From Dyella sp. SG609 (GTDB lineage Bacteria > Pseudomonadota > Gammaproteobacteria > Xanthomonadales > Rhodanobacteraceae): 64,000 nucleotides of DNA. This document shows positions 1 to 64,000 of the stretch, one piece after another (the first letter of the stretch is position 1; every line of letters begins with the position of its first letter). The DNA is taken from positions 1 through 64,000 of the forward strand of contig NZ_JAAZQJ010000005.1 of the NCBI RefSeq assembly GCF_012275375.1. Direction: 5' to 3'. Below the pieces are notes generated by a model, which had not been told where the DNA came from, did no database searches, and was given only the letters and a program-made list of their open reading frames with translations. The translations under genes and the position numbers were made by a program.

Positions 1-195
1 AATGGCCTGAGAGCCAAGGCTCGCGACGCGACTAGAAGGAGCGGTGGGCGGCTGCGGTAGTCTGATTAACCTGGGTCTACACGAAACATCAGTGCGTTTA
101 CGTAACGCGTGCTTCAACGTGCCGTGGCCGAGAGGATGTTCAAGGACTGAGGCCCGCTTGAAAGGTGCGTTCTACCTCAGCTTCTCTGGGTGAAT

Positions 196-216
196 CCTTC
201 TCCCTCCGGGAGAAGG
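196..216. repeat. Short palindromic (REP-like) hairpin
   Basis: CCTTCTCCC (196-204) and GGGAGAAGG (208-216) form a perfect 9-bp stem with a 3-base loop. The following bases (GTGCCGGCAGGCGGATGAGGG) resemble the CCCTCTCCC-type intergenic repeats common in xanthomonads and pseudomonads. It lies inside the spacer of the large inverted repeat. Confidence 0.6.
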
Positions 217-270
217 TGCCGGCAGGCGGATGAGGGTTCGGGCGGAGCGTGGCGTTACACCCCGCGACGC

Positions 271-370
271 CGGCGTAGGTTGGGGTGAGCCGCAGGCGAA
301 CCCCAACACCCGCACCTTCACGCGCCTCGCCATGTTGGGGTTCGCCTATGGCTCACCCCAACCTACGCCG
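271..370. repeat. Hairpin element GTAGGTTGGGGTGAGC, copy 1
   Basis: The 100-base element has outer arms 271-290 and 351-370 that are perfectly complementary. Inner arms 291-308 and 333-350 match at 16 of 18 positions. Together they form a near-perfect stem of about 38 bp with a loop of about 24 bases. A second copy of the family lies at 51155-51253. The high conservation of both arms indicates a mobile or actively maintained intergenic repeat rather than a chance terminator. Confidence 0.8.
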
Positions 371-568
371 TGCGCTTACGCGACGAACAGGGCTAAGCCT
401 AAAAGCTGGCCTCAGTCACTGAACATCCTCTCGGCAACGGCACGTTGAAGCACGCGTTACGTAAACGCACTGATGTTTCGTGTAGACCCAGGTTAATCAG
501 ACTACCGCAGCCGCCCACCGCTCCTTCTAGTCGCGTCGCGAGCCTTGGCTCTCAGGCCATTTCTCTTT

Positions 569-606
569 GGTTACTTTCTCTTTGGGCCAGCAAAGAGAAA
601 GTGACC
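569..606. repeat. Palindromic repeat GGTTACTTTCTCTTTG
   Basis: GGTTACTTTCTCTTTG (569-584) and CAAAGAGAAAGTGACC (591-606) form a 16-bp stem with one mismatch around a six-base loop. From memory this is a very frequent intergenic palindrome in Xanthomonas relatives. It abuts the right arm of the large inverted repeat. Confidence 0.7.
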
Positions 607-690
607 CGGGCGCCGGCAGGCGTCCGGAATGCCCGCTGCATAAGCGGCCAAATCGCGGCCACGCGACAACCGAGCGATACAGAAACTGGA

Positions 691-713
691 CCCCGGCCCA
701 CGCCGGAATGACG
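691..713. repeat. REP-like half element sharing a 12-mer with 16084-16095
   Basis: GCCGGAATGACG at 702-713 is identical to the right arm of the hairpin at 16068-16095. The preceding CCCCGGCCCAC gives an imperfect stem. It sits just downstream of the stop of the hybrid kinase gene on the minus strand and could help end that transcript. Confidence 0.45.
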
Positions 714-721
714 AGCAAGGC

Positions 722-3700
722 TCACAGCGCCCGCGCAACCACCTCCAACCTGTCGAGGTACCCCTCGACCCTCCTCCGAAACGCCAACGCATCCGCCATC
801 ACCTCATAGCGATCCTGCGACTTCAGCGCCTGCTCCAGGGCCTGCCCCTCCTCCGTCAACGGATTACTCCCGAACAACTGCAACCCACCCAGCAACCGGT
901 GCACCCAATGCGCCACATCCAGCGGCCGGCGCTGGTCCACCAGCACATCCAGCGTCAGCAGGTCCACGCGCGTCGTGCGTACGAAGTCGGTCACCAGGGA
1001 CTGGATCACGTGGTCGTCGCCGAAGCTCTCGCGCAGCATGCCCAGGTCCACCTCGAACACCGGCCGTACCGCCGCCGTGTCCGCGCCGAACAGGCGTTCC
1101 AGCTTCGCGCGCAGTTCGGGCATGCGTACGGGCTTGGGCAGGAAGTCGTCCATGCCGGCGCTGGTGCAGCGTTCCAGTTCGCCAGGCATGGCGTTCGCGG
1201 TCATCGCCAGCACCAGCAGGTGGCGGCCGCTGTGGTTCTCGCGGCGGCGCACGGCGCGGGCCAGCTCGTAGCCGTCCATCAGCGGCATGTGGCAGTCGGT
1301 AATGAGCAGGTCGTAGCTGCGCTCTTCCAGGGCGTCGAGCGCCTGCTTGCCGTTGGCCACCACGTCGCAGGCGTAGCCGAGCTTGTCCAGCTGGGCGGCG
1401 ATCAGCGCCTGGTTGATGGGGTTGTCCTCGGCCACCAGCACACGGCCCTCGGTGCCGGCGGAGGCGCCGCGCAGCGCCTCGCGCTCGCTCTCGCCCACGC
1501 TCAGGCCCAGCGCGCGCTGGCAGGCGATGGCGAAGGTGGACCACTTCAGCGGATTGCTGGTCACGGTGACGCCCGCGGCGCTGCTGGTATAGCCGTGCGG
1601 ATCGGGAATGGCGGTGACCGCGATGCAGGCACCTGCCGCGGCGGGGCGGCTGGCGCCGAACTGTTCGTCGACGAAGAGCAGGTCCGGGCGGTCGCGGCCA
1701 TGCCGGCCGCGCGCCGCATCGCCGTCCTGCTCGACCGTCATGCCCAGCGCCAGCACATAGCGCCGCAGGGCGATCCACACGGCCGGATCCGCCACCTCGA
1801 TGCGCACCGTGCGTCCGCGCAGCGCGTGATGCGAGAGTTCGCGCCGGTGGATCGGCATGTTCAGCTCCACGTGCATGCCGGTGCCCAGGTTCACTTCGCT
1901 CTCCACCGCGATGGTGCCGCCCATCAGCTCCACCAGCCGGCGGCAGATGTACAGACCCAGGCCGGTGCCGCCATAGCGGCGCGTGGTCGACGACTCCGCC
2001 TGCGTGAACGGCTGGAACAGGCGGTACACCTGGTCGGGCGACATGCCGATGCCGGTATCGACCACGCTGACGCGCACCTGCTGGCTGCTGCCGTTGTCCT
2101 CCAGCACCTTCACGTAGACGCGCACCGCGCCGAGCATGGTGAACTTGATGGCGTTGCTGACCAGGTTGAGCACGATCTGGCGCAGCCGCACGTTCTCCGC
2201 GCTGACCTCGCCGGCCAGGCGCTCGTCGATATCCACCGCCAGCGCCAGCCCCTTGCGATGGGCCTGCGCCGACAGCACGCTCACGGTGCTGTCGATCAGG
2301 TCGCGCACGTCCACCGGCACGTATTCGATGCTGAGGCGGCCGGCTTCCATCTTGGAGAAGTCGAGCACGTCGTCGAGGATCTGCAGCAGCGCCGCCGCCG
2401 ACGCCTCCACCGTGCCCAGCATGCGGCGCTGCTCCTCGTTGAGCGGCGTGTGGCCGAGCAGTTCCAGCATGCCGATCACGCCGCTCATCGGCGTACGGAT
2501 CTCATGGCTCATGGTGGCGAGGAACTCGGTCTTGGCCTGGGTCGCGCTCTCGGCCTGCTCCTTGGCGCGGGCCAGCTGCTCGGCCTGCAGGTGCTGCTCG
2601 GTGGTGTCGACCCAGCAGCCGCTGAAATGCACCACGCCCTCGACCAGCCGCGGCGTCGCGCTGGTGGATACCCAGCGCAGGCCGCCCCAGGCCCGCACGC
2701 GCACCACCGCCTGGAACGGCATCATGCTGCTGGCGGCGCGTTCCACCTCGGCCAGCAGCGGCGCGCGGTCTTCCTCGACGATGGCCGACAGCGCGCCGCG
2801 CTTGCCGTCGATGAACACCTGCGCGCCGATGCCGAACATCGGCTCCGGATTGCCGCCCACGAACAGGAAGCGCACGCCTTCCTCGCGCGTGTAGCGGAAC
2901 TTGTAGACCACCGCCGGCAGATGGCGGGTGACGTCGGTGAGTTGTTCCTCCGTGCGCCGCCGCTTGCTGGTCTCGCGGCGCAGCCGGAAATAGGCGTAGG
3001 ACACCGTCAGCAGGAACAGCAGCACGATCGCGATCACCGGCAGGGTCTTGTGCGCGATCTCCTTCCAGCTGCCGCCGAAGGTGTAATGCGCGGCCAGCCA
3101 GGTATTGCGGATGGACTGCTGCCTGCGCTCCGGGATGTTCATCAGCACGCGGTTGATCAGCGGCACCAGCGGCGCGTAGCGCTTGGCCACGCCCATCGCC
3201 AGCACCACGTGGTCCTCGGTGGGCGCATTGATCTTCAGCCGCCCGGGAAAGCGCTCGCGGATCACGAAGTCGGCATTGGCGATATCGCCCACGAAGGCAT
3301 TGGCGGAACCGTCGATCACCTTGGCCAGGCCTTCCTCGGTGCTGGCCACGCCGATCACCTTCACCCCGCGCATCCGTCCGGTCATGGCCTTGATGTCCTG
3401 CCGCGACAGGTTGGCGGCGACGGTCCAGCCGGCCATGTCGTAGGGGCCGGTGATGGGGTTGGCCTCGGTGCGGGTGATGATCATCACCGGGTAGTCCAGA
3501 TAGCCCACCGAGAAATCCATCAGCTGGGACTGCTCCGGACTGACCGGCGACACCGCGGGGATCAGGTCCACCTTGCTCTCGGCCATGCCGCGGATCACCT
3601 CGCCCCAGTTGCGCGCCGGCACGTAGGTGAGCCGCAGATCCAGCGCCCGCGCGATCTCGCGCAGGTAGTCGCTGGAGATGCCGGCGGGCTGGCCGTTGCG

Positions 3701-4609
3701 GTCCAGCAGGGTGAACGGCGGCGAGGTCGGGTCCATGGTCACGCGCAGCGGCGGCAACTGGCGCAGCCAGGCGCGCTCGTCCTCGCTGAGCGGCACCGCG
3801 GCATCGTCGCTGCGCGGGTGGCGCATGTCGCCGTTGAGCCAGGGCGCGCGCAGGCGCGCGTGGTCCTCGTTGGTGAGCAGCGCCAGCGCCTTGTCCAGCG
3901 CGCCGATCAGCGCCGCGCGGTCGTGCGGCGCGGCCAGGCACAGCGCGGAGATCGGCAGCGCCACCAGCGGGCCGACGCGCAGCTGGTGGTGCAGGCCGGC
4001 CGCATCGATCGCCAGCCGTTCGGCATAGGGGTTCTCGATATAGCCCTCGGCGCGCCCGTCCGCCACCATGCGCAGCGCATCGCGCGTGCTGTCCGCGTGC
4101 ACCAGCTTCACCCCGGGGATATAGGCGCGCGCGGTGTCGGCGGTGGCGTCCTGGGCCAGGCTGACCAGGGTGGCGTCGCGCAGGCCGGCCATGTCCTTCA
4201 CGCGCTCGTTGCCGATGCGCGTGACCAGGGCGGGAAAGTCCTCGAAGTACGGCTGGCTGAACTGCAGGTGCGCGGCGCGTTCGGCGGTCGGCGAGATATT
4301 CATCAGCAGATCGACCGAGCCGGCCTGCGCCGCTTTCAGCAGGGACGGCCAGTCCGGATACACGCGATAGGCGACGCGCACGCCGAGCATGTCGGCCAGC
4401 CGGGCCAGGTAGTCCGGAGCCATGCCCTGCACGCGGCCCTCGACCACGCTCTCGAACGGCGCGAAGCCCTCCTGGTAGCTGCCCACCACGATCACCGGGT
4501 GCTCGGTGAGCCAGCGCTCCTCTTCCGTCGTCAGCACCACGCCTTCGGCCGCGGCGCAACGTACGGCGCACAGCATCATCGCGAACAGCCACCAGCGCAG
4601 CCAAGCCAT
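722..4609 (-). CDS. BvgS/EvgS-like hybrid sensor histidine kinase
   Basis: This 1295-residue unorthodox kinase probably senses a periplasmic solute and passes phosphate to the RcsB-like regulator encoded upstream. After a signal peptide (about 1-21) come two periplasmic solute-binding (SBP_bac_3) domains (about 25-260 and 270-510). Then follow a membrane helix (523-545), a PAS-like region, HisKA with SHEIRTPM (His702) and a HATPase domain. A degenerate receiver (about 930-1040) precedes a canonical receiver with phospho-acceptor Asp1105 in [11 protein letters not shown], and a C-terminal HPt domain (HRLLGG, His1237) completes the His-Asp-His relay. GGAAGG lies eight bases before the ATG. The domain order matches BvgS/EvgS; the ligand is not predictable. 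Confidence 0.93.
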
Positions 4610-4805
4610 GCAAAGACCTTCCTATGAATAACGATGGCGGGGCGCTTGTCCCGGCATCTGCCGCCGAATCGCCACCGTGCAACGTTCCGCACGGATGGGC
4701 CGGGCAGCATGCACGGCCGGAACGGTTGCCGTAATCAGGCCTTTCGCAGCGAATAAATCAGCGTGTTCTGAAAACGACACGGAAAAATCCGAACCCGATG
4801 ACGCA

Positions 4806-5480
4806 TCAGCGAAAGCCGAGCTTCTCCAGGTACTCGCCGATCGCGCTGTCGTGAAGAATCCCCAGCTTCTTCATGCCGCTGCGCTTCTGGGCGCTCACCG
4901 TCTTGATGCTGCGATGCAGGCGTTCAGCGATCTGCGTCACGGTGAGCTGGGCCAGGCCGTACAGGCGCAGCACTTCCATCTCGCAGGGAGAAAGTTCCTT
5001 TGCGATGGTTTCCGGAGAATGTTCCCGCTGATGGAAGCGCTCGCGCAGGCTGGGACTGACATAGGTATCGCCCCGCTTCACCGCGCGCACCGCATTCGGC
5101 AAGTCGGTGGCGAACGATTTCTTGTAGGCCAGGCCCTTCATGCCCTTCTCGCGGATCGCGCGCAGCACGGCCACGTTGTTGAGCATGGTCAGCACGATCA
5201 CCGGGATCTGCGGGTAGCGCGTGGCCAGCAAGGTGATCAGCGGCAGGCCGTCGGCATGGCGCGGTTCGCTGCCGCCCTCGCCGGAGAGTTCGTCGGGGGC
5301 GTCGCCGGGCATGGAGAAGTCCGTGATGATCACATCGCAGGGCAGCCGGTCGAGCCGGTCGATCAATTCGCTGCCGTTGCAAGCTTCGCCGACCACCTTG
5401 ATGTCGCCATGCCGCTCCAGCACCGTCTTGACGCCGATCACCACCACCGGGTGGTCGTCCGCCACGATGACTCGAATCAT
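4806..5480 (-). CDS. RcsB-like LuxR-family response regulator
   Basis: The 224-residue protein has an N-terminal receiver (VIVADDHP acidic pocket, phospho-acceptor Asp54 in IITDFSMPGD, conserved Lys in AYKKSFATDL) and a C-terminal LuxR-type helix-turn-helix (LSPCEMEVLRLYGLAQLTVTQIAE region). The ATG at 5480 is chosen because GAGGA precedes it and the receiver begins there; the frame stays open upstream but with low-quality sequence. It is encoded 196 bases upstream of the BvgS-like kinase on the same strand and is its likely partner. RcsB/EvgA-type regulators control capsule, motility or stress genes; targets here are unknown. Confidence 0.9.
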   Translation of the reverse strand: MIRVIVADDHPVVVIGVKTVLERHGDIKVVGEACNGSELIDRLDRLPCDVIITDFSMPGDAPDELSGEGGSEPRHADGLPLITLLATRYPQIPVIVLTMLNNVAVLRAIREKGMKGLAYKKSFATDLPNAVRAVKRGDTYVSPSLRERFHQREHSPETIAKELSPCEMEVLRLYGLAQLTVTQIAERLHRSIKTVSAQKRSGMKKLGILHDSAIGEYLEKLGFR

Positions 5481-5747
5481 CACGCTGTCCTCGTCTGTAC
5501 GCCGATCCCCAAGCCATGCGTCGGTGCCTCCGGGAGCGCGTCCAGAGCGGCCTCGAACCGCGATACCCGCGGTGTTTTCCGTAAGAGAAAACGAATGGCG
5601 CCGGACGGTACTGCCGGGGTGGAACGAGCGTGGCCGTCCCCTGCTTTTCGCGGACTGCCGCGAGCGGCTATGCGAAGTCTTCATTCAACCCCAACGGAAC
5701 GTGTATGGGCATCCGCGACTGAGGCCCATTTGTCCGAAAATGTATCG

Positions 5748-5762
5748 AATCCGCCTCGGATT
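5748..5762. promoter_or_regulatory. Candidate operator palindrome AATCCG-N3-CGGATT
   Basis: Six-base perfect arms around CCT in the AT-richer part of the divergent region. It could bind the neighbouring regulator or another dimeric factor. The assignment rests only on symmetry and position. Confidence 0.35.
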
Positions 5763-5941
5763 TCTCCGATTACGCCGAGATTTAGAATTTTCCTGGTCTG
5801 TCGCGGCCGGGCTTGCGGGGGGCGCCGGATCTGCGCTCCGGACGCGGCTTCGGCGCTTTCAGCCGCCAGATGGCATAATGAGCGGCATCGACTGCCGTCC
5901 GGCAGTGCTCGTCAGGCAGCCCTCGCCACCCCAACGAGTCC

Positions 5942-5969
5942 ACGCTGACGAGTTCACGCTGACGAGTTC
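5942..5969. repeat. Two tandem copies of a 14-base repeat
   Basis: ACGCTGACGAGTTC occurs twice in direct succession, 5942-5955 and 5956-5969, about 75 bases before the fpr start. It may be a slippage-prone tract or paired binding sites. Confidence 0.6.
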
Positions 5970-6041
5970 ATGCTCCGGCGGCGCGTGGCGCGCCCGCCGC
6001 GCAGTTCTTATACGAATCTTCTTAAGATCAACGGTAACCCC

Positions 6042-6818
6042 ATGGTCGCATTGGCAACCGAGCACGTGATCGACGTGCACCACTGGAACGACACCCTCTT
6101 CAGCTTCCGCACGACGCGCGATCCCGGCTTCCGCTTCGACAGCGGACAATTCGTGATGATCGGCCTGGAAACGGAGGGCCGTCCGCTGATGCGCGCGTAT
6201 TCGATCGCCAGCGCGCACTGGGAGGAACACCTGGAGTTCTTCAGCATCAAGGTGCCGAACGGGCCGCTGACCTCGCGCCTGCAGCACCTGAAGCCCGGCG
6301 ACCCGGTGACGGTGAGCCGCAAGCCCACCGGTACCCTGGTGCTGAACGACCTGAAGCCGGGCCGGCATCTTTATCTACTGGGCACCGGCACGGGCCTGGC
6401 GCCGTTCCTCAGCGTCATCCGCGATCCGGACACCTACGAGCGCTTCGACAAGATCGTGCTCGCCCACGGCGTGCGCCACGTCAACGACCTGGCCTATTCG
6501 GACTACCTCGAACGCGAGCTGCCCGCGCACGAATACCTGGGCGAACTGGTGCGCGAGAAGCTGATCTATTACCCCAGCGTCACGCGCGAACCGTTCCGCA
6601 ACCGCGGCCGCATCACCGACGCCATCGCCGACGGCCTGATGAGCCAGACCATCGGCCTGCCGCCGCTCAACCCCGACACCGACCGCGTCATGCTGTGCGG
6701 CAGCCCGTCGATGCTGGAAGACGCCTGCGCCCTGCTCGACGGCCGCGGCTTCCACGCCTCGCCGCGCACGCGCGAGCCGGGCGACTACGTGGTGGAACGC
6801 GCCTTCGTCGAGAAGTGA
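6042..6818 (+). CDS. fpr: Ferredoxin--NADP(+) reductase
   Basis: This 258-residue FAD enzyme moves electrons between NADPH and ferredoxin or flavodoxin in the cytoplasm, supporting Fe-S enzymes and oxidative-stress repair. RAYSIAS (FAD-binding RxYS, about residues 51-57), GTGTGLAPFLS (NADP-binding, about 111-121), and LCGSPSMLED near the C-terminus are the family signatures. The length matches bacterial Fpr. The ATG at 6042 is chosen because the reductase domain starts there; upstream codons in the open frame lack family similarity. Confidence 0.93.
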   Translation: MVALATEHVIDVHHWNDTLFSFRTTRDPGFRFDSGQFVMIGLETEGRPLMRAYSIASAHWEEHLEFFSIKVPNGPLTSRLQHLKPGDPVTVSRKPTGTLVLNDLKPGRHLYLLGTGTGLAPFLSVIRDPDTYERFDKIVLAHGVRHVNDLAYSDYLERELPAHEYLGELVREKLIYYPSVTREPFRNRGRITDAIADGLMSQTIGLPPLNPDTDRVMLCGSPSMLEDACALLDGRGFHASPRTREPGDYVVERAFVEK

Positions 6819-6834
6819 TGCGGCGGGCGCGCCG

Positions 6835-7533
6835 TCACTGGCGGATGCGCCCCTGCCCCTCGTTGTCCCAGTAGCCGAAGATCCGCCGCGCCACCAGCTT
6901 GTACAGCCGCTTGAAGGTGGCGCGCCATAGCCGCGCATGCGGCGCTGGCGTGGCCAGGATGGCGCGCTGGCGCGCGCTCAGCGCGTCAGCGCAGTAGGTG
7001 CGCTTGTGCTTGAGCAGATGGCGCAGGTCCTCGCGCGCCAGCAGGCGGAACAGCGCGCCGCGGCGGCCGCGGGTCCAGGCGATCTGGAAATCCACCAGCG
7101 CCGGGCTGCCGTCCTCGCGCACCAGCCAGTTCGGTTCCTTGGCCAGGTCGTTGTGCACGATGCCGCGGCGGTGCAGGAGCGCCAGCAGGCGCAGCGCATC
7201 GCGGTAGTAAGCGCGGTCGCGCGGCTGCGCCTGCTGCATCGGCGCGCCGGCGATATAGCCGCGCAGCAATTCCCTGCCGTTCCAGCCCAGCAGTGCCGGC
7301 ACGCCGTCCACGCCGGCGAGCTTGGCCAGCGCGCGCGCTTCGCGGGCCGCGGCGCGGCGCGCGAACGCGCGCGCCCACCAGCGGGCCGCGCCGATATCGC
7401 GGCGGATCACGCGCACGCCATCGCGGCACGTGAGTTCGATGCGGCCCAGTTCGTCGGCCTTGAGCAGATGGGTGTCGTCGGTGCTGTCCACGTGGCTTCC
7501 CGCGAGCGGCGGCGGGGTACACTCGCCCGCCAT
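6835..7533 (-). CDS. RIO/Kdo-kinase-like small protein kinase
   Basis: The 232-residue protein carries a compact kinase fold. The catalytic loop is HNDLAKEPNW and the metal-binding element is LVDFQIA, as in RIO- and lipopolysaccharide-kinase-like proteins. The C-terminal HLLKHKRTYC segment is typical of a family of small, mostly uncharacterised bacterial kinases. Start choice is uncertain: ATG at 7533 or TTG at 7539. It is divergent from the DUF456 gene, and its stop lies 17 bases from the fpr stop in convergent orientation. Substrate unknown; a cell-envelope sugar is as likely as a protein. Confidence 0.7.
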   Translation of the reverse strand: MAGECTPPPLAGSHVDSTDDTHLLKADELGRIELTCRDGVRVIRRDIGAARWWARAFARRAAAREARALAKLAGVDGVPALLGWNGRELLRGYIAGAPMQQAQPRDRAYYRDALRLLALLHRRGIVHNDLAKEPNWLVREDGSPALVDFQIAWTRGRRGALFRLLAREDLRHLLKHKRTYCADALSARQRAILATPAPHARLWRATFKRLYKLVARRIFGYWDNEGQGRIRQ

Positions 7534-7586
7534 GCGCAATGCGGCCTATTGTGGCCGATCCTCCACCGTCACGCGCCGGGAGCTGT

Positions 7587-8069
7587 ATGGATATCGCCCT
7601 CTACGTGCTGGCCGCCCTGCTCATGATCGGCGGCGTCGTCGGCAACATCCTGCCGGCGCTGCCGGGCATCCCCATGATCTTCGGCGGCATCTGGCTGGCC
7701 GCGGCGGTGAACGAATACCAGCGCGTGGGCACCGGCTGGCTGCTGGTGATCGGCGCGCTCGGCGCGTTCGGCGTACTGGTGGATTTCATGGCCGGCGTGC
7801 TGGGAGCCAAGCGGGTCGGGGCGAGCAAGACGGCGCTGTGGGGGGCTTCGCTGGGCACGGTGGCCGGCATGTTCTTCGGCATCCCCGGGCTGCTGCTGGG
7901 GCCGTTCCTCGGCGCGCTGGCGGGGGAGCTGGCCTCGGGCAACAGCGTGCTGCGCTCGGCCCATGTGGGCGTGGGCACCTGGCTGGGGCTGTTGTTCGGC
8001 ACCCTGGTGAAGCTGGTGATTTCGCTGTTGATGATCGGGCTGTTCGGCTTCGCCATGCTGATCGGCTGA
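7587..8069 (+). CDS. DUF456 family membrane protein
   Basis: The 160-residue protein is almost entirely hydrophobic, with three to five membrane segments. Glycine-rich stretches such as GGVVGNILPALPGIP and GIPGLLLGPFLGA are hallmarks of DUF456. The ATG at 7587 follows GGGAG at good spacing; an earlier in-frame ATG at 7539 would add a proline/arginine-rich, non-membrane leader. The function of the family is unknown. Confidence 0.8.
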   Translation: MDIALYVLAALLMIGGVVGNILPALPGIPMIFGGIWLAAAVNEYQRVGTGWLLVIGALGAFGVLVDFMAGVLGAKRVGASKTALWGASLGTVAGMFFGIPGLLLGPFLGALAGELASGNSVLRSAHVGVGTWLGLLFGTLVKLVISLLMIGLFGFAMLIG

Positions 8070-8159
8070 TCGGCTGATGGGCCTGGCGCCCCGCCGTTCG
8101 GCACAGGCGCGCAACCCGCCGGCCGCCTAGGCTGGCCAGACCTTACAGGGAATCCTTCC

Positions 8160-9935
8160 ATGTCCAGACCTCTCGCCTTCGTGATCGCCGCCGCGCTGGC
8201 GGCGGCCGGTGCCGCCCACGCGCAAGCCAAGTCGCCCGAATGGATCGAGCGCAGCAATGCCGACGCCAAGGTGCTGCTCGACGCGACCGCGCGCTTCTCG
8301 CCCGAGTCCGCCTCGCAGATCGGCATCCCGGGCTACGACGACAAAGTCACCGACCTCAAGCCCGGCATCGACGAGCGCACGCGCGCGGCCATGGTCGAGG
8401 TGAAGGGCAAGCTGCAGAAGCTGCTGGTGGCCGAGAAGGACGCCAATGTGCGGCAGGACCTGCAGATCATGCTCAAGTCGGTGGACGAGCAGATCGAGGG
8501 CATCGACCTCAACCGCCAGTACATGCTGCCGGTGCAGGACGTGGCGCAGCTCATTTTCAACGGCGAGTTCGTGCTGCTGAAGGACGACGTCGATCCCAAG
8601 CGCCGCGCGCTCGCGCTCAACCGCCTGCAGTGCTACGTGGGCAAGGCGCCGGGCTGCGAGCCGATCGCCACGCTGGCCAAGGCGCGCACCACCGAGCGGC
8701 TGGACAACAAGTCGCTGCTCGGCCCGTACAAGGGCGAGATCGAGCAGAAGCTGGCCAATACCCAGCGCTACGCCGACGGCATCCGCCAGCTGTTCGCCAA
8801 GTACAAGCTGGATACGCCCGACGGCAAGGCGGCGCTCGATGCGCTGGACAGCCAGCTGAAGGACTACGACGCCTGGATCCGCAGCACGGTGCTGCCGCGC
8901 ACGCGCGCCGACTTCCGCCTGCCGGAGCCGCTGTACGCCTACAACCTCAAGCAGGTCGGCATCGATATCCCGCCGCAGGAACTGATCAAGCAGGCCGAGC
9001 TGGAATTCGTCGAACTGCGCCAGGCCATGCAGATGATGGCGCCGGTGGTGGCCAAGGCCGAGAACATCCAGGCCACCGACTACCGCGACGTGATGAAGGC
9101 GCTTAAGAAGCAGCAGCTGACCAAGGACCAGGTGATGCCCTGGTACCACGAGGTGATCGGCAAGATCGAGGAGATCATCCGCCGCGAGCGCATCGTCACC
9201 CTGCCCGACCGCAAGATGGCCATCCGCATGGCGTCCGAGGCGGAAGCCGCGGCGGTGCCGGCGCCGCATATGGATCCGCCGCCCTTCATCAACAACAAGG
9301 GCGAACAGGGCACCTTCGTGCTGACCATGGGTAATCCTTCGTCGAAGTCGGGCAGTTCCGACTCCTACGACGACTTCACCTACAAGGCCGCCGCCTGGAC
9401 GCTGACCGCGCACGAAGGCCGTCCCGGACACGAGCTGCAGTTCGCCGCGATGGTGGAGCGCGGCGTGTCGCTGGCGCGCAGCCTGTTCGCCTTCAACAGC
9501 GTGAACGTGGAAGGCTGGGCGCTGTATGCGGAAGCCGAAACGCTGCCGTACGAGCCGCCGGCCGGCCAGTTCGGCGCGCTGCAGGCGCGCATGCTGCGTG
9601 CGGCGCGCGCGTACCTGGATCCGATGCTCAACCTGGGACTGATCACGCGCGAGCGCGCGCACGACGTGCTCACCCACGAGGTGGGCCTGTCGGAAGCCAT
9701 GGCGCGGCAGGAGCTGGACCGCTACACCTTCAACAGCCCCGGCCAGGCCACGGCGTATTTCTACGGCTACATGCGCCTGCAGCAGTTGCGCCTGGAAACC
9801 GAGCTGGCGCTGGGTTCGCGCTTCGACCGCAAGGCCTTCAACGACTTCGTGATCGGCCAGGGCCTGCTGCCGCCGGAACAGCTGGCCGAGGCGGTGCGTG
9901 CGCAGTTCATTCCGCAGTACAACAAGAAGCGTTGA
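8160..9935 (+). CDS. Secreted DUF885 (metallopeptidase-like) protein
   Basis: The 591-residue protein has a signal peptide ending near AHAQA. Its HEGRPGHELQ segment (about residues 420-430) is the HEGxPGH zinc motif of DUF885, followed about 30 residues later by VEGWALYAE, which supplies a likely third ligand. These features place it with gluzincin-type peptidases; substrates are poorly known. It is expected in the periplasm. The gene stands alone and ends at a strong intrinsic terminator (9974-10000). Confidence 0.85.
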   Translation: MSRPLAFVIAAALAAAGAAHAQAKSPEWIERSNADAKVLLDATARFSPESASQIGIPGYDDKVTDLKPGIDERTRAAMVEVKGKLQKLLVAEKDANVRQDLQIMLKSVDEQIEGIDLNRQYMLPVQDVAQLIFNGEFVLLKDDVDPKRRALALNRLQCYVGKAPGCEPIATLAKARTTERLDNKSLLGPYKGEIEQKLANTQRYADGIRQLFAKYKLDTPDGKAALDALDSQLKDYDAWIRSTVLPRTRADFRLPEPLYAYNLKQVGIDIPPQELIKQAELEFVELRQAMQMMAPVVAKAENIQATDYRDVMKALKKQQLTKDQVMPWYHEVIGKIEEIIRRERIVTLPDRKMAIRMASEAEAAAVPAPHMDPPPFINNKGEQGTFVLTMGNPSSKSGSSDSYDDFTYKAAAWTLTAHEGRPGHELQFAAMVERGVSLARSLFAFNSVNVEGWALYAEAETLPYEPPAGQFGALQARMLRAARAYLDPMLNLGLITRERAHDVLTHEVGLSEAMARQELDRYTFNSPGQATAYFYGYMRLQQLRLETELALGSRFDRKAFNDFVIGQGLLPPEQLAEAVRAQFIPQYNKKR

Positions 9936-9968
9936 AGCCGGCCGCCCGCATGGGCGGTACGCTTCGCC

Positions 9969-10316
9969 TCAAGGCCGGCGCTTGCGCGCCGGCTTTTTTT
10001 GCGGCGCGTGCAGGCTGCGTTCCAGCCAGGCGGCGAACACGGGCGTGTCACGGGTAAGCGCGGGCGGAAGCCGCAGGTAGTGCCGGCTCGGCTGGGCGCC
10101 TTCGGCGTGGACGAAGCGGGTGACGCCTTCGATCTTCAGCAGTTCGGCCTGCTGTTCCGGCGCGACTTTCAGCGCCAGCCCCGCGGCGTCGATCCACGCG
10201 CAGGGCCGCTCGGCGAAGTAGGCGAACAGGCCGCCGAACATCGGCTTGAAGCGCAGCTCGTGGGCCAGGCCCAGATGCGTGGCGGCGTCTTCCAGCTCCT
10301 GGCGGGCGGCGCTCAC
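9969..10316 (-). CDS. TfoX N-terminal domain protein
   Basis: The 115-residue protein matches the TfoX_N domain: the FKPMFGGLFAYF segment and the AWIDAAGLALKV strand are characteristic. The GTG start at 10316 overlaps the stop of the upstream hemolysin III gene by GTGA, indicating translational coupling. The C-terminal tail is basic (KKPARKRRP). Full-length TfoX/Sxy regulates competence; stand-alone N-domain proteins like this one have no settled function. Confidence 0.82.
   Translation of the reverse strand: MSAARQELEDAATHLGLAHELRFKPMFGGLFAYFAERPCAWIDAAGLALKVAPEQQAELLKIEGVTRFVHAEGAQPSRHYLRLPPALTRDTPVFAAWLERSLHAPQKKPARKRRP
9974..10000 (+). terminator. Intrinsic terminator of the DUF885 gene
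   Basis: GCCGGCGC (9974-9981), loop TTGC, GCGCCGGC (9986-9993), then seven T residues (9994-10000). It overlaps the last codons of the convergent TfoX-N gene, so the arginine/lysine-rich tail of that protein is written in the terminator stem. Confidence 0.9.
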
Positions 10317-10978
10317 GCGGCCTGGTCGGGAATCACGTACAGCAGCACCGCCAGGTAATGCAGCACGCTGCCGGCAAGCACGAAGAAATGCCACACCGTG
10401 TGGTGATACGGCATGCGCCGCGCCAAGTAGAACGGCACGCCGGCGGTATACGCCACGCCGCCGGCGATCAGCAGCGCCATGCCGCCGGTTTCCAGGTGCG
10501 CGCTCAGCGGCTTGAACGCGATCATGCCGACCCAGCCCATGGCCACGTACAGCAGCACGGCGAGCTTGCGCGAGCGCTTGAGCAGGCCCAGCTCCAGCGC
10601 GCTGCCGGCGATGGCCAGCGCCCAGATCGCACCGAACAGGCTCCAGCCCCACGCGCCCGGCAGGGCGATCAGGGTGAACGGCGTATAGGTGCCGGCGATC
10701 AGCAGGAAGATGGCGATATGGTCGAGCGTGCGCAGCACGCGCTTGGGCAGTTCGCCGGGAATGGCGTGGTACAGCGTGGAGGCCGTGTAGCACAGGATCA
10801 GCGTGCTGCCGAACACCGCGCTGGCCACCACCGCGCGGGCATCGCCCAGCATGGCGGCATAGGCGACCAGGGTGGCGAGTCCGGCGATGCTGAGCAGGAT
10901 GCCGATGCCATGCAGCACGCTGCTGGCAAGTTCGTCGCCGAAGGCATAGCGCGGGGCGGCGCTGGACGAAACCGACAT
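10313..10978 (-). CDS. Hemolysin III (HlyIII/TrhA) family membrane protein
   Basis: The 221-residue, seven-helix inner-membrane protein belongs to the PAQR-like HlyIII family. Seen are the N-terminal HGIG, TLYHAIP after the second helix, and the C-terminal HHTVWHFFVLAGSVLHY histidine cluster that forms the probable metal site. E. coli TrhA, a relative, affects membrane-fatty-acid homeostasis. It is the first gene of a two-gene unit with the TfoX-N gene (four-base overlap). ATG at 10978. Confidence 0.88.
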   Translation of the reverse strand: MSVSSSAAPRYAFGDELASSVLHGIGILLSIAGLATLVAYAAMLGDARAVVASAVFGSTLILCYTASTLYHAIPGELPKRVLRTLDHIAIFLLIAGTYTPFTLIALPGAWGWSLFGAIWALAIAGSALELGLLKRSRKLAVLLYVAMGWVGMIAFKPLSAHLETGGMALLIAGGVAYTAGVPFYLARRMPYHHTVWHFFVLAGSVLHYLAVLLYVIPDQAA

Positions 10979-11091
10979 GGGGACTTCCTCGAAAGCGGGG
11001 ATGCGCCGGCTGGCGCTCCCGCCCACCTTACCCGCGCGGCCGGGGCTTGCATACTGCCGCGCACGGTGGGCGCGGCGAAGGGAAACGGGCG

Positions 11092-11526
11092 CTATTCGAT
11101 GATGAAGGCGCCGAAGGCGACGCCGATGTTCCAGCCCTCGCCGGTGCCGCTGAGCGCCAGCGAGACATTGCCCTTGGTCAGCACCTGGGCCGCGGCGGAT
11201 TTTTCCGCGCCGGCATGGACCTGGGCATTGGCGTAATGCCCCTTGATCTGGCCGATGCCGTCGACGCCGGTGAACTTGCCCACGCCGTGGGTGATCTTGG
11301 TCTTGCCGAAGGTAAGGCCGCCGCCCTTGACCCGGATGCGCACCGCCATGCTCTGGCCGTTGTCGCAATGGACCGTGCCGCTGCCGGAAGCCGTCTGATA
11401 GAAGACCGACCAGCCGGAGACCTGGAAGTCCATCCGGCAGGACACGTCGGCCGCATGGGCAGGCGCCGGCAGCGCCGCAAAGAGGGCGGCCGACAGCACG
11501 GCACAGCCCAGCCAGGTTTTCCCCAT
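11092..11526 (-). CDS. Secreted hypothetical protein with beta-rich fold
   Basis: The 144-residue protein has a clear signal peptide (MGKTWLGCAVLSAALFAALP, cut near AHA-AD). The mature part has two cysteines and is rich in glycine and beta-prone residues, ending in GWNIGVAFGAFIIE. Its layout recalls DUF992-type periplasmic proteins but I do not recognise the family firmly. The ATG at 11526 follows an excellent GAGGAGAAGG ribosome site. It stands alone. Confidence 0.7.
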   Translation of the reverse strand: MGKTWLGCAVLSAALFAALPAPAHAADVSCRMDFQVSGWSVFYQTASGSGTVHCDNGQSMAVRIRVKGGGLTFGKTKITHGVGKFTGVDGIGQIKGHYANAQVHAGAEKSAAAQVLTKGNVSLALSGTGEGWNIGVAFGAFIIE

Positions 11527-11717
11527 GACCTTCTCCTCGAAGCTTTTTCTTATTTGCCCCACCCGGCGCCTGTCCGGGACACGCGATTGTGTGGCCCCGT
11601 GCATGAACGGCCGTGAATGGCATATTCACGCCTATTGAACAGGATGCAAAGCCGCCCGGGCGCACTCTTCGTCGTCCGGGCATCTCCCCCTCTCTCCCCC
11701 GATGCCCGGCTCATTGA

Positions 11718-11746
11718 GCCCCGCCCACTGTGCGGGGCCTTTTTTT
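11718..11746 (+). terminator. Orphan intrinsic terminator
   Basis: GCCCCGC (11718-11724), loop of seven, GCGGGGC (11732-11738) and seven T residues (11740-11746). No plus-strand gene precedes it for over 1.7 kb, and the universal stress gene starts only 68 bases later. It therefore ends either an unannotated small RNA or an attenuated leader transcript. Confidence 0.85.
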
Positions 11747-11813
11747 GTCCGGCGTCCATCCGCGCCGGCACCCGCGGGGTAAGCTGGGGACGGACTGGCG
11801 AAGGAGTGGCTTC

Positions 11814-12644
11814 ATGCCTAGCACCGATCTGCTGCTGTACCTCCAGGAAACCGATCTGCACACTCCCGGCCCGCGCGCGGCCGCGGCCCTGGCGGCCAGA
11901 TTGGGCGCGCGGCTGGACGGGCTCTACGTGGCCGACCTGCCGGCCGCCGCCTTCAGCCTGCCGGAGGCCGTGCCGGTCCAGCTGGAGGAAACCCGCCGCC
12001 GCTGCGTCGAGGCGGAAGAACACGGCACCCAGTGGCAGCAGCTGCTCGCCTCCCGCGGCCTGAGCGGCCAGTGGCGCGTGGCCCAGGGCGACACGGTGCA
12101 GACCGTCTGCCAGGCCGCCGCCGGCTACGACTTCCTGGTGATGGAACGCAGCCAGCAGCGCAGCGACGCGCCGGTGGGCTTCGGCACCGTCTCGCGCTGC
12201 GTGTTCGGCAGCGACCGCCCGGTGCTGGTGGTGCCGGACATCGCCCAGATCGGCGACACCCTCGGCGCGCGCGCCCTGGTGGCCTGGAACGGCAGCCGCG
12301 AATCCGCCCTGGCCCTGGCCGCGGCGGCGCCGCTGCTGCAGAAGGCCGACGAAGTGCTGCTGCTGGACGGCAGCGAGATGTATGCCGATTCGATCGCGGT
12401 GCTGCCCCCGCCGGGCCTGGCCGACTGGCTGGAACGCCATGGCATCCGCGCCCGCATCCAGACCCTGGACGCCGGCCCCACCCACGCCGCCGGCACGCTG
12501 ATCCTGGACGCGGCCCACGCGCACCGGGCGGATCTACTGGTGATGGGCGCCTGGAGCCGCTCGCGCCTGGCCCAGATGGTGCTGGGCGGCACCACCCGCC
12601 ACCTGTTCATGCATGGCGACCTGCCCATGCTGGTGGCGCACTGA
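11814..12644 (+). CDS. Tandem universal stress protein (UspA family)
   Basis: The 276-residue cytoplasmic protein consists of two UspA-like halves. The second half keeps the ATP-binding pattern in LLVMGAWSRSRLAQMVLGG; the first is more degenerate (FLVMERSQQRSDAPVGFG). Tandem Usps bind ATP and support survival under starvation, oxidative or membrane stress. AAGGAG lies eight bases before the ATG. The orphan terminator just upstream suggests its leader may be attenuated. Confidence 0.88.
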   Translation: MPSTDLLLYLQETDLHTPGPRAAAALAARLGARLDGLYVADLPAAAFSLPEAVPVQLEETRRRCVEAEEHGTQWQQLLASRGLSGQWRVAQGDTVQTVCQAAAGYDFLVMERSQQRSDAPVGFGTVSRCVFGSDRPVLVVPDIAQIGDTLGARALVAWNGSRESALALAAAAPLLQKADEVLLLDGSEMYADSIAVLPPPGLADWLERHGIRARIQTLDAGPTHAAGTLILDAAHAHRADLLVMGAWSRSRLAQMVLGGTTRHLFMHGDLPMLVAH

Positions 12645-12716
12645 AAAAATCCGGGAAGGGGTTCAGCGGGAGGAATCGCCCGGAGCGTACTCCCGTCCGG
12701 CCTCTCTACACACTAC

Positions 12717-12760
12717 TTGCACATCCGCTTCTGACCGGCATAGTCTGAACGCGCGTTCAG
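12717..12760 (+). promoter_or_regulatory. Promoter with palindromic operator before the TonB-family gene
   Basis: TTGCAC (12717-12722) and TAGTCT (12741-12746), 18 bases apart, resemble -35 and -10 hexamers. A perfect 16-base palindrome CTGAACGCGCGTTCAG (12745-12760) overlaps the -10, the expected position for a repressor operator. Symmetry and size suit a TetR-type dimer. Confidence 0.5.
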
Positions 12761-12834
12761 GCACGATCCCTCTGCGTCCCCACGCAGCGTGCGACTGGCG
12801 CGTCCAACACATCGCATTCGTCAGGAGGTCGCTC

Positions 12835-13503
12835 ATGCCGTCCGCAAGCCTGGCTGTCGCTTATCGTCCGTCGCACGCTCATCCCGACAAGGTCCGCATT
12901 GCCGCTCTCAGCGCGGCGATCGCGCTCAATCTCGCCGCCCTGCTGGCCGTGATGCGGCCGATGGCGCCGCAGATCGTCGAGGCGGTCAAGAAGACGCCCG
13001 AGATCGTGGTGACCTGGATCACGCCCCAACCGGAGCCACCCGCCCCGCCGCAGATCGAACTGAAGGCATTGCCGAAGACGCCGCCGGCCGTGCCGCGCAC
13101 CTTGCCCAAGGCACCGCAGCCACCGGCCGTCACGCCCACCGTCGACGGCAATATCGCCGCGCCGCCGGTGGTGCCGACCATCGAGCCGGCCGTCAACACC
13201 GCGCCGGTCGCCGATCCCGCGCCGATCGAAGCGACGCTCGCCTACCGCAGCGCGCCGCTCACCTTCCCGTCGGTGGCGATCCGCCGCAAGTTGCACGGCA
13301 CCGTGATGCTGCGCGTGCTGGTCGACGCCGAAGGCAAGCCCACGCAGGTGACGATCGAGAAATCCAGCGGCTCCGACCTGCTCGACAAGAGCGCGCGCGA
13401 ACAGGTGCTGGCCAACTGGCGCTTCCAGCCGGCCACGGCGCAAGGGCATGCGGTGCCCGCCTGGGCGCGGGTGCCGGTGAGCTTCGAACTGCGCGAGCTG
13501 TGA
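12835..13503 (+). CDS. TonB-family energy transducer
   Basis: The 222-residue protein has one N-terminal membrane helix (about 22-42), a proline-rich periplasmic spacer (QPEPPAPPQ, about 60-120) and a C-terminal TonB domain (YRSAPLTFPSVAIRRKLHG onward, about 140-222). It should couple ExbBD proton-motive energy to outer-membrane receptors such as the one at 48510-51146; no exbB or exbD is in the window, so it is probably an accessory TonB. AGGAGG is at 12823-12828. The promoter carries a palindrome. Confidence 0.88.
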   Translation: MPSASLAVAYRPSHAHPDKVRIAALSAAIALNLAALLAVMRPMAPQIVEAVKKTPEIVVTWITPQPEPPAPPQIELKALPKTPPAVPRTLPKAPQPPAVTPTVDGNIAAPPVVPTIEPAVNTAPVADPAPIEATLAYRSAPLTFPSVAIRRKLHGTVMLRVLVDAEGKPTQVTIEKSSGSDLLDKSAREQVLANWRFQPATAQGHAVPAWARVPVSFELREL

Positions 13504-13530
13504 GTCGCGGCAAAAGCCCGGCGTGAAACA

Positions 13531-13573
13531 AGGGGCCGGCCGTTCCGTTCGCAAAGGCGACCGGCCGGCCCCT
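13531..13573. terminator. Bidirectional stem-loop between convergent genes
   Basis: AGGGGCCGGCCG (13531-13542) and CGGCCGGCCCCT (13562-13573) form a perfect 12-bp stem with a 19-base loop. It lies between the TonB-family gene and the convergent small membrane-protein gene. There is no long T tract, so it may act in both directions or as an mRNA-stabilising stem. Confidence 0.65.
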
Positions 13574-13583
13574 CACGGCAACT

Positions 13584-13883
13584 TTATGGCTGCACCGGTT
13601 TGTCGATGGCGGGAGCGGCAGGCGCGGGGCGCGTCGCGCGCACCACCAGCCACACCAGCCCGGCGATCATCAGCGCCGGCAGCAAGGCCGGCAGCAGCGC
13701 CAGCAAGACGATCGGCGCCATCGCTACCAGCACCACGCCGGCGATCACCACCCCGAGCAAGGCGCCCAGCGCACTGAACACGCCGCCCACGATGGCGAAG
13801 GTGAACTTGAACACCACGCCGACCAGCGCGCCGACCAGCCACAGCGCCAGCACCGCCATCACGATCACGCTTAGCACGAACAT
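13584..13883 (-). CDS. Small membrane protein, hypothetical
   Basis: The 99-residue protein is almost wholly hydrophobic, with three probable membrane helices (about 3-25, 28-55, 58-82) and a short hydrophilic tail rich in alanine and proline. AGGAGGAA precedes the ATG at 13883. I recognise no named family. It is convergent with the TonB-family gene. Confidence 0.75.
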   Translation of the reverse strand: MFVLSVIVMAVLALWLVGALVGVVFKFTFAIVGGVFSALGALLGVVIAGVVLVAMAPIVLLALLPALLPALMIAGLVWLVVRATRPAPAAPAIDKPVQP

Positions 13884-14068
13884 GAGGTTTCCTCCTGGTG
13901 GCGCTCATCCATCCGGCCACGCAGACAGCATGCGCCCGCGGCTTCCTGCGATGCATGGCACGGAAGTCATGTGCCCCGGAAGTCACAGGGCAACCGGGGC
14001 GTGCGTGTTACAGGTCCTTAACGGTGCGCATGGTCCACTGCCGCCCGGTTCCAACCGAGCTCCATCGC

Positions 14069-14647
14069 ATGAAGCATTCCATGCACACCCTCAAGGCGTT
14101 GCGTGATATCGCTTTCGACCTCGGCGTCGGCAAGCATCCCGACCTCGCCGCCATGGCGCGCGAACTGGGCCGCGTGGTCCATCGCGACGGTGCGGCACTC
14201 AACGAAGGATTGAAGGAACTGCGCACGCGCGAGCGCGGTTTCGAGCGCTGGCTGCTGGCCACGCGCGGCAAGCCGGGCGTCAGCATCCTGGTGATGGCGT
14301 GGCCGGCCAATCACGCCACGCCCGTGCACGACCACGATGGCCTGTGGGGCCTGGAAATGGCCGTGCACGGCGCACTGGAAGTACAGGCCTGGTCGCGCGA
14401 CGCGGCCAGCGGCGAGCTGAGCCTCAAGGGCCAGGACTGGCTCGGCCCCGGCGACGCCACCTGGTTCGACGCCGATGCCGGCTATGCGCACCGCTGCCGC
14501 AATCTTTCGCGGCACGACACGGCGCTCACGCTTCACGTCTACGGCGGCGATCTGGCAAAGTACCTCGCGTATGAGCGCAGCGCCGAGGGCGACCAGTGGC
14601 TCGCCCGGCCGCAACGCGCCGCGATCACCGGCCGGCTGAGCGCCTGA
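14069..14647 (+). CDS. Cysteine-dioxygenase-like cupin (thiol dioxygenase)
   Basis: The 192-residue protein has the cysteine dioxygenase type I cupin. PVHDHDGLWGLEMAVHG supplies two iron-ligand histidines, and the third is the His in YAHRCRN. Such enzymes oxidise cysteine or related thiols (3-mercaptopropionate, cysteamine) to sulfinates. ATG at 14069 or 14081 are both possible. The next gene, an FAD/NAD(P)-binding protein, starts 46 bases downstream and is probably co-transcribed. The substrate cannot be read from the sequence. Confidence 0.82.
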   Translation: MKHSMHTLKALRDIAFDLGVGKHPDLAAMARELGRVVHRDGAALNEGLKELRTRERGFERWLLATRGKPGVSILVMAWPANHATPVHDHDGLWGLEMAVHGALEVQAWSRDAASGELSLKGQDWLGPGDATWFDADAGYAHRCRNLSRHDTALTLHVYGGDLAKYLAYERSAEGDQWLARPQRAAITGRLSA

Positions 14648-14693
14648 GCGCTTCGGCCTTTCCGCAGCCGGTATCCACCAACAAAGGAGTGGC

Positions 14694-16061
14694 ATGTATC
14701 GACGGGTCGCCATCATCGGCGGCGGCGCGGCGGCGGCGACGCTGCTGAGCGAGCTGCTGGACCGCCAGCCGGCGCAGTCCCTGCACCTGGACTGGTTCAC
14801 CGGCGGCGATGCGCCCGGACGCGGCGTGGCCTACGGCACGCGCTCGGAGCGGCATCTGCTCAACGTGCGCGCGGCTTCCATGAGCATGTTCGCCAGCAAG
14901 CCGCGCGGCTTTCTGGATTTCGCCCAGCGCGGCGACCACAGCATCGCCGGCACCGATTTCCTGCCGCGCCGGCTCTATGGCGATTATCTCGAAGCCGAAG
15001 TCGAACACGCGCTGGAACGCGCCAAGGCGCTCGGCCATGACGTGCGCGTGATTCCGTTCAAGGTCGACGGCCTGGTGCCGGAACACGACGGCGTCACCAT
15101 CCTGCAGGGCGAGGAAACCACGCATGTCGACGCGGCGGTGCTTGCGCTGGGCGGCCTGCCGCCGCAGCCGCTGAGCGGCGTGAGCGACGCGGCCATCGCC
15201 AGCGGGCGCTATGTGGTCAATCCGTGGTCCTTTCTCGCCCAGGCGCAGCCGGATCCGGCGCCGCGCAAGGTGGTGCTGGTCGGCCTGGGCCTCACCGCCG
15301 TCGACGTGGTGCTGGAGCTGGCCGCGCTGTGGCCGAATGCGAGCTTCACCGCGATCTCGCGCCACGGCCTGCTGCCGGAAGCGCACCTGGCCTCGGCCAG
15401 CGCGCCCAGCGACGACGGCGCCGACCTGATCGAAGCGATGCAGGCCGCGCCGGATCTGCGCTCGTGGATGCGCCTGCTGCGCGACGCCATCGCGCACAGC
15501 GAGGACTGGCGCGTGGTGATCGACAGCATGCGTCCGCACACCCCTGCGCTGTGGCAAGCCCTGCCGCAGGAGGAGCGCGCCCGCTTCCTGCGCCACGCGC
15601 GCTGGGCCTGGGAACGCGCGCGCCATCGCATGGCGCCGCAGGTGATGGCGCAGATGCAGGCGCTGGAACAGGCCGGCCGCTTCCGCCGCGAACGCGCGCG
15701 CCTGCATGCGGCGGACGTGGAAGGCGACCATCTGCACCTGAGCATCACGCCCACCGGCAGCAGCACGCCGCAGGCGCTGGATACCGACCTGGTGATCCAG
15801 ACCATCGGCCTCAACACCGACGTGCGCCGCACCGGCCACCCGCTGGTAAGCCAGCTGGCGACCAACGGCCACATCACGCCCGACCCGCTGGGCCTGGGCT
15901 GCGCCGCCACCACGGAAGGCCGCCTGTGCCACGACGGCGAGGCCTGGCCGCATCTTTATGCAATGGGCAGCCTGCTGCGCGGCACGTTCTGGGAATCGAC
16001 GGCGATGCCGGAGATCCGGCAGCAGGCAAGGCAGATGGCGGATCGGTTGCTGGGCAAGTAG
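14694..16061 (+). CDS. FAD/NAD(P)-binding oxidoreductase (HpyO-like)
   Basis: The 455-residue flavoprotein has an N-terminal dinucleotide-binding motif (VAIIGGGAAAATLLSEL), a GRGVAYGT segment typical of the FAD-dependent urate hydroxylase/NAD_binding_9 group, and a second Rossmann motif near VVLVGLGLTAVDVVLEL (about residue 190). AAAGGAGT sits just ahead of the ATG. It follows the thiol-dioxygenase-like gene, a recurrent pairing that suggests a shared sulfur-compound pathway. The reaction is unknown. Confidence 0.8.
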   Translation: MYRRVAIIGGGAAAATLLSELLDRQPAQSLHLDWFTGGDAPGRGVAYGTRSERHLLNVRAASMSMFASKPRGFLDFAQRGDHSIAGTDFLPRRLYGDYLEAEVEHALERAKALGHDVRVIPFKVDGLVPEHDGVTILQGEETTHVDAAVLALGGLPPQPLSGVSDAAIASGRYVVNPWSFLAQAQPDPAPRKVVLVGLGLTAVDVVLELAALWPNASFTAISRHGLLPEAHLASASAPSDDGADLIEAMQAAPDLRSWMRLLRDAIAHSEDWRVVIDSMRPHTPALWQALPQEERARFLRHARWAWERARHRMAPQVMAQMQALEQAGRFRRERARLHAADVEGDHLHLSITPTGSSTPQALDTDLVIQTIGLNTDVRRTGHPLVSQLATNGHITPDPLGLGCAATTEGRLCHDGEAWPHLYAMGSLLRGTFWESTAMPEIRQQARQMADRLLGK

Positions 16062-16067
16062 AAAGCC

Positions 16068-16095
16068 CGTCATTCCGGCGCAGGCCGGAATGACG
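16068..16095. repeat. REP-like palindrome CGTCATTCCGGC
   Basis: CGTCATTCCGGC (16068-16079) and GCCGGAATGACG (16084-16095) form a perfect 12-bp stem with a four-base loop. It sits between two convergent genes, 6 bases after one stop and 14 bases before the other. The right arm is identical to 702-713, so it is a dispersed family that may also help end transcription. Confidence 0.75.
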
Positions 16096-16109
16096 GTCGA
16101 GCGTGAGGT

Positions 16110-17129
16110 TTACGAACCCCAACCGCCCAACACCAATTTGCCGATCGCGCTGCCACTCTCCAGCCGCTCGTGCGCGCGCCGCAGATTCGCCGCATCGATC
16201 GAACCGACGTGCTCGCGCAAAGTCGTGCGCAACACCCCCGCGTCGACCAGATCCGCCACTTCATTGAGCAGCTGATGCTGCGCCTTCATGTCCTCGGTCT
16301 GGAACAGCGGCCGGGTGAACATGAACTCCCAATGCAGCGACAGGCTGCGGCGCTTGAGCAGGCCGATGTCGAGCACGCCGTCAGGATCGTCGATCAGGCC
16401 GAACTTGCCCTGCGGCTTGAGCAGCTCCACCAGCACCGGATAGTGCTGCTCGGTATGCGTCAGGCTCAGCACGTAGTCGACGCCCTGCGGCACCACCGCC
16501 AGTACCTGCGCCTTGAGGTCGCCGCGATGGTCGACCACGTGATGCGCGCCGAGCTCGCGCACCCACTCCTGCGTTTCCGGGCGCGACGCGGTGCCGATCA
16601 CCGTGAGGTTGGTCAGACGCCGCGCCAGCTGCACCGCCATCGAACCCACGCCGCCAGCCGCGCCCACGATCAGCACCGCGCCGGTATGCGCCGCGTTGCC
16701 GCGCGCGATGGCGAAGCGGTCGAACAGCAGCTCCCACGCGGTGATGGTGGTGAGCGGCAGCGCCGCGGCCTGCAGCATGTCCAGCGTGCCGGGCTTGCGG
16801 CCGGCGATGCGTTCGTCCACCACCTGCAGCTCGGCATTGCTGCCGGGGCGGTCGATGGCGCCGGCGTAATAGACCTGGTCGCCGGGCTTGAACAGCGTGA
16901 CCTCGCCGCCCACCGCCACCACCGTGCCGGCCGCATCCCAGCCCAGCACCTTGTCGGCGCCCTGCGGATCGACGCGCTGGCGGATCTTGGTATCCACCGG
17001 ATTCACCGACACCGCCTCCACCCGCACCAGCAGGTCGCGGCCGCCGGGCCGGGGTTCCGGCAGGGTGACGTCGAGCAGGCTTTCGGCATCGGTGATGGGC
17101 AGCGAACGGCGGTAGGCGACGGCTTTCAT
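16110..17129 (-). CDS. Zinc-type alcohol dehydrogenase / quinone oxidoreductase (MDR)
   Basis: The 339-residue protein is a medium-chain reductase of the NADPH:quinone oxidoreductase group. It has an N-terminal GroES-like domain (SVNPVDTKIR; LGWDAAGTVVAVG) and a nucleotide-binding motif VLIVGAAGGVGSMAVQLA (about residues 150-167). The cysteine/histidine zinc ligands of true alcohol dehydrogenases are not apparent. It is the third gene of an MFS-SDR-MDR operon, starting 34 bases after the SDR gene, under probable control of the divergent LysR protein. The likely role is reduction of a quinone or enone. Confidence 0.86.
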   Translation of the reverse strand: MKAVAYRRSLPITDAESLLDVTLPEPRPGGRDLLVRVEAVSVNPVDTKIRQRVDPQGADKVLGWDAAGTVVAVGGEVTLFKPGDQVYYAGAIDRPGSNAELQVVDERIAGRKPGTLDMLQAAALPLTTITAWELLFDRFAIARGNAAHTGAVLIVGAAGGVGSMAVQLARRLTNLTVIGTASRPETQEWVRELGAHHVVDHRGDLKAQVLAVVPQGVDYVLSLTHTEQHYPVLVELLKPQGKFGLIDDPDGVLDIGLLKRRSLSLHWEFMFTRPLFQTEDMKAQHQLLNEVADLVDAGVLRTTLREHVGSIDAANLRRAHERLESGSAIGKLVLGGWGS

Positions 17130-17163
17130 GGCGACTCCGGAATCAAGTAAGGGGATGGCCGGT

Positions 17164-18222
17164 TCAAGGGATGATCCTGCGCCGGCGGAAATCGTCGAAC
17201 AAGGCGGCGAACATGGCGCGCGTATCCACGTACTCGTGGAAACCGAAGCGGCGCGCCTTGGAGCCGTCGCCGAACATGTCGTAGTCCCAGGAGAACACGA
17301 AGTCGGCGAAACGCCACGACGATACGTCGGCATACGCATGCGGCTCCAGTGCATGCCGCGCCTGCATCTGCCGCCACAGCGGCTCCTTGTCGGCCATCAC
17401 GCTGTCCAGCGACAGGGGCAGCGGCGGTGCGGTTTCCAGTTCGAAATACCTGGCGATGAACGGCCACATCTCGTTCCAGCGGAACAGGTCGCCGTTGTTG
17501 ATGTTGAAGGCCTGGTTGGCGCAGCGCGCATCGGTGGCGGCCCACACGGTGGCGCGCGCAAGCAGGCCGGCATCGGTCATTTCCAGCAGGCGGTCGTAGG
17601 CGCCGGGCTTGCCCGGAAAACGCAGCGGAATGCCCAGCTCCTTCGACATCGACGCATACACCGCGATGGCCAGCGCCAGATTCATCGGATTGCCCAGCGC
17701 AAAGCCGCCGACCACCGACGGACGGATCGCCGTCCAGCTCCAGGCCTTGCCCTGCTGGCGCGCTTCCAGCAAACGCTGCTGGTCGTGCATGAATTCCGGC
17801 GGCATGAAGTGCGCGTCGGTTTCGCGCGCCGGCGTCTTGAACGGGCCGAGGTGGCCGCCGTAGACCTTGTAGCCCTGCATCAGGCTCACGTGCTGCAGGC
17901 CGTTCGCCACCGGCTCGATCGCGTCGAGCACGTGGCGCAGCATGGCCACATTCGGCGGCACCAGTTCGGCCCAGCTGGGGCGGTCCTGGTAGGCGGCGTA
18001 GAACACGTGGGTCACGTCGCCCAGCGGCGCGAGCTTGGCCTGCGTGTCGGCGGCATCGAGCAGGTCCACCGCGATATGGCGCACGCGTTCGTCCGAGCTG
18101 CCGCCGCGGCGCGAAAGGCCGATCACGCGCCAGTCGTCCAGCGTGCGCAGATGGTCGATCAGATTGCGGCCGATGACACCTTGCGCCCCGACCACCAGGG
18201 CGGTCTTGATCTGTGTGCTCAC
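17164..18222 (-). CDS. SDR family oxidoreductase (PRISE-like)
   Basis: The 352-residue protein begins with a Rossmann motif (TALVVGAQGVIGRNL). In place of YxxxK it has MQGYKVYGGHLG and other segments resembling progesterone-5-beta-reductase/iridoid-synthase-like (PRISE) enzymes, which reduce enones with NADPH. The GTG start at 18222 follows AAGGA. It lies 19 bases after the MFS gene and 34 bases before the MDR gene, so all three should share a transcript. The substrate is unknown. Confidence 0.82.
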   Translation of the reverse strand: MSTQIKTALVVGAQGVIGRNLIDHLRTLDDWRVIGLSRRGGSSDERVRHIAVDLLDAADTQAKLAPLGDVTHVFYAAYQDRPSWAELVPPNVAMLRHVLDAIEPVANGLQHVSLMQGYKVYGGHLGPFKTPARETDAHFMPPEFMHDQQRLLEARQQGKAWSWTAIRPSVVGGFALGNPMNLALAIAVYASMSKELGIPLRFPGKPGAYDRLLEMTDAGLLARATVWAATDARCANQAFNINNGDLFRWNEMWPFIARYFELETAPPLPLSLDSVMADKEPLWRQMQARHALEPHAYADVSSWRFADFVFSWDYDMFGDGSKARRFGFHEYVDTRAMFAALFDDFRRRRIIP

Positions 18223-18241
18223 GAGAGTTCCTTCGAAAGAA

Positions 18242-19435
18242 TCAGGCATGGACCGCGCAGGCGGCCGACGCGGCGCGGCGCCGTTCCAGCGCCATGCTCC
18301 ACACGGTGACCAGCAGGCCCAGCGCGGTAACGGCCGCGCCGGCAAACCCAAGCGCCGGCAGACCGGGGCCGCGGTCGATCACCGCGCCGCCGATAAACGC
18401 ACCGATCGCATTGCCCAGGTTGAACGCCGCGATGTTCAAGGTGGACGCCAGATGCGGCCCATCCACCGCCTGCTGCACCACGCGCATCTGCAGCGGCGGC
18501 ACCGTGGCGAACGCGGCCACGCCCCATACGAACACGGTGGCGATGGCGGCCATGGAGCTGTGCATGGTCCAGGTGAACGCGACCAGGATCAGCGTCAGCG
18601 CGATCAGGATCGCCACCAGCGACGGCATCAGGCGCCAGTCGGCCAGGCGTCCGCCGAGCAGGTTGCCCAGCGTGGTGCCCGCGCCGAACAGCACCAGCAC
18701 CCAGCCGGTGGCGCCCACGCCGATATGCGACTGGCTCTGCAGGATCGGCGCGATATAGGTGAACACGGTGAACACGCCGCCGAAGCCCAGCACCGTCATG
18801 GCCAGCGCCAGCAGCACCTGCGGCTGGCGCAGCACGGCCATCTCGCGGCGCATGTCCGGCGCATGCAGGTCCGGCAGCGCCGGCACCAGGCGCCACACGC
18901 CGAGCGCCGCGACCACGCCCAGCACCGTCACCGCGCCGAAAGTGGAACGCCAGCCCGCCCACTGCCCCAGGAAGGTGCCGAACGGCACGCCCAGCACATT
19001 GGCCAGGGTCAGCCCGGCGAACATCAGCGCGATGGCGCGGGCGCCCTGCCCGCGCGGCACCACGTGCGAGGCCACCACCGCGCCGATGCCGAAGAACGAG
19101 CCATGGCAGAACGCCGCCACCACCCGCGCCAGCATCAGCACCGCATAGTTGGGCGCGACCGCGCACAGCGCATTGCCGGCGATGAACAGGCCCAGCAGCG
19201 CCAGCAAGGCATTGCGGCGCTCCATGCGGGCGGTCAGCGCGGCCAGCAGCGGCGCGCCGGCCGCCACGCCCAGCGCATAGCCGGACACCAGCAGGCCGGC
19301 GGAAGGAATGCTCACCCTGAGGTCCGCCGCCACCTCCGGCAGCAGGCCCATGATCACGAACTCGGTGGTGCCGATGGCGAAGGCCGCCACCGACAGAGCC
19401 AGCAGGGCGGCCCTGGAATGGTCGTGCGAAGTCAT
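18242..19435 (-). CDS. MFS efflux transporter (DHA1, AraJ/YdhP-like)
   Basis: The 397-residue protein has 12 predicted membrane helices and the N-terminal FAIGTTEFVIMGLLPEVAADL segment typical of the AraJ/YdhP efflux group. PFGTFLGQWAGWR fits the motif-C antiporter region. It is the first gene of the three-gene operon facing a LysR gene, consistent with export of a compound that the two downstream reductases modify. Confidence 0.88.
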   Translation of the reverse strand: MTSHDHSRAALLALSVAAFAIGTTEFVIMGLLPEVAADLRVSIPSAGLLVSGYALGVAAGAPLLAALTARMERRNALLALLGLFIAGNALCAVAPNYAVLMLARVVAAFCHGSFFGIGAVVASHVVPRGQGARAIALMFAGLTLANVLGVPFGTFLGQWAGWRSTFGAVTVLGVVAALGVWRLVPALPDLHAPDMRREMAVLRQPQVLLALAMTVLGFGGVFTVFTYIAPILQSQSHIGVGATGWVLVLFGAGTTLGNLLGGRLADWRLMPSLVAILIALTLILVAFTWTMHSSMAAIATVFVWGVAAFATVPPLQMRVVQQAVDGPHLASTLNIAAFNLGNAIGAFIGGAVIDRGPGLPALGFAGAAVTALGLLVTVWSMALERRRAASAACAVHA

Positions 19436-19457
19436 CTGCCTGCCTTGGGGAAAAGGG

Positions 19458-19476
19458 AAGCAGCACTGTGCTGCTT
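19458..19476. promoter_or_regulatory. Palindrome AAGCAGCAC-T-GTGCTGCTT in divergent promoter
   Basis: Nine-base perfect arms around a single T lie in the 98-base gap between the MFS and LysR genes. LysR regulators normally bind dyads in exactly this position, so it is the best candidate operator. Confidence 0.55.
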
Positions 19477-19533
19477 GCCGGATCGGACGGGAATTGCCGA
19501 AACTGCGCAATCATCTTTTCCGGAAAATTGAAG

Positions 19534-20460
19534 ATGGTCGAACTCGAGGACATGCGCCTGTTCGTGCGCGCGGTCGGCTCCGGCAGCCTGTCCGCCGCCG
19601 GGCGCGAGCTGAACCTGTCGCCGGCCGTGGCCAGCAAGCGGCTGTCCCGGCTGGAACAGGCGCTGGGCGTGCGGCTGCTCCAGCGCAGCTCGCGCCGGCT
19701 GGCCCTTACCGGCGAGGGCAACTGCTACTACGAGCGCTGCGTCGGCATCCTGGCCGACCTGGACGACGCCAACGCCGCCGTGCGGCTGGGCCAGCTGGAA
19801 GTGCGCGGCGCGCTGCACGTGTCCACCGCGCTGGACCTGGGCCGGCAATACGTCGGCCCGCTGGCGGCGCAGTTCGCCGCGCTGCATCCTGAGCTGCGCA
19901 TGCGCATCAGCGCCTCCGACGCCATGCTCGACCTGTTCGAGCACGGCGTGGACGTGGCCGTGCGCAGCGGCGCCATGGCCGATTCGCGGCTGATCTCGCG
20001 CCGCGTCGCGCTCAACTACCGGGTGGTGTGCGCGGCGCCGGCCTACCTGGAGAAACACGGCCGTCCCACGGACACCGGCGACCTGGCCCACCACGCCTGC
20101 CTGATGCTGCACCGCCCCGGCCGCGGCATCCTGCCGTGGATGCTGCAGACGCCCGAGGGGCCGCGCCCGCTGCGGCTGGACGCCGCGCTCACCACCGACA
20201 GCGGCGACCTGATGCGCGAGCTGGCCATCGCCGGCCATGGGCTGGCGTTTAAATCGATCTGGGATATCGCCGCCGACGTGCGCGCCGGGCGGCTGGTGCC
20301 GGTGCTGACCGACTGCGCCATCCAGGAAGCGCATATCTATGCGATCTATCCCAGCCGCGACTACCTGCCGGCGCGCATCCGCCTGTTCGTCGACCATCTG
20401 CAGGGCGCCATGCAGGCGCAGGAAAACGAGGTGCTGGGGCTGATCCAGCGGCGGGCTTAG
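19534..20460 (+). CDS. LysR-family transcriptional regulator
   Basis: The 308-residue protein has an N-terminal winged helix-turn-helix (MRLFVRAVGSGSLSAAGREL, LSPAVASKRLSRLE) and a C-terminal LysR substrate-binding domain. It is divergent from the MFS-SDR-MDR operon and likely its activator or repressor. Its stop codon (20458-20460) interlocks with that of the convergent membrane-protein gene. Confidence 0.9.
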   Translation: MVELEDMRLFVRAVGSGSLSAAGRELNLSPAVASKRLSRLEQALGVRLLQRSSRRLALTGEGNCYYERCVGILADLDDANAAVRLGQLEVRGALHVSTALDLGRQYVGPLAAQFAALHPELRMRISASDAMLDLFEHGVDVAVRSGAMADSRLISRRVALNYRVVCAAPAYLEKHGRPTDTGDLAHHACLMLHRPGRGILPWMLQTPEGPRPLRLDAALTTDSGDLMRELAIAGHGLAFKSIWDIAADVRAGRLVPVLTDCAIQEAHIYAIYPSRDYLPARIRLFVDHLQGAMQAQENEVLGLIQRRA

Positions 20461-20834
20461 GCGTCCTTGTCGTCGTGCCTGCGCCGGAACAGCAGGCGCG
20501 ACAGGAACACGCCCGCCGCCACGCCGAGGAATTCGAAGAACACGCGGGTGCCGACGCCGTCGAAATCGTGCACTTCGGCCAGCTTCACCTTGAGGAACTG
20601 GATCGATTCCACGCGGCCGTAATTGAAATACACCATGTCCCACAGGTCGCCGCTGGCGGTCAGCAGCAGGGCCAGCATGCTGGACCAGCCGGTACGCATG
20701 CCGTGGGCCCAGTCGTTGCGGTTGCCGATCCAGTTGAACAGCGCATACAGCAGGAAAGCCACCACCGCCGAGATGGCGCCGGCCTCCAGGCCACCGACGA
20801 TCCCGTAGCCCATCCACGATTGGTCGTAATGCAT
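20457..20834 (-). CDS. Hypothetical membrane protein
   Basis: The 125-residue protein has about three membrane segments, the first at 13-35 (GGLEAGAISAVVAFLLYALF) and the last near GVGTRVFFEFLGVAAGVFLS, ending in a basic-acidic tail (RRRHDDKDA). The ATG at 20834 is preferred over upstream in-frame starts in low-complexity sequence. The stop codon overlaps the convergent LysR stop by four bases. I do not recognise the family. Confidence 0.7.
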   Translation of the reverse strand: MHYDQSWMGYGIVGGLEAGAISAVVAFLLYALFNWIGNRNDWAHGMRTGWSSMLALLLTASGDLWDMVYFNYGRVESIQFLKVKLAEVHDFDGVGTRVFFEFLGVAAGVFLSRLLFRRRHDDKDA

Positions 20835-21018
20835 CTGTATCCCGCTGTCCCGCGTAACCGTTTGCGCATTATGCCTGCAAGGCGGGGATTTCCTCCGGAT
20901 GTGACGCAGTGCCGGTCGGCGGCCCTCAGCGGTCGGCCCGACGCCCACCGCGTCACACCTCAAGCCGCGGCGGTAGGGCTAGACTCAGCCACCGAGACAC
21001 CCTGCCCGCGACACCTCC

Positions 21019-21669
21019 ATGCGATACCCCATCAGCCAACGCGCCGCCCTTATCGTTGTGGACGTGCAGCCGGACTTCATGCCCGGCGGCAGCCTGGCCT
21101 GCCACGAAGGCGACGCCATCGTGCCGGGCATCCGCCGCCTGCTGGACAGCCGTGCCTTCCGCCATGTGGTCGCCACGCAGGACTGGCATCCGCGCGGGCA
21201 CGTATCCTTCGCCAGCAGCCATCCCGGCCGCGCACCGTTCGAACGCATCCCGCTGTACGGCCACGCGCAGACCTTGTGGCCCGAGCACTGCGTGCAGGAC
21301 ACGCCCGGCGCCGCGCTGCATCCGGCCATCGATTGGTCCAGGCTGGATCTGGTCGTGCGCAAGGGCTGCGACCCCCGGGTCGATTCCTACAGCGGCTTCC
21401 GCGAGAACTACGGCCCCAACGGCACCCGCCCCAGCACCGAGCTGGCCGACTGGCTGCGCGGGCGCGGCGTGGACGAGGTCTACGTATGCGGCCTGGCGCG
21501 CGACGTGTGCGTGCTGTGGACGGCGCAGGACGCGGCCGCGCTCGGTTTCACATCCCACGTGCTGTGGGATCTCACCCGCCCGGTCACGCCGGAGAGCGAC
21601 CTGGCCACGCGCGCCAAGTTCGACCACATGGGCGTGGGCGTGATCGAGACGCTGCCGATCGCGGCTTAA
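21019..21669 (+). CDS. pncA: Nicotinamidase/pyrazinamidase
   Basis: The 216-residue enzyme hydrolyses nicotinamide to nicotinate for NAD salvage. The catalytic triad is visible: Asp in VVDVQPDF, Lys in VVRKGCD, Cys in CGLARDVCV. The metal-binding QDWHPRGHVSF segment is also complete. The stop codon interlocks with that of the convergent CPXCG gene over four bases. Confidence 0.93.
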   Translation: MRYPISQRAALIVVDVQPDFMPGGSLACHEGDAIVPGIRRLLDSRAFRHVVATQDWHPRGHVSFASSHPGRAPFERIPLYGHAQTLWPEHCVQDTPGAALHPAIDWSRLDLVVRKGCDPRVDSYSGFRENYGPNGTRPSTELADWLRGRGVDEVYVCGLARDVCVLWTAQDAAALGFTSHVLWDLTRPVTPESDLATRAKFDHMGVGVIETLPIAA

Positions 21670-21851
21670 GCGTCGTCCTCGCGCGCCGCGCGCACGCTCG
21701 GCGCGCCGTCTTCGTCCAGCGCCACGCTGAGCACGATCGGGCGGCAGCAGACCTGGCAGTCCTCCACATAGGTCTGCCCCTCGACCGAGTCGTCGACATA
21801 GATCTCGATCGCTTCGCCGCAGTAAGGGCAATAGATCAGTACCGGTTCCAT
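21666..21851 (-). CDS. CPXCG-motif cysteine-rich protein
   Basis: The 61-residue protein has two CxxC knuckles (CPYCGE and CQVCCR) and an acidic remainder (YVDDSVEGQTYVED), matching the Cys_rich_CPXG family. It probably binds zinc; the function is unknown. It lies 15 bases downstream of the PIN-domain gene on the same strand and is convergent with pncA. Confidence 0.85.
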   Translation of the reverse strand: MEPVLIYCPYCGEAIEIYVDDSVEGQTYVEDCQVCCRPIVLSVALDEDGAPSVRAAREDDA

Positions 21852-21866
21852 GGCGGCGACCTTAGC

Positions 21867-22343
21867 TCAAGCCTCGCCCGGCTGCGCGCGCAGCCAGTCC
21901 GCCGGCGTCGCGATCGCAAACAGGCCGTCGCGCAAGGTGCGCCGGCCCAGGCGCAGCACCTCCTTGTCCTTGCTCAGCAGCCAGGCCGCGCCGGCGGCGA
22001 GCGCGAGCTCCAGGAATTTCTGATCGTCCGGATCGGCGCAGCGCGGCAGGCGGACGCCTGGCGCTGCGTTCGATGCTTCGGCGGCCAGACGAATCCAGCG
22101 GTCGTGCTCGTCCAGCGCCGCCTGCTGAGCCGCCTCATCCAGCGCCAGCCGCGGATAGGCCAGCACGCGGCGCCATTCCTCGCGGCAGGCGGCATCGGTC
22201 ACCGCTTCCACCGCACCGTCCGCCAGCGCGCGCGCCAGGCGCGCCACCGCGGGATCGCGGAACACGAACAGGTCGAGGCAGACATTGGTGTCCAGCACCA
22301 CGCGGTGCATGGCGCCGCGCGCACCGGGCGCAGAAACGGACAT
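21867..22343 (-). CDS. PIN-domain putative toxin
   Basis: The 158-residue protein (147 if ATG at 22310 is used) has a PIN fold of the TIGR00305 type. Seen are VVLDTNVCLDLFVF with the first acidic residue, CREEWRRVL in the middle, and CADPDDQKFLELAL plus WLLSKDKE at the C-terminus. PIN proteins of this type are metal-dependent RNases often found as toxins. No antitoxin gene is visible on either side, so it may be orphaned or have a non-toxin role. No ribosome site settles the start. Confidence 0.72.
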   Translation of the reverse strand: MSVSAPGARGAMHRVVLDTNVCLDLFVFRDPAVARLARALADGAVEAVTDAACREEWRRVLAYPRLALDEAAQQAALDEHDRWIRLAAEASNAAPGVRLPRCADPDDQKFLELALAAGAAWLLSKDKEVLRLGRRTLRDGLFAIATPADWLRAQPGEA

Positions 22344-22516
22344 GAACGTGGCCGGCCGGAGAACGCCGGCACGGTAGCGGGGATCATCCGCGCTGTCGAA
22401 CCGCGCGGCGCAGGTTTTTGAACCTGGCATCTGTCAACGCATCGTGGAATCCTGCGTTGGTCGCTACTCATGGCCATGACGTCCGTGGCCACGCGTTCCC
22501 CGGGGAAGCCTTCGCG

Positions 22517-23446
22517 ATGAAACGAACCTTTGTGGTCGGCTGCCCCCGCTCCGGCACCACCGTCGTCCAGGCCATGCTGGCCCGGCACCCCGCCGTGTTC
22601 TCGCTGCCGGAGACCGGTTTCTTCGCGCACCTGCACGGCAACCTGGCCTGGCGCTGGGGCGATGCACATGCCAGGCACCGCGCGCCGCGGCTGCGCCAGC
22701 GGCTGGGCTTCACCCGCAAGCACGAGCGCGAGCTGTTCCTCTCCCTGCAGCGCATCACCACCGCGGCGCCCGACGCGCTGCCGCGGCCGTCGCTGCGCAT
22801 GCATACCTTGCAGCGCCGCTTTGTCCGCCTGCTCGACGAACTCGCGCTCGCCGCGGAACGCGGCATGTGGCTGGAGAAGACGCCGAACCACTTGCTCTAT
22901 CTGCCGGAGATCGAAAGCCTGGTGCCGGATGCGCGCTTCGTGCACGTGATCCGCCCCGGCGCGGAAGTGATCGCCTCGCTGATCGACGCCAGCCTGCTGT
23001 TCGACGGCAGCGACGACGCCTTCGGCGGCGGCGCGGTGCATTGGGCGCGGCGCTGGAATCGCGCGGTGCAGATCCACCGCAGCTATATGAGCCATCCGCG
23101 GCATTACCTGCTGTTCCTGGAAGACCTGATCGCCCAGCCGCAGCAGGAATGGAAGCGGCTGTGCCGCTTCCTCGAACTCGACCCCGCGCAGTCGCTGGAC
23201 GACAACTGCACCCAGGTGATCGCCGACCTCGATCAGGAACCGTGGAAGCGCCGCGCGCTCAACGGCCGCCTGCACGCGCCGCAGAGCAAGGTGGACAGCC
23301 TGTTCGGCCCCAAGGTGCAGCGCTGGCTGCAGGCCAAGCTCGCCTCCTACGACGAGCTGCGCGCGCAATGGCTGCAGGCGCGCGGCGCGCACGAACCGCA
23401 CGCGGTGCCGCGCAACGTGGTGGCGCTGGGCTCCAGCGGCGCCTGA
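22517..23446 (+). CDS. Sulfotransferase family protein
   Basis: The 309-residue protein begins with the PAPS 5'-phosphosulfate-binding loop VVGCPRSGTTVVQAML and has the matching 3'-phosphate region in RFVHVIRPGAEVIASL (about residues 140-156), followed by WARRWNRAV. It should transfer sulfate from PAPS to an unknown acceptor. It stands alone, convergent with the hydrolase gene; the two stop codons lie 6 bases apart. Confidence 0.85.
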   Translation: MKRTFVVGCPRSGTTVVQAMLARHPAVFSLPETGFFAHLHGNLAWRWGDAHARHRAPRLRQRLGFTRKHERELFLSLQRITTAAPDALPRPSLRMHTLQRRFVRLLDELALAAERGMWLEKTPNHLLYLPEIESLVPDARFVHVIRPGAEVIASLIDASLLFDGSDDAFGGGAVHWARRWNRAVQIHRSYMSHPRHYLLFLEDLIAQPQQEWKRLCRFLELDPAQSLDDNCTQVIADLDQEPWKRRALNGRLHAPQSKVDSLFGPKVQRWLQAKLASYDELRAQWLQARGAHEPHAVPRNVVALGSSGA

Positions 23447-23452
23447 TCCGCG

Positions 23453-24142
23453 CTAGAGCTGTTCGACCGCCTCTTCGATCAGCGCCGCCAGCTCGTGCGG
23501 ATACGCCGCCAGCGAGGCATGGCTGGAGGCCAGTTCCACGGTCTTCTTCGCGCCGATGCGCTGCGCCATCCATTGCTGCGTCTGCGGCGGAATCATGTGG
23601 TCTTCCAGCGACACCTGGTACCAGCTGGGCAGCTGCTTCCAGGCGGGTGCGCCGGCCGTCTCCTCGAAGCAGCGCACGGCGGTGGGCTTCTGCGCGGCGG
23701 CCATGATCAGGGCCGCGTCGTCGCCGAGATCCTGGCAGAAGCTTTCCTTGAACAGCTTGCGGTCCAGCCACAGGAAGCCGTGCGGGTCGGGACGGATCGC
23801 CTTGGCGCCGGCGGGCTGTTCGTCGCGGCCGAGCAGGGCGCCGACCGCTTCGCCTTCGTCGGGCGCAAAGGCCGCCACATATACCAATCCCACCACCTGC
23901 GGCGCGCTGCCCGCGCCTGAAATCACCGCGCCGCCGTAGGAATGGCCGACCAGCAGCACCGGCCCTTCCTGCATCTGGACCAGGCGGCGGGTGCGCTCGA
24001 TATCGTCGGCCAGCGAGGTGAGCGGGTTCTGCACCGCGCTCACGCGATAACCCTTCGCATGCAGCACCGGAATCAGCTTGCTCCAGTGCGAACCGTCGCC
24101 CCAGGCGCCATGCACCAGCACGATGCTCGGTTTCTTGCTCAT
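23453..24142 (-). CDS. Alpha/beta hydrolase
   Basis: The 229-residue cytoplasmic protein has the oxyanion HGAWGDGSHW segment, nucleophile Ser in LLVGHSYGGAV and a C-terminal His in LASSHASLAAYP. The overall pattern is that of small plant-esterase-like and salicylate-esterase-like hydrolases common in bacteria. AGAGGAA precedes the ATG at 24142. The substrate is unknown. Confidence 0.85.
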   Translation of the reverse strand: MSKKPSIVLVHGAWGDGSHWSKLIPVLHAKGYRVSAVQNPLTSLADDIERTRRLVQMQEGPVLLVGHSYGGAVISGAGSAPQVVGLVYVAAFAPDEGEAVGALLGRDEQPAGAKAIRPDPHGFLWLDRKLFKESFCQDLGDDAALIMAAAQKPTAVRCFEETAGAPAWKQLPSWYQVSLEDHMIPPQTQQWMAQRIGAKKTVELASSHASLAAYPHELAALIEEAVEQL

Positions 24143-24339
24143 GCGAATTCCTCTGCGGTCGGAGGGATGGCCGGTCGGCCTGACGCGCCAAGGGAGCGCA
24201 GGCCGCGTGAAGCCTCCGTCATGACGAAAGCGCAACGCCGGCTATGGCATATGCGCCGGACACGCGGACGCATGCGCCGCCATGCGCCAACCCCATGGTG
24301 CCGCTGCCCGCGTTGAACGACGGTCGATAAGGAGAAGCC

Positions 24340-25182
24340 ATGAACCACCGTCCCCTGCTGCTCGCCCTGCTCCCGCTGGCCCTGGCCGCCTGCTCGCAGA
24401 CGCCGTCCAATCACGCCAGCCCCGCCGCGTTGGCATCCGCTGCCACACCCGCACCTGCCATCGCCACCACGGCATCGACCTTCGATGCCGGCATCCTCGC
24501 CCGCTATCACTGGCGCCTCAGCGCCGCCAGCGCGGCCGACGGCAAGCGCATCGACGCGCTGTTTGCGCGCCCCGACCGGCCGCTGCAGCTGGATTTCGTG
24601 CGCGACCGGCTCAGCGTCAGCAACGCCTGCAACCGCCTGGGCGGCCATTTCGAAGTGGAAAGCGGCCGGCTGAAGCTCGGTGCCATGGCGCAGACCATGA
24701 TGGCGTGCAGGGACAAGGCGCTGGCCGCTCTCGACGGCGCCATCTCGCAGCGCCTGCAGCAGCAGCCGCGCGTGAGCGTGCAGAGCGAAGGCGACGCGCC
24801 GAAGCTGAGCCTGGCCGCGGACAACGGCGACACCCTGGTCTTCACCGGCGAACCCACCGCGGAAACGCGCTACGGCAGCGCCGGCGAAACGGTATTTCTC
24901 GAAGTAGCCGCCGAAGCCAAGCCTTGCAGCCATCCGCTGATTCCCAACAAGCAATGCCTGCAGGTGCGCGAGCGCAAGTACGGCCAGAACGGCGTCGTGC
25001 AGAGCACCGGCGAATGGCAGCCGCTGTACCAGGACATCGAGGGCTATACGCACGAGCCGGGCATCCGCAACGTGCTGCGCGTCAAGCGCTTCACCCTCAA
25101 GAATCCACCGGCCGATGCGCCTTCCACCGCTTATGTGCTGGACATGGTGGTGGAGTCGGAAGTCGCCTCGAAGAAGAAATAA
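24340..25182 (+). CDS. META and DUF4377 domain lipoprotein
   Basis: The 280-residue protein has a lipoprotein signal with lipobox LAAC (Cys about 18), an alanine/proline-rich linker and a META domain. The META domain runs about 50-160 (YHWRLSAAS; SNACNRLGGHFEV; MMACRDK). A C-terminal DUF4377 domain follows (CSHPLIPNKQCLQVRE onward). Related META (HslJ-like) proteins are outer-membrane lipoproteins of uncertain function linked to stress. A strong terminator follows. Confidence 0.88.
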   Translation: MNHRPLLLALLPLALAACSQTPSNHASPAALASAATPAPAIATTASTFDAGILARYHWRLSAASAADGKRIDALFARPDRPLQLDFVRDRLSVSNACNRLGGHFEVESGRLKLGAMAQTMMACRDKALAALDGAISQRLQQQPRVSVQSEGDAPKLSLAADNGDTLVFTGEPTAETRYGSAGETVFLEVAAEAKPCSHPLIPNKQCLQVRERKYGQNGVVQSTGEWQPLYQDIEGYTHEPGIRNVLRVKRFTLKNPPADAPSTAYVLDMVVESEVASKKK

Positions 25183-25198
25183 GCCGACGCGCCAAAAC

Positions 25199-25237
25199 AA
25201 AACGCCCACCCGCCGTGCACCGGCGGGTGGGCGTTTT
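25199..25237. terminator. Bidirectional intrinsic terminator
   Basis: AAAACGCCCACCCGCCG (25199-25215) and CGGCGGGTGGGCGTTTT (25221-25237) form a perfect 17-bp stem with a five-base loop. A/T tracts on both sides serve the convergent META lipoprotein and YCII genes. Confidence 0.92.
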
Positions 25238-25248
25238 CGTATCCGCGC

Positions 25249-25629
25249 TCAAGCGGCGACGCTGACGCGCTCGCGCTCCGCTTCCAGGCTGGCCACCGGG
25301 CGCACTTCGATGCTGCCGATGCTGGCCCAGGGGAAGGACTTGGCGATCTCGATCGCTTCGTCCATGTCCCTCGCTTCGATCAGGTTGAAGCCGCCGAGGT
25401 ATTCCTTGGTCTCCGCGAACGGGCCATCCACGATGGTGGTGTTGCCCTGGCGGATGCGCATGGTGCGCGACTGCCTGGGCGCTTCCAGCTTCTGGCTGTC
25501 GAGCAGGATGCCCTTGCGCTTCAAGTCGTCGGCCTTGTCCAGGCAACCGCGCATCATCGTGTCGAACTGCCCGTCCGGCAGCTCGGCCAGCATGCTGTCG
25601 TCGCAATAGATCATCACCAGGAACTTCAT
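25249..25629 (-). CDS. YCII-related (DGPF) domain protein
   Basis: The 126-residue protein starts MKFLVMIYCDD and contains the DGPFAETKEYLGGF signature of YCII/DGPF proteins, a small ferredoxin-like fold often linked to ECF sigma factors. No sigma gene is adjacent here. Function unknown. Confidence 0.88.
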   Translation of the reverse strand: MKFLVMIYCDDSMLAELPDGQFDTMMRGCLDKADDLKRKGILLDSQKLEAPRQSRTMRIRQGNTTIVDGPFAETKEYLGGFNLIEARDMDEAIEIAKSFPWASIGSIEVRPVASLEAERERVSVAA

Positions 25630-25710
25630 GGTCGTCCGCTCGCGTCGTGGGGAGGACCGCGATGGTAGTACATCCCTCCGCCGGTTCTTGCGGCCGCCTG
25701 GCGCGCCGGC

Positions 25711-25724
25711 TGATAACGTTGTCA
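25711..25724. promoter_or_regulatory. LacI-type operator site 1 upstream of the chitinase
   Basis: TGATAACGTTGTCA is a 14-base near-perfect palindrome with central CG, the hallmark of LacI-family operators. Its reverse complement matches the site at 48258-48271 at 13 of 14 positions. It lies about 280 bases before the chitinase start and about 80 bases upstream of the divergent YCII gene. Confidence 0.65.
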
Positions 25725-25848
25725 AATTTCACTTGATCGTCACGCCATCCGCGTCCCGCCCGCGTTCGCGGCCATGCGCAGGATTTCGCGTGCTGCGCCG
25801 CAGAAGCGCATTTCCCGCCCAGGTTCACAGTTTGCCGGGACAACAGAA

Positions 25849-25860
25849 GACAACGTTGTC
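25849..25860. promoter_or_regulatory. LacI-type operator site 2 upstream of the chitinase
   Basis: GACAACGTTGTC is a perfect 12-base palindrome with the same core as site 1, 125 bases further downstream. Two spaced sites could allow looping repression by a tetrameric or paired LacI-type regulator such as NagR/NagQ. The remaining 376-base gap (25630-26005) shows no gene. Confidence 0.68.
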
Positions 25861-26005
25861 AGTACCAGGGCGCATGCCGACTGCCCAAGCACGCGCAGCG
25901 GCCCGCAAGCGACGGACAAGGCCGGCGTCCTTCCCTCGGGGACACCGGCCCGGCGGCGCCCTGGCCAATCACTACGCCGCGCCATCAAAGAGAGGAGAAC
26001 GTCTT

Positions 26006-27343
26006 ATGCATGCCAAGCAACACGTGGGATCGCGCACGTTGTCGGCGGTCCTCGGAAGCACCGCCAGCGCCCTCGCCTATGCCTGCCTGCTCAGCGCCGC
26101 GCCGGTATCGAATGCCATCGCGCAATCGCTGCCCGCCTGCGCGGCGGCGTGGAGTGCCGGCACCGTCTACGTCGGCGGCGACGTCGCCAGCGAGAACGGC
26201 GTGAACTACAAGGCCAACTGGTGGACGCAGGGCAACGACCCGGCCACCAACAACGGCGGCGCCGGCAGCGGCCAGCCGTGGACGTCGCAGGGCGCCTGCG
26301 GCGGCTCGGGTGGAGGCGGTGGCGGTGGAGGCGGCGGTGGTGGTGGCGGTGGTGGCGGCGGCACGCCTCCCCCGCCCCCGGGCACCGGCGCCAACCTGCT
26401 GTACAGCCCGTACAAAGACGTCACCATCAATCTCAACTGGAACACCAACACCATGCAGACCGCCGCGGCGACCGGAACGGCGATCCCCGTGGTCGGCAGC
26501 GGCAGCCTGTATTCCAACTACGTGCATAACCTCAGCGCGATCACCCTGGCCTTCGCCACCGGCGAATGCGGCAGCGAAAGCTGGGGCGGCATTCCCGGCG
26601 CCACCTTCGCCAGCGTCAACGTCGCGGCGCTCTCCAATGCGGGCCTGCCGTACGTGGTTTCCACCGGCGGCGCGGCGGGCAGCTTCACCTGCGGCAGCAC
26701 CTCCGGCATGGCCAACTTCCTGGCGCGCTACTACACGCCGCAGATGCTGGGCGTGGATTTCGACATCGAAGGCGGACAGTCGCAGGCGCAGATCAATGCG
26801 CTGGTAGCCGCGGCGGCCTATGGCCAGTCGCTGCATCCGAGCCTGCGCTTCTCCTTCACCCTGGCCACCCTGGCCGCGTCCGACGGCAGCTATGGCGGCG
26901 TCAACAGCCTGGGCGACATGGTGGTGCGCGCGGTCAAGGCGAATCCGTCGTTGACCAACTACACCATCAACCTGATGGTGATGGACTACGGCGCCGCCGG
27001 CCCGTCGATCTGCGTGGTGAGCAATGGCGTGTGCGACATGGGGCAGTCGGCGATCCAGGCTGCCAGGAACCTGCAGCACACCTATGGCATTCCACTGAGC
27101 AAGATCGAGCTGACCCCGATGATCGGCTTGAACGACAACACCGCCGAGACCTTCACCCTGGCCAATACCGACACGGTGGTGAGCTATGCGGTGAGCAACG
27201 GCCTGGCCGGCCTGCATTTCTGGTCGCTGGACCGCGACACGCCCTGCGCCAATGCCGGCTATGCCTCGCCCACCTGTAATTCGGTGCCGAGCACGTCGCC
27301 GCTGCAGTACACCAAGCGTTTCCTGTCCGACCTGGGCCGCTGA
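26006..27343 (+). CDS. Secreted GH18 chitinase with CBM5/12 domain
   Basis: The 445-residue enzyme should hydrolyse chitin outside the cell. After a signal peptide (cut near AIA-QS, about residue 37) comes a CBM5/12 module (AWSAGTVYVGGDVASENG, WWTQGNDP, QPWTSQG; about 43-95). A run of about 18 glycines and a TPPPPPG linker follow. The GH18 barrel carries GVDFDIEGG (catalytic Glu) in place of the commoner DGxDxDWE, so the first Asp of the motif is replaced. VMDYG and FWSLDRD are further family marks. A ribosome site (AGAGGAG) precedes the ATG. Upstream LacI-type palindromes suggest induction by chitin products. Confidence 0.9.
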   Translation: MHAKQHVGSRTLSAVLGSTASALAYACLLSAAPVSNAIAQSLPACAAAWSAGTVYVGGDVASENGVNYKANWWTQGNDPATNNGGAGSGQPWTSQGACGGSGGGGGGGGGGGGGGGGGGTPPPPPGTGANLLYSPYKDVTINLNWNTNTMQTAAATGTAIPVVGSGSLYSNYVHNLSAITLAFATGECGSESWGGIPGATFASVNVAALSNAGLPYVVSTGGAAGSFTCGSTSGMANFLARYYTPQMLGVDFDIEGGQSQAQINALVAAAAYGQSLHPSLRFSFTLATLAASDGSYGGVNSLGDMVVRAVKANPSLTNYTINLMVMDYGAAGPSICVVSNGVCDMGQSAIQAARNLQHTYGIPLSKIELTPMIGLNDNTAETFTLANTDTVVSYAVSNGLAGLHFWSLDRDTPCANAGYASPTCNSVPSTSPLQYTKRFLSDLGR

Positions 27344-27351
27344 GCCCGGGT

Positions 27352-27385
27352 GTGCGGGGCGGCCAGGCCGGCCGCTCCGCACTTT
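27352..27385 (+). terminator. Probable terminator after the chitinase gene
   Basis: GTGCGGGGCGGCC (27352-27364) and GGCCGCTCCGCAC (27370-27382) form a 13-bp stem with one mismatch, followed by TTT. Confidence 0.6.
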
Positions 27386-27479
27386 CCTGCTGCTTTCCTG
27401 CTGCGCCACGGCGTTACGATGCAGTCACCTTTGGACGAGTATTGCTGCACGTTCCAAGGGCACGGAAACCATCGCCGCC

Positions 27480-28187
27480 ATGAGCCGCCTGTACGACCTC
27501 TCGTCGCAAGCGCTGCGCGCACTCTACGACGCCCGCGTCGGCACCCCGCCGGTACTCGACCTGGCCGAACGCTTTCCCGACGGCCAGCGCTTCGCCGACG
27601 CCTGGACGGCGCTGCGCGACGAGGCACTGGCGCTCACCACGCACCTGCAGGCAGTGCCGCGCTTCCACGAGCTGATGGCCGAGCAGCGCGCCATCTCCGA
27701 CAACGACGGCCACGACTGGCGCATGTACCTGCTCAAGGTCTACGGCAACGACGTGGACGAGCACATGGCCGCCTGCCCCCTCCTGGGCGAACTGGTACGC
27801 ACCTCGCCGGACGTGCTCTCGGCGACGCTTTCGTTCCTGGCCCCGCACAAGCACATCCCGCGGCACCGCGGACCGTTCAAGGGCGTGCTGCGCTACCAGC
27901 TGGGCCTGTCGGTGCCGGTGCGCGAAGACGGCCAGCCGGCCGCGGTGCTGCGGCTGGCCGACCGCGATTACCGCATCGGCGAGGGCGACGCCATGCTGTG
28001 GGACGACACCTTCCCGCACGAGGTATGGAACGACAGCGACCAGTGGCGCATCGCCCTGCTGCTGGACGTGCGCCGCCGCCAGCTGCCGCCGGACATGGCC
28101 CTGCTGTCGCGCCTGCTGATCGCCGGCATCGGCGCGGTGGCGCGCCGGCGCCTGCCGGCCATGGTCGCCGCCGGCAGGAACGGCTAG
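27480..28187 (+). CDS. Aspartyl/asparaginyl beta-hydroxylase (LpxO-like) domain protein
   Basis: The 235-residue protein has the double-stranded beta-helix of Fe(II)/2-oxoglutarate dioxygenases. HKHIPRHRGPFKGVLRYQLGL holds the first iron-ligand His and substrate-binding residues, and DDTFPHEVWND the second His; DWRIALLLDV-like sequence closes the barrel. LpxO relatives hydroxylate lipid A acyl chains; others modify proteins or small molecules. The ATG at 27480 begins the conserved part. Confidence 0.85.
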   Translation: MSRLYDLSSQALRALYDARVGTPPVLDLAERFPDGQRFADAWTALRDEALALTTHLQAVPRFHELMAEQRAISDNDGHDWRMYLLKVYGNDVDEHMAACPLLGELVRTSPDVLSATLSFLAPHKHIPRHRGPFKGVLRYQLGLSVPVREDGQPAAVLRLADRDYRIGEGDAMLWDDTFPHEVWNDSDQWRIALLLDVRRRQLPPDMALLSRLLIAGIGAVARRRLPAMVAAGRNG

Positions 28188-28199
28188 GCCGGGAAACCG

Positions 28200-29204
28200 T
28201 CAGATCGACGCGCAGCGCAGCGCGTCTTCCAGCACCGACAGCAGGCGCTGCAGCCGTATGGGGTCCGGCACGGTGCGGCGCGCGGCGGACTCGATCCGCG
28301 CGGCCAGCGCGCAGACGTCGTGCTCGCCCAGCACCACGGTGCCGCCCTTGATGCGATGCGCATGGCGCACCACCGCCGGCCAGTCCGCCGCCGCCAGCGC
28401 GGCGCGGATCGCCGCCGCATCGCGCAGGCCTTCGCGGAAGAACACGGCGACAGCTTCGTTCTCCTGCGGCGGCGTGCCCGTGCAGAACCGCTGCAGTTCG
28501 TCCAGCGACCAGGGCCACTCGACCCAGGCATCGATATCCGCCGGCGCCGGTGCGGGCGATACGGCGACGTTGCGCAAGCCGGCGATGCGCGCCGGCGCAT
28601 GGCCGTCCTTGCGCTCCAGCAGGCGCAGCGAGGTGACCAGCGCCACGCGGTCGACCGCGGCCGCGCCGCCCAGCCACACCAGCCCGTAGTGCCCGGCGAT
28701 GGAGGCGCCGGCGACCGATGCGTCCGCCGCCGTATCGCACGCCACGCCCAGCCGGGCGAACTGCGCGGCCAGGATGCGGCGGCGCGCGGGATGATCCTCG
28801 ACCAGCAGCGCGCGCTCCCGCCCCACGGGCGGTACGGGCGCCTCGGTCGCCTCGCTGCCGGCGACATCGAGCTCGAATGAAGAACCCGCCGCCGGATCGT
28901 CCGCATAGGCCTCCACGCGCAGCCGGAACGCCCCCTCGTGCGACGTCCCGCGCCACAGCGCGAGCTGGACGCTGCCCGCGCCCGCGCGCAGGGCGACGCC
29001 TTCCAGCGCCAGATCCAGCAGCTGGCGCAGGCGGGGCTCGTCGAGGCTCAGCCAGGGCAAGGCGCCGCAGGGCAGCTCGATGCCGGCATCGATACCCATC
29101 TTGCGCAGCCGGCGTGCCTGCGCCTGCACGCAGGCGCGCGCCACGGCCAGCGCATCGCAGCGCCCCATCGCGTAGGTGGCGGCGGACGACGCTCTACGCC
29201 GCAT
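28200..29204 (-). CDS. Decayed hybrid kinase retaining an HPt domain
   Basis: The 334-residue protein looks like the C-terminal half of a hybrid kinase. There is no HisKA domain. The ATP-binding domain keeps only the N-box neighbourhood (DEPRLRQLLDLALEG), with the Asn and later glycine boxes gone. The receiver keeps the acidic pocket (ALLVEDHPARRR) but its phospho-acceptor Asp is replaced (YGLVWLGGAA). In contrast the HPt motif HAHRIKGG (His283) is intact. ATG at 29204 overlaps the upstream regulator stop by 11 bases; 29168 is an alternative. It could serve as a phosphotransfer protein for another kinase. Confidence 0.72.
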   Translation of the reverse strand: MRRRASSAATYAMGRCDALAVARACVQAQARRLRKMGIDAGIELPCGALPWLSLDEPRLRQLLDLALEGVALRAGAGSVQLALWRGTSHEGAFRLRVEAYADDPAAGSSFELDVAGSEATEAPVPPVGRERALLVEDHPARRRILAAQFARLGVACDTAADASVAGASIAGHYGLVWLGGAAAVDRVALVTSLRLLERKDGHAPARIAGLRNVAVSPAPAPADIDAWVEWPWSLDELQRFCTGTPPQENEAVAVFFREGLRDAAAIRAALAAADWPAVVRHAHRIKGGTVVLGEHDVCALAARIESAARRTVPDPIRLQRLLSVLEDALRCASI

Positions 29205-29874
29205 TGCGCGCCTGCAGCACGTGTTCGCGCATCTTGAACAGCTCCGCATCGCTCAAAATGCCCAGCTTCTTGTAGGCGGTGGACTTCTGCGTGCTGATGG
29301 TCTTCAGGCTGCGATTGAACTTGATGGCGATCTGGCTCACCGACATGCCGTCCAGGAAACAGCGCACCACCTCCCACTCGCGCGGCGACAGCGGCGATTG
29401 CCGGCGCGTCGGCAGCGCCTTGGCCAGGAACGGCGGCAGATAGGTTTCGCCGGCCACCACGCGGGCGATGGCGTCGGCCATCTCCGCGGCCGGCTGGTGC
29501 TTGGCGAAGAAGCCGTTGGCGCCTTCGCGCAGCAGCATGTTCACGGTGACCCGCTGGCAGTGCCCCGACACCACCAGGATGCGCAGCTCCGGATAGCGCG
29601 AGCGCAGCGCCTTGACCAGGGCCATGCCGTCGAGGTCGTCCTGGCCCAGCGCATAGTCCAGCAGCACCACGTCCACCGGAATCTCGGCCAGCATGGTGCG
29701 CAAGGTGCGGCTGCACTGGTGGCTGCCCACCACGGTGACCGCGCTGACCTGGCGCAGGTGCGAGACCAGGCCCTTGAGGATGAATTCGTGGTCGTCGAGC
29801 AGGGCGACGCGGATCAGGTTGCGCTGGTTCTTGCGGGTCAATGCAGGGGCTTGGTACGTGTTGGGAAAGTTCAT
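29194..29874 (-). CDS. RcsB-like LuxR-family response regulator, second copy
   Basis: The 226-residue regulator has a receiver (VALLDDHEFILKG; phospho-acceptor Asp73 in VVLLDYALG; Lys in FFAKHQPAAE) and a LuxR helix-turn-helix (LSPREWEVVRCFLDGMSVSQ, KTISTQK). It resembles the regulator at 4806-5480 in layout and partner gene order. AAGGTG precedes the chosen ATG at 29874. It is translationally coupled to the decayed kinase and divergent from pgaABCD, so control of PNAG synthesis is a reasonable guess. Confidence 0.88.
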   Translation of the reverse strand: MNFPNTYQAPALTRKNQRNLIRVALLDDHEFILKGLVSHLRQVSAVTVVGSHQCSRTLRTMLAEIPVDVVLLDYALGQDDLDGMALVKALRSRYPELRILVVSGHCQRVTVNMLLREGANGFFAKHQPAAEMADAIARVVAGETYLPPFLAKALPTRRQSPLSPREWEVVRCFLDGMSVSQIAIKFNRSLKTISTQKSTAYKKLGILSDAELFKMREHVLQARNAA

Positions 29875-30296
29875 GACGGGCACCTTGTTGAGGACCATGC
29901 GGACCAGGCGCGGCGCAATCCGCGGCTGCATGAAAATTGCAGCACGCACGCAAGCGCGGCATCCATGGGATTTCTCTGAAATGCCTGCTCTTTGCGATGT
30001 TCGTTGCCTAGGACTTTTCTGATTCCGCCGGGGTACCGATCCGGGAAAACTCTTCCTCACCGGCGACCGGCCCACGACCGCTACGGTGGTCCAGGGCAGA
30101 CGACACGGCTCGCCAGATGCCTTCCCGCATGCCACGGACGTCATGCGTCGACCCTGTGTCGGAGGCAGGCCGCGCTCTACCCCGGCGCGGCCTGTCTGGA
30201 AACTTTTCGATGCCGCTCGACCCGCGCACGACGCGAATGCGTCCCCAAGGCCACCGGCCGGCGCCGTCCGACGAGCGCCACAGCAGCAGCGCAGCC
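29875..30296. other. 422-base divergent intergenic region before pgaA
   Basis: No supported gene. It should hold the promoters of the RcsB-like regulator and of pgaABCD. Bases 29935-30025 are AT-richer than the surroundings. A segment near 30003-30021 (GCCTAGGACTTTTCTGAT) faintly recalls RcsB boxes, but the match is too weak to call. Confidence 0.5.
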
Positions 30297-32363
30297 ATGT
30301 ATCCAGTACCGCCCCGACAACGCGACCGTTCCGCGCCAGCCACGACCGGCCGCGGCGCGGGGTGCGCGGCGCTGGCTACGCTGGCTTTCGCGCTCGGCGG
30401 CGCCTCCCTGCATGCAAGCCCGGCCAATGCGCGCGACGAGCTGCTGTCGCGCGCACGCTCGCAGCACGAAGCCGGCCATCGCCTCGAGGCGCTGGCCGCC
30501 TGCGAAGACCTGCTGCTGCGCTGGCCCGCCGATGCGGACGCGCAGCGCCTGCGCATCGCGCTGCTGGCCGAACTCGGCGCCGCCGGCCGCGCGCTGGAAC
30601 TGGCGCAGCAGTTGTCCACCCCGCTGCCCGCCGCCGAACTGGCCCGGCTCCAAGCCGACGCTGCCGCGCACCAGGCGCGCTGGGCGCAGGCACTGCCTGC
30701 CGACACGCGCCATCCCTATGTGGAAGCCGACCGCGCGCTGAGCGTGCGCGGCGAGTCGCCCGCCGACGATGCGATCGCCGCGGCCGACCGCATGATCGCC
30801 CTGGCACGCGCCTCGCGCAGTGCCGAAGCCGTCGACGCCTACCGCACGCTCAGCCGCCGCGGCGGCGCGCTGCCGGCCTACGCCGACGCGCCGGTCGCCG
30901 ATGCCCTGCTGCAGCAGCGCCAGCCGGAGCAGGCCATTCCGCTCTACGAAGCGGCGGCGCAGGCGCACTCCGGCCCGTATTCCGAAGATGAAGCCGATCC
31001 GCGTATCGGCCTCGCCCATGCTTATCTCGAAGCCGGCCGCCATCGCCAGGCGCGGCAGTGGATCGACGGCGTCGCCGCCAGGGAACCGGCGTGGCTGCCT
31101 TCGCCCGGTTCCCTGCGACCGCGCGCCAATCCGCACAAGACCGAGGCCGATCTGGCCGCCGCCCTGGTACGCCAGGAAACCTGGCTCTATCGCGAAGCCT
31201 GGCAGCGCCTGCACACGCTGCGCGCGGAAGGCCCGGCCAACGCGCCGGTGTGGAACCAGCTGGCCGACGTGGAACGCGCGCGCGGCTGGCCGCGCCGCGC
31301 GGAAAACACGCTGATGGGCGCGGCGGGCCTGGACCCGGACGACACCTCGATCCGCCTCGGCGCCATCGAAGGCTGGCGCGATTTGAACGACTTCCCGCGC
31401 GTGGAACCGGCCATGCGCGAACTGGAAGCCGTGGTGCCGCGCGAGCCGCAGGTGCAAGTGGCCCGCCAGGCCTGGGATCGCCAGCGCGGCTGGCAGTTCG
31501 ACCTGGAACACGATCGCGGCCGCGGCGGCTCGCCCAACTTCGGCGATGCCGACCACGAAACCCAGGCCACCCTGCAAAGCCCGCTGCTCGACGACCGCTG
31601 GCGCCTCTACGGCATCACCCGCCTGGCCTTTGCCAACCTGCCGGAAGGCCACGCGCAGCGCGAGCGCCTCGGTGTCGGCCTTCGCGGCTATGCGCGCGGA
31701 CTGGAAGCCTACGTGCAGCTGCTGCCCGCCGTGGGCGGCGCCACCCGCCGCACCGCGGTGGAAGCCGGCCTGCGCTGGCTGCCGGACGATCACTGGACCT
31801 ATGCGCTGGACTGGAGCAACACCGGCGACGCCGACGTGCCGCTGCGCGCGCACTACTACGGCATCGCCGCGCATGCGCTCGACGCGTCGGCGCAATGGCG
31901 CGCCAGCGAGCTGAGCGCGATCAAGCTCAGCGCCAACGCCGACCGCTACAGCGATGGCAACCGGCGCTACGGCTGGGAAGCGGCGTGGACGCAGCGCGCC
32001 TACACCGCGGCGTGGTTCACCGTGGACGGCGGACTGCGGGCCGGCGCCACGCGCAACTCGCGCAGCGACGTGCCCTATTACAGCCCCTCGTGCGCGCGCT
32101 GGGCCGCGCTCACCGGGCGCCTGGAAAACCTGCTGTACCAGCGCTACGAGCGCAGCTGGAGCCATCAGCTGGAGCTGTCCTTCGGCAGCTACGACGAATG
32201 CCGCTACGGCAGCGGCTGGATGGCGAGCGCGCACTACGGCCAGCGCTGGGCGCCGCGCGGCGGCCTTGCCTTCGGCTGGGGCATCGGCTGGAACAGCCAG
32301 CCTTATGACGGCAAGCGCGACAACCGCGTGATGCTCGACCTCACCGTGCATTGGGGCGAATGA
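30297..32363 (+). CDS. pgaA: PgaA outer-membrane PNAG export porin
   Basis: The 688-residue protein exports poly-beta-1,6-N-acetylglucosamine. The N-terminal half (about 45-400) is tetratricopeptide-like helical repeats in the periplasm (ARDELLSRARSQHEAGHRLEA; RAENTLMGAAGLDP). The C-terminal half is an aromatic-rich beta-barrel ending MLDLTVHWGE. ATG at 30297 is chosen because a signal-peptide-like segment (GCAALATLAFALGGASLHA) follows. It is shorter than E. coli PgaA (about 800 residues). Its stop overlaps the pgaB start by ATGA. Confidence 0.9.
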   Translation: MYPVPPRQRDRSAPATTGRGAGCAALATLAFALGGASLHASPANARDELLSRARSQHEAGHRLEALAACEDLLLRWPADADAQRLRIALLAELGAAGRALELAQQLSTPLPAAELARLQADAAAHQARWAQALPADTRHPYVEADRALSVRGESPADDAIAAADRMIALARASRSAEAVDAYRTLSRRGGALPAYADAPVADALLQQRQPEQAIPLYEAAAQAHSGPYSEDEADPRIGLAHAYLEAGRHRQARQWIDGVAAREPAWLPSPGSLRPRANPHKTEADLAAALVRQETWLYREAWQRLHTLRAEGPANAPVWNQLADVERARGWPRRAENTLMGAAGLDPDDTSIRLGAIEGWRDLNDFPRVEPAMRELEAVVPREPQVQVARQAWDRQRGWQFDLEHDRGRGGSPNFGDADHETQATLQSPLLDDRWRLYGITRLAFANLPEGHAQRERLGVGLRGYARGLEAYVQLLPAVGGATRRTAVEAGLRWLPDDHWTYALDWSNTGDADVPLRAHYYGIAAHALDASAQWRASELSAIKLSANADRYSDGNRRYGWEAAWTQRAYTAAWFTVDGGLRAGATRNSRSDVPYYSPSCARWAALTGRLENLLYQRYERSWSHQLELSFGSYDECRYGSGWMASAHYGQRWAPRGGLAFGWGIGWNSQPYDGKRDNRVMLDLTVHWGE

Positions 32364-34264
32364 CCATGCCGCGCTGGCGCCACGCCCTGCTTCTGTTGCT
32401 CGCCCTGGCCGCACCCGCGGCCGGCGCTGTGGACCGCCTTGCCGCGGTGTCCGGCCCCGTGCCCGCACGCGCGCCGTTGCCGCCGCTCATCGTCTTGAAC
32501 TACCACGACGTGCGCGACGATATCCGCGACGCCGGCCGCCGCGACAGCACGGCGATCAGCACCGACCACTTGATCGCGCACTTCGAATGGCTGCGCGCCA
32601 ACGGCTTCCGCATGGTGAGCCTGGACGACGTGATCGCCGCGCGCCGCGGCGAACGCGCGCTGCCGCCGAAGGCCGTGCTGCTCACCTTCGACGACGGCCT
32701 GATCAGCTTCTACACCCGCGTTTTCCCGCTGCTGCGCGCCTATGGCTACCCCGCGCTGTTTGCCGTGGAGAACTCCTGGATGGATCTGCCGGAAGGCAAG
32801 CGCTTCGACTACAACGGCGAGAGCTGCGGGCGCGAATGCTTCGTCAGCTGGGCGCAGGTGCGGGAAATGCGCGCCTCCGGCCTGGTGGAAATCGCCTCGC
32901 ATACCGACGACCTGCACCAGGGCGTGCTCGCCAATCCGCAGGGCAACCTGATGCCGGCGGCGATCAGCCTGGCCTACGACCCGAAGAGCGGCTACGAAAG
33001 CCCCGAGGCTTACCGCGCACGCATCCGCGCCGACCTGGCGCACAGCGCCGACGAGATCGCCCAGCACACCGGCCGGCGCCCGCGGGCCATCGTGTGGCCG
33101 TATGGCGCATACAACCGCATCGCGCAGGGCGAAGCGGCCGCGCTGGGCATGGATGTCTCGCTCAGCCTGGACGACGAGCCGGTGCAGCTGGCGGAAGGGC
33201 GCAATATCCCGCGCCTGCTGATCTCCGACGACATTGGCGTGCAAGGCCTGGCTGCGCTGATCTACCGCCAGCGTGCGATCGATGCGCAGCGCGTGGTGCA
33301 GGTGGACCTGGACTATGTCTACGACACCGATCCCGCGCAGCAGGAAAAGAACCTCTCCGCCCTGCTCGACCGTATCCGCCGGCTCAAGCCTTCCCAGGTG
33401 TGGCTGCAGGCGTACGCCGACCCGGATGGCGATGGCGTGGCCGACGCCGTGTACTTCCCCAACCGCCACCTGCCCATGCGCGCCGACCTGTTCGCCCGCG
33501 TGGCCTGGCAGCTGCGCACGCGCTGCGAGGTGGAGGTGTATGCATGGATGCCGGTGCTGGCGTTCCGTTTTCCGCAGGCGAAAGACTTGCCGGCGCTGGG
33601 CCGCGGCAAGGATGGCGATCACTATCGCCTGGCGCCGTGGGATCCGCGCGTGCGCGCATTGATCGGCGACGTCTACGAAGACCTCGCCATGCACGGCGGC
33701 ATGACCGGCCTGCTGTTCTCCGACGACGCCTACCTGCGCGACACCGATGCGCTCGGCCCGCTCGCATCGGACACGCCGGCGCAGCGCACGCAATACCTGA
33801 TCGGCTTCACCCGCGAACTGGCCGACCGCGCGCGGCAATGGCGCGCGCAGCTGAAGACCGCGCGCAATCTCTACGCGCGCCCCGTGCTGCAGCCCGCCTC
33901 CGAAGCCTGGTTCGCGCAAAGCCTGGCCGCCTTCAACGCCGCCTACGACTACACCGCGCTGATGGCCATGCCGCAGCTCGACCAGGAGCCGGCCACCGAC
34001 GCCTGGTTCAAGCGCCTGGCCGCCGCCGTCGCCGCGCAGCCGCGCGGCATGGACCGCACCGTATTCGAGCTGGCCGCCGCCGACTGGCGCGCCGGCGGCA
34101 AGCCGGTGCCTGCCGACGTGCTGGGCGCGCGGCTGCGCCTGCTGCAGGCGCAGGGTGCGCGCCACCTGGGCTACTACCCGGACGACTTCGTCGCCGGCCG
34201 GCCCGCGCTGGAAGCGATCCGACCGTATATCTCCGCCGCCGAACATCCCTACCGGGAACCGTGA
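32360..34264 (+). CDS. pgaB: PgaB PNAG N-deacetylase
   Basis: The 634-residue periplasmic enzyme partially deacetylates PNAG before export. The CE4 deacetylase domain shows NYHDV, LTFDDGL (Asp111, Asp112), and SHTDDLH (His181, His186), matching the zinc triad of E. coli PgaB (Asp115, His184, His189). The C-terminal GH13-like domain (about 310-634) carries LLFSDDAYLRD. The signal peptide (LLLLLALAAPAAGA) lacks the lipobox cysteine found in E. coli PgaB, so this version is probably soluble. The ATGA overlap couples it to pgaA. Confidence 0.92.
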   Translation: MTMPRWRHALLLLLALAAPAAGAVDRLAAVSGPVPARAPLPPLIVLNYHDVRDDIRDAGRRDSTAISTDHLIAHFEWLRANGFRMVSLDDVIAARRGERALPPKAVLLTFDDGLISFYTRVFPLLRAYGYPALFAVENSWMDLPEGKRFDYNGESCGRECFVSWAQVREMRASGLVEIASHTDDLHQGVLANPQGNLMPAAISLAYDPKSGYESPEAYRARIRADLAHSADEIAQHTGRRPRAIVWPYGAYNRIAQGEAAALGMDVSLSLDDEPVQLAEGRNIPRLLISDDIGVQGLAALIYRQRAIDAQRVVQVDLDYVYDTDPAQQEKNLSALLDRIRRLKPSQVWLQAYADPDGDGVADAVYFPNRHLPMRADLFARVAWQLRTRCEVEVYAWMPVLAFRFPQAKDLPALGRGKDGDHYRLAPWDPRVRALIGDVYEDLAMHGGMTGLLFSDDAYLRDTDALGPLASDTPAQRTQYLIGFTRELADRARQWRAQLKTARNLYARPVLQPASEAWFAQSLAAFNAAYDYTALMAMPQLDQEPATDAWFKRLAAAVAAQPRGMDRTVFELAAADWRAGGKPVPADVLGARLRLLQAQGARHLGYYPDDFVAGRPALEAIRPYISAAEHPYREP

Positions 34265-34270
34265 GGCCGC

Positions 34271-35518
34271 ATGCGCGAGATCATGGACGTCCTGCTGGAC
34301 TACGCCTTCTACTACCCGCTGCTGATGTCCTTCGTGTGGATGAGCGGCGGGCTGATCTATTACCTGCGCTGGGAACGCGGCGAACCGCTGCGGGTGGAAC
34401 CGCCCGCGCTGCCGCACGCACCCTTCGTCACCCTGATCGTGCCCTGCCATAACGAAGGCGAACAGGTGCGCGAGACCATCGCCCACCTCGATGCGCAGCG
34501 TTATCCGCACTTCGAGATCATCGCGGTCAACGACGGCTCCACCGACGACACCGGCGCCCAGCTCGACGAACTGCAGAAGCAGTATCCGCGGCTGCGGGTG
34601 ATCCATTTCGCCAGCAACCAGGGCAAGGCGATGGGCCTGCGCATGGCGGCGATGGCGGCGCGCGGCGATTTCCTGGTCTGCGTGGATGGCGATGCGCTGC
34701 TGGACGACTACGCCACGCACTGGCTGGTCAGCCATATGGTGAGCAGCCCGCGGGTGGGCGCGGTCACCGGCAATCCGCGCATCCGCAACCGCTCCACCTT
34801 GCTGGGCAAGCTGCAGGTGGGCGAGTTCTCTTCGATCATCGGGCTGATCAAGCGCGCGCAGCGCGTGTATGGCCGCGTGTTCACCGTGTCCGGCGTGATC
34901 GCCTGTTTCCGCCGCAGCGCGCTGCACGACGTCGGCTACTGGAACACCGACATGGTGACCGAGGACATCGACATCAGCTGGCGCCTGCAGATGCGCCACT
35001 GGGACATCCGCTACGAACCCAATGCGCTGTGCTGGATCCTGATGCCGGAAACCCTGCGCGGCCTGTGGAAGCAGCGCCTGCGCTGGGCGCAGGGCGGCGT
35101 GGAAGTGACCCTGCGCTACCTGCCGGAACTGCTGCGCTGGCGCCGCCGCCGCATGTGGCCGGTGGCGCTGGAATACCTGCTGAGCCTGGTGTGGGCCTAC
35201 GTGATGCTGGCCATCGTGACGCTGTGGCTGCTGGGAAAGTTCGTCGCGCTGCCGCCGGCCCTGCATATCGCCAGCCTGCTGCCGCAATGGCATGGCGTGG
35301 TGCTGGGCATTGTGTGCCTGCTGCAGTTCGGCATCAGCACGCTGATCGACCGCCGCTACGAAACACGCGTGGGCCGCAATTACTACTGGATGATCTGGTA
35401 TCCGCTGACCTACTGGCTGCTGAGCACCGCCACCACCGTGGCGGCCCTGCCGAAGGCGCTGCTCAAGCGCAAGGGCACGCGCGCGGTATGGGTCAGCCCC
35501 GACCGAGGCATACGATGA
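34271..35518 (+). CDS. pgaC: PgaC PNAG synthase (glycosyltransferase 2)
   Basis: The 415-residue inner-membrane enzyme polymerises UDP-GlcNAc. One N-terminal membrane segment precedes the GT-A domain with VPCHNEGEQ, AVNDGSTDD, VDGDALLDD (DxD), TEDIDISW and the processive QRLRWAQGG motif. Several C-terminal helices form the secretion channel with PgaD. Start six bases after pgaB; stop overlaps pgaD by ATGA. C-di-GMP control via PgaCD is known in E. coli and is presumed here. Confidence 0.95.
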   Translation: MREIMDVLLDYAFYYPLLMSFVWMSGGLIYYLRWERGEPLRVEPPALPHAPFVTLIVPCHNEGEQVRETIAHLDAQRYPHFEIIAVNDGSTDDTGAQLDELQKQYPRLRVIHFASNQGKAMGLRMAAMAARGDFLVCVDGDALLDDYATHWLVSHMVSSPRVGAVTGNPRIRNRSTLLGKLQVGEFSSIIGLIKRAQRVYGRVFTVSGVIACFRRSALHDVGYWNTDMVTEDIDISWRLQMRHWDIRYEPNALCWILMPETLRGLWKQRLRWAQGGVEVTLRYLPELLRWRRRRMWPVALEYLLSLVWAYVMLAIVTLWLLGKFVALPPALHIASLLPQWHGVVLGIVCLLQFGISTLIDRRYETRVGRNYYWMIWYPLTYWLLSTATTVAALPKALLKRKGTRAVWVSPDRGIR

Positions 35519-35988
35519 AAGCCGAAGCGATCGTGATCCACCGCCCCGAGCGCCAGCACCCCGCGCGCCGCCTGCTGTTCACCACCGCCACGCTGATGGC
35601 ATGGATGGCGTGGATTTCGCTGTGGCTGCCGCTGGCGACCCTGCTGGCGTGGGCGCTGGGCGTGCGCCTGGGCTACATCGAGATGGTGGTGCGCGAGCAC
35701 GGCCACGGCGGGCAGGACCTGGCCAGGCTGCTGTTGCTGGCGGCGCTGTGCGCGGTGGTGATGCTGGCCTGGTCGTCCTACAACTACCTGCGCTTCGCCC
35801 ATGTCGACCGGCGACGGCGCAGCCGCGCGGTGGACCGGCGCGCCATGGCCGGAGCGCTGGGCGTGCAGCAGGAAACGGCCAGGTGGATGCAGCGCGCGCC
35901 GCGGATGGTGCTGGAGTTTCCCGACGGCGGCGATGTGTTCCATCGCGAAGACGACGACGCACTGAACGAGCGCGCCGTCGCCTGCTGA
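35515..35988 (+). CDS. pgaD: PgaD PNAG synthesis auxiliary protein
   Basis: The 157-residue protein has two membrane helices (about 22-50 and 70-92) and a cytoplasmic C-terminus starting YLRFAHVDRRRR, as in PgaD, which supports PgaC and helps sense c-di-GMP. The start overlaps the pgaC stop by ATGA, completing the gapless pgaABCD operon. Confidence 0.88.
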   Translation: MKAEAIVIHRPERQHPARRLLFTTATLMAWMAWISLWLPLATLLAWALGVRLGYIEMVVREHGHGGQDLARLLLLAALCAVVMLAWSSYNYLRFAHVDRRRRSRAVDRRAMAGALGVQQETARWMQRAPRMVLEFPDGGDVFHREDDDALNERAVAC

Positions 35989-35992
35989 ACGC

Positions 35993-37120
35993 TCAGCGTG
36001 CGTCGTGGCCCGCCGCGGACAGCAGCGGCGCGGGACGCTTGGCGGGCGCTTCGAACAAACGCCACCAGCGTTCGCCCGCGTGCGGTGCGGCCAGGTCCAG
36101 GCGCTCGCCCATGCGCGGAGTGGACAAGGCAACGCCGCGTTCGGCGGCCAGCGCCGTCACCTGCTCGAACGGGTCCTGCCAGCGGTGCATGGCCAGGTCG
36201 AAGGTGCCGTTGTGGATCGGCATCATCCAGCGGCCGCGCAGGTCCAGGTGCGCCTGCACCGAGTCGGCCGGCTGCATGTGCACGTACGGCCATTGCGCGT
36301 CGTAGGCGCCGGTTTCGACGAAGGTCACATCGAACGGACCCAGCCGCTCGCCGATCGCCTTGAAGCCGTCGAAATAGCCGGTGTCGCCGCTGAAGAACAC
36401 GCGCAGGTCGCCGTCGATGACGGCCCACGAGGCCCATAGCGTCTTGTCGCCGTCGAACAGGCCGCGGCCGGAGAAATGCTGGGCCGGCGTGGCGACGAAG
36501 CGCATTCCGTCCACTTCGGTTTCCTGCCACCAGTCGAGCTGGCGGACCTTGCCCGCATCCACGCCCCAGGACACCAGGCGGTCGCCCACGCCGAGCGGGG
36601 TGAGGAACACCTCGGCGCGGTCGGCGAGGAATTCGATGGTGCCGCGGTCGAGATGGTCGTAATGATCGTGCGAGAGCACCACGCCGCGCAGCGGCGGCAG
36701 GTCCTGCAACGCGATCGGCGGCGCGTGGAAACGCTTCGGGCCCATCCACGAGAACGGCGAGGCGCGTTCGGCGAACACCGGGTCGGTGATCCAGAAACCG
36801 CCGCGCAGTTTCAGCAGCAGGGTGGAATGGCCCAGGCGATACAGGCTGCGGTCCGGCGCGGCTTCCAGCTGCGCGCGGGTGAGGCGCTGCACCGGCAGCG
36901 GCATGTCCGGCACCGCGTCCTTGGGCTTGTACAGCATCATGTTCCAGATGATCCTCAGCATCTTGCCCAGGCCTTCCGGCGGGCGCGGACGCGGGTTGCG
37001 GAAACGGTCGCCGCCGCGCTGCGGCGAGGCCTCGTAGCCGCCCAGCGCGGCACGCGCGCGGCGGCTGGCCAGCGTGGCCAGGATGATGGCGAGGGCGAGC
37101 AGGCCCAGCACGATCTTCAT
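35993..37120 (-). CDS. MBL-fold metallohydrolase (RomA/NAPE-PLD-like)
   Basis: The 375-residue protein has an N-terminal membrane segment (about 2-20), then a metallo-beta-lactamase fold: GHSTLLLKL, LSHDHYDHLDRGT (HxHxDH), FVATPAQHFSGRG, FFSGDTGYFDGF and MPIHNGTFDLA give the full di-metal ligand set. The pattern matches UlaG/NAPE-PLD-type phosphodiesterases. It is divergent from a TetR gene with TGTAA-type repeats between. Its stop is 5 bases from the convergent pgaD stop. Confidence 0.88.
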   Translation of the reverse strand: MKIVLGLLALAIILATLASRRARAALGGYEASPQRGGDRFRNPRPRPPEGLGKMLRIIWNMMLYKPKDAVPDMPLPVQRLTRAQLEAAPDRSLYRLGHSTLLLKLRGGFWITDPVFAERASPFSWMGPKRFHAPPIALQDLPPLRGVVLSHDHYDHLDRGTIEFLADRAEVFLTPLGVGDRLVSWGVDAGKVRQLDWWQETEVDGMRFVATPAQHFSGRGLFDGDKTLWASWAVIDGDLRVFFSGDTGYFDGFKAIGERLGPFDVTFVETGAYDAQWPYVHMQPADSVQAHLDLRGRWMMPIHNGTFDLAMHRWQDPFEQVTALAAERGVALSTPRMGERLDLAAPHAGERWWRLFEAPAKRPAPLLSAAGHDAR

Positions 37121-37156
37121 AGGGATTTCCCGGGTTCAGGGGGCGGGGGAGGAAAC

Positions 37157-37209
37157 TACACCGAGCAGTGTAATTTCTCCGCGAGGCAAATGTAAACCCG
37201 TCAGTGTAA
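37157..37209. promoter_or_regulatory. TetR operator candidates between the MBL and tetR genes
   Basis: TACAC-N6-GTGTA (37157-37172) is an inverted repeat. CAGTGTAA occurs twice as a direct repeat at 37166-37173 and 37202-37209, 36 bases apart. The 98-base divergent gap holds both promoters, so autoregulation by the TetR protein is likely. Confidence 0.55.
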
Positions 37210-37218
37210 AATCCGGGC

Positions 37219-37833
37219 ATGCCGACCCCGACCCGCCCCACCCGCCTCACCGACCTCAAGCGCGCCGCCATCCTGGAGGCCGCCATCGACGAGTTCCGCT
37301 CCGCCGGCTACGAAGCCACCAGCATGGACCGCATCGCCGCCCGCGCCGAAGTCTCCAAGCGCACGGTCTACAACCACTTTCCCAGCAAGGAAGTGCTGTT
37401 CATCGAGATCATGCACCAGCTGTGGGAGGCGAGCCGGGAGGGCGAAGAGCTGGTCTACCGCCCCGACCTCCCGCTACGCGACCAGCTGCTGGAACTGGTG
37501 GGCCACAAGATGCGCCTGCTGCACGGCGAGGCGTTCGTCTCGCTGGCGCGCGTGGCTATTGCTGCGGCGATTCATTCGCCGGAGCGGGCGCAGGCGATGG
37601 TGGCGCGGATGAATGAGCGCGAGGAAGGGCTGACCGTGTGGTTGCGCGCGGCGGCCGCGGATGGGCGCCTGAAGATCGACGATCCGGTGTTTGCCGCGCA
37701 CCAGCTGCAAGGGCTGGTGAAGACGTTCGCGTTCTGGCCGCAGATCACTCTGGGGCAACCGCCGTTGCGGCCGAGGGAACGTAAGCGGGTGGCGGAGTCG
37801 GCGGTGGATATGTTTCTGGCGTGGTATGCGTGA
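37219..37833 (+). CDS. TetR-family transcriptional regulator
   Basis: The 204-residue protein has an N-terminal TetR DNA-binding domain (ILEAAIDEFRSAGYEATSMD, AEVSKRTVYNHFPSKEVLF) and a C-terminal effector domain of the AefR-like type. It is divergent from the MBL-fold gene, its likely target. The 3' part uses more mixed codons than the 5' part. Confidence 0.9.
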   Translation: MPTPTRPTRLTDLKRAAILEAAIDEFRSAGYEATSMDRIAARAEVSKRTVYNHFPSKEVLFIEIMHQLWEASREGEELVYRPDLPLRDQLLELVGHKMRLLHGEAFVSLARVAIAAAIHSPERAQAMVARMNEREEGLTVWLRAAAADGRLKIDDPVFAAHQLQGLVKTFAFWPQITLGQPPLRPRERKRVAESAVDMFLAWYA

Positions 37834-37923
37834 GATCGGGCGGGAGCCGCTTTTGTTTAACGCTACTCGTCTTTTGTCACGCTGACGGCCACAAGCCCTC
37901 CCTCGCCCTATCTCAGCAAATAA

Positions 37924-38175
37924 CTACAACCGCGGAAACCAAACACCTCTGTTGGACGGAGCGGCCATATTCGGGATGACATGCGTCTGATCGAGGGTGC
38001 TCACATCAACATCAACAACCACTTCCAGCACCTCTCTTTCGCCAAGGGCCGGAAAAACATCCCGGGACAGAAAAGCCCACGCGTCATTCATATCGTAAGC
38101 AGTGATTCCGCAGCCGATGTTCAGCACGGACGGCATGCCGTTGCTAGACAACTTGAACCAAAAGCGACGCAACAT
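37924..38175 (-). CDS. Small hypothetical protein, FWFKLS family
   Basis: The 83-residue protein begins MLRRFWFKLS and ends RGVWFPRL, with GCGITAYDMNDAW in the middle and VDVSTLDQTHVIPNM before the end. From memory similar small proteins occur widely in proteobacteria beside polymorphic toxin genes. GAGG precedes the ATG at 38175. The DNA is lower in GC than the flanks. It may be an orphan immunity protein; no function is established. Confidence 0.65.
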   Translation of the reverse strand: MLRRFWFKLSSNGMPSVLNIGCGITAYDMNDAWAFLSRDVFPALGEREVLEVVVDVDVSTLDQTHVIPNMAAPSNRGVWFPRL

Positions 38176-38219
38176 ATCGAGCCTCGAACTTAGCAACCGA
38201 TCCTCTTGGGACGCACAGA

Positions 38220-38570
38220 CTAATGAATACGCCGCGTCACAACTGGATCATAGAAACCCTTCGCATGAACCAGGTAGTAGGCTTCGCGCGGCCTGGATTC
38301 TGAAGCACAGCAACCGGGTGCCGAAACCTTTAGCTCCTCAACTCCCCACCAGTGGTCGCGCGACCAAACTTGATACTCCTTGGCGGACATCACGTCGTCA
38401 GGCACGCCCAGCTTCGAGTTGATCTGCCCGATAGTTATATGCGTGAAATCCATCCGCCAAGCGGGTGGAACCTCCCCGTACACACGCACTAAAACTGCTG
38501 GATAGCCATATCGACACGCCCCAAAGATGACCAGCAATACCATCAGCCAAGCGAGCATCTTGTTAGTCAT
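38220..38570 (-). CDS. Small membrane-anchored hypothetical protein
   Basis: The 116-residue protein has one N-terminal membrane helix (MLAWLMVLLVIFGACRYGY) and an extracytoplasmic part. ITIGQINSKLGVPDDVMSAKEYQVW recalls BamE/SmpA-like small lipoproteins in style, and two cysteines (GCC) follow. An in-frame GTG at 38579 with GAGGGG upstream is an alternative start. It lies in the array behind the RHS gene and could be an immunity protein; unproven. Confidence 0.6.
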   Translation of the reverse strand: MTNKMLAWLMVLLVIFGACRYGYPAVLVRVYGEVPPAWRMDFTHITIGQINSKLGVPDDVMSAKEYQVWSRDHWWGVEELKVSAPGCCASESRPREAYYLVHAKGFYDPVVTRRIH

Positions 38571-38653
38571 CGATTGCACGTGCCCCTCTGACAGGAGCCC
38601 ACAGGATAAAGGGCGGGCAGTGGCTGGGACCTCCGCTAGAGATGAGGGCATGC

Positions 38654-39187
38654 CTATCCATTCTGTTTACCAGCAACGTCATTGGATGGTTCGGCCCTAG
38701 CTGCTTTTGCAATCCTGATTTTATGAGCGAGAAGTTCAAACCCCTCGTCAAAGACCTCCCTCACAACTGCCATGTCGCTCGCGGACAATTCGACTTTTTG
38801 AACACCAACTATTGGCGCTGCCTCACTCTGAGAAAATACCCGCGAGTAAACATCGTGATATTCATCAAAAACTCTTCCTTCACTACCAAATGTATGGTGA
38901 ACATCGATCAACAAATTCCATGTATCTAAAACAAGATTTCCATCAAGAATAACGCCTCGACCAGCCGCTTCAGCGACTGAGTCAAAATCAAAAAAACTCT
39001 CAACCCCTGACTGAACATCGGGAAACACCTTCATTACTTCCTGTAGCAGCCCGCTCTTGCCGTCACAAGAAAAAATCAGCACCCCTTTTTCTGTCAAGAA
39101 GAATTCATGCCCATCTTCCGGGGAAACCCAGCCAAGCCAAATAGCCTCTCCCTTCAACGCTATAGCGACCGGAAATACTTCCATCAT
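38654..39187 (-). CDS. Hypothetical protein in RHS island, candidate immunity
   Basis: The 177-residue acidic protein starts MMEVFPVAIALKGEAIWLGW and has no signal or membrane segment. Aromatic and acidic residues are frequent (FFDFDSVAEAAG, FDEYHDVYSRVF), as in many cytoplasmic immunity proteins. Its GC content is below average. ATG codons at 39187 and 39184 are both possible. I recognise no family. Confidence 0.6.
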   Translation of the reverse strand: MMEVFPVAIALKGEAIWLGWVSPEDGHEFFLTEKGVLIFSCDGKSGLLQEVMKVFPDVQSGVESFFDFDSVAEAAGRGVILDGNLVLDTWNLLIDVHHTFGSEGRVFDEYHDVYSRVFSQSEAAPIVGVQKVELSASDMAVVREVFDEGFELLAHKIRIAKAARAEPSNDVAGKQNG

Positions 39188-39366
39188 CTTATGATCCAAA
39201 GAGGTAACGGTTAATTGCCCAATATCCGATCAACTTCATCTGAGAAAGTAAGCCCAAGGGGATGGCGATGCCCAAGCCGGCACAAGGAGCTGTTAACGCG
39301 CCCATCCTGTAGTTGCTCGCCTAGCATCCGTCCCATATCAGTGCCTCTGCGCAGGCAAAACAGCGC

Positions 39367-39708
39367 CTAAGACAAACAGGGGAAGCCCGTCACCTCAAGC
39401 GTCAATCCAGTCTCAGCAAGCAAACGAATGGCGTCCATCGAGAGGGAGACCATAAACGCCGCAACCTCATCTGGTGTGTAGTACACCGCGACACGGAGCT
39501 CCCCTCCCTCAGGCACCTCGGCAAGCACAGATTGAAGTGCGCCGACAAAACCTACAATTGCCTGATCGATATCAGATGCTGAAGCGTTGCTGGCTAGCTC
39601 TATCGACACGCCCAACCGATCAGACCAGGACTCGATCTTAAAAAGCATTCCCAAATTGGAAAATTTTGCGCCCTCACCGGGAAAATTCGCAATAACATTG
39701 ATTTCCAT
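39367..39708 (-). CDS. Probable cognate immunity protein of the RHS toxin
   Basis: The 113-residue cytoplasmic protein starts five bases after the RHS stop codon, with GGACGG upstream as ribosome site. Such coupling is the normal position of the immunity gene for an RHS toxin. The protein is acidic and alpha/beta in appearance (MEINVIANFPGEGAKFSN, ELRVAVYYTPDEVAAFMVSL). The family is not recognised; the call rests on position. Confidence 0.6.
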   Translation of the reverse strand: MEINVIANFPGEGAKFSNLGMLFKIESWSDRLGVSIELASNASASDIDQAIVGFVGALQSVLAEVPEGGELRVAVYYTPDEVAAFMVSLSMDAIRLLAETGLTLEVTGFPCLS

Positions 39709-39713
39709 ATTAG

Positions 39714-42700
39714 CTACCGTCCACCCTTGATGTAATTCGGCTCAACTTTCGGCAAATCCGTAGAAAGCTGACGCCTTCTCTCAGGTCCACACACCTCCCC
39801 ACAATCACAGGGATCCTCGCATTGACCAGAATTCATCGGCGAGAATATCGACCACGCAACGATCGATACTCGCATCGCACAGGTTTTAGCCAAACCAGAC
39901 AATCCAGACTTCTGCAGACCGGACTTTTGCAAATTCTTCCATCGTTCATACTCATCCATTGCAGCATCACGCGGAATCTGACCGGTCTTGGGATCCTTCA
40001 GGCTCTTCATGAGCCTCCCCCCGTCCTCCTTATGCAGCCAGTTCCAAAAATCTTTCGGCAGTCCGTAGTAGTTGTCCCACGGACCGAGGCCCAAAGGATC
40101 AGAAGAATTGATCGGATCCGCCCCGACATAGGCATAAGTACTTACCTGACCACCAAACAGACCCAAAGGATCACTTTGGACGTATCTGCCCGTTTGCGCC
40201 TCAAAATTGCGGCTCACGTTGTACATCAGTCCATTCTCTACATCTAAGTATTGGCCCGGGAAACGCAAGTTAATAGCCTGCCCGTTCGCTTTCGGCACTT
40301 TCTCGCCGAACGGATTTGCCTGATAGCTCCACTGCCAAATCGCCGCCCCGGCGCCATCGGTGACCACTCGCGGCGTGCCCAATCCGTCCGCATGCACGAA
40401 GCCTAAGGTACTGGTGCCACCGACCGTATCTACGACCGCCAAGGGCATACTCCCGAGCCAGATGTAGCTACGGCTTGCCACCCCGTACTCACCTAATAGC
40501 TGACTGCCTTCGTCGTAGGCAAAACGTTGACTGGTTGCAGACGACTTACCAACCCGCTCCCCTACCGCGTTATAGATGTAGCTCGCGATGGTCTGGCCAT
40601 TGCGCTGCGTCACAGTCATGCGATTCCGGTCGTTGTAGCCATAACCAAACGTGTCACCGCCCGTCCCGTTACCAGTGGTGTTGCCGTTGGCATCGTATGT
40701 GCGCGCGCTGCTTCCGATGCTCGTCAGCCTGTGCGTACCCGCCTGATAACCATAGGCTCCCGTTGCCAGACCGTTGCTTGCTTTGCTTAGACGATCGCCC
40801 GTCTTGTTATAGGTGTAGGTCTCGATGGCCTGACCTTGGGCATCCTTCAGTCCCAGCAAGCGATAGAGCGGGTCGTAGTTGTAAGTCTCGATCGACGGAT
40901 TGGCCCCGGACGCATTACCCAGCGCCGTGATGTTGCCCATCGCATCGCGTGCGAAGTGCAGATTCAGTGCCGGACTGACGACATCCGTGACTGCGTAATT
41001 TGCATCGTAGCTACGCGTGATCGTCTGGCCATTACCCAATGTATAGCTGGCAATAGGACCGAACGGCAGGTAGCTGACATTGGTTACCACATTGCCGGCA
41101 CTGCCCGCACCCGGCAGCTGCGCGGTGACCACATTGATGCGCCCTAAGCTGTCGCGGCCGTACTGGATAAAGGTTCCATCCGGCGTGCGAGTGCTTGCGA
41201 GGCGGTCCGCCAGGGTATACGTGTAACTGACCGTATCGACGCTGGTGCCTTGGGTCTGGCGCTTCTGCACCACATTGCCGCGGAGGTCGTAGCAGTAGAC
41301 CGTGGTGACCGCTGTCTCCACCATGCTAGTCAGGTGGCCGGCTGGATAGGAGCCCGTGCAACCGGTAACGCTATTGGCTTCGTCATAGTGATAGCTGACG
41401 TTGGCGGAGCTGGTCGGATAGGTAGTCGCAGTGATGCGGTTCAGCGCATCGTAGGTGCTATGGCTGACCACGCCCCTCGCATCCGTGGCCTGAATGCGAT
41501 TACCCGCGGCGTCGTAAACGTAGGTGGACGTACCGGTGTCCGGGCTGTGCAGACCGGTGGCGTTGCCCAGTCCGTCGTAGTCGTACGTCGTGTTCAGGCT
41601 ATCCGGATCGCTCACACCCTGCAGCTCATCGCGCGGGCCATAGGCGAACACGCTCTGGGTGTTCTGCGTGGCGGTATCGGTGCCGTTGTAATTATCGATC
41701 GTGCTGACCAGGCGGTTCAGCGCGTCGTAGCCTTGCTTGCGCTGGATGCCCAGCGCATCGGCGCTACGCACGAGATTGCCATTGCCGTCGTAGCTGTCGC
41801 TGAAGCTCGCGTCGAAGACCGTGCGATTGAGGCCATCCTTGATGCCGGTCAGCTGCCCCAGCGTGTTGTAGCTGCGGGCCAGCGAGCGGCGCAGGGTGTT
41901 GCTGGCGTCGAAGGTCTCTTCCTTGGTCTTGTTGCCGGCGGCATCCAGCGTGTAGTGGATGCGGTTGCCCAAGGCGTCCGTGATGTCGGTGAGGCGATGG
42001 GCGGCGTCATAGGTGTAGGTCACCTGTACGCCGTCCGGGTCCTTGATCGAGGCGACGGCACCGTAAGGCGTGTAGCCGATCTGCGTGACCGCGTCGTTCG
42101 GCGAGGTACTGCCGTCCGCGTTCGCGCGGACGGTGCGGGTCGACAGCCAGCCGCGCGCCGTGTAGGTCGAATCGGTCAGGACGCCATTGGCGTCGCGCTG
42201 ACGGACGACGCGGCCGTTCTTGTCATAGGCCACCATGGTGGTGACTTGCCCAATGGCATTGGTGACCTGATAAAGATCGCCCGCCCGGTGGCAGGCGCCG
42301 CCCGCCGTCCCGCAACCCGACTCGTCGGTGCTCAGGTAGTAGCTGTAGTGCGCCGTGCTCGTGAGATCGGTGCGCGGCCCGGTGATGCTGAGAAGCAGAC
42401 CGATGCGGGGGCATTGCGTGCCATCCACGGCATCGCAGTACGTATAGGTCCAGCGACGCACGCCAGCAGGGACAGCCCCGGTGACAGCGCAGGTGTAGCT
42501 GGCGGCCGTTGAAGCATCGATGTCACAGCGCGCTAGCGCCCATCCGGCCGCGTTGTAAACCCAGCTGGTGCTGGATACGACAGTGCCGCCGGCGTCGCTG
42601 AGTGTCCGCGCCAGAGGTACGCGAAGGGCCGCATTCCATCCGATGCTGGCCGTACGCTGCGTCGCCGTCCCTACGCCCTCGACACGCTGCTGGAGCAGGC

Positions 42701-44387
42701 CTTGTGCGTTGAAAACGTAGCTGGTGGTGACATCATTCCAATCCTTGGCCGTCTTCAGAAAGCCATTGGCGTCATAGGTCATGCTTTGCCCCATGCATTC
42801 CTTGCATGCGGGCCCGATGACCGACATCAACCGCCGGCCACCGGCAATACTCTGGTAGTTATAAGTGCGCTGGGCGCCGAGATTGTCGGTTACCGTGGTT
42901 ACGTCGCCGCTGTAACTCAGGGTGCTCGTGTCCACATTGCCATTTAGCGCACTGCCGGTCGCCATGCCGGTGGTGCTGTCGTAGGTCCAGGTGGCGTAGG
43001 TGGAGTTGGCTTCATCCACCCAGGCAGTCAAAGCTTGAGGGAAACCCGTGGCCTCATACTTGTAGCTGACCGACTTTCCATCCGCATAGGTCACGGAAGA
43101 CAGGCGGCCGATGCTGTCGTACGCGTAATGCACAGTCGTCTGATCGGGCAAGGTGAGCTGATCGAGCAGCCCGGCGGTGGAGTAGCTGAAGCTCAGCACT
43201 CGCCCGTAGCTGTCGGTCACGGAGCTGACTTGGCCCATATCCGACTTGGGTCCAAACGTCGTCGCAACCGTTCTTGTGTAGCCGTCACGCCGGACGATCT
43301 GCAGCAGATTGCCGTTCACGTCGTAACTTTCGACATCGCCATTTTCGGCGGTCAGCGTGAATCCGGCGCTAGTCGCCGCGAGGGAAATGGCGCTCTGGCC
43401 AGTTGATGAGCAGGTACCGTTGTAGCAGACGAAGTGGTAATAGCGGCCATCGGGACGGAAGACGGAGAAAGCAATCGCCGCGTCCCCCATGGGCTTCGAG
43501 TACGCCAGGGCGCCAAGGGTGTTGAGCACCGAAACCACCGCTCCATTGGAGAGCTGACACTTGCCACTCCCTGCGTATGTCGCGGTAACCCCCGCAAAGT
43601 TGGGGTTGGGCGCACTTCCGCCAATGCCTTGGACGATATCGCTCACGCCTTGGACGCAGGCCTCTTCGGCCGAGCCATAGACCGAAGAAGTCGATGAAGC
43701 GCGGAACGTCGCCTTAGGCAGAGACGACTTCAGACTTCTGTTTAAAGGGTAAATGTGTCTGGACGCATACTCGTTCTGCCAGCCATATCTGCCAAGATCG
43801 GGAGCCAGTGGATTGCTGTTGTAGTAGCGGGTGTAGGTCAACCCGCCATCGCCGCCCACGAAGTCAACGGCCGACTCCGACATGTTCCCGGAGCCCATCT
43901 CAATGGGATATTTCGTCTCCGCTCGCCCCTGCTCGCATTGGCACTGCCCTTTATCGGCTTCACTACCTGCCAAAGTGAGGTAATAACCTTCTCGACAGAA
44001 CCATTCGCCTGACGGCTTGTAGTAAGACCAGACGGAGTTGTTGTCGCAGGTATAGACCTCATACGTAGCCACCGTATAGAGGCTGGCATGACCGGAAGAA
44101 TCGGCACAACTTGTTTCGCCGATCATGTAGCGCGTGTACTGATGAACACCATGCGTCGCATTTTCAGGTAGTTCCCTCCACCCGATAGGCACGCAGGTCG
44201 GAACGCCATACGGCCAACCCGACGCCAGATACGGCTGCCAGAACGCACGGGCATCAGCCTCAGACCACATCAGCTGGTTATAGCTGCTGGCCTGCGTACC
44301 CAACTTCCACGTATTCCAGTTCTGCGCGTTAGCAACCGACATCAATCCGAATACGCAACAGAACACCGCGAGCAGCCAACGCCTCAT
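39714..44387 (-). CDS. RHS-repeat polymorphic toxin-like protein
   Basis: The 1557-residue secreted protein has a signal peptide (RRWLLAVFCCVFGLMSVANA), a cysteine-containing N-terminal region and VDFVGGDGGLTYTRYYNS. Dozens of YD repeats follow (YDSIGRLSSVTYADG, YDGLGNATG). The RHS-associated core GRYVQSDPLGL and INSSDPLGL lies near residue 1425. The final 120 or so residues (GPWDNYYGLPKDFWNWLHKE onward) are the variable, possibly toxic tail with a cysteine-rich end. AAGGAA precedes the ATG at 44387. A start at 44513 in the same frame has an even better ribosome site and would add 42 residues. The 3' part is lower in GC, as expected for exchanged toxin tips. Confidence 0.88.
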   Translation of the reverse strand: MRRWLLAVFCCVFGLMSVANAQNWNTWKLGTQASSYNQLMWSEADARAFWQPYLASGWPYGVPTCVPIGWRELPENATHGVHQYTRYMIGETSCADSSGHASLYTVATYEVYTCDNNSVWSYYKPSGEWFCREGYYLTLAGSEADKGQCQCEQGRAETKYPIEMGSGNMSESAVDFVGGDGGLTYTRYYNSNPLAPDLGRYGWQNEYASRHIYPLNRSLKSSLPKATFRASSTSSVYGSAEEACVQGVSDIVQGIGGSAPNPNFAGVTATYAGSGKCQLSNGAVVSVLNTLGALAYSKPMGDAAIAFSVFRPDGRYYHFVCYNGTCSSTGQSAISLAATSAGFTLTAENGDVESYDVNGNLLQIVRRDGYTRTVATTFGPKSDMGQVSSVTDSYGRVLSFSYSTAGLLDQLTLPDQTTVHYAYDSIGRLSSVTYADGKSVSYKYEATGFPQALTAWVDEANSTYATWTYDSTTGMATGSALNGNVDTSTLSYSGDVTTVTDNLGAQRTYNYQSIAGGRRLMSVIGPACKECMGQSMTYDANGFLKTAKDWNDVTTSYVFNAQGLLQQRVEGVGTATQRTASIGWNAALRVPLARTLSDAGGTVVSSTSWVYNAAGWALARCDIDASTAASYTCAVTGAVPAGVRRWTYTYCDAVDGTQCPRIGLLLSITGPRTDLTSTAHYSYYLSTDESGCGTAGGACHRAGDLYQVTNAIGQVTTMVAYDKNGRVVRQRDANGVLTDSTYTARGWLSTRTVRANADGSTSPNDAVTQIGYTPYGAVASIKDPDGVQVTYTYDAAHRLTDITDALGNRIHYTLDAAGNKTKEETFDASNTLRRSLARSYNTLGQLTGIKDGLNRTVFDASFSDSYDGNGNLVRSADALGIQRKQGYDALNRLVSTIDNYNGTDTATQNTQSVFAYGPRDELQGVSDPDSLNTTYDYDGLGNATGLHSPDTGTSTYVYDAAGNRIQATDARGVVSHSTYDALNRITATTYPTSSANVSYHYDEANSVTGCTGSYPAGHLTSMVETAVTTVYCYDLRGNVVQKRQTQGTSVDTVSYTYTLADRLASTRTPDGTFIQYGRDSLGRINVVTAQLPGAGSAGNVVTNVSYLPFGPIASYTLGNGQTITRSYDANYAVTDVVSPALNLHFARDAMGNITALGNASGANPSIETYNYDPLYRLLGLKDAQGQAIETYTYNKTGDRLSKASNGLATGAYGYQAGTHRLTSIGSSARTYDANGNTTGNGTGGDTFGYGYNDRNRMTVTQRNGQTIASYIYNAVGERVGKSSATSQRFAYDEGSQLLGEYGVASRSYIWLGSMPLAVVDTVGGTSTLGFVHADGLGTPRVVTDGAGAAIWQWSYQANPFGEKVPKANGQAINLRFPGQYLDVENGLMYNVSRNFEAQTGRYVQSDPLGLFGGQVSTYAYVGADPINSSDPLGLGPWDNYYGLPKDFWNWLHKEDGGRLMKSLKDPKTGQIPRDAAMDEYERWKNLQKSGLQKSGLSGLAKTCAMRVSIVAWSIFSPMNSGQCEDPCDCGEVCGPERRRQLSTDLPKVEPNYIKGGR

Positions 44388-44423
44388 ACCCAGTTCCTTC
44401 GAGCAAGCAAAACTTTTACCCAC

Positions 44424-44453
44424 AAAAAAACCGAGGCTGCACCGCAACCCCGG
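44424..44453 (-). terminator. Attenuator-like terminator in the RHS leader
   Basis: On the minus strand CCGGGGTTGC-GGT-GCAGCCTCGG (plus 44431-44453) forms a 10-bp stem with two G-U pairs, followed by seven T residues (44424-44430). It lies only 36 bases before the RHS start, leaving no space for a promoter between them. A second hairpin CGACGGC-CCC-GCCGTCG is at 44474-44490. Confidence 0.7.
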
Positions 44454-44575
44454 CCCTATATCGAAATCTTCCACGACGGCCCCGCCGTCGAACGTGATCA
44501 AACCCTCATCCATGATTTTCTCCCTCTAGGGGCAGTCCTAAAACAACAGCAACTCCAAAAAAATCTTCCCTTTTC

Positions 44576-44950
44576 TCAACGACTAGCCCCCAACAACCCC
44601 ACCTTATACCCCGCCTCCCGCAACCGATTCGTGGCCTTGGCATTAAGCACCAGCAACGTAATCAATCCCACCAGCGGTACGAACATCAGGATCACCAGGA
44701 TCACCTTCGTCCCCGTGCCATAACCCAGCCCGCTGCTGATGCGCAGGATGCCCATCAGCGACAGCACCAGCGAAGCGATGGCGAGCAGGCCAGCGATGGT
44801 TTCCCCGGCGCCGCGCACCAGGATGATCGCCAGGTACACCAGGATCGCGTAGATCACCAGCTTCTGGCCGCTGGCGACCTGCTCGATGCCCGGATCGTTG
44901 CGCAGCGTGTCGCCTAACGGTGCCTTGGGCGCCTCGTACGGATTGCTCAT
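44576..44950 (-). CDS. Hypothetical membrane protein
   Basis: The 124-residue protein has an N-terminal cytoplasmic segment starting MSNPYEAPKAPLGD, a common opening of small bacterial membrane proteins, followed by about three helices (about 31-47, 51-70, 82-103). AGGGGGA precedes the ATG. The transcript could run into the RHS leader 63 bases downstream. The family is not assigned. Confidence 0.75.
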   Translation of the reverse strand: MSNPYEAPKAPLGDTLRNDPGIEQVASGQKLVIYAILVYLAIILVRGAGETIAGLLAIASLVLSLMGILRISSGLGYGTGTKVILVILMFVPLVGLITLLVLNAKATNRLREAGYKVGLLGASR

Positions 44951-45045
44951 ATTGTCCCCCTGTGGTGGCTGGTCGCCGGATCAGCGCCCTCCCTGTCCCC
45001 CAGGGCGCGCGCCGTATCGTGCCGCAAACGGAGGCGCGGCGGGAG

Positions 45046-46044
45046 TTACCGGGTCGCGGCGGGTTCCTGCGGCGGCGTCAGCATAGCCTGCAGGCCGTGG
45101 GTGATCAGCGTGGGGAAGACGGTGAGGTGGTCTTCGTCGCCGATCACCACCGAGCGGATATGCAGGCCGGGGTAATGCCGCGACTTCAGCACGCGCTCGA
45201 AGGCCTGCGCATTGCGCACCATGTCCACGGCGTTGTGATAGCGCTTGTCGGGCGAGCCGGGATCGACGGTTTCGAAACCGCCCAGGGCCATGAACACATC
45301 CGCCGGCAGGTCTTTATGGCTGGCCGCATAGGCGCGTTCGCGCTCGAACATCACCTTGCCGTCGAACTGCAGCGACGGACTGCCCAGGATGTAGTGCTCG
45401 AACATGCCCGGCTCGGTCAGCAGCATGTGCACGCCGAGCAGGCCGCCATAGGAATGGCCGGCATAGATCTTGTCGTGCATGTCGGCACGGTAATGGCTGG
45501 CGACGAAGGGAAACACTTCTTCGGCGATAAAGCGCCGGTAGTTTTCCGCCTCGCCGTACAGCGGCGCGCGGCCGGGCATGTCGGACTCGGCGCTGGACGG
45601 GCCCTTCGCCGTGGGCGTGTAGTCGCGGTTGCGGCTGTACTTCGGCGTGTCGCCCTTGGCGTAGGAAAGGCCGATGAGGATGAAGTCGCGCAGGCCGTTG
45701 CCGTGGTCGCCGACGCGCCGGGCGATGCTGCGGATCAGCGGAAACGCGTACGGCGCGTCGGTGACGAAGACCACCGGATAGCTGCGCTCCGAATGCTCGG
45801 CGTAGCCATCAGGCAGGTAGACGTCGAGCTGGTAATCGCGCCCAAGGATCTTCGACGGCAGGTCGCGCACCTCGGTGCCTTCCAGCGCATATGCCGGCGG
45901 CGTGGCGGGTGCGGCGGCAACAGGCGGCGCCGTGGCCGCGGGCGCCGGTGCGGCTGTATGGGTCGAAGCAGAAGGCGCGGCGCCATTCGAGCAGGCCGCG
46001 AGCAGAACGAGTGCCGCCATCATGGCGGCCGAACGAAACATCAT
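45046..46044 (-). CDS. Esterase-like lipoprotein (alpha/beta hydrolase)
   Basis: The 332-residue protein has lipobox LLAAC (Cys about 18), an alanine/proline linker and an esterase domain of the IroE/Fes (esterase D-like) family: YPVVFVTDAPYAFPLI, nucleophile in YAGHSYGGLLG, MALGGFETVDP, and catalytic His in DEDHLTVFP. It may hydrolyse a siderophore or other ester in the periplasm. ATG at 46044. Confidence 0.82.
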   Translation of the reverse strand: MMFRSAAMMAALVLLAACSNGAAPSASTHTAAPAPAATAPPVAAAPATPPAYALEGTEVRDLPSKILGRDYQLDVYLPDGYAEHSERSYPVVFVTDAPYAFPLIRSIARRVGDHGNGLRDFILIGLSYAKGDTPKYSRNRDYTPTAKGPSSAESDMPGRAPLYGEAENYRRFIAEEVFPFVASHYRADMHDKIYAGHSYGGLLGVHMLLTEPGMFEHYILGSPSLQFDGKVMFERERAYAASHKDLPADVFMALGGFETVDPGSPDKRYHNAVDMVRNAQAFERVLKSRHYPGLHIRSVVIGDEDHLTVFPTLITHGLQAMLTPPQEPAATR

Positions 46045-46117
46045 GGGAATCCCTGGCGAGAGCGGCAGCGAAGAGCGGCGGCCATCGAAGCACAAGCGCC
46101 GCTCCCTGCCAATGCCG

Positions 46118-47602
46118 TCATGGCTTCGCCGGCGCCAGCTCCGCCAACCGCGTCTTGGCGTGTTCGTTGTCCGGGTTGCGCTCCAGCGACAACCGGTAAT
46201 TGGCGATGGCGTGTTCCCGCTCGCCCAATGCCTCCTGGCATTCGGCCAGGCTGTCGTAGGGATTGAAGCTCTGCGGATGCTGCGCCACGTTGTAGGCGAA
46301 CACCTGCACCGCATCCTTGGGCCGTTTTTCCTGTTGCAGCAGCCGGTAGCCCCAGCCGTTGAGGTAGTTCTCGCTCAGGTGCAGGCCCGGATAGGTGCGC
46401 GCCACCTCGGCCACCGTACCGGCCACATCGCCATAGCCGTGCTCCGCGAACGCCTTCTCCAGCGCCGCCTCCGCGGCCGGCTTGCCGAACACCTGGTCGC
46501 GGATATGGTTGGCCGCCATCTGCAGCTGGCCCTGCGTATTGTTGGCGCTGCGGTTGGCCAGCAGCACCACGCCGTAGCCGGTGCCGGGATAGACCTCCAT
46601 GAAGCTGGCGAAGCCGAAGGTACCGCCCGAATGCACGAAATGGCGCTGGCCTTCGATCGTGGTGTCGATGATCCAGTTGAAGCCGATCGCGAACTCGCCC
46701 GGGTCGCCCCATTGCGGCTGGTGCGTGAGCTTCACCGCCGGATCGCTTTCGTCGAGCTGCCGCGCCACGTACTTCGCCATGTCGCGCGAGCTGTAGCGCA
46801 GGCCGCCGGCGGCACGCGTCACCGGCGCATCCCATACCGGCGCCACGCGGCCTTCATTGGTGTAGCCCACGGCCATCTGCGCGGCGCGCGCCTTGTCGGT
46901 GCCGCTGGCCATGCCGAGCGGGCGCTCGATGCGCTCGGCGAGCAGGGTTTCGAACGGCTTGCCGAGCAGCTTCGCATCGATCAGGCCCACCACTTGCGCC
47001 GCGACGTTCGAATGCGCCGGCGTCTTGCCGGGTTCGCGCTGCAGCTTCGCGCCGTGCAGATCGGCGAGGAACTGCGGCGGCGTGTAGCGATTGAGTCCTG
47101 CCACGAGCACGAACGGAGCCTCGCCCGGCTTGGCCTGTTTGGCGGCAAGCGCCAGCGACTCCGGCAGATTGTCCGGCAACGCCGAAGTGGTCGACACCAG
47201 CTGCTGCAAGGTTACCGGCCGCCCTTCGTAGGCCAGGCCGGGATAGTCGCCGGGCGGCAGGTAGCGGCGCATGTCGTCGCCCAGCTGCGCCTTGTGTTCC
47301 AGCACGGCCTGCGCCAGCAGCAGGCTGCCGAAGGTCTTGGTGATGGAGCCGATCTCGTAGACGGTGTCGGCGGTGGGTGCGCGTGCCTTGCCGCGCTCGA
47401 CGGTGCCGAAGTCGTAGAACGAGGCCTTGCCGTCCTTCACCACCGCGATGGACAGGCCTTCGGCATTGCCGGCCTCGATAAAGACCTTGCCCTCCTTGCG
47501 GGCCGCCTCGTCGAGGCGTTCCTGGGCGGTCTGCGCGGCTTGCGCGCCGGCGGCCCAGAGGGCGGCTGCGGCGATGCAGGCGGCGAGCGTGGTCCTTGCC
47601 AT
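46118..47602 (-). CDS. Serine hydrolase, class C beta-lactamase family
   Basis: The 494-residue periplasmic protein has a signal peptide (cut near AQA-AQ), the nucleophile motif SITK (YEIGSITKTFG), a second motif at HSNVAAQ and HSGG (HFVHSGGTFGF) in place of KTG. That set is typical of the beta-lactamase-family serine hydrolases (EstB/FmtA/PBP-like) rather than of a dedicated resistance enzyme. A C-terminal TPR-like stretch follows (about 430-494). AAGGGGAA precedes the ATG. The esterase-like gene lies 73 bases downstream. Confidence 0.85.
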   Translation of the reverse strand: MARTTLAACIAAAALWAAGAQAAQTAQERLDEAARKEGKVFIEAGNAEGLSIAVVKDGKASFYDFGTVERGKARAPTADTVYEIGSITKTFGSLLLAQAVLEHKAQLGDDMRRYLPPGDYPGLAYEGRPVTLQQLVSTTSALPDNLPESLALAAKQAKPGEAPFVLVAGLNRYTPPQFLADLHGAKLQREPGKTPAHSNVAAQVVGLIDAKLLGKPFETLLAERIERPLGMASGTDKARAAQMAVGYTNEGRVAPVWDAPVTRAAGGLRYSSRDMAKYVARQLDESDPAVKLTHQPQWGDPGEFAIGFNWIIDTTIEGQRHFVHSGGTFGFASFMEVYPGTGYGVVLLANRSANNTQGQLQMAANHIRDQVFGKPAAEAALEKAFAEHGYGDVAGTVAEVARTYPGLHLSENYLNGWGYRLLQQEKRPKDAVQVFAYNVAQHPQSFNPYDSLAECQEALGEREHAIANYRLSLERNPDNEHAKTRLAELAPAKP

Positions 47603-47704
47603 GGTGGTTCCCCTTAGGATGCGCGGGCGAGCCACGCGTCCGCCGGACTCTAGTGGCGTCTTCGCCGGCCGGGCTACGTGACTTCCGCCATCCCCGCCCC
47701 CATC

Positions 47705-47724
47705 ATCCGGATTCCCGTCCGGAT
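47705..47724. repeat. Palindrome ATCCGGA-N6-TCCGGAT
   Basis: Seven-base perfect arms lie in the divergent gap between the serine hydrolase and the small open frame at 47745. It could be an operator for either; no further support. Confidence 0.35.
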
Positions 47725-47744
47725 CCGCCCACGCGGCTACGCCC

Positions 47745-47921
47745 ATGACTCACAAGACTCCCGCCGAAACGCACGTCGTCCCCGACCCCGCCGAGAGCGC
47801 CGACCATCCCGGCATGCATCGCCCGGGGCATACGGTGCTGGATACGGTGGAGACCAGCGAGCTGGATGAACTGCAGCGAGAGGATGCGTTGCGGCATTCG
47901 ATTCTGCGTACGCCGCGGTAA
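47745..47921 (+). CDS. Small acidic hypothetical protein, 58 residues
   Basis: A complete frame of 58 residues (MTHKTPAETHVVPDP, then DHPGMHRPGHTVLDTVE, ending RHSILRTPR). Its third codon positions are GC-rich like the neighbouring genes, and it is highly charged with no membrane segment. No strong ribosome site or family is seen, so it is tentative. Confidence 0.4.
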   Translation: MTHKTPAETHVVPDPAESADHPGMHRPGHTVLDTVETSELDELQREDALRHSILRTPR

Positions 47922-48146
47922 GCGCGGCTCAGGCGTTCGGACGCCGCGCCATCCCCAAACTTCCCTCGTTGTCCAGCGAGCTCCCTGGCCTGGTTGCTGG
48001 CCCGCGCTCCAATGGCCGCACCCGCGTGAAAGGCGCGGCTGCGACAACGTCGTCATGCCTTCCGCAGCCATCCGGACAAAACTCCCCGGCACGGCTTTAA
48101 GAACGAGTCATGTGTGCACTGCAAAACGCGCACATCGGCGCCCTGC

Positions 48147-48160
48147 TTGAATCGATTCAA
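48147..48160. promoter_or_regulatory. Perfect palindrome TTGAATCGATTCAA
   Basis: A 14-base perfect palindrome with central CG, as in LacI-family operators, 111 bases upstream of the GACAACGTTATC site. The half-site differs from that site, so a second regulator is possible. Confidence 0.55.
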
Positions 48161-48257
48161 ATTAGACGCTCCAAATTTTTGCGATGCGCCATAAAGACTC
48201 AGGCACTCAATAGCTTAGATGTTGACCACCGTCGTTTAGATCGTGGCAAAAATTCGT

Positions 48258-48271
48258 TGACAACGTTATCG
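48258..48271. promoter_or_regulatory. LacI-type operator TGACAACGTTATCG upstream of the receptor
   Basis: The same core as the two chitinase-upstream sites; 13 of 14 positions match the reverse complement of 25711-25724. It lies about 240 bases before the receptor start and suggests shared control of chitin degradation and uptake. Confidence 0.62.
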
Positions 48272-48509
48272 GGCACGCCTAAGACTGCGCGCCACGCCTC
48301 CGTGGAAAGGGAGTGGTTCGACGGAGCGGCCGCGGGACGGTATCGACAGTCGGGGGGACTGACGTACCGGCCACAAGAAGCGCGGCGCAGGAACTGAGCA
48401 ATCGGCGGACAGACGCACACGAGCCTGGAGCTCGTGCGGTTTCGTTCGCCCCACGAAAACGAACGGGTGCCCGACACCCGGCACAAACCCCCGATCGGAG
48501 GCATCGACC

Positions 48510-51146
48510 ATGGATTACCGCAGAAGCACGCTCGCCGTCAGCATCCTGTCCGCCCTGCTGTGCGCCGGCACGGCGATGGCGCAGGACGCGGGCACGGCTC
48601 CCGCCCAGAGCAACGACCCGAACAAGCCGCAAACCCAGCCGCAAACCCAGCCGGGCCAGGCCAGGCAGCTGGAGACCGTCACTGTCAGCGGCATCCGCGC
48701 CAGCCTGCAGAAGTCGCTGGACCTGAAGCGCAATTCCGATTCGATCATCGACGCGATCTCCGCCGAGGACGTGGGCAAGTTCCCCGACACCAATGTGGCC
48801 GAGTCGCTGTCGCACCTGCCCGGCATCAGCGTGGACCGCAACTTCGGCGAGGGCGACAAGGTCAGCATCCTCGGCACCGACCCGGCACTGAACCGCCTGC
48901 TGCTCAACGGCCAGACCGTGGCCTCCACCAACTGGACCAGCGACCCGAACCATCCGGACGGCCGCTCCTTCAATTACAGCCTGCTCACCTCGGAAATCAT
49001 CGGCACCGCCGAGGTGTACAAGACGCCGCAGGCGCGCATCGACGAAGGCAGCATCGGCGGCACGGTCATCGTCAACACGCGCCGCCCGCTGGACCTGAAG
49101 GCCAATACGCTCACCGGCACCGTCAGCTACGGCTATAACGACCGCGCCGACAAGGGCAAGCCGAACGCCTCGGTGCTGTACAGCTGGAAGAACGACGAAG
49201 GCACCTTCGGCGTGCTCGGCTCGCTGATGCATTCGGACCGCATCATCCATCGCGAAGGCACCGAGATCTTCGGCTACCAGCGCGCCAACGACCCGAACGA
49301 TACCGATCCGAATCACCAGTTCCCGGCCAGCGTGGTGCCGCCGGGCAGCAGCTTCACCTACCCGACCGCGATCAACACCGCGCTGTTCACCCAGCACCGC
49401 AAGCGCGACGGCGTGGCCACCGGCATCCAGTGGAAGCCGAACCAGTCGTTCGAGCTGAACCTCACCGGCCTGTACGTCACCGAGAAGTTCGACAACTACA
49501 ACCAGAGCCGCTACGGCGACTGGTCCGGCAGCGCACCTGCTGCCACCTCGGTCAACGTCGCCAACGGCGTGGCCACCGGCGGCTCGTACGGCGCCAGCGC
49601 GCCCACCTACCTGGACGGCTACGAGCGCTTCTCCAAGGTCAACACCGGTGCGCTGCAGCTGCGCGCCGACTGGCACGGCGAAGGCTGGAACGCGTCCAGC
49701 CAGATCGGCTACACCAATTCCTCGGGCGGCTCGCAGGGCATCTACAGCCTGCAGTTCCGCGGCTACGGCGGCTATAACTGGAACCTGGCCGGCGAGCATC
49801 CGCAGATCAACTACAACACCGACCCCACCGACGCCAGCCAGATGCTCGCCCACGGCGCCGGCTTCAGCCGCGCGCCCAGCTACGACCGCGAGCGCTATTT
49901 CCAGGCCGATTTCAGCCACGACGTGGCGCTGGGGCCGTTCAATACGGTGGAGCTGGGCGTCAAGAGCAGCAACCACTTCAACGGCCAGACCAACTACGCC
50001 GCCAGCATTCCCACGCTCGACAACAGCGGCGTCACGCTCGCCAACCTGCAGGGCGGCATGACCGGCAGCGATTATCTCGACGGCCTGAGCCCCGCCGGCA
50101 ATATGGCGCGCTGGGTGCAGATCGATAAGGGCGGCCTGAAGAACTACGTCAATTCGCTGTTCACCGACGCGCCGATGGACCCGAAGGCGACCTATGCGAT
50201 CACCGAGCAGAACCGCGCCTTCTATATCCAGGGCGATTTCGGCGGCACCGATTGGCGCGGCAATGTCGGCGCGCGCTACATCCACACGCGCAACGGCATC
50301 ACCGGCTACAACGTGATCGCCAACAACCAGTACGAGCCGGTCGACCAGAAGAACCGCTACAACGAGTGGCTGCCCTCGTTCAACATCGCCTACGACGTGC
50401 GCGACGACCTTACCCTGCGCTTCGCCGCCGCCAAGACCCTGGCCCGCCCGCGCTACCAGGACATGACCCCGTACGTGGCGCTGGACGACCGCACCCACAC
50501 GGGCTCCTCCGGCAACGTCGACCTCAAGCCGTACAAGTCCACCAACTACGACGCCACCGCCGAGTGGTACTTCGCGGAGAACAGCCTGCTGTCGGCCGAG
50601 TTCTTCTTCCGCCGCATCAGCGACTACGTGCTGTACGACACCGTGGCGCGCACCTACTACGACCTGACCGCGCAGCAGAACGCCGTGTACCAGATGGTGA
50701 CCCCGGTGAACGCGGGCGTGGCCAAGGTCAAGGGCGTGTCGCTCACTTATCAGGCCAGCTTCGGCTACGGCTTCGGCCTGGCGGCGAACTACACCTACTC
50801 GGACGATGACACCAGCAACAACTTCCCGCTGCCGTACAACTCCAAGAACTCCTTCACGCTCACGCCGTACTACGAGCAGGGTCCGTGGAGCGCACGCGTC
50901 ACCTTCAGCCGCCGCTCGCCGTACTTCACGCAGATCGGCGTGCTGGAATCGCAGCAGATCACCGGCCGCTTCCGCCAGCTGGATGCCTCGGTGTCGTACC
51001 AGCTCAACGATCACGTGCGGCTGCAGCTGGATGGCACCAACCTGCTGGACGAAACGTACTTCGTCTACAACGGCACGCCGAGCCAGCCCTACAACGCGTA
51101 CAAGAACGGCCGCACGTACACCTTGAGCATGAACTTCAAGCTGTAA
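48510..51146 (+). CDS. TonB-dependent outer-membrane receptor
   Basis: The 878-residue receptor has a signal peptide (cut near AMA-QD), a QTQP linker and a TonB-box/plug region (LETVTVSGIRASLQKSLDLK; SAEDVGKFPDTNVAESLSHL; GGTVIVNTRRP). A 22-strand barrel ends in RTYTLSMNFKL. The plug sequence is that of the Xanthomonas/Caulobacter-type receptors (TIGR01782) used for oligosaccharides. GGAGG precedes the ATG. The upstream LacI-type site shared with the chitinase suggests a GlcNAc or chito-oligosaccharide substrate, which is inference. Confidence 0.92.
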   Translation: MDYRRSTLAVSILSALLCAGTAMAQDAGTAPAQSNDPNKPQTQPQTQPGQARQLETVTVSGIRASLQKSLDLKRNSDSIIDAISAEDVGKFPDTNVAESLSHLPGISVDRNFGEGDKVSILGTDPALNRLLLNGQTVASTNWTSDPNHPDGRSFNYSLLTSEIIGTAEVYKTPQARIDEGSIGGTVIVNTRRPLDLKANTLTGTVSYGYNDRADKGKPNASVLYSWKNDEGTFGVLGSLMHSDRIIHREGTEIFGYQRANDPNDTDPNHQFPASVVPPGSSFTYPTAINTALFTQHRKRDGVATGIQWKPNQSFELNLTGLYVTEKFDNYNQSRYGDWSGSAPAATSVNVANGVATGGSYGASAPTYLDGYERFSKVNTGALQLRADWHGEGWNASSQIGYTNSSGGSQGIYSLQFRGYGGYNWNLAGEHPQINYNTDPTDASQMLAHGAGFSRAPSYDRERYFQADFSHDVALGPFNTVELGVKSSNHFNGQTNYAASIPTLDNSGVTLANLQGGMTGSDYLDGLSPAGNMARWVQIDKGGLKNYVNSLFTDAPMDPKATYAITEQNRAFYIQGDFGGTDWRGNVGARYIHTRNGITGYNVIANNQYEPVDQKNRYNEWLPSFNIAYDVRDDLTLRFAAAKTLARPRYQDMTPYVALDDRTHTGSSGNVDLKPYKSTNYDATAEWYFAENSLLSAEFFFRRISDYVLYDTVARTYYDLTAQQNAVYQMVTPVNAGVAKVKGVSLTYQASFGYGFGLAANYTYSDDDTSNNFPLPYNSKNSFTLTPYYEQGPWSARVTFSRRSPYFTQIGVLESQQITGRFRQLDASVSYQLNDHVRLQLDGTNLLDETYFVYNGTPSQPYNAYKNGRTYTLSMNFKL

Positions 51147-51154
51147 CACCGAGG

Positions 51155-51253
51155 CCCGGCGTAGGTTGGGGTGAGCGCGAAGCGAACCCCAACAAACGTC
51201 GCCGCGTGTGGCCATGTTGGGGTTCGCTTGCGCTCACCCCAACCTACGCCGGG
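51155..51253. repeat. Hairpin element GTAGGTTGGGGTGAGC, copy 2
   Basis: Arms 51155-51194 and 51215-51253 form a near-perfect stem of about 40 bp with a 20-base loop, the same family as 271-370. It fills the space between the receptor stop and the convergent LysR gene; the LysR stop codon (51244-51246) is inside the right arm. Confidence 0.85.
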
Positions 51254-52146
51254 GCCGCGGCCTTCACGTAATCGACGAAAGCGCGCAGCGGCGCCGGCAG
51301 ATGGCGCCGCCCGGGGTAGTACAGGAACGGCCCGGAGAACGCCTGCCACCAGTCTTCGAGGATCGGCTCCAGCGCGCCGCGCGCCAGATATGGCCGCAGC
51401 ATCTCCTCGTACAGATGGATGACACCCAGCCCCGCCACCGCGGCATGGATCTTCAGGTCTATCGCCCCGCCGAGACTCACCACCAGCGGACCGGACGGGT
51501 CGACGCGCACCACTTCGCCCTCGCGTTCGAATTCCCATAGCGGCATCGCGCCGCTGGCGAAGCGTCCACGCAGGCAGGCATGGGCGAGCAGGTCGCGCGG
51601 ATGCTTCGGCCTGCCGCGGGCATCCAGATAGGCCGGCGCCGCGGCCGTGGCGAAGCGCTCCACGCGCGGCCCCAGCGGCACCGCGATCATGTCCTGCTCC
51701 AGCCGCTCGTCGTAGCGGACGCCCGCATCGCAGCCGGCGGACAGCACGTCGACGAAACTGTCCTCGACCACCACGTCCACGCGGATCTCGGGATACTCGC
51801 GCATGAAGCCGGCCACCAGCGGCGGCAGCACGGTGCGCGCGACGCCCGCCGGCACGTTGAGCCGCAGCGTGCCGCTCGGCTTGTCGCGGAAGACGTTGAG
51901 CACGTCCAGCGCCGCTTCCATTTCGCTGAGCGCCGGCGCCAGCCGCTCGATCAGGCGCTGGCCGGCCTCGGTCGGCGCCACGCTGCGCGTGGTGCGATGG
52001 AGCAGGCGCACGCCCAGCTTGGTTTCCAGGCGCCGCACCGCGGTGCTCAGGCCGGAAGCCGACAGCTCGCCCGTACGCGCCGCGTCGCGGAAGCCGCCGG
52101 CCCGCACCACCGACACGAACGCCATGAGATCGTTGATCTCGGCCAT
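51244..52146 (-). CDS. LysR-family transcriptional regulator
   Basis: The 300-residue regulator has an N-terminal winged helix-turn-helix (MAFVSVVRAGGFRDAARTGE, SASGLSTAVRRLE) and a substrate-binding domain of the CrgA/DmlR-like type (TLRLNVPAGVARTVLPPLV). It is divergent from pdxI, its probable target. Its stop codon is supplied by the repeat element at 51155-51253, so the C-terminus may have been altered by the insertion. Confidence 0.9.
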   Translation of the reverse strand: MAEINDLMAFVSVVRAGGFRDAARTGELSASGLSTAVRRLETKLGVRLLHRTTRSVAPTEAGQRLIERLAPALSEMEAALDVLNVFRDKPSGTLRLNVPAGVARTVLPPLVAGFMREYPEIRVDVVVEDSFVDVLSAGCDAGVRYDERLEQDMIAVPLGPRVERFATAAAPAYLDARGRPKHPRDLLAHACLRGRFASGAMPLWEFEREGEVVRVDPSGPLVVSLGGAIDLKIHAAVAGLGVIHLYEEMLRPYLARGALEPILEDWWQAFSGPFLYYPGRRHLPAPLRAFVDYVKAAAPA

Positions 52147-52245
52147 TGTTCAGTCCTTCGCACAGCCCGTGCACATGGAACCGGATTATCCGCCAGGCCG
52201 GCTTTCCTCATAGTGCCCACCGCACCCACTGATGAGGCAACCGCC

Positions 52246-53106
52246 ATGTCCCCGCTCGCTTATTCCTTCGCCGGCCGCAGCATCAATCGCATGGGCTACG
52301 GCGCCATGCAGCTCGCCGGCCCCGGCGTGTTCGGCCCGCCCAAGGACCGCGCCGCCGCTGTCGCCGTGCTGCGCGAAGCCGTGGCCGCCGGCGTCGACCA
52401 TATCGACACCAGCGACTTCTACGGCCCGCACGTCACCAACCAGATCATCCGCGAGGCCCTGTATCCGTATCCGGAGCGCCTGCTGCTGGTCACCAAGGTC
52501 GGCGCGGTCCGCGGCGCCGATGCGTCGTGGCTGCCGGCGCAGGAGCCGCAGGAGCTCGAACGCGCCGTGCACGACAACCTGCGCAACCTCGGTCTCGACA
52601 GGCTGGATGTGGTCAATATGCGCATCCTCGGCGCTACCCATGCGCCGAGCGAAGGTTCGATCGCACGACAGGTCAGCACGCTGGCCGGGCTGCAGCGCCA
52701 GGGCCTGATCCGGCATATCGGCCTGAGCAACGTCACCGCGGCGCAGGTGGCGGAAGCGCGCGGCATCGCGCCGATCGTCTGCGTGCAGAACCACTACAAC
52801 CTGGTACATCGCCAGGACGACGCGCTGGTCGACGAACTCGCACGGGAGGGCATTGCCTACGTGCCGTTCTTCCCGCTCGGCGGCTTCAGCCCGATCCAGT
52901 CGGGCGAGCTCTCGCGCATCGCCGCCGCGCTCAATGCCACGCCGATGCAGGTGGCGCTGGCGTGGCTGCTGCATCGCTCGCCGAATATCCTGCTGATTCC
53001 GGGCACCTCGTCGGTCAAGCACCTGCATGAAAACCTGCAGGCCGCGCAGCTTGCGCTGTCCGCGGCGACGATGGCCGAACTGGATGCGCTAGCCCAGCCG
53101 GCTTGA
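52246..53106 (+). CDS. pdxI: Pyridoxal reductase, aldo/keto reductase family
   Basis: The 286-residue enzyme closely resembles E. coli PdxI (YdbC), which reduces pyridoxal with NADPH: RMGYGAMQLAGPGVFGPP, HIDTSDFYGPHVTNQIIREA, VTKVGAVRGADASWLPA and HIGLSNVT are near-identical by memory. Asp, Tyr and Lys of the AKR tetrad are present, while the usual His is not in its normal place (VVNMRI), as also in YdbC. GAGG precedes the ATG. It is divergent from a LysR gene. Confidence 0.88.
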   Translation: MSPLAYSFAGRSINRMGYGAMQLAGPGVFGPPKDRAAAVAVLREAVAAGVDHIDTSDFYGPHVTNQIIREALYPYPERLLLVTKVGAVRGADASWLPAQEPQELERAVHDNLRNLGLDRLDVVNMRILGATHAPSEGSIARQVSTLAGLQRQGLIRHIGLSNVTAAQVAEARGIAPIVCVQNHYNLVHRQDDALVDELAREGIAYVPFFPLGGFSPIQSGELSRIAAALNATPMQVALAWLLHRSPNILLIPGTSSVKHLHENLQAAQLALSAATMAELDALAQPA

Positions 53107-53187
53107 CCGGCGACAGGGACGGCGATGCCCAACGGCATGCGCCGTCCTTCGGCACAGCGATTAGGATGGCGCACCGCCCAACCGCCG

Positions 53188-54606
53188 ATGCCCATGTCAC
53201 GCTCCGTTTTCGCAAGAACACGCGATCGCATCCCGAGCCCGTCCGCGCTTGGGCGAGCGCTGGCCGAAGCCACGGCCACCTTGCTGGCGGCGCTCGCCAC
53301 CATGCTGTGCGCGCTGGCCATCGCACCCGGGGCCGGCGCGGCCACGCTCGCCGTGGTGCTGTGCATTTCGCTGTCGCGCAGCCAGCTTGACCGCGACCTG
53401 CGCGGACGGCTGGAGGCCGCCGTGGTATTGCCGCTGATCGGTGTGGTGGCGCTGGGGGTCGGCTTGCTGCTGCGCCACCTCCCGTGGGTTGGCGCCGCGG
53501 TCTTCGTCGCCGGCATGTTCGTATCGATCTGGCTGCGCCGCTTCGGCCCGATGGCGCGCCGCGCCGGCAGCCTGATCGCCTTGCCCTTCGTGGTGCTGCT
53601 GACGGTGCCGCATCTAGGGCCGGCCGCGGCGAGCGGCGTGTTGCCGGTATGGCTGGTGCCGATCGTGGTGGCGCTGCTGGCGCTGTTCTGGGTGACGGTT
53701 TTTCATCTGCTGGTGCGCTGGCTGCGCATACGTCCGCCGGTCGACACCGAAGACGCGCCGGCCGCCGAACCCGCCGCGCCGGACAAGCCCGGGCTCGCCG
53801 CCAGCACGCGCATGGCGATTCAGATGGGTGTCGCCCTGACGGTTGCGTTCGTGGTCGGCTTTCTGTTTTTCCACGAGCGCTGGGGCTGGATCGTGCTCAC
53901 CGCGTTCATCGTCAACAGCGGCAATCGCGGACGGCTCGACGTGGTCTATAAGAGCGGCATGCGCGTGCTGGGCGCCGCGGCCGGCACGGCGATCGCGCTG
54001 GGCCTGGGCCAGCATGTGGGCATCGACCATCGCAGCAGCGCTATCCTGATCCTTGCCGCGCTGTTCCTTGGCGTGTGGCTGCGCCCGTTCGGCTACGCGT
54101 GGTGGGCCTTGTTCGTCACCCTGGCGCTGGCGCTGCTGCAAGGTTTCGGCGACAGCGAACCGGTGGGCCTGCTGTGGCTGCGCATGGAGGAGATCGTGCT
54201 GGGCGCGATCATCGGCATCGCCGCCGCCTGGTTCGTGCTGCCCGTGCGCTCTACCGACGTGCTGCGGCGCCGGCTCGCCGACGCCTTGGCGGCCTTGAGC
54301 GACGCGCTGGATCCGGCCACGGAACAGCGCAGCGCAACGCGCTTCAATACCGCGCTCGACCGCGTGGAAGAAGTGACCCCTCCCTTCCGCGCCGCGCGCC
54401 TGCTGCTGCGCCGGCGCACCCTGCACCCGGCCGATTGGGCCGACACCTTGCTCGATTGCGGCGAACCGGCGCGGGCTCTTATCGACCAAGGCGCCACGCC
54501 CGGCCGGATACGCCAGGCGGTCGGCGCGGCGCGGCGGTCGCTGCGCGAGCCCGAGACCTTGCTGCCTTCATTGCTCGCGCTTCGCAGTAACTTACGCGGC
54601 GACTGA
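53188..54606 (+). CDS. FUSC-family inner-membrane transporter
   Basis: The 472-residue protein has two blocks of about six membrane helices (about 25-185 and 225-340) around a hydrophilic loop, then a cytoplasmic helical tail. The second block carries FHERWGWIVLTAFIVNSGNRGR and VVYKSGMRVLGAAAGT, characteristic of FUSC/aromatic acid exporters such as AaeB and YccS. The ATG at 53188 is chosen; no clear ribosome site. Substrate unknown. Its stop is eight bases before the convergent PH-domain gene. Confidence 0.85.
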   Translation: MPMSRSVFARTRDRIPSPSALGRALAEATATLLAALATMLCALAIAPGAGAATLAVVLCISLSRSQLDRDLRGRLEAAVVLPLIGVVALGVGLLLRHLPWVGAAVFVAGMFVSIWLRRFGPMARRAGSLIALPFVVLLTVPHLGPAAASGVLPVWLVPIVVALLALFWVTVFHLLVRWLRIRPPVDTEDAPAAEPAAPDKPGLAASTRMAIQMGVALTVAFVVGFLFFHERWGWIVLTAFIVNSGNRGRLDVVYKSGMRVLGAAAGTAIALGLGQHVGIDHRSSAILILAALFLGVWLRPFGYAWWALFVTLALALLQGFGDSEPVGLLWLRMEEIVLGAIIGIAAAWFVLPVRSTDVLRRRLADALAALSDALDPATEQRSATRFNTALDRVEEVTPPFRAARLLLRRRTLHPADWADTLLDCGEPARALIDQGATPGRIRQAVGAARRSLREPETLLPSLLALRSNLRGD

Positions 54607-54614
54607 AAGCGGCC

Positions 54615-55175
54615 TCAGGCCGCCTGCCGCTGCGCCTCGCGCACCTGGTTGTAGACCTGGCGGGCGTTCTCGATCAGGTCGAAGGTGGGCGGTAGCTGGC
54701 GCGTGGCGCCGGGCCAGTAGAAGCCGCGCATGAATTGCGACACTGCCTTGCCGCCGAACTCCACGCTGCCGTTGCCGTTGGAGCGCTCCGACAGCGTGAT
54801 TTCCGGCAGATTGCGCAGCGACAGGCTTTCCACCTTGCGGTTGAAGATGCCGGACACGATCACCACCCGCTCGGTGGTCAGCCCGTAGAACGTGCGCCCG
54901 CGCTGGTAGCTGTCGACGAAGAAACGCCCGACCGTGACGTACAGGCCCATCAGCACGAAGGGCACGCCCCACAGCATGAAGAACAGCGGTGCCTTGCCGG
55001 AGCTGACCACGTTGTATTCCCAGAAGAAGGCGAAGCCCGCCCACAGCAGGCTGAAGGGAATCATCATCAGGTCCGAGCCGCGCAGCAGCAGGCCCTGGCT
55101 GGGCCGGCCGGACCACAGCAGGCGCTCGTCCCGGTTCAGTTCGCGGTTGATCGCCTGGGTAGCTTCGACATTCAT
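54615..55175 (-). CDS. PH-domain membrane protein
   Basis: The 186-residue protein has two membrane helices (about 35-52 and 62-80) and a bacterial PH-like domain (RTFYGLTTERVVIVSGIFNRKV, SLSLRNLPEITLSE). GGAG lies about eight bases before the ATG at 55175; a GTG nine bases upstream is an alternative. Related proteins have no fixed role. Confidence 0.8.
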   Translation of the reverse strand: MNVEATQAINRELNRDERLLWSGRPSQGLLLRGSDLMMIPFSLLWAGFAFFWEYNVVSSGKAPLFFMLWGVPFVLMGLYVTVGRFFVDSYQRGRTFYGLTTERVVIVSGIFNRKVESLSLRNLPEITLSERSNGNGSVEFGGKAVSQFMRGFYWPGATRQLPPTFDLIENARQVYNQVREAQRQAA

Positions 55176-55205
55176 GAACTTCACTCCGTGAAGAAGCGCG
55201 GGGCC

Positions 55206-56120
55206 CTATGGGTGAGCCAGCGCGAAATCTACTGCCGCGCAGACCGCCGCCGCCTGTGCCGCATTGCACTGTTCGGGTGTGGCGCGCGGGCTGTCCGGGT
55301 AGACCTCGGTGGTGGTCGTGTAATGCGCCGAGGTCACGCCCGCGCACAGCCCAAGCTTGCGCAGCGGATAGCGGATCACACCGGGCGCCACCACTTCCGA
55401 ACCGATGATCTCGCCCTTGGCATCCGCCGGCGCGATATGCGTCACCTTGGCCACCGCCTCGATCACCGCCTGCTGGAACACCGGCTGGGGGTTCTCGCTG
55501 TCGTCGACCAGATAGAAGCCATCCGGAATCTCGCCCGGCTCGGACGGCTTGCCGTCGCGCGCCGCCAGCGCGGGGCGGAATTCACTCTCATCGGTGTCGG
55601 TGGTTTCGTGCAGGTCGATATGCATCAGCACGCGATCGCGATAAGGAGCCACCAGCCGCATCAGCGCCGCGGATTCGCCTGCCGGGCTGTTCTCGCGGAA
55701 GGAACGGTTGGGATCGATCGCGTCGGGATTCCAGCGATGGATGCGCTCATAAGCCCAGGGGCTGATGCACGGCGCGATCAGCAAATTGGCGCGCCCCTCG
55801 TAATCGGCTGCATGCAGGTCGACGAACTGCAGCGCGCCATGCACGCCGCTGGTTTCGTAGCCATGCACGCCGCCGGTGACCAGCACGATAGGCAGATCCT
55901 CGCGCCACTCGCGGCTCCTGATCGCCAGCAGCGGATAGCTTTCGCCGGCGTAGTCCAGGCGGCCGTATTCGGTCACGTCGAAACGCGAACGCAGCGCGTC
56001 GATCTTGCTCTGCACTTCGTCCGCGTAGCTGCGGTGCTTCACCTGGCGCGCCAGCCATACCGCCTTTTCCGCGGGACCCCAAGGGGTGCCGGGCGTGCCG
56101 ATCGGATAGGGGGTGGTCAT
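55206..56120 (-). CDS. M14-like metallocarboxypeptidase
   Basis: The 304-residue cytoplasmic protein has zinc ligands in GGVHGYETSG (HxxE) and a third His in LMHIDLHETTDTDESEF, plus NPDAIDPNRSF that matches the M14 NPDG-N substrate region. The catalytic Glu is probably in TTTTEVYPDS. Such proteins are carboxypeptidase- or deacylase-like. The substrate is unknown. Confidence 0.85.
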   Translation of the reverse strand: MTTPYPIGTPGTPWGPAEKAVWLARQVKHRSYADEVQSKIDALRSRFDVTEYGRLDYAGESYPLLAIRSREWREDLPIVLVTGGVHGYETSGVHGALQFVDLHAADYEGRANLLIAPCISPWAYERIHRWNPDAIDPNRSFRENSPAGESAALMRLVAPYRDRVLMHIDLHETTDTDESEFRPALAARDGKPSEPGEIPDGFYLVDDSENPQPVFQQAVIEAVAKVTHIAPADAKGEIIGSEVVAPGVIRYPLRKLGLCAGVTSAHYTTTTEVYPDSPRATPEQCNAAQAAAVCAAVDFALAHP

Positions 56121-56210
56121 GGCGTGGTGCGCTCCGCGGGGTCGGGTGAGGCGGGGAACTTTAGCACCGCTTACCTGCGAGGCATCCCGCACGCCATCCG
56201 CACCGCAGCC

Positions 56211-57053
56211 TCAGCGCCGCACCGCCAGCACGCCATCCAGCGCCAACTCCGCCCTGAACCCCGCCTTCTCCAATCTGCGCGCCACTTCGCGCGGCACATC
56301 GCGGTCGCTGGTCAGCTTGTTCGGGCTGCCGGTGTAATGGAACATCCGCCCGCCGCGGCGGATCACGCGCGCGAGCTGCTCGTAGAAAACCTGCGAATAA
56401 AGCTCGCCGGCAATGCCGAAACGCGGCGGATCGTGCAGCACCGCGTCCACCGAGGCATCGGCCACCGCGGCGATCGCCTGCGAGACATCCGCCTGCGCAA
56501 GCTGCAGGCGCCCGCCCGCCGCCGGCGCATCCGGATCCGGCGACCACGGATTGAGTGTGCGCAGCCACAGCACGTCGGGGTTCTTTTCGAACGACTGGAT
56601 CCGCCCCATGCCCGCGTCCAGGCAGCAGGCCGCGAAATAACCCAGCCCGCCGCAGGTATCCAGCACCGCCTTGCCGCGCGGCTCCACCAGCGCCACCTTG
56701 CGGCGCGCATCGTCAATCGGGGATTCCTTCGAGGTGGGCAGCATCTTGATGCCGTCGATCTCGAACGTGGGCGCGCCCCATTCGGTGGGCACCAGCTTGA
56801 TCAGCGAAGCGGAGAAACGGGAGACGGGCGCGAACTCGTCGCCGTCCCAGTAATAGATGGTGCGGTCCTTGATCTTGCCGGGGTACGGGTAGTGCTGGTC
56901 TTTCCAGAGCCAGCCGTCGGGCTGGAGCGAGGCCGTGCCGTTCGAACGCCCGAGATCGAGCGAGCCGGTCCAGGTGCCCGCACCCGCCGCGTGCGCCTGC
57001 TTGAGCGCTTCCGCCGCCGGGAGCGTCAGCAATGGACCGGAATAATGCGGCAC
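56211..57053 (-). CDS. SAM-dependent methyltransferase
   Basis: The 280-residue protein has motif I AVLDTCGGLGYFAACCL, an acidic ribose loop (FEKNPDVLWL) and catalytic motif LHDPPRFG typical of class I methyltransferases (spermidine-synthase/RsmD-like folds). GTG at 57053 is chosen because GGGAAA precedes it and the conserved N-terminus PHYSGPLLTL starts there. Substrate unknown. Confidence 0.78.
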   Translation of the reverse strand: MPHYSGPLLTLPAAEALKQAHAAGAGTWTGSLDLGRSNGTASLQPDGWLWKDQHYPYPGKIKDRTIYYWDGDEFAPVSRFSASLIKLVPTEWGAPTFEIDGIKMLPTSKESPIDDARRKVALVEPRGKAVLDTCGGLGYFAACCLDAGMGRIQSFEKNPDVLWLRTLNPWSPDPDAPAAGGRLQLAQADVSQAIAAVADASVDAVLHDPPRFGIAGELYSQVFYEQLARVIRRGGRMFHYTGSPNKLTSDRDVPREVARRLEKAGFRAELALDGVLAVRR

Positions 57054-57111
57054 GGCGTATTTCCCGCTGGACAAGGCCGCCAAGAATATCCGGTTTGGCG
57101 CCGGACCTGCC

Positions 57112-57552
57112 TCAACGCCCGGGAGCCGGGACTCCAAAGACCTTGCGGTAAATCCGCGGCGTCGGCGTCAGCATCTGCCGGACCCGGTCTTCGGAAAGGC
57201 TGCGCCATACCCAGCGGATATCCCGCGGGAACAGCTTATGCGGGTAAAGGCTGGGCGTGGTTCCGTCATCGCCGCCCTGCGCGATGCCCAGGACGAACAG
57301 GCCCTCGGGGCTCCGGCAGAGCCAGTTCACATCGATCATCAGGACATCGCCCCAGCGGCTGGTCATGCAGCTGGGGCGCCAGCGATGGACGACCAGCAGG
57401 TCCGAAGCCGGCATCGGCTTGCCGTGGACCATGGCCTGCTGGCTCTCGAATGACATTTCCAGCAGATCCAATGAGCCGTTCCCGCCCCATCCGCAGACAC
57501 GGTAGATGACGATAAACAGCAGCAGCATGACCGGCAGAAGATTGATCCACAT
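57112..57552 (-). CDS. Hypothetical membrane-anchored protein
   Basis: The 146-residue protein has one N-terminal membrane helix (MWINLLPVMLLLFIVIYRVC) and a soluble domain with several Trp, Arg and Cys residues (RWRPSCMTSRWGDVLMIDV, WLCRSPEGLFVLG). No family is recognised. It lies 58 bases upstream of the methyltransferase gene on the same strand, so the two may be co-transcribed. Confidence 0.65.
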   Translation of the reverse strand: MWINLLPVMLLLFIVIYRVCGWGGNGSLDLLEMSFESQQAMVHGKPMPASDLLVVHRWRPSCMTSRWGDVLMIDVNWLCRSPEGLFVLGIAQGGDDGTTPSLYPHKLFPRDIRWVWRSLSEDRVRQMLTPTPRIYRKVFGVPAPGR

Positions 57553-57623
57553 GACCGAGGTATCGCTGCATTGACCGCGTGCAAGTTCAGACCATCCGAT
57601 GGCAAAACACCAGCGATCCTTGC

Positions 57624-57656
57624 AAAAAAAGAGCCGGGGAATCGCTCACCCGGCTC
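57624..57656 (-). terminator. Intrinsic terminator after the beta-barrel gene
   Basis: Stem GAGCCGGG (57631-57638) and CCCGGCTC (57649-57656), followed on the minus strand by seven T residues (57624-57630), 36 bases after the stop codon. Confidence 0.9.
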
Positions 57657-57692
57657 GGGATATCCGCTGAAGCGGCGCTTCAGCCAAGGCCA

Positions 57693-58280
57693 TTACTGGC
57701 CGAAGCGCCACTCCAGCGTCGCCGACGCCATGAGCGGGCTGTTGGTGCCCGTGATGAAGCGCTTGGCCTTGGCCTGGTAGCGATCGATGTTCAGGCCCAG
57801 GCTGAAGTTCGGGCTGACGTCGTAGGCAATGCCGGCGCCGACATAGACGTTGACGTCGTTGTCCGAATCCTCGCCCTGCAGGCCGCCGCTGGCGGTGACC
57901 TTGGACTTGGAGAAGAACGCACCCAGGCGCGCGGTGACGTGCCAGGTGTCGGACAGGCGCCAGCGGCCGTTGCCGCCGAGCGTGAAGCCGTTGACGTGCA
58001 GCTTCAGGTCGTAGGGGTAGCCGTAATAGAAGCCCTTGGCTTCCGGCTTGCCCAGGTCGACGTAGCCGGCCTCGATGCCCCAGGTGTCCTGCCAGCGGTA
58101 GCCGAAGTTCAGGCCGTAGCCCCAGCTGTTCTTGTCGGTCAGGCCGTCGACGTTGGAGTGCGACATGCCGGCGCTGGCGTTGATGAAGAAGTTGTTCGGG
58201 TCCGCATTGCCGGCATGGGCGGAGAACGAGCAGGCGGCCAAGGCGGCGCCCAGCGACGCGGTAAGAAGCAGATGACGCAT
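57693..58280 (-). CDS. Outer-membrane beta-barrel protein (OmpA/OmpW-like)
   Basis: The 195-residue protein has a signal peptide (cut near AHA-GN) and eight predicted beta strands with alternating polarity (FFINASAGMSHSN, WGYGLNFGYRW, GIEAGYVDLG), ending SATLEWRFGQ. C-terminal aromatic residues suit BAM insertion. It is a porin-like or surface protein. It has its own terminator and lies 276 bases downstream of the lanthipeptide exporter. Confidence 0.82.
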   Translation of the reverse strand: MRHLLLTASLGAALAACSFSAHAGNADPNNFFINASAGMSHSNVDGLTDKNSWGYGLNFGYRWQDTWGIEAGYVDLGKPEAKGFYYGYPYDLKLHVNGFTLGGNGRWRLSDTWHVTARLGAFFSKSKVTASGGLQGEDSDNDVNVYVGAGIAYDVSPNFSLGLNIDRYQAKAKRFITGTNSPLMASATLEWRFGQ

Positions 58281-58556
58281 GAAGACCTATCCCTAGTAAG
58301 TGTGAAATGCGCCTGTGAGGCACCCATACCGGTGCCGCCGTCGCCTGGGCGGGAGTGGTGAACGCATGGGCCCCTCGGGCCCCGTCCGATCCGGCCGGAT
58401 CGATCTGGAAAGCCATCCCTCTGGCCTGAACCGCGTCCGTGCTCCCCCCGGGGGCGGCTGGCGGGCCCCGGTTCGGGCGCAGACATTAGCAGCAGGTGCG
58501 GGGTGCGCGCGAGTGAGCCGGGACACGGCTTGCGGCATCCGGGCCGCCGCAAGCGG

Positions 58557-60203
58557 CTAGGCCAGTGCGCTCCGGGGCGCCGCGGGGCGCGTATCGGAGA
58601 CGATCTGGCCCAGGTCCAGCGCGATCACCCGGTCGGCCACATGGAAATAGCGGTCGTCGTGGCTGATCGCGATCACCGTCTTGCCGGCCGCCTTCAGGGC
58701 CGGCAGCAGGCTGCGGTAGAAGTAATCGCGGAAATGCACGTCCTGGTCGGCGGCCCATTCGTCGAAGAAAAAAATATCGCGGTCTTCGGCATAGCACTGC
58801 AGCAGGGCCAGGCGCTTGCGCTGGCCGGTGGACAGAGCCAGGCGGGACAGCTCGCCATCGCGCGTCTGTACGTGTTCGCCCAGGTCCAGCACGTCGAGCA
58901 GTTGCCCGATGCGCGCATCCGACAATGGATGGCCCTGTGCATCCAGCACGTGGGGAAACAGGAAGAAATCGCCGAACACGCCGGTAAAGCGTTCGCGATA
59001 GGCGCGCGGATCCTGCCCGACCGGTGCACCGTCGATGCTGACGCGGCCCTCGCCCGGTGCGATCAGGGAGCTGAGCAGGAGCAGCAGCGTGGACTTGCCG
59101 CTGCCGTTGCCGCCCACGATAAACACCATCTCGCCGCGAGCCAGCGTGAGATCGATCGGACCGACCGTCGGTCGGGTGCCGGTGTGACCCGGATACCGAT
59201 AGCAGACATTCTCCAGGCGGATCTCGCGCCAGCTCTCCAGCGCGGCCGATGCTGGCGCGCGCGACGGCGGTTCATCGAACGCTCCGCCCGGATCCAGTCC
59301 CACCCGCTCCAGATGCCGCAGGCTGGCCGCGCCGACGGCCAGCTGCCGCCCCGCACTCACCAGAAAACCCACCGGACCGCCGAGAAATACCGCGCCAATG
59401 ACGAAGCGGATGATGGTGTTCTGCGTCAGCCCCAGCGAGGCATAGCCCAGATACACGATCAGGAAGATCGAGCCGTACAGCACCGCCATCGACCAGGCTT
59501 CGTTGAGCCCCAGCCCCGCATGCGCGCGCAGCATCAGGCCACGCGCGCGGCCGATCGCCGGATTCATCAGCTCGCGCGTGAAGTGCCCGGCGCGCGCCTC
59601 GTTCAGCGTCATCTCCTTCTTGCCGTCGCTGATGAAGCGGAAATACTCGAACACCTTCTCGTTGGCACGCCGCAGCTCGTCCAGCTTGCCGCGCATCACC
59701 CGCGCCAGCAGCAGCGAAACGGCGAAGCTCGCGCAGAGGAACAAGCCGAGCATGCCCAGCAACGGCGGCGACACCGTGGCGAGATAGCCCGCATACAACA
59801 CCGCGAGCAACAGGTTGTAGGCCAGCAGCGGCGCCACCAGGGCCAGCGGCGCAATGTTGGCGACGTCGTCGATCAGCGAGCCGAATACGGTGTGTTTCTG
59901 GTCGGCCAGCTTTTCGTACTCGAGATCGATAAAGCGCCGCGCCAGCTCCGTGCGCAACTGCGCCACCAGCGCGGCGCCCAGCCGCGCCAGCAGCAGCTGC
60001 GACAAGGCATTGGCCGCCAGCAGCGCCAGCAGCCAGCACACGCCCGCCGCCAGCGGATGCGCCATCGCTCCGTGCAGGCCTTCCGATGCCAGCCGGTTGA
60101 TATGCGACAGCAAGGCCACCGTGCAGCCGGCGCTGGCGCAGGACAGCAGCGCCGCGCCCGCGAGCGAACGGTAATGCCGGCGGAGGAAGCGCTGCAGGAT
60201 CAT
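58557..60203 (-). CDS. Cyclic-peptide-type ABC exporter of the lanthipeptide cluster
   Basis: The 548-residue half-transporter has six membrane helices (about 14-320) and a nucleotide-binding domain with Walker A GGNGSGKST (about 365), signature LSTGQRKRLAL (about 453) and Walker B IFFFDEWAADQD (about 481). It matches the PvdE/SyrD cyclic-peptide export family (TIGR01194). It lacks the N-terminal C39 peptidase domain of normal LanT exporters, so leader removal must occur elsewhere. It lies 13 bases after lanM and is presumably co-transcribed. A stem-loop (arms 58529-58536 and 58546-58553) follows the stop. Confidence 0.9.
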   Translation of the reverse strand: MILQRFLRRHYRSLAGAALLSCASAGCTVALLSHINRLASEGLHGAMAHPLAAGVCWLLALLAANALSQLLLARLGAALVAQLRTELARRFIDLEYEKLADQKHTVFGSLIDDVANIAPLALVAPLLAYNLLLAVLYAGYLATVSPPLLGMLGLFLCASFAVSLLLARVMRGKLDELRRANEKVFEYFRFISDGKKEMTLNEARAGHFTRELMNPAIGRARGLMLRAHAGLGLNEAWSMAVLYGSIFLIVYLGYASLGLTQNTIIRFVIGAVFLGGPVGFLVSAGRQLAVGAASLRHLERVGLDPGGAFDEPPSRAPASAALESWREIRLENVCYRYPGHTGTRPTVGPIDLTLARGEMVFIVGGNGSGKSTLLLLLSSLIAPGEGRVSIDGAPVGQDPRAYRERFTGVFGDFFLFPHVLDAQGHPLSDARIGQLLDVLDLGEHVQTRDGELSRLALSTGQRKRLALLQCYAEDRDIFFFDEWAADQDVHFRDYFYRSLLPALKAAGKTVIAISHDDRYFHVADRVIALDLGQIVSDTRPAAPRSALA

Positions 60204-60216
60204 GGACGCGCGCCGC

Positions 60217-63087
60217 TCAGGCGGTCAGCCCTTCCTGTTCGAAGGCGCGGTTGCGCGCGTACTCGCCCAGGCGGGTTTCCATCAGCAGCGGCGAGGGGAT
60301 ATCGCAGTCCGGATGCATGCGCAGCAGCTGGTGGATCGAACCGGAAATGCCGCTCATCAGGCCCGGCGTGAACGCATCCCTGGCCAGGCCGCCGACGATG
60401 CCGTGCTCCTCGATGCTCGAAAGAATCACCGCGCTGCCCGGCATCGCCTGCGGCGGCAGCAGGTCCGGCACCAGCGGGCTGGCGCGCAGCAGCAGCTCCC
60501 ACATGCTCAGGTCGCCATGGCATAGCGTGTGGCTGTAGCCCCAGCCGCCCTGTTTGGCGGCCTGCACGGCGCGGCGCAGCGTATCGAGGTGGCGGTCCTC
60601 GCCGGTGCGCAGGTACAGGTCGCAGGCGGCCAGGCCGATGCCCACGCTGCCGTGGCACCAGGTGTTGGGGAATTCGCGGCTGTCCGGCTTGCGCACGTCG
60701 AGCCAGTTGCCGAATTCCGGCAGATAGAGCGATTCCTCGAAATCGAAGGCACGCTCGCCGAGCGCCAGCCAGCGCCGGCGATCTTCGGCACTGCCTGCTC
60801 CACTCAAGCCCAGCCGCGTCAACACCCAGCCGATGCCGGTGGACCCGTGCGCGAAACCGCCCAGCGGCTCGTCGTATACCGCCGCCGGCCAGCGCGCCCC
60901 GCGCTCGTCGACGATCGCTGCCTCTTCCAGCCGCCGCGCCGCCTTTGCGGCAAGCGCCAGCCAGCGCGCATCGCCGCTGGCATCGGCCAGCTGCAGCAGC
61001 GGCACGATGGCGCCGGAGACGCCTTCGAGGATGTCGAAATTGCGCTCCTCGCCGAAGGATCGCCGCTCCATCGCCTCGGCGCGCGCAATGGCCATCGCGA
61101 GGAAATCCGACTGCGGCTGGAACGCGTGCAAGATGAGCCAGGACAGAATCTGCGAGCCCACGCCGATAAAACCGCCCACCGCTTCGATGGGACGCACCCG
61201 CTCGGTACTGCGCATCACCATCAGCACGCCATCCAGCGCTTCCTGCACGCCGGCCACTTCATCGGCACGCCCCGCACGCATCTCGCGCACATACGCCGCC
61301 AGCGTGACGGCGACGCCGCACAGGCCGACATAGAGATTCGGCTGCAGGCTGCGCATGGCCCAGCCGGCGCGGCCCAGGATGGGGCTGATCCAGGTGACGG
61401 TGCCGTCCTCGCCGCGCACGGAGAGCTCGAGCAGTTCCTGCACGGTGAGCGCGGCCATGGTGCGGCGGCGGCGGTCGAGGTCGCGTGCGCTCGGATCGCT
61501 TGGACGCAGATCGTAGGGCGCGCGCTTGTCGTCGTTGAGGCGTCCGTTGAGATGCGCTGTCACCAGCGCGCCGCGGATGGTGAGTTCTTCCAGGTCCAGC
61601 CGCATCGCCTGCCAGGCGCCGAAGATCTCGTCGAGCTGGGCCTGATCCAGTTCGTTGGCGAATACAGGCACGTCGCCGTAGCGCATGTCGTCGATCTCGG
61701 CGCGGATCGCCGCGGCGTCGCGCGGCGCCACCAGCGAGGCTTGCGAATTCTTTTCCAGCAGGTCGCGCGCGCGTTCGATCGCGGCCGGCTCGTCGTGCAG
61801 CGAGGCCGGATGCCACAGCATGCGCATCACCTCGACGTAGATCTGCGTGGGCCGCAGGATCAGCCGGATACGGCTGCCCAAGAACACCTTGAGCTTCGGC
61901 GCCAGCGCACCGTCGCGATGCAGCGCTGCGAAGCGGCCGGTGAGCTGCTGGAAACCCGCCAGGATATCCGGCCAGAAGCGCGAGATATCCGGGTTCTCGC
62001 ACGGGTGATTGCGCGCCATGTCGACGTCGATGCTGACCAGGCCCACGCGCGCGTCGCTGGTGCCGTGGTTGACGATCTCCGGCACGCGGATCTTCGGCTG
62101 CTGTCCCGGCAAGGCGCCGATGGCCGAGATATCGACGCCATCCATGCCCAGCGCCGGCGCGCGGAACGGCACCAGGCCGGTGCGCAGCACCGAAGAGCGG
62201 ATCATCGCGTCGGCGAGATCCACGGCCTGTCCAAGCTCAGTGACCTGCGGCGGCGGTTCCGGCACGAACAGGCTTTCCACGTCGACCACGTAGGGCACGG
62301 GGCCGCAGGCGATCAGGTTTTCATGATGCACGTCGGTGCCGCCCAGCAGGCGCAGCACGGCGAGCCAATGCCCGATATGGCGGTAGAAGGTTTTCAGTTC
62401 GTCCTGGTCGGCGCAGTGGCGATGCTCGACAAAAGCTGTCCAGCCGTAAGCGCCGCGATCGAGCACCGCAGGTACGCGGATGCGCTCGGCCACGCCTTGA
62501 AACAGATCGTGGAGAAAGCTTTCCAGCGCCTGGTCGACGCGCACCGAACGCGGCTTGTACATCAGCCGGCCGCCGTCGAATTCCAGCTGCGCCACGGACT
62601 GGCCACCGTCGTGCACATCGCCCTGGCCCAGGCTGGCGGCGCGCAATGCGCCTGCGGGCTGGCCGAGCAAGGCGGCGAAGGCAGCGCGGTCGGCGACGAT
62701 GCGCCGGGCAAGGGTAAGAATGGCTTCGCTCTGATGGCCGAGCGCGCGATCGAGGCGCTCTTCGAGCACCGGATAGCGGCGGCGCAAGGTGTCCTTGAAG
62801 GCGTCCTGCCTGGCCAGTTCGAGAAACTGCGCGAACTTGCCGCCTTCGTCGGGTGCGGTGAGCTGCCCGGACAGCTTCGCCGCATGCAGCTCCAGCAGCA
62901 GCACGCGGTTGAGCTTGCGCTCGGCGTTGTCGCGCAGTGCCTGGTGCGCCTGCCGTATCAGGATCGCGCTTTCGCCGTCGCCGAGTCCCGGCACGGCGCG
63001 GATGCGTTCGGCCAGCGAACGCCGGGCATCGGCGGTGAGGTGATCGATGATTCCCAGGAACGTATCGTTCGACGGCGCGTCGCCCAT
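60217..63087 (-). CDS. lanM: Class II lanthipeptide synthetase LanM
   Basis: The 956-residue bifunctional enzyme should dehydrate Ser/Thr in the precursor and add Cys thiols to form thioether rings. The N-terminal DUF4135 dehydratase shows YKPRSVRVDQALESFLHDL, TDVHHENLIACG and VDVESLFVP (about residues 150-280). The C-terminal LanC-like cyclase keeps all zinc ligands: Cys811 (WCHGSVGIG), Cys856 and His857 (TLCHGD). ATG at 63087 is chosen although its ribosome site is weak; a GTG at 63141 in the same frame falls inside a stem-loop. The precursor gene lies immediately upstream. Confidence 0.94.
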   Translation of the reverse strand: MGDAPSNDTFLGIIDHLTADARRSLAERIRAVPGLGDGESAILIRQAHQALRDNAERKLNRVLLLELHAAKLSGQLTAPDEGGKFAQFLELARQDAFKDTLRRRYPVLEERLDRALGHQSEAILTLARRIVADRAAFAALLGQPAGALRAASLGQGDVHDGGQSVAQLEFDGGRLMYKPRSVRVDQALESFLHDLFQGVAERIRVPAVLDRGAYGWTAFVEHRHCADQDELKTFYRHIGHWLAVLRLLGGTDVHHENLIACGPVPYVVDVESLFVPEPPPQVTELGQAVDLADAMIRSSVLRTGLVPFRAPALGMDGVDISAIGALPGQQPKIRVPEIVNHGTSDARVGLVSIDVDMARNHPCENPDISRFWPDILAGFQQLTGRFAALHRDGALAPKLKVFLGSRIRLILRPTQIYVEVMRMLWHPASLHDEPAAIERARDLLEKNSQASLVAPRDAAAIRAEIDDMRYGDVPVFANELDQAQLDEIFGAWQAMRLDLEELTIRGALVTAHLNGRLNDDKRAPYDLRPSDPSARDLDRRRRTMAALTVQELLELSVRGEDGTVTWISPILGRAGWAMRSLQPNLYVGLCGVAVTLAAYVREMRAGRADEVAGVQEALDGVLMVMRSTERVRPIEAVGGFIGVGSQILSWLILHAFQPQSDFLAMAIARAEAMERRSFGEERNFDILEGVSGAIVPLLQLADASGDARWLALAAKAARRLEEAAIVDERGARWPAAVYDEPLGGFAHGSTGIGWVLTRLGLSGAGSAEDRRRWLALGERAFDFEESLYLPEFGNWLDVRKPDSREFPNTWCHGSVGIGLAACDLYLRTGEDRHLDTLRRAVQAAKQGGWGYSHTLCHGDLSMWELLLRASPLVPDLLPPQAMPGSAVILSSIEEHGIVGGLARDAFTPGLMSGISGSIHQLLRMHPDCDIPSPLLMETRLGEYARNRAFEQEGLTA

Positions 63088-63120
63088 GCTCAACACCCGG
63101 TAGTGAGGAACGGAATTCGT

Positions 63121-63149
63121 CCGCAGCCGTGGCACGGCCACGGCTGCGG
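63121..63149 (-). other. Stem-loop between precursor and lanM
   Basis: CCGCAGCCGTGG (63121-63132) and CCACGGCTGCGG (63138-63149) form a perfect 12-bp stem with a five-base loop, ten bases after the precursor stop. No T tract follows on the minus strand. It may attenuate or process the transcript so that precursor exceeds synthetase, as is usual in lantibiotic operons. Confidence 0.75.
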
Positions 63150-63158
63150 CGAATCAAA

Positions 63159-63347
63159 TCAACAGCAGAAGCCGGGGCGCGAAGCCGTGCAGCCGCTGCA
63201 GCGGGTATCCAGCGCGATTTCCGGGCTGGTCACGGCCGCGATGGTGGCCGCCTGGCCTTCGGTGTACAGCGAGCCCGCCGGATTGGCGTAGCCGTCCACG
63301 TTATCGGAGCCCTTCAGCCAGCCTTCCACGATGTGATCGATCTGCAT
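63159..63347 (-). CDS. Lanthipeptide precursor peptide
   Basis: The 62-residue peptide has a leader of about 45 residues (starts MQIDHIVEGWLKGSDNVDG, then NPAGSLYTEGQ). The Cys-rich C-terminus runs LDTRCSGCTASRPGFCC, with Cys at 50, 53, 61 and 62 and donors Thr48, Ser51, Thr54, Ser56. There is no double-glycine, Nif11 or NHLP leader. AAGGAG is placed ideally before the ATG. It is directly upstream of lanM on the same strand. From memory the layout resembles LanM-linked small peptides such as DUF6229. Core boundary and rings are unknown. Confidence 0.88.
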   Translation of the reverse strand: MQIDHIVEGWLKGSDNVDGYANPAGSLYTEGQAATIAAVTSPEIALDTRCSGCTASRPGFCC

Positions 63348-63851
63348 GGGTCGTACTCCTTGATGGTGTGCGCTCGGATGGGACGCGTACGCGTCTACCG
63401 CAGTGAGCGCGGCTGCGGTGAAAGCGAATGGGGATCAGGCGGACCGCGCATGAGCGGGACAGGCATGCCGTGGCGAAGCGTTGCGGCGAAGCGGAAGCAG
63501 AGGCGATGTACTGGGCGATGTCATCCGTGGCGACGTCCCTTCCTGTCCTTTCACGCGATGCCCCCTGCATGCGTCGGTGGCCAGCTGCCGCGGCCGTTTC
63601 CTTGAAACGCCCTGGAGGGCGCGCCTTTCATGTCCGAATGTTTATCAACCGCCCGTTGACGTGAAGGCAATGTGATTCCGCATGGCATATGGGCTGGCGA
63701 GGCCATGCAGTTCTTTGCGTGCTGCACACGAGCCAGCGAAGTGCGATGACGATCACATTCCGCCCGGCAGTAATGACTAACGGCGGTTATGACGACAGGT
63801 TCCTGCGAACGAAGCTAAGCTCCTGCGCTTCCTCGCTCGCAAGGACACCGC
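63348..63851. other. 504-base divergent region upstream of the lanthipeptide cluster
   Basis: No supported gene; open frames here lack coding character. It should hold the cluster promoter (minus) and that of the partial gene at 63852 (plus). Contents seen: a 14-base palindrome at 63382-63395, ACCGCAG/CTGCGGT arms at 63397-63403 and 63413-63419, and inverted AATGTGAT/ATCACATT at 63669-63676 and 63752-63759. Bases about 63625-63690 are AT-richer. Confidence 0.6.
63382..63395. promoter_or_regulatory. Palindrome GACGCGTACGCGTC upstream of the precursor
   Basis: A perfect 14-base palindrome 35-48 bases before the precursor start codon, where it would overlap the promoter or the early transcript. 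A repressor operator is the simplest reading; no regulator gene is in the cluster. Confidence 0.5.
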
Positions 63852-64000
63852 ATGAGCCGCAGGTCCGCTTCGCCGCGCCGACACGCTTCCCTTGGCCTCG
63901 CCCTGATCGCCTGCATGCTTGCATCGGCGGCTTTCGCCAAGCAGAACGATGGCCCGCCGCCGGCGCGCCGCGTGAACGTGACCGAGCAGATCTTCGGCCA
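63852..64000 (+). CDS. Partial secreted protein, cut by window end
   Basis: The frame opens at ATG 63852 behind AAGGA and runs off the window after 49 residues. It begins with a basic stretch (SRRSASPRRH), a hydrophobic core (LGLALIACMLASAAFA) and a signal-peptidase site, then KQNDGPPPARRVNVTEQ. It is clearly exported; the family cannot be told from this fragment. Confidence 0.7.
   Translation, partial: MSRRSASPRRHASLGLALIACMLASAAFAKQNDGPPPARRVNVTEQIFG

Follow-up and report, generated by a model that had tools for sequence, protein, structure and literature searches.

A rhodanocin-like class II lanthipeptide operon in Dyella sp. SG609 with a conserved putative pseudoknot in the leader of its precursor gene

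The lanA-lanM-exporter operon of Dyella sp. SG609 is, judged by sequence, a rhodanocin-like class II lanthipeptide operon of an already published family. Two predicted RNA elements, a pseudoknot in the 5' leader of the precursor gene lanA and a hairpin between lanA and the synthetase gene lanM, probably act together to set the output of lanA against that of lanM, as their position and conservation suggest. The cluster itself is a variant of the published family and of modest interest; the part deserving bench work is the conserved leader RNA, which we did not find in print. A literature search that left most subscription journals uncovered returned, among the papers listed, no report of such a leader, or of control of a lanthipeptide precursor at the RNA level in Gram-negative bacteria. 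The stretch of DNA analysed, called the window below, comprises 64,000 nucleotides (positions 1 to 64,000 of contig NZ_JAAZQJ010000005.1) and contains the following features:

58557-60203, minus strand: ABC exporter with permease and ATPase parts, YojI / cyclic-peptide exporter type, from profile matches
60217-63087, minus strand: lanM, class II lanthipeptide synthetase (dehydratase and LanC-like cyclase), 956 aa from the ATG, from Pfam, TIGR03897 and alignments
63121-63149, minus strand: predicted hairpin lying between the stop codon of lanA and the ATG of lanM, with a 13-bp stem and a 3-nt loop in the window
63159-63347, minus strand: lanA, 62-aa DUF6229 precursor, from the open reading frame and Pfam PF19740 (E 3e-20)
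63355-63361, minus strand: ribosome-binding site of lanA, AAGGAGT, of which GGAGT is invariant in 14 of 14 leaders
63370-63419, minus strand: putative H-type pseudoknot within the 5' leader of lanA, from the 14-leader alignment (noted region 63345-63420)

With the ATG at 63087, the likely start of lanM, the gaps between the three genes are 71 and 13 bases; an in-frame GTG at 63141 is the alternative start. This minus-strand layout agrees in coordinates and reading frames with the original prediction, which recognized the three genes but overlooked two RNA structures, the one ahead of lanA and the lanA-lanM intergenic hairpin. Its central proposal, a compact class II lanthipeptide cluster, is borne out by the families to which LanM and the precursor belong, and by the production of a homologue from the same Pfam family. 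The family matches of these two proteins also indicate that the frames are not random.

The precursor scores 72.3 bits against Pfam DUF6229 (gathering score 25, E 3e-20) and is a member of that family. Its C-terminus reads RCSGCTASRPGFCC, the core corresponds approximately to residues 47-62 (DTRCSGCTASRPGFCC), and the leader carries the motif NPAGSLYTEG. The conserved core contains four Ser/Thr residues (48, 51, 54 and 56) and four cysteines; the loss of up to six waters foreseen originally counts Thr40 and Ser41 as well. A profile iterated over the 12,970 stop-to-stop frames in the fetched loci gave 119 matches; once these were reduced to distinct precursors having a usable ATG, 77 remained. 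From the 77, the 13 with TASRP close to the C-terminus and CC as the last two residues were chosen as a subgroup, which comes from 14 loci, as L004 and L005 share one precursor. Its core consensus is [ST]xCS[SG]CTASRP[GV]xCC. Cys50, Ser51 and Cys53, which lie outside the picking motif, occur without exception in all 13 distinct precursors, and the first Thr of TxCxxCTxS is replaced by Ser in nine of them. This four-Cys subgroup spans three genus labels (g1, g6 and g16). A nearby core type, QCSSCTAS[SP]PxxCC, was found at three Luteimonas loci, where lanA-lanM occupy L007:9346-12781, L008:9649-12820 and L009:9628-12781; L007 has two precursors in tandem. Tandem DUF6229 precursors beside one lanM, with cores that mostly differ, were also seen at L061, L106, L107, L109, L042, L050, L054 and L090.

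The suggestion that such a cluster is a rarity was not sustained. DUF6229 is common: it occurs in 42 of 233 genomes of the bacterial family and, at the level of the order, in 43 of 398, a count that includes 33 family members already seen, and according to PMC11451712 it accounts for 21 of 27 unique class II precursors of Lysobacter. Among 369 genomes drawn from the class it was met in three, namely the window's own, one of the same order, and one under the cut-off. Class II lanthipeptide clusters are described, in PMC11165876, for five strains of Luteibacter mycovicinus, including 333MFSha.

LanM matches the Pfam families DUF4135 (E 6e-96) and LANC_like (E 9e-37), and reaches 537.9 bits against TIGR03897, whose cut-off is 304. 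The traits looked for in a class II system were found, that is, a DUF4135 dehydratase and a LanC-like cyclase in one protein, an adjoining precursor with Ser/Thr and Cys in its C-terminal core, and, by alignment, kinase-like catalytic residues and a Cys-Cys-His zinc site. Among solved structures, LanM matches LicM2 (E 4e-55) and CylM (E 1e-33), and its kinase-like motifs GDVHDGG, YKPRS, TDVHHEN, VVDVES and LRPTQ align with their counterparts in both; we take the aligned residues to be the catalytic ones. The complete zinc site proposed originally stands: the Cys of NTWCHG and the Cys-His of LCHGD align with LicM2, and with SWCKG and LCHGN of CylM in a weak C-terminal stretch that is non-significant alone. 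The window LanM is the single LanC-domain match in its genome. A lanM relative was present in all 79 sequence rows checked, of which 11 (the window and L002-L011) were LanM's own or fetched by LanM, several rows representing one place.

At E up to 1e-20 the exporter has 14 PDB matches, every one an ABC protein, with alignments that cover chiefly the ATP-binding domain; no peptidase domain was matched in it by the family-library searches. In each of the 14 subgroup loci the exporter gene adjoins lanA-lanM. Two arrangements occur: the four Dyella-type loci have it downstream and co-oriented, the ten Luteibacter-type loci upstream and divergent from lanA. No full-length relative was found in 13 other DUF6229 loci examined at 18 kb (L063, L064 and L071-L081), of which L064 and L075 contain a match of less than 30% identity to its ATP-binding part; nor was there an exporter of the window type near lanA-lanM in the Luteimonas loci.

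Neighbouring genes were compared in 16 loci (three from Luteimonas and the 13 of the subgroup that were examined first) for frames of at least 100 aa. Besides lanM, the exporter and overlapping frames, no neighbour family recurred in more than three of them, and no immunity gene (LanFEG or other), regulator or protease was found travelling with the cluster, as had been claimed from the window itself. Some families are common to three loci. Among them, in the three nearest loci (the window, continued in L062; L002; and L070), are a prolyl oligopeptidase-like gene and, further out, a LysR-like gene; this recurrence reflects shared chromosome. The former gene was considered as the source of the leader protease and rejected as part of the cluster. 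It is near lanA in only these three of 30 loci, and is also present in the sister genome G089, whose DUF6229 precursor is of another type. Its product could nevertheless act on the peptide. The gene runs divergently from 63852 to the window end and on to L062:13062, and its product looks secreted, judging from its sequence. A search of sister genomes for an empty site yielded no clean case: in G089 the flanking genes are on separate contigs, and G088 and G090 contain no close copy of the peptidase gene. Also beside the cluster are an uncharacterized gene at 57112-57552 and a gene at 56211-57137 that is weakly methyltransferase-like, under the Pfam cut-off. Both are kept in near relatives and are chromosome background outside the cluster.

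The leader of lanA extends the picture beyond the three genes. A pseudoknot, in which the loop of a hairpin pairs with bases ahead of the ribosome site, can be fitted to all 14 subgroup lanA leaders, always in the order pseudoknot, GGAGT site, ATG. In the window, stem 1 would pair 63413-63419 with 63397-63403 and stem 2 would pair 63404-63410 with 63370-63376. Across the 14 leaders stem 1 has up to 7-8 pairs, followed by a 2-base loop, a stem 2 of 6-7 pairs and a third loop of 13-19 bases. Standard pairs fill 97.4% of the 196 cells of the 14-leader alignment (A1), as against 26-47% when the partners are slid by 1-3 columns. Six pairs covary, with changes on both sides. Neither the percentage paired nor the covariation score was reached in any of 500 shuffles; the number of covarying pairs was reached in 9 of 500, and the number of pair types in 124. 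On a LanM tree of 13 loci, some forks of which are weakly supported, the pairs of stem 1 change repeatedly; in stem 2, pair 15-47 made one two-sided switch, pair 14-48 changed on one side, and the variable end pair 17-45 is unpaired in 3 of the 14 rows. Support is therefore good for stem 1 and weaker for stem 2, where it comes mainly from invariant complementarity.

A model built from the ten Luteibacter-type leaders ranked the four Dyella-type leaders first among its 11 matches in 16 sources (278 kb), with E-values, to be read as rough, of 1e-8, 6e-8 (the window), 3.5e-4 and 2.8e-3, the next match having 0.013. In the 233 genomes of the family, searched with stricter filters, the strong matches of the full leader model R1 number 14, at 56.4-85.2 bits, and are its own training leaders; the next best had 31.6 bits. 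Run with stricter filters on the 398 genomes of the order, the model recovered the 13 training leaders sampled there and no other match above 31.6 bits. The possibility that other genes carry the same leader was rejected, as the stem 2 pattern was present in none of the five weaker model matches checked, two of which (L125 and L126) end at the GGAG site and ATG of another gene. A simple pseudoknot descriptor fitted all 13 distinct subgroup leaders and only 4 of 64 others, which differ in sequence and are unrelated in form, and the idea of a general feature of DUF6229 operons was abandoned on these grounds; in the Luteimonas relatives a pseudoknot of the subgroup type is absent. Since 46 of 3000 random 120-base stretches of the same loci, with the true elements kept in, reach the weakest subgroup score of this descriptor, a single case is weak and the argument rests on conservation. 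Rfam searches at E up to 5 for the window leader, and at E up to 1 for those of 13 relatives, gave no match to the leaders, and the window leader did not reach a gathering score of Rfam 15.

Could the conserved element be a DNA operator, with inverted repeats bound by a regulator, rather than an RNA? Its position upstream of a biosynthetic operon and the invariant half GCGC, itself palindromic, would suit an operator, as would the divergent exporter gene of the ten Luteibacter-type loci. On the other hand, G-U pairs are among the pair types, which would spoil a DNA repeat, the two halves of stem 2 lie 21 to 27 bases apart, depending on the leader, and the element lies directly 5' of the ribosome site regardless of exporter orientation. 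These observations make an operator unlikely. Our own proposal, put forward tentatively, is that the 5' leader of the subgroup represents a pseudoknot RNA of a new class, acting in cis to set the precursor level, possibly by binding of LanM or of the modified peptide; autoregulation by either of these is possible.

Between the lanA stop codon and the lanM ATG, a GC-rich hairpin can be drawn in all 13 aligned loci (L023/G104 being left out). Pairing is complete in its 117 cells, and 64.6% remain paired after a slide of -3. Two of the nine pairs show two-sided changes; 29 of 500 shuffles reach this number of covarying pairs, and 422 of 500 the number of pair types. A T-run comes after the hairpin at L003 and L067, where the two together look like an intrinsic terminator. 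The window hairpin has no such T-run, and a consensus scan called neither promoter-like nor terminator-like sites. A known RNA family was also considered for the hairpin and rejected, as the weak Rfam matches around it and lanA were far below gathering scores and 13 relatives gave none at E up to 1.

Taken together, these data are best explained by a rhodanocin-like lanthipeptide that is exported by a YojI-type transporter after modification and freed of its leader by a general protease, with RNA elements tuning lanA; we consider this combined reading likely. LanM would bind the DUF6229 leader, dehydrate Ser/Thr residues of the core and add cysteines to them, so that the product, by analogy with homologues, should carry thioether rings. 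If rhodanocin is a guide, the first two, interlocked rings would join Thr48 to Cys53 and Cys50 to Ser56. A third should link Thr54 to Cys61 or Cys62, and Ser51 could form a fourth with the remaining cysteine. The modified peptide would leave through the exporter. As the searches turned up neither a peptidase domain nor a protease linked to the cluster, leader removal probably falls to a general, unlinked protease. The pseudoknot and the hairpin, which bracket lanA, would most likely raise or tune mRNA stability and translation of lanA against lanM; a stable and well-translated lanA message together with less lanM would keep the substrate in excess of the enzyme. The two elements thus offer a testable answer to the question of how small lanthipeptide operons devoid of a dedicated regulator keep the precursor above the synthetase. 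As the four-Cys subgroup extends over three genus labels and has its own exporter, its product is a concrete next target.

Of the known systems, the DUF6229 class II lanthipeptides of Lysobacter share the precursor family and class II biosynthesis with the window; they differ in falling into six sequence families (PMC11451712). According to PMC9576775 (2022), the LanII cluster of Dyella sp. 333MFSha, with a DUF6229 precursor and a LanM, was produced in E. coli and its product solved by NMR, and the authors proposed the name rhodanocins. The peptide undergoes four dehydrations and has rings Thr6-Cys11, Cys8-Ser14 and Thr12-Cys23, with Thr18 as Dhb. Its leader was removed in vitro with AspN, by which the native product is unlikely to arise in the authors' opinion, and its activity against K. 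pneumoniae, which gives the DUF6229 peptides one member with weak anti-Klebsiella activity, has an MIC of 126 uM. The window precursor and that of rhodanocin (WP_043693394.1) have in common the Pfam family, the LanM class, the family Rhodanobacteraceae and the TxCxxCTxS spacing, in which Thr6, Cys8, Cys11, Thr12 and Ser14 find their counterparts in Thr48, Cys50, Cys53, Thr54 and Ser56. The original view that the core resembles no named lantibiotic cannot be upheld in the light of this ring-forming spacing. Yet a true rhodanocin, with its three rings as published, is quite an improbable reading of the window peptide, even with all that is shared. Its core has no counterpart of Thr18, and none of Cys23 nine residues after Ser14; it ends in RPGFCC, six residues past Ser56, and instead has four cysteines, two of them terminal, and the extra Ser51. 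The rhodanocin rings can therefore not be transferred wholesale. Several precursors at L061, L105, L106, L107 and L109, in contrast, match the published spacing completely (in L105: Thr, Cys, Cys, Thr, Ser, Thr and Cys at steps of 2, 3, 1, 2, 4 and 5). We take these, matched to the published positions only, to be rhodanocins proper; the adjoining LanMs are 39-42% identical to that of the window.

The exporter matches the YojI and SyrD-type peptide ABC exporters over nearly its full length, but lies below both curated cut-offs (361.7 bits against 604 for NF007813, and 283.9 against 286.2 for the cyclic peptide exporter TIGR01194). As regards the leader, small riboswitches such as SAM-II and preQ1 also use H-type pseudoknots near the ribosome site, yet a riboswitch typically controls more than one gene of its pathway, whereas the strong model matches occur only before lanA (14 in 233 genomes) and the five weaker ones checked lack the stem 2 pattern even where they end at the GGAG and ATG of another gene, so that a metabolite riboswitch is very improbable. 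The window leader resembles these riboswitches in being a small predicted pseudoknot of the same type and location, and differs from them in having no Rfam match and in standing before one gene only.
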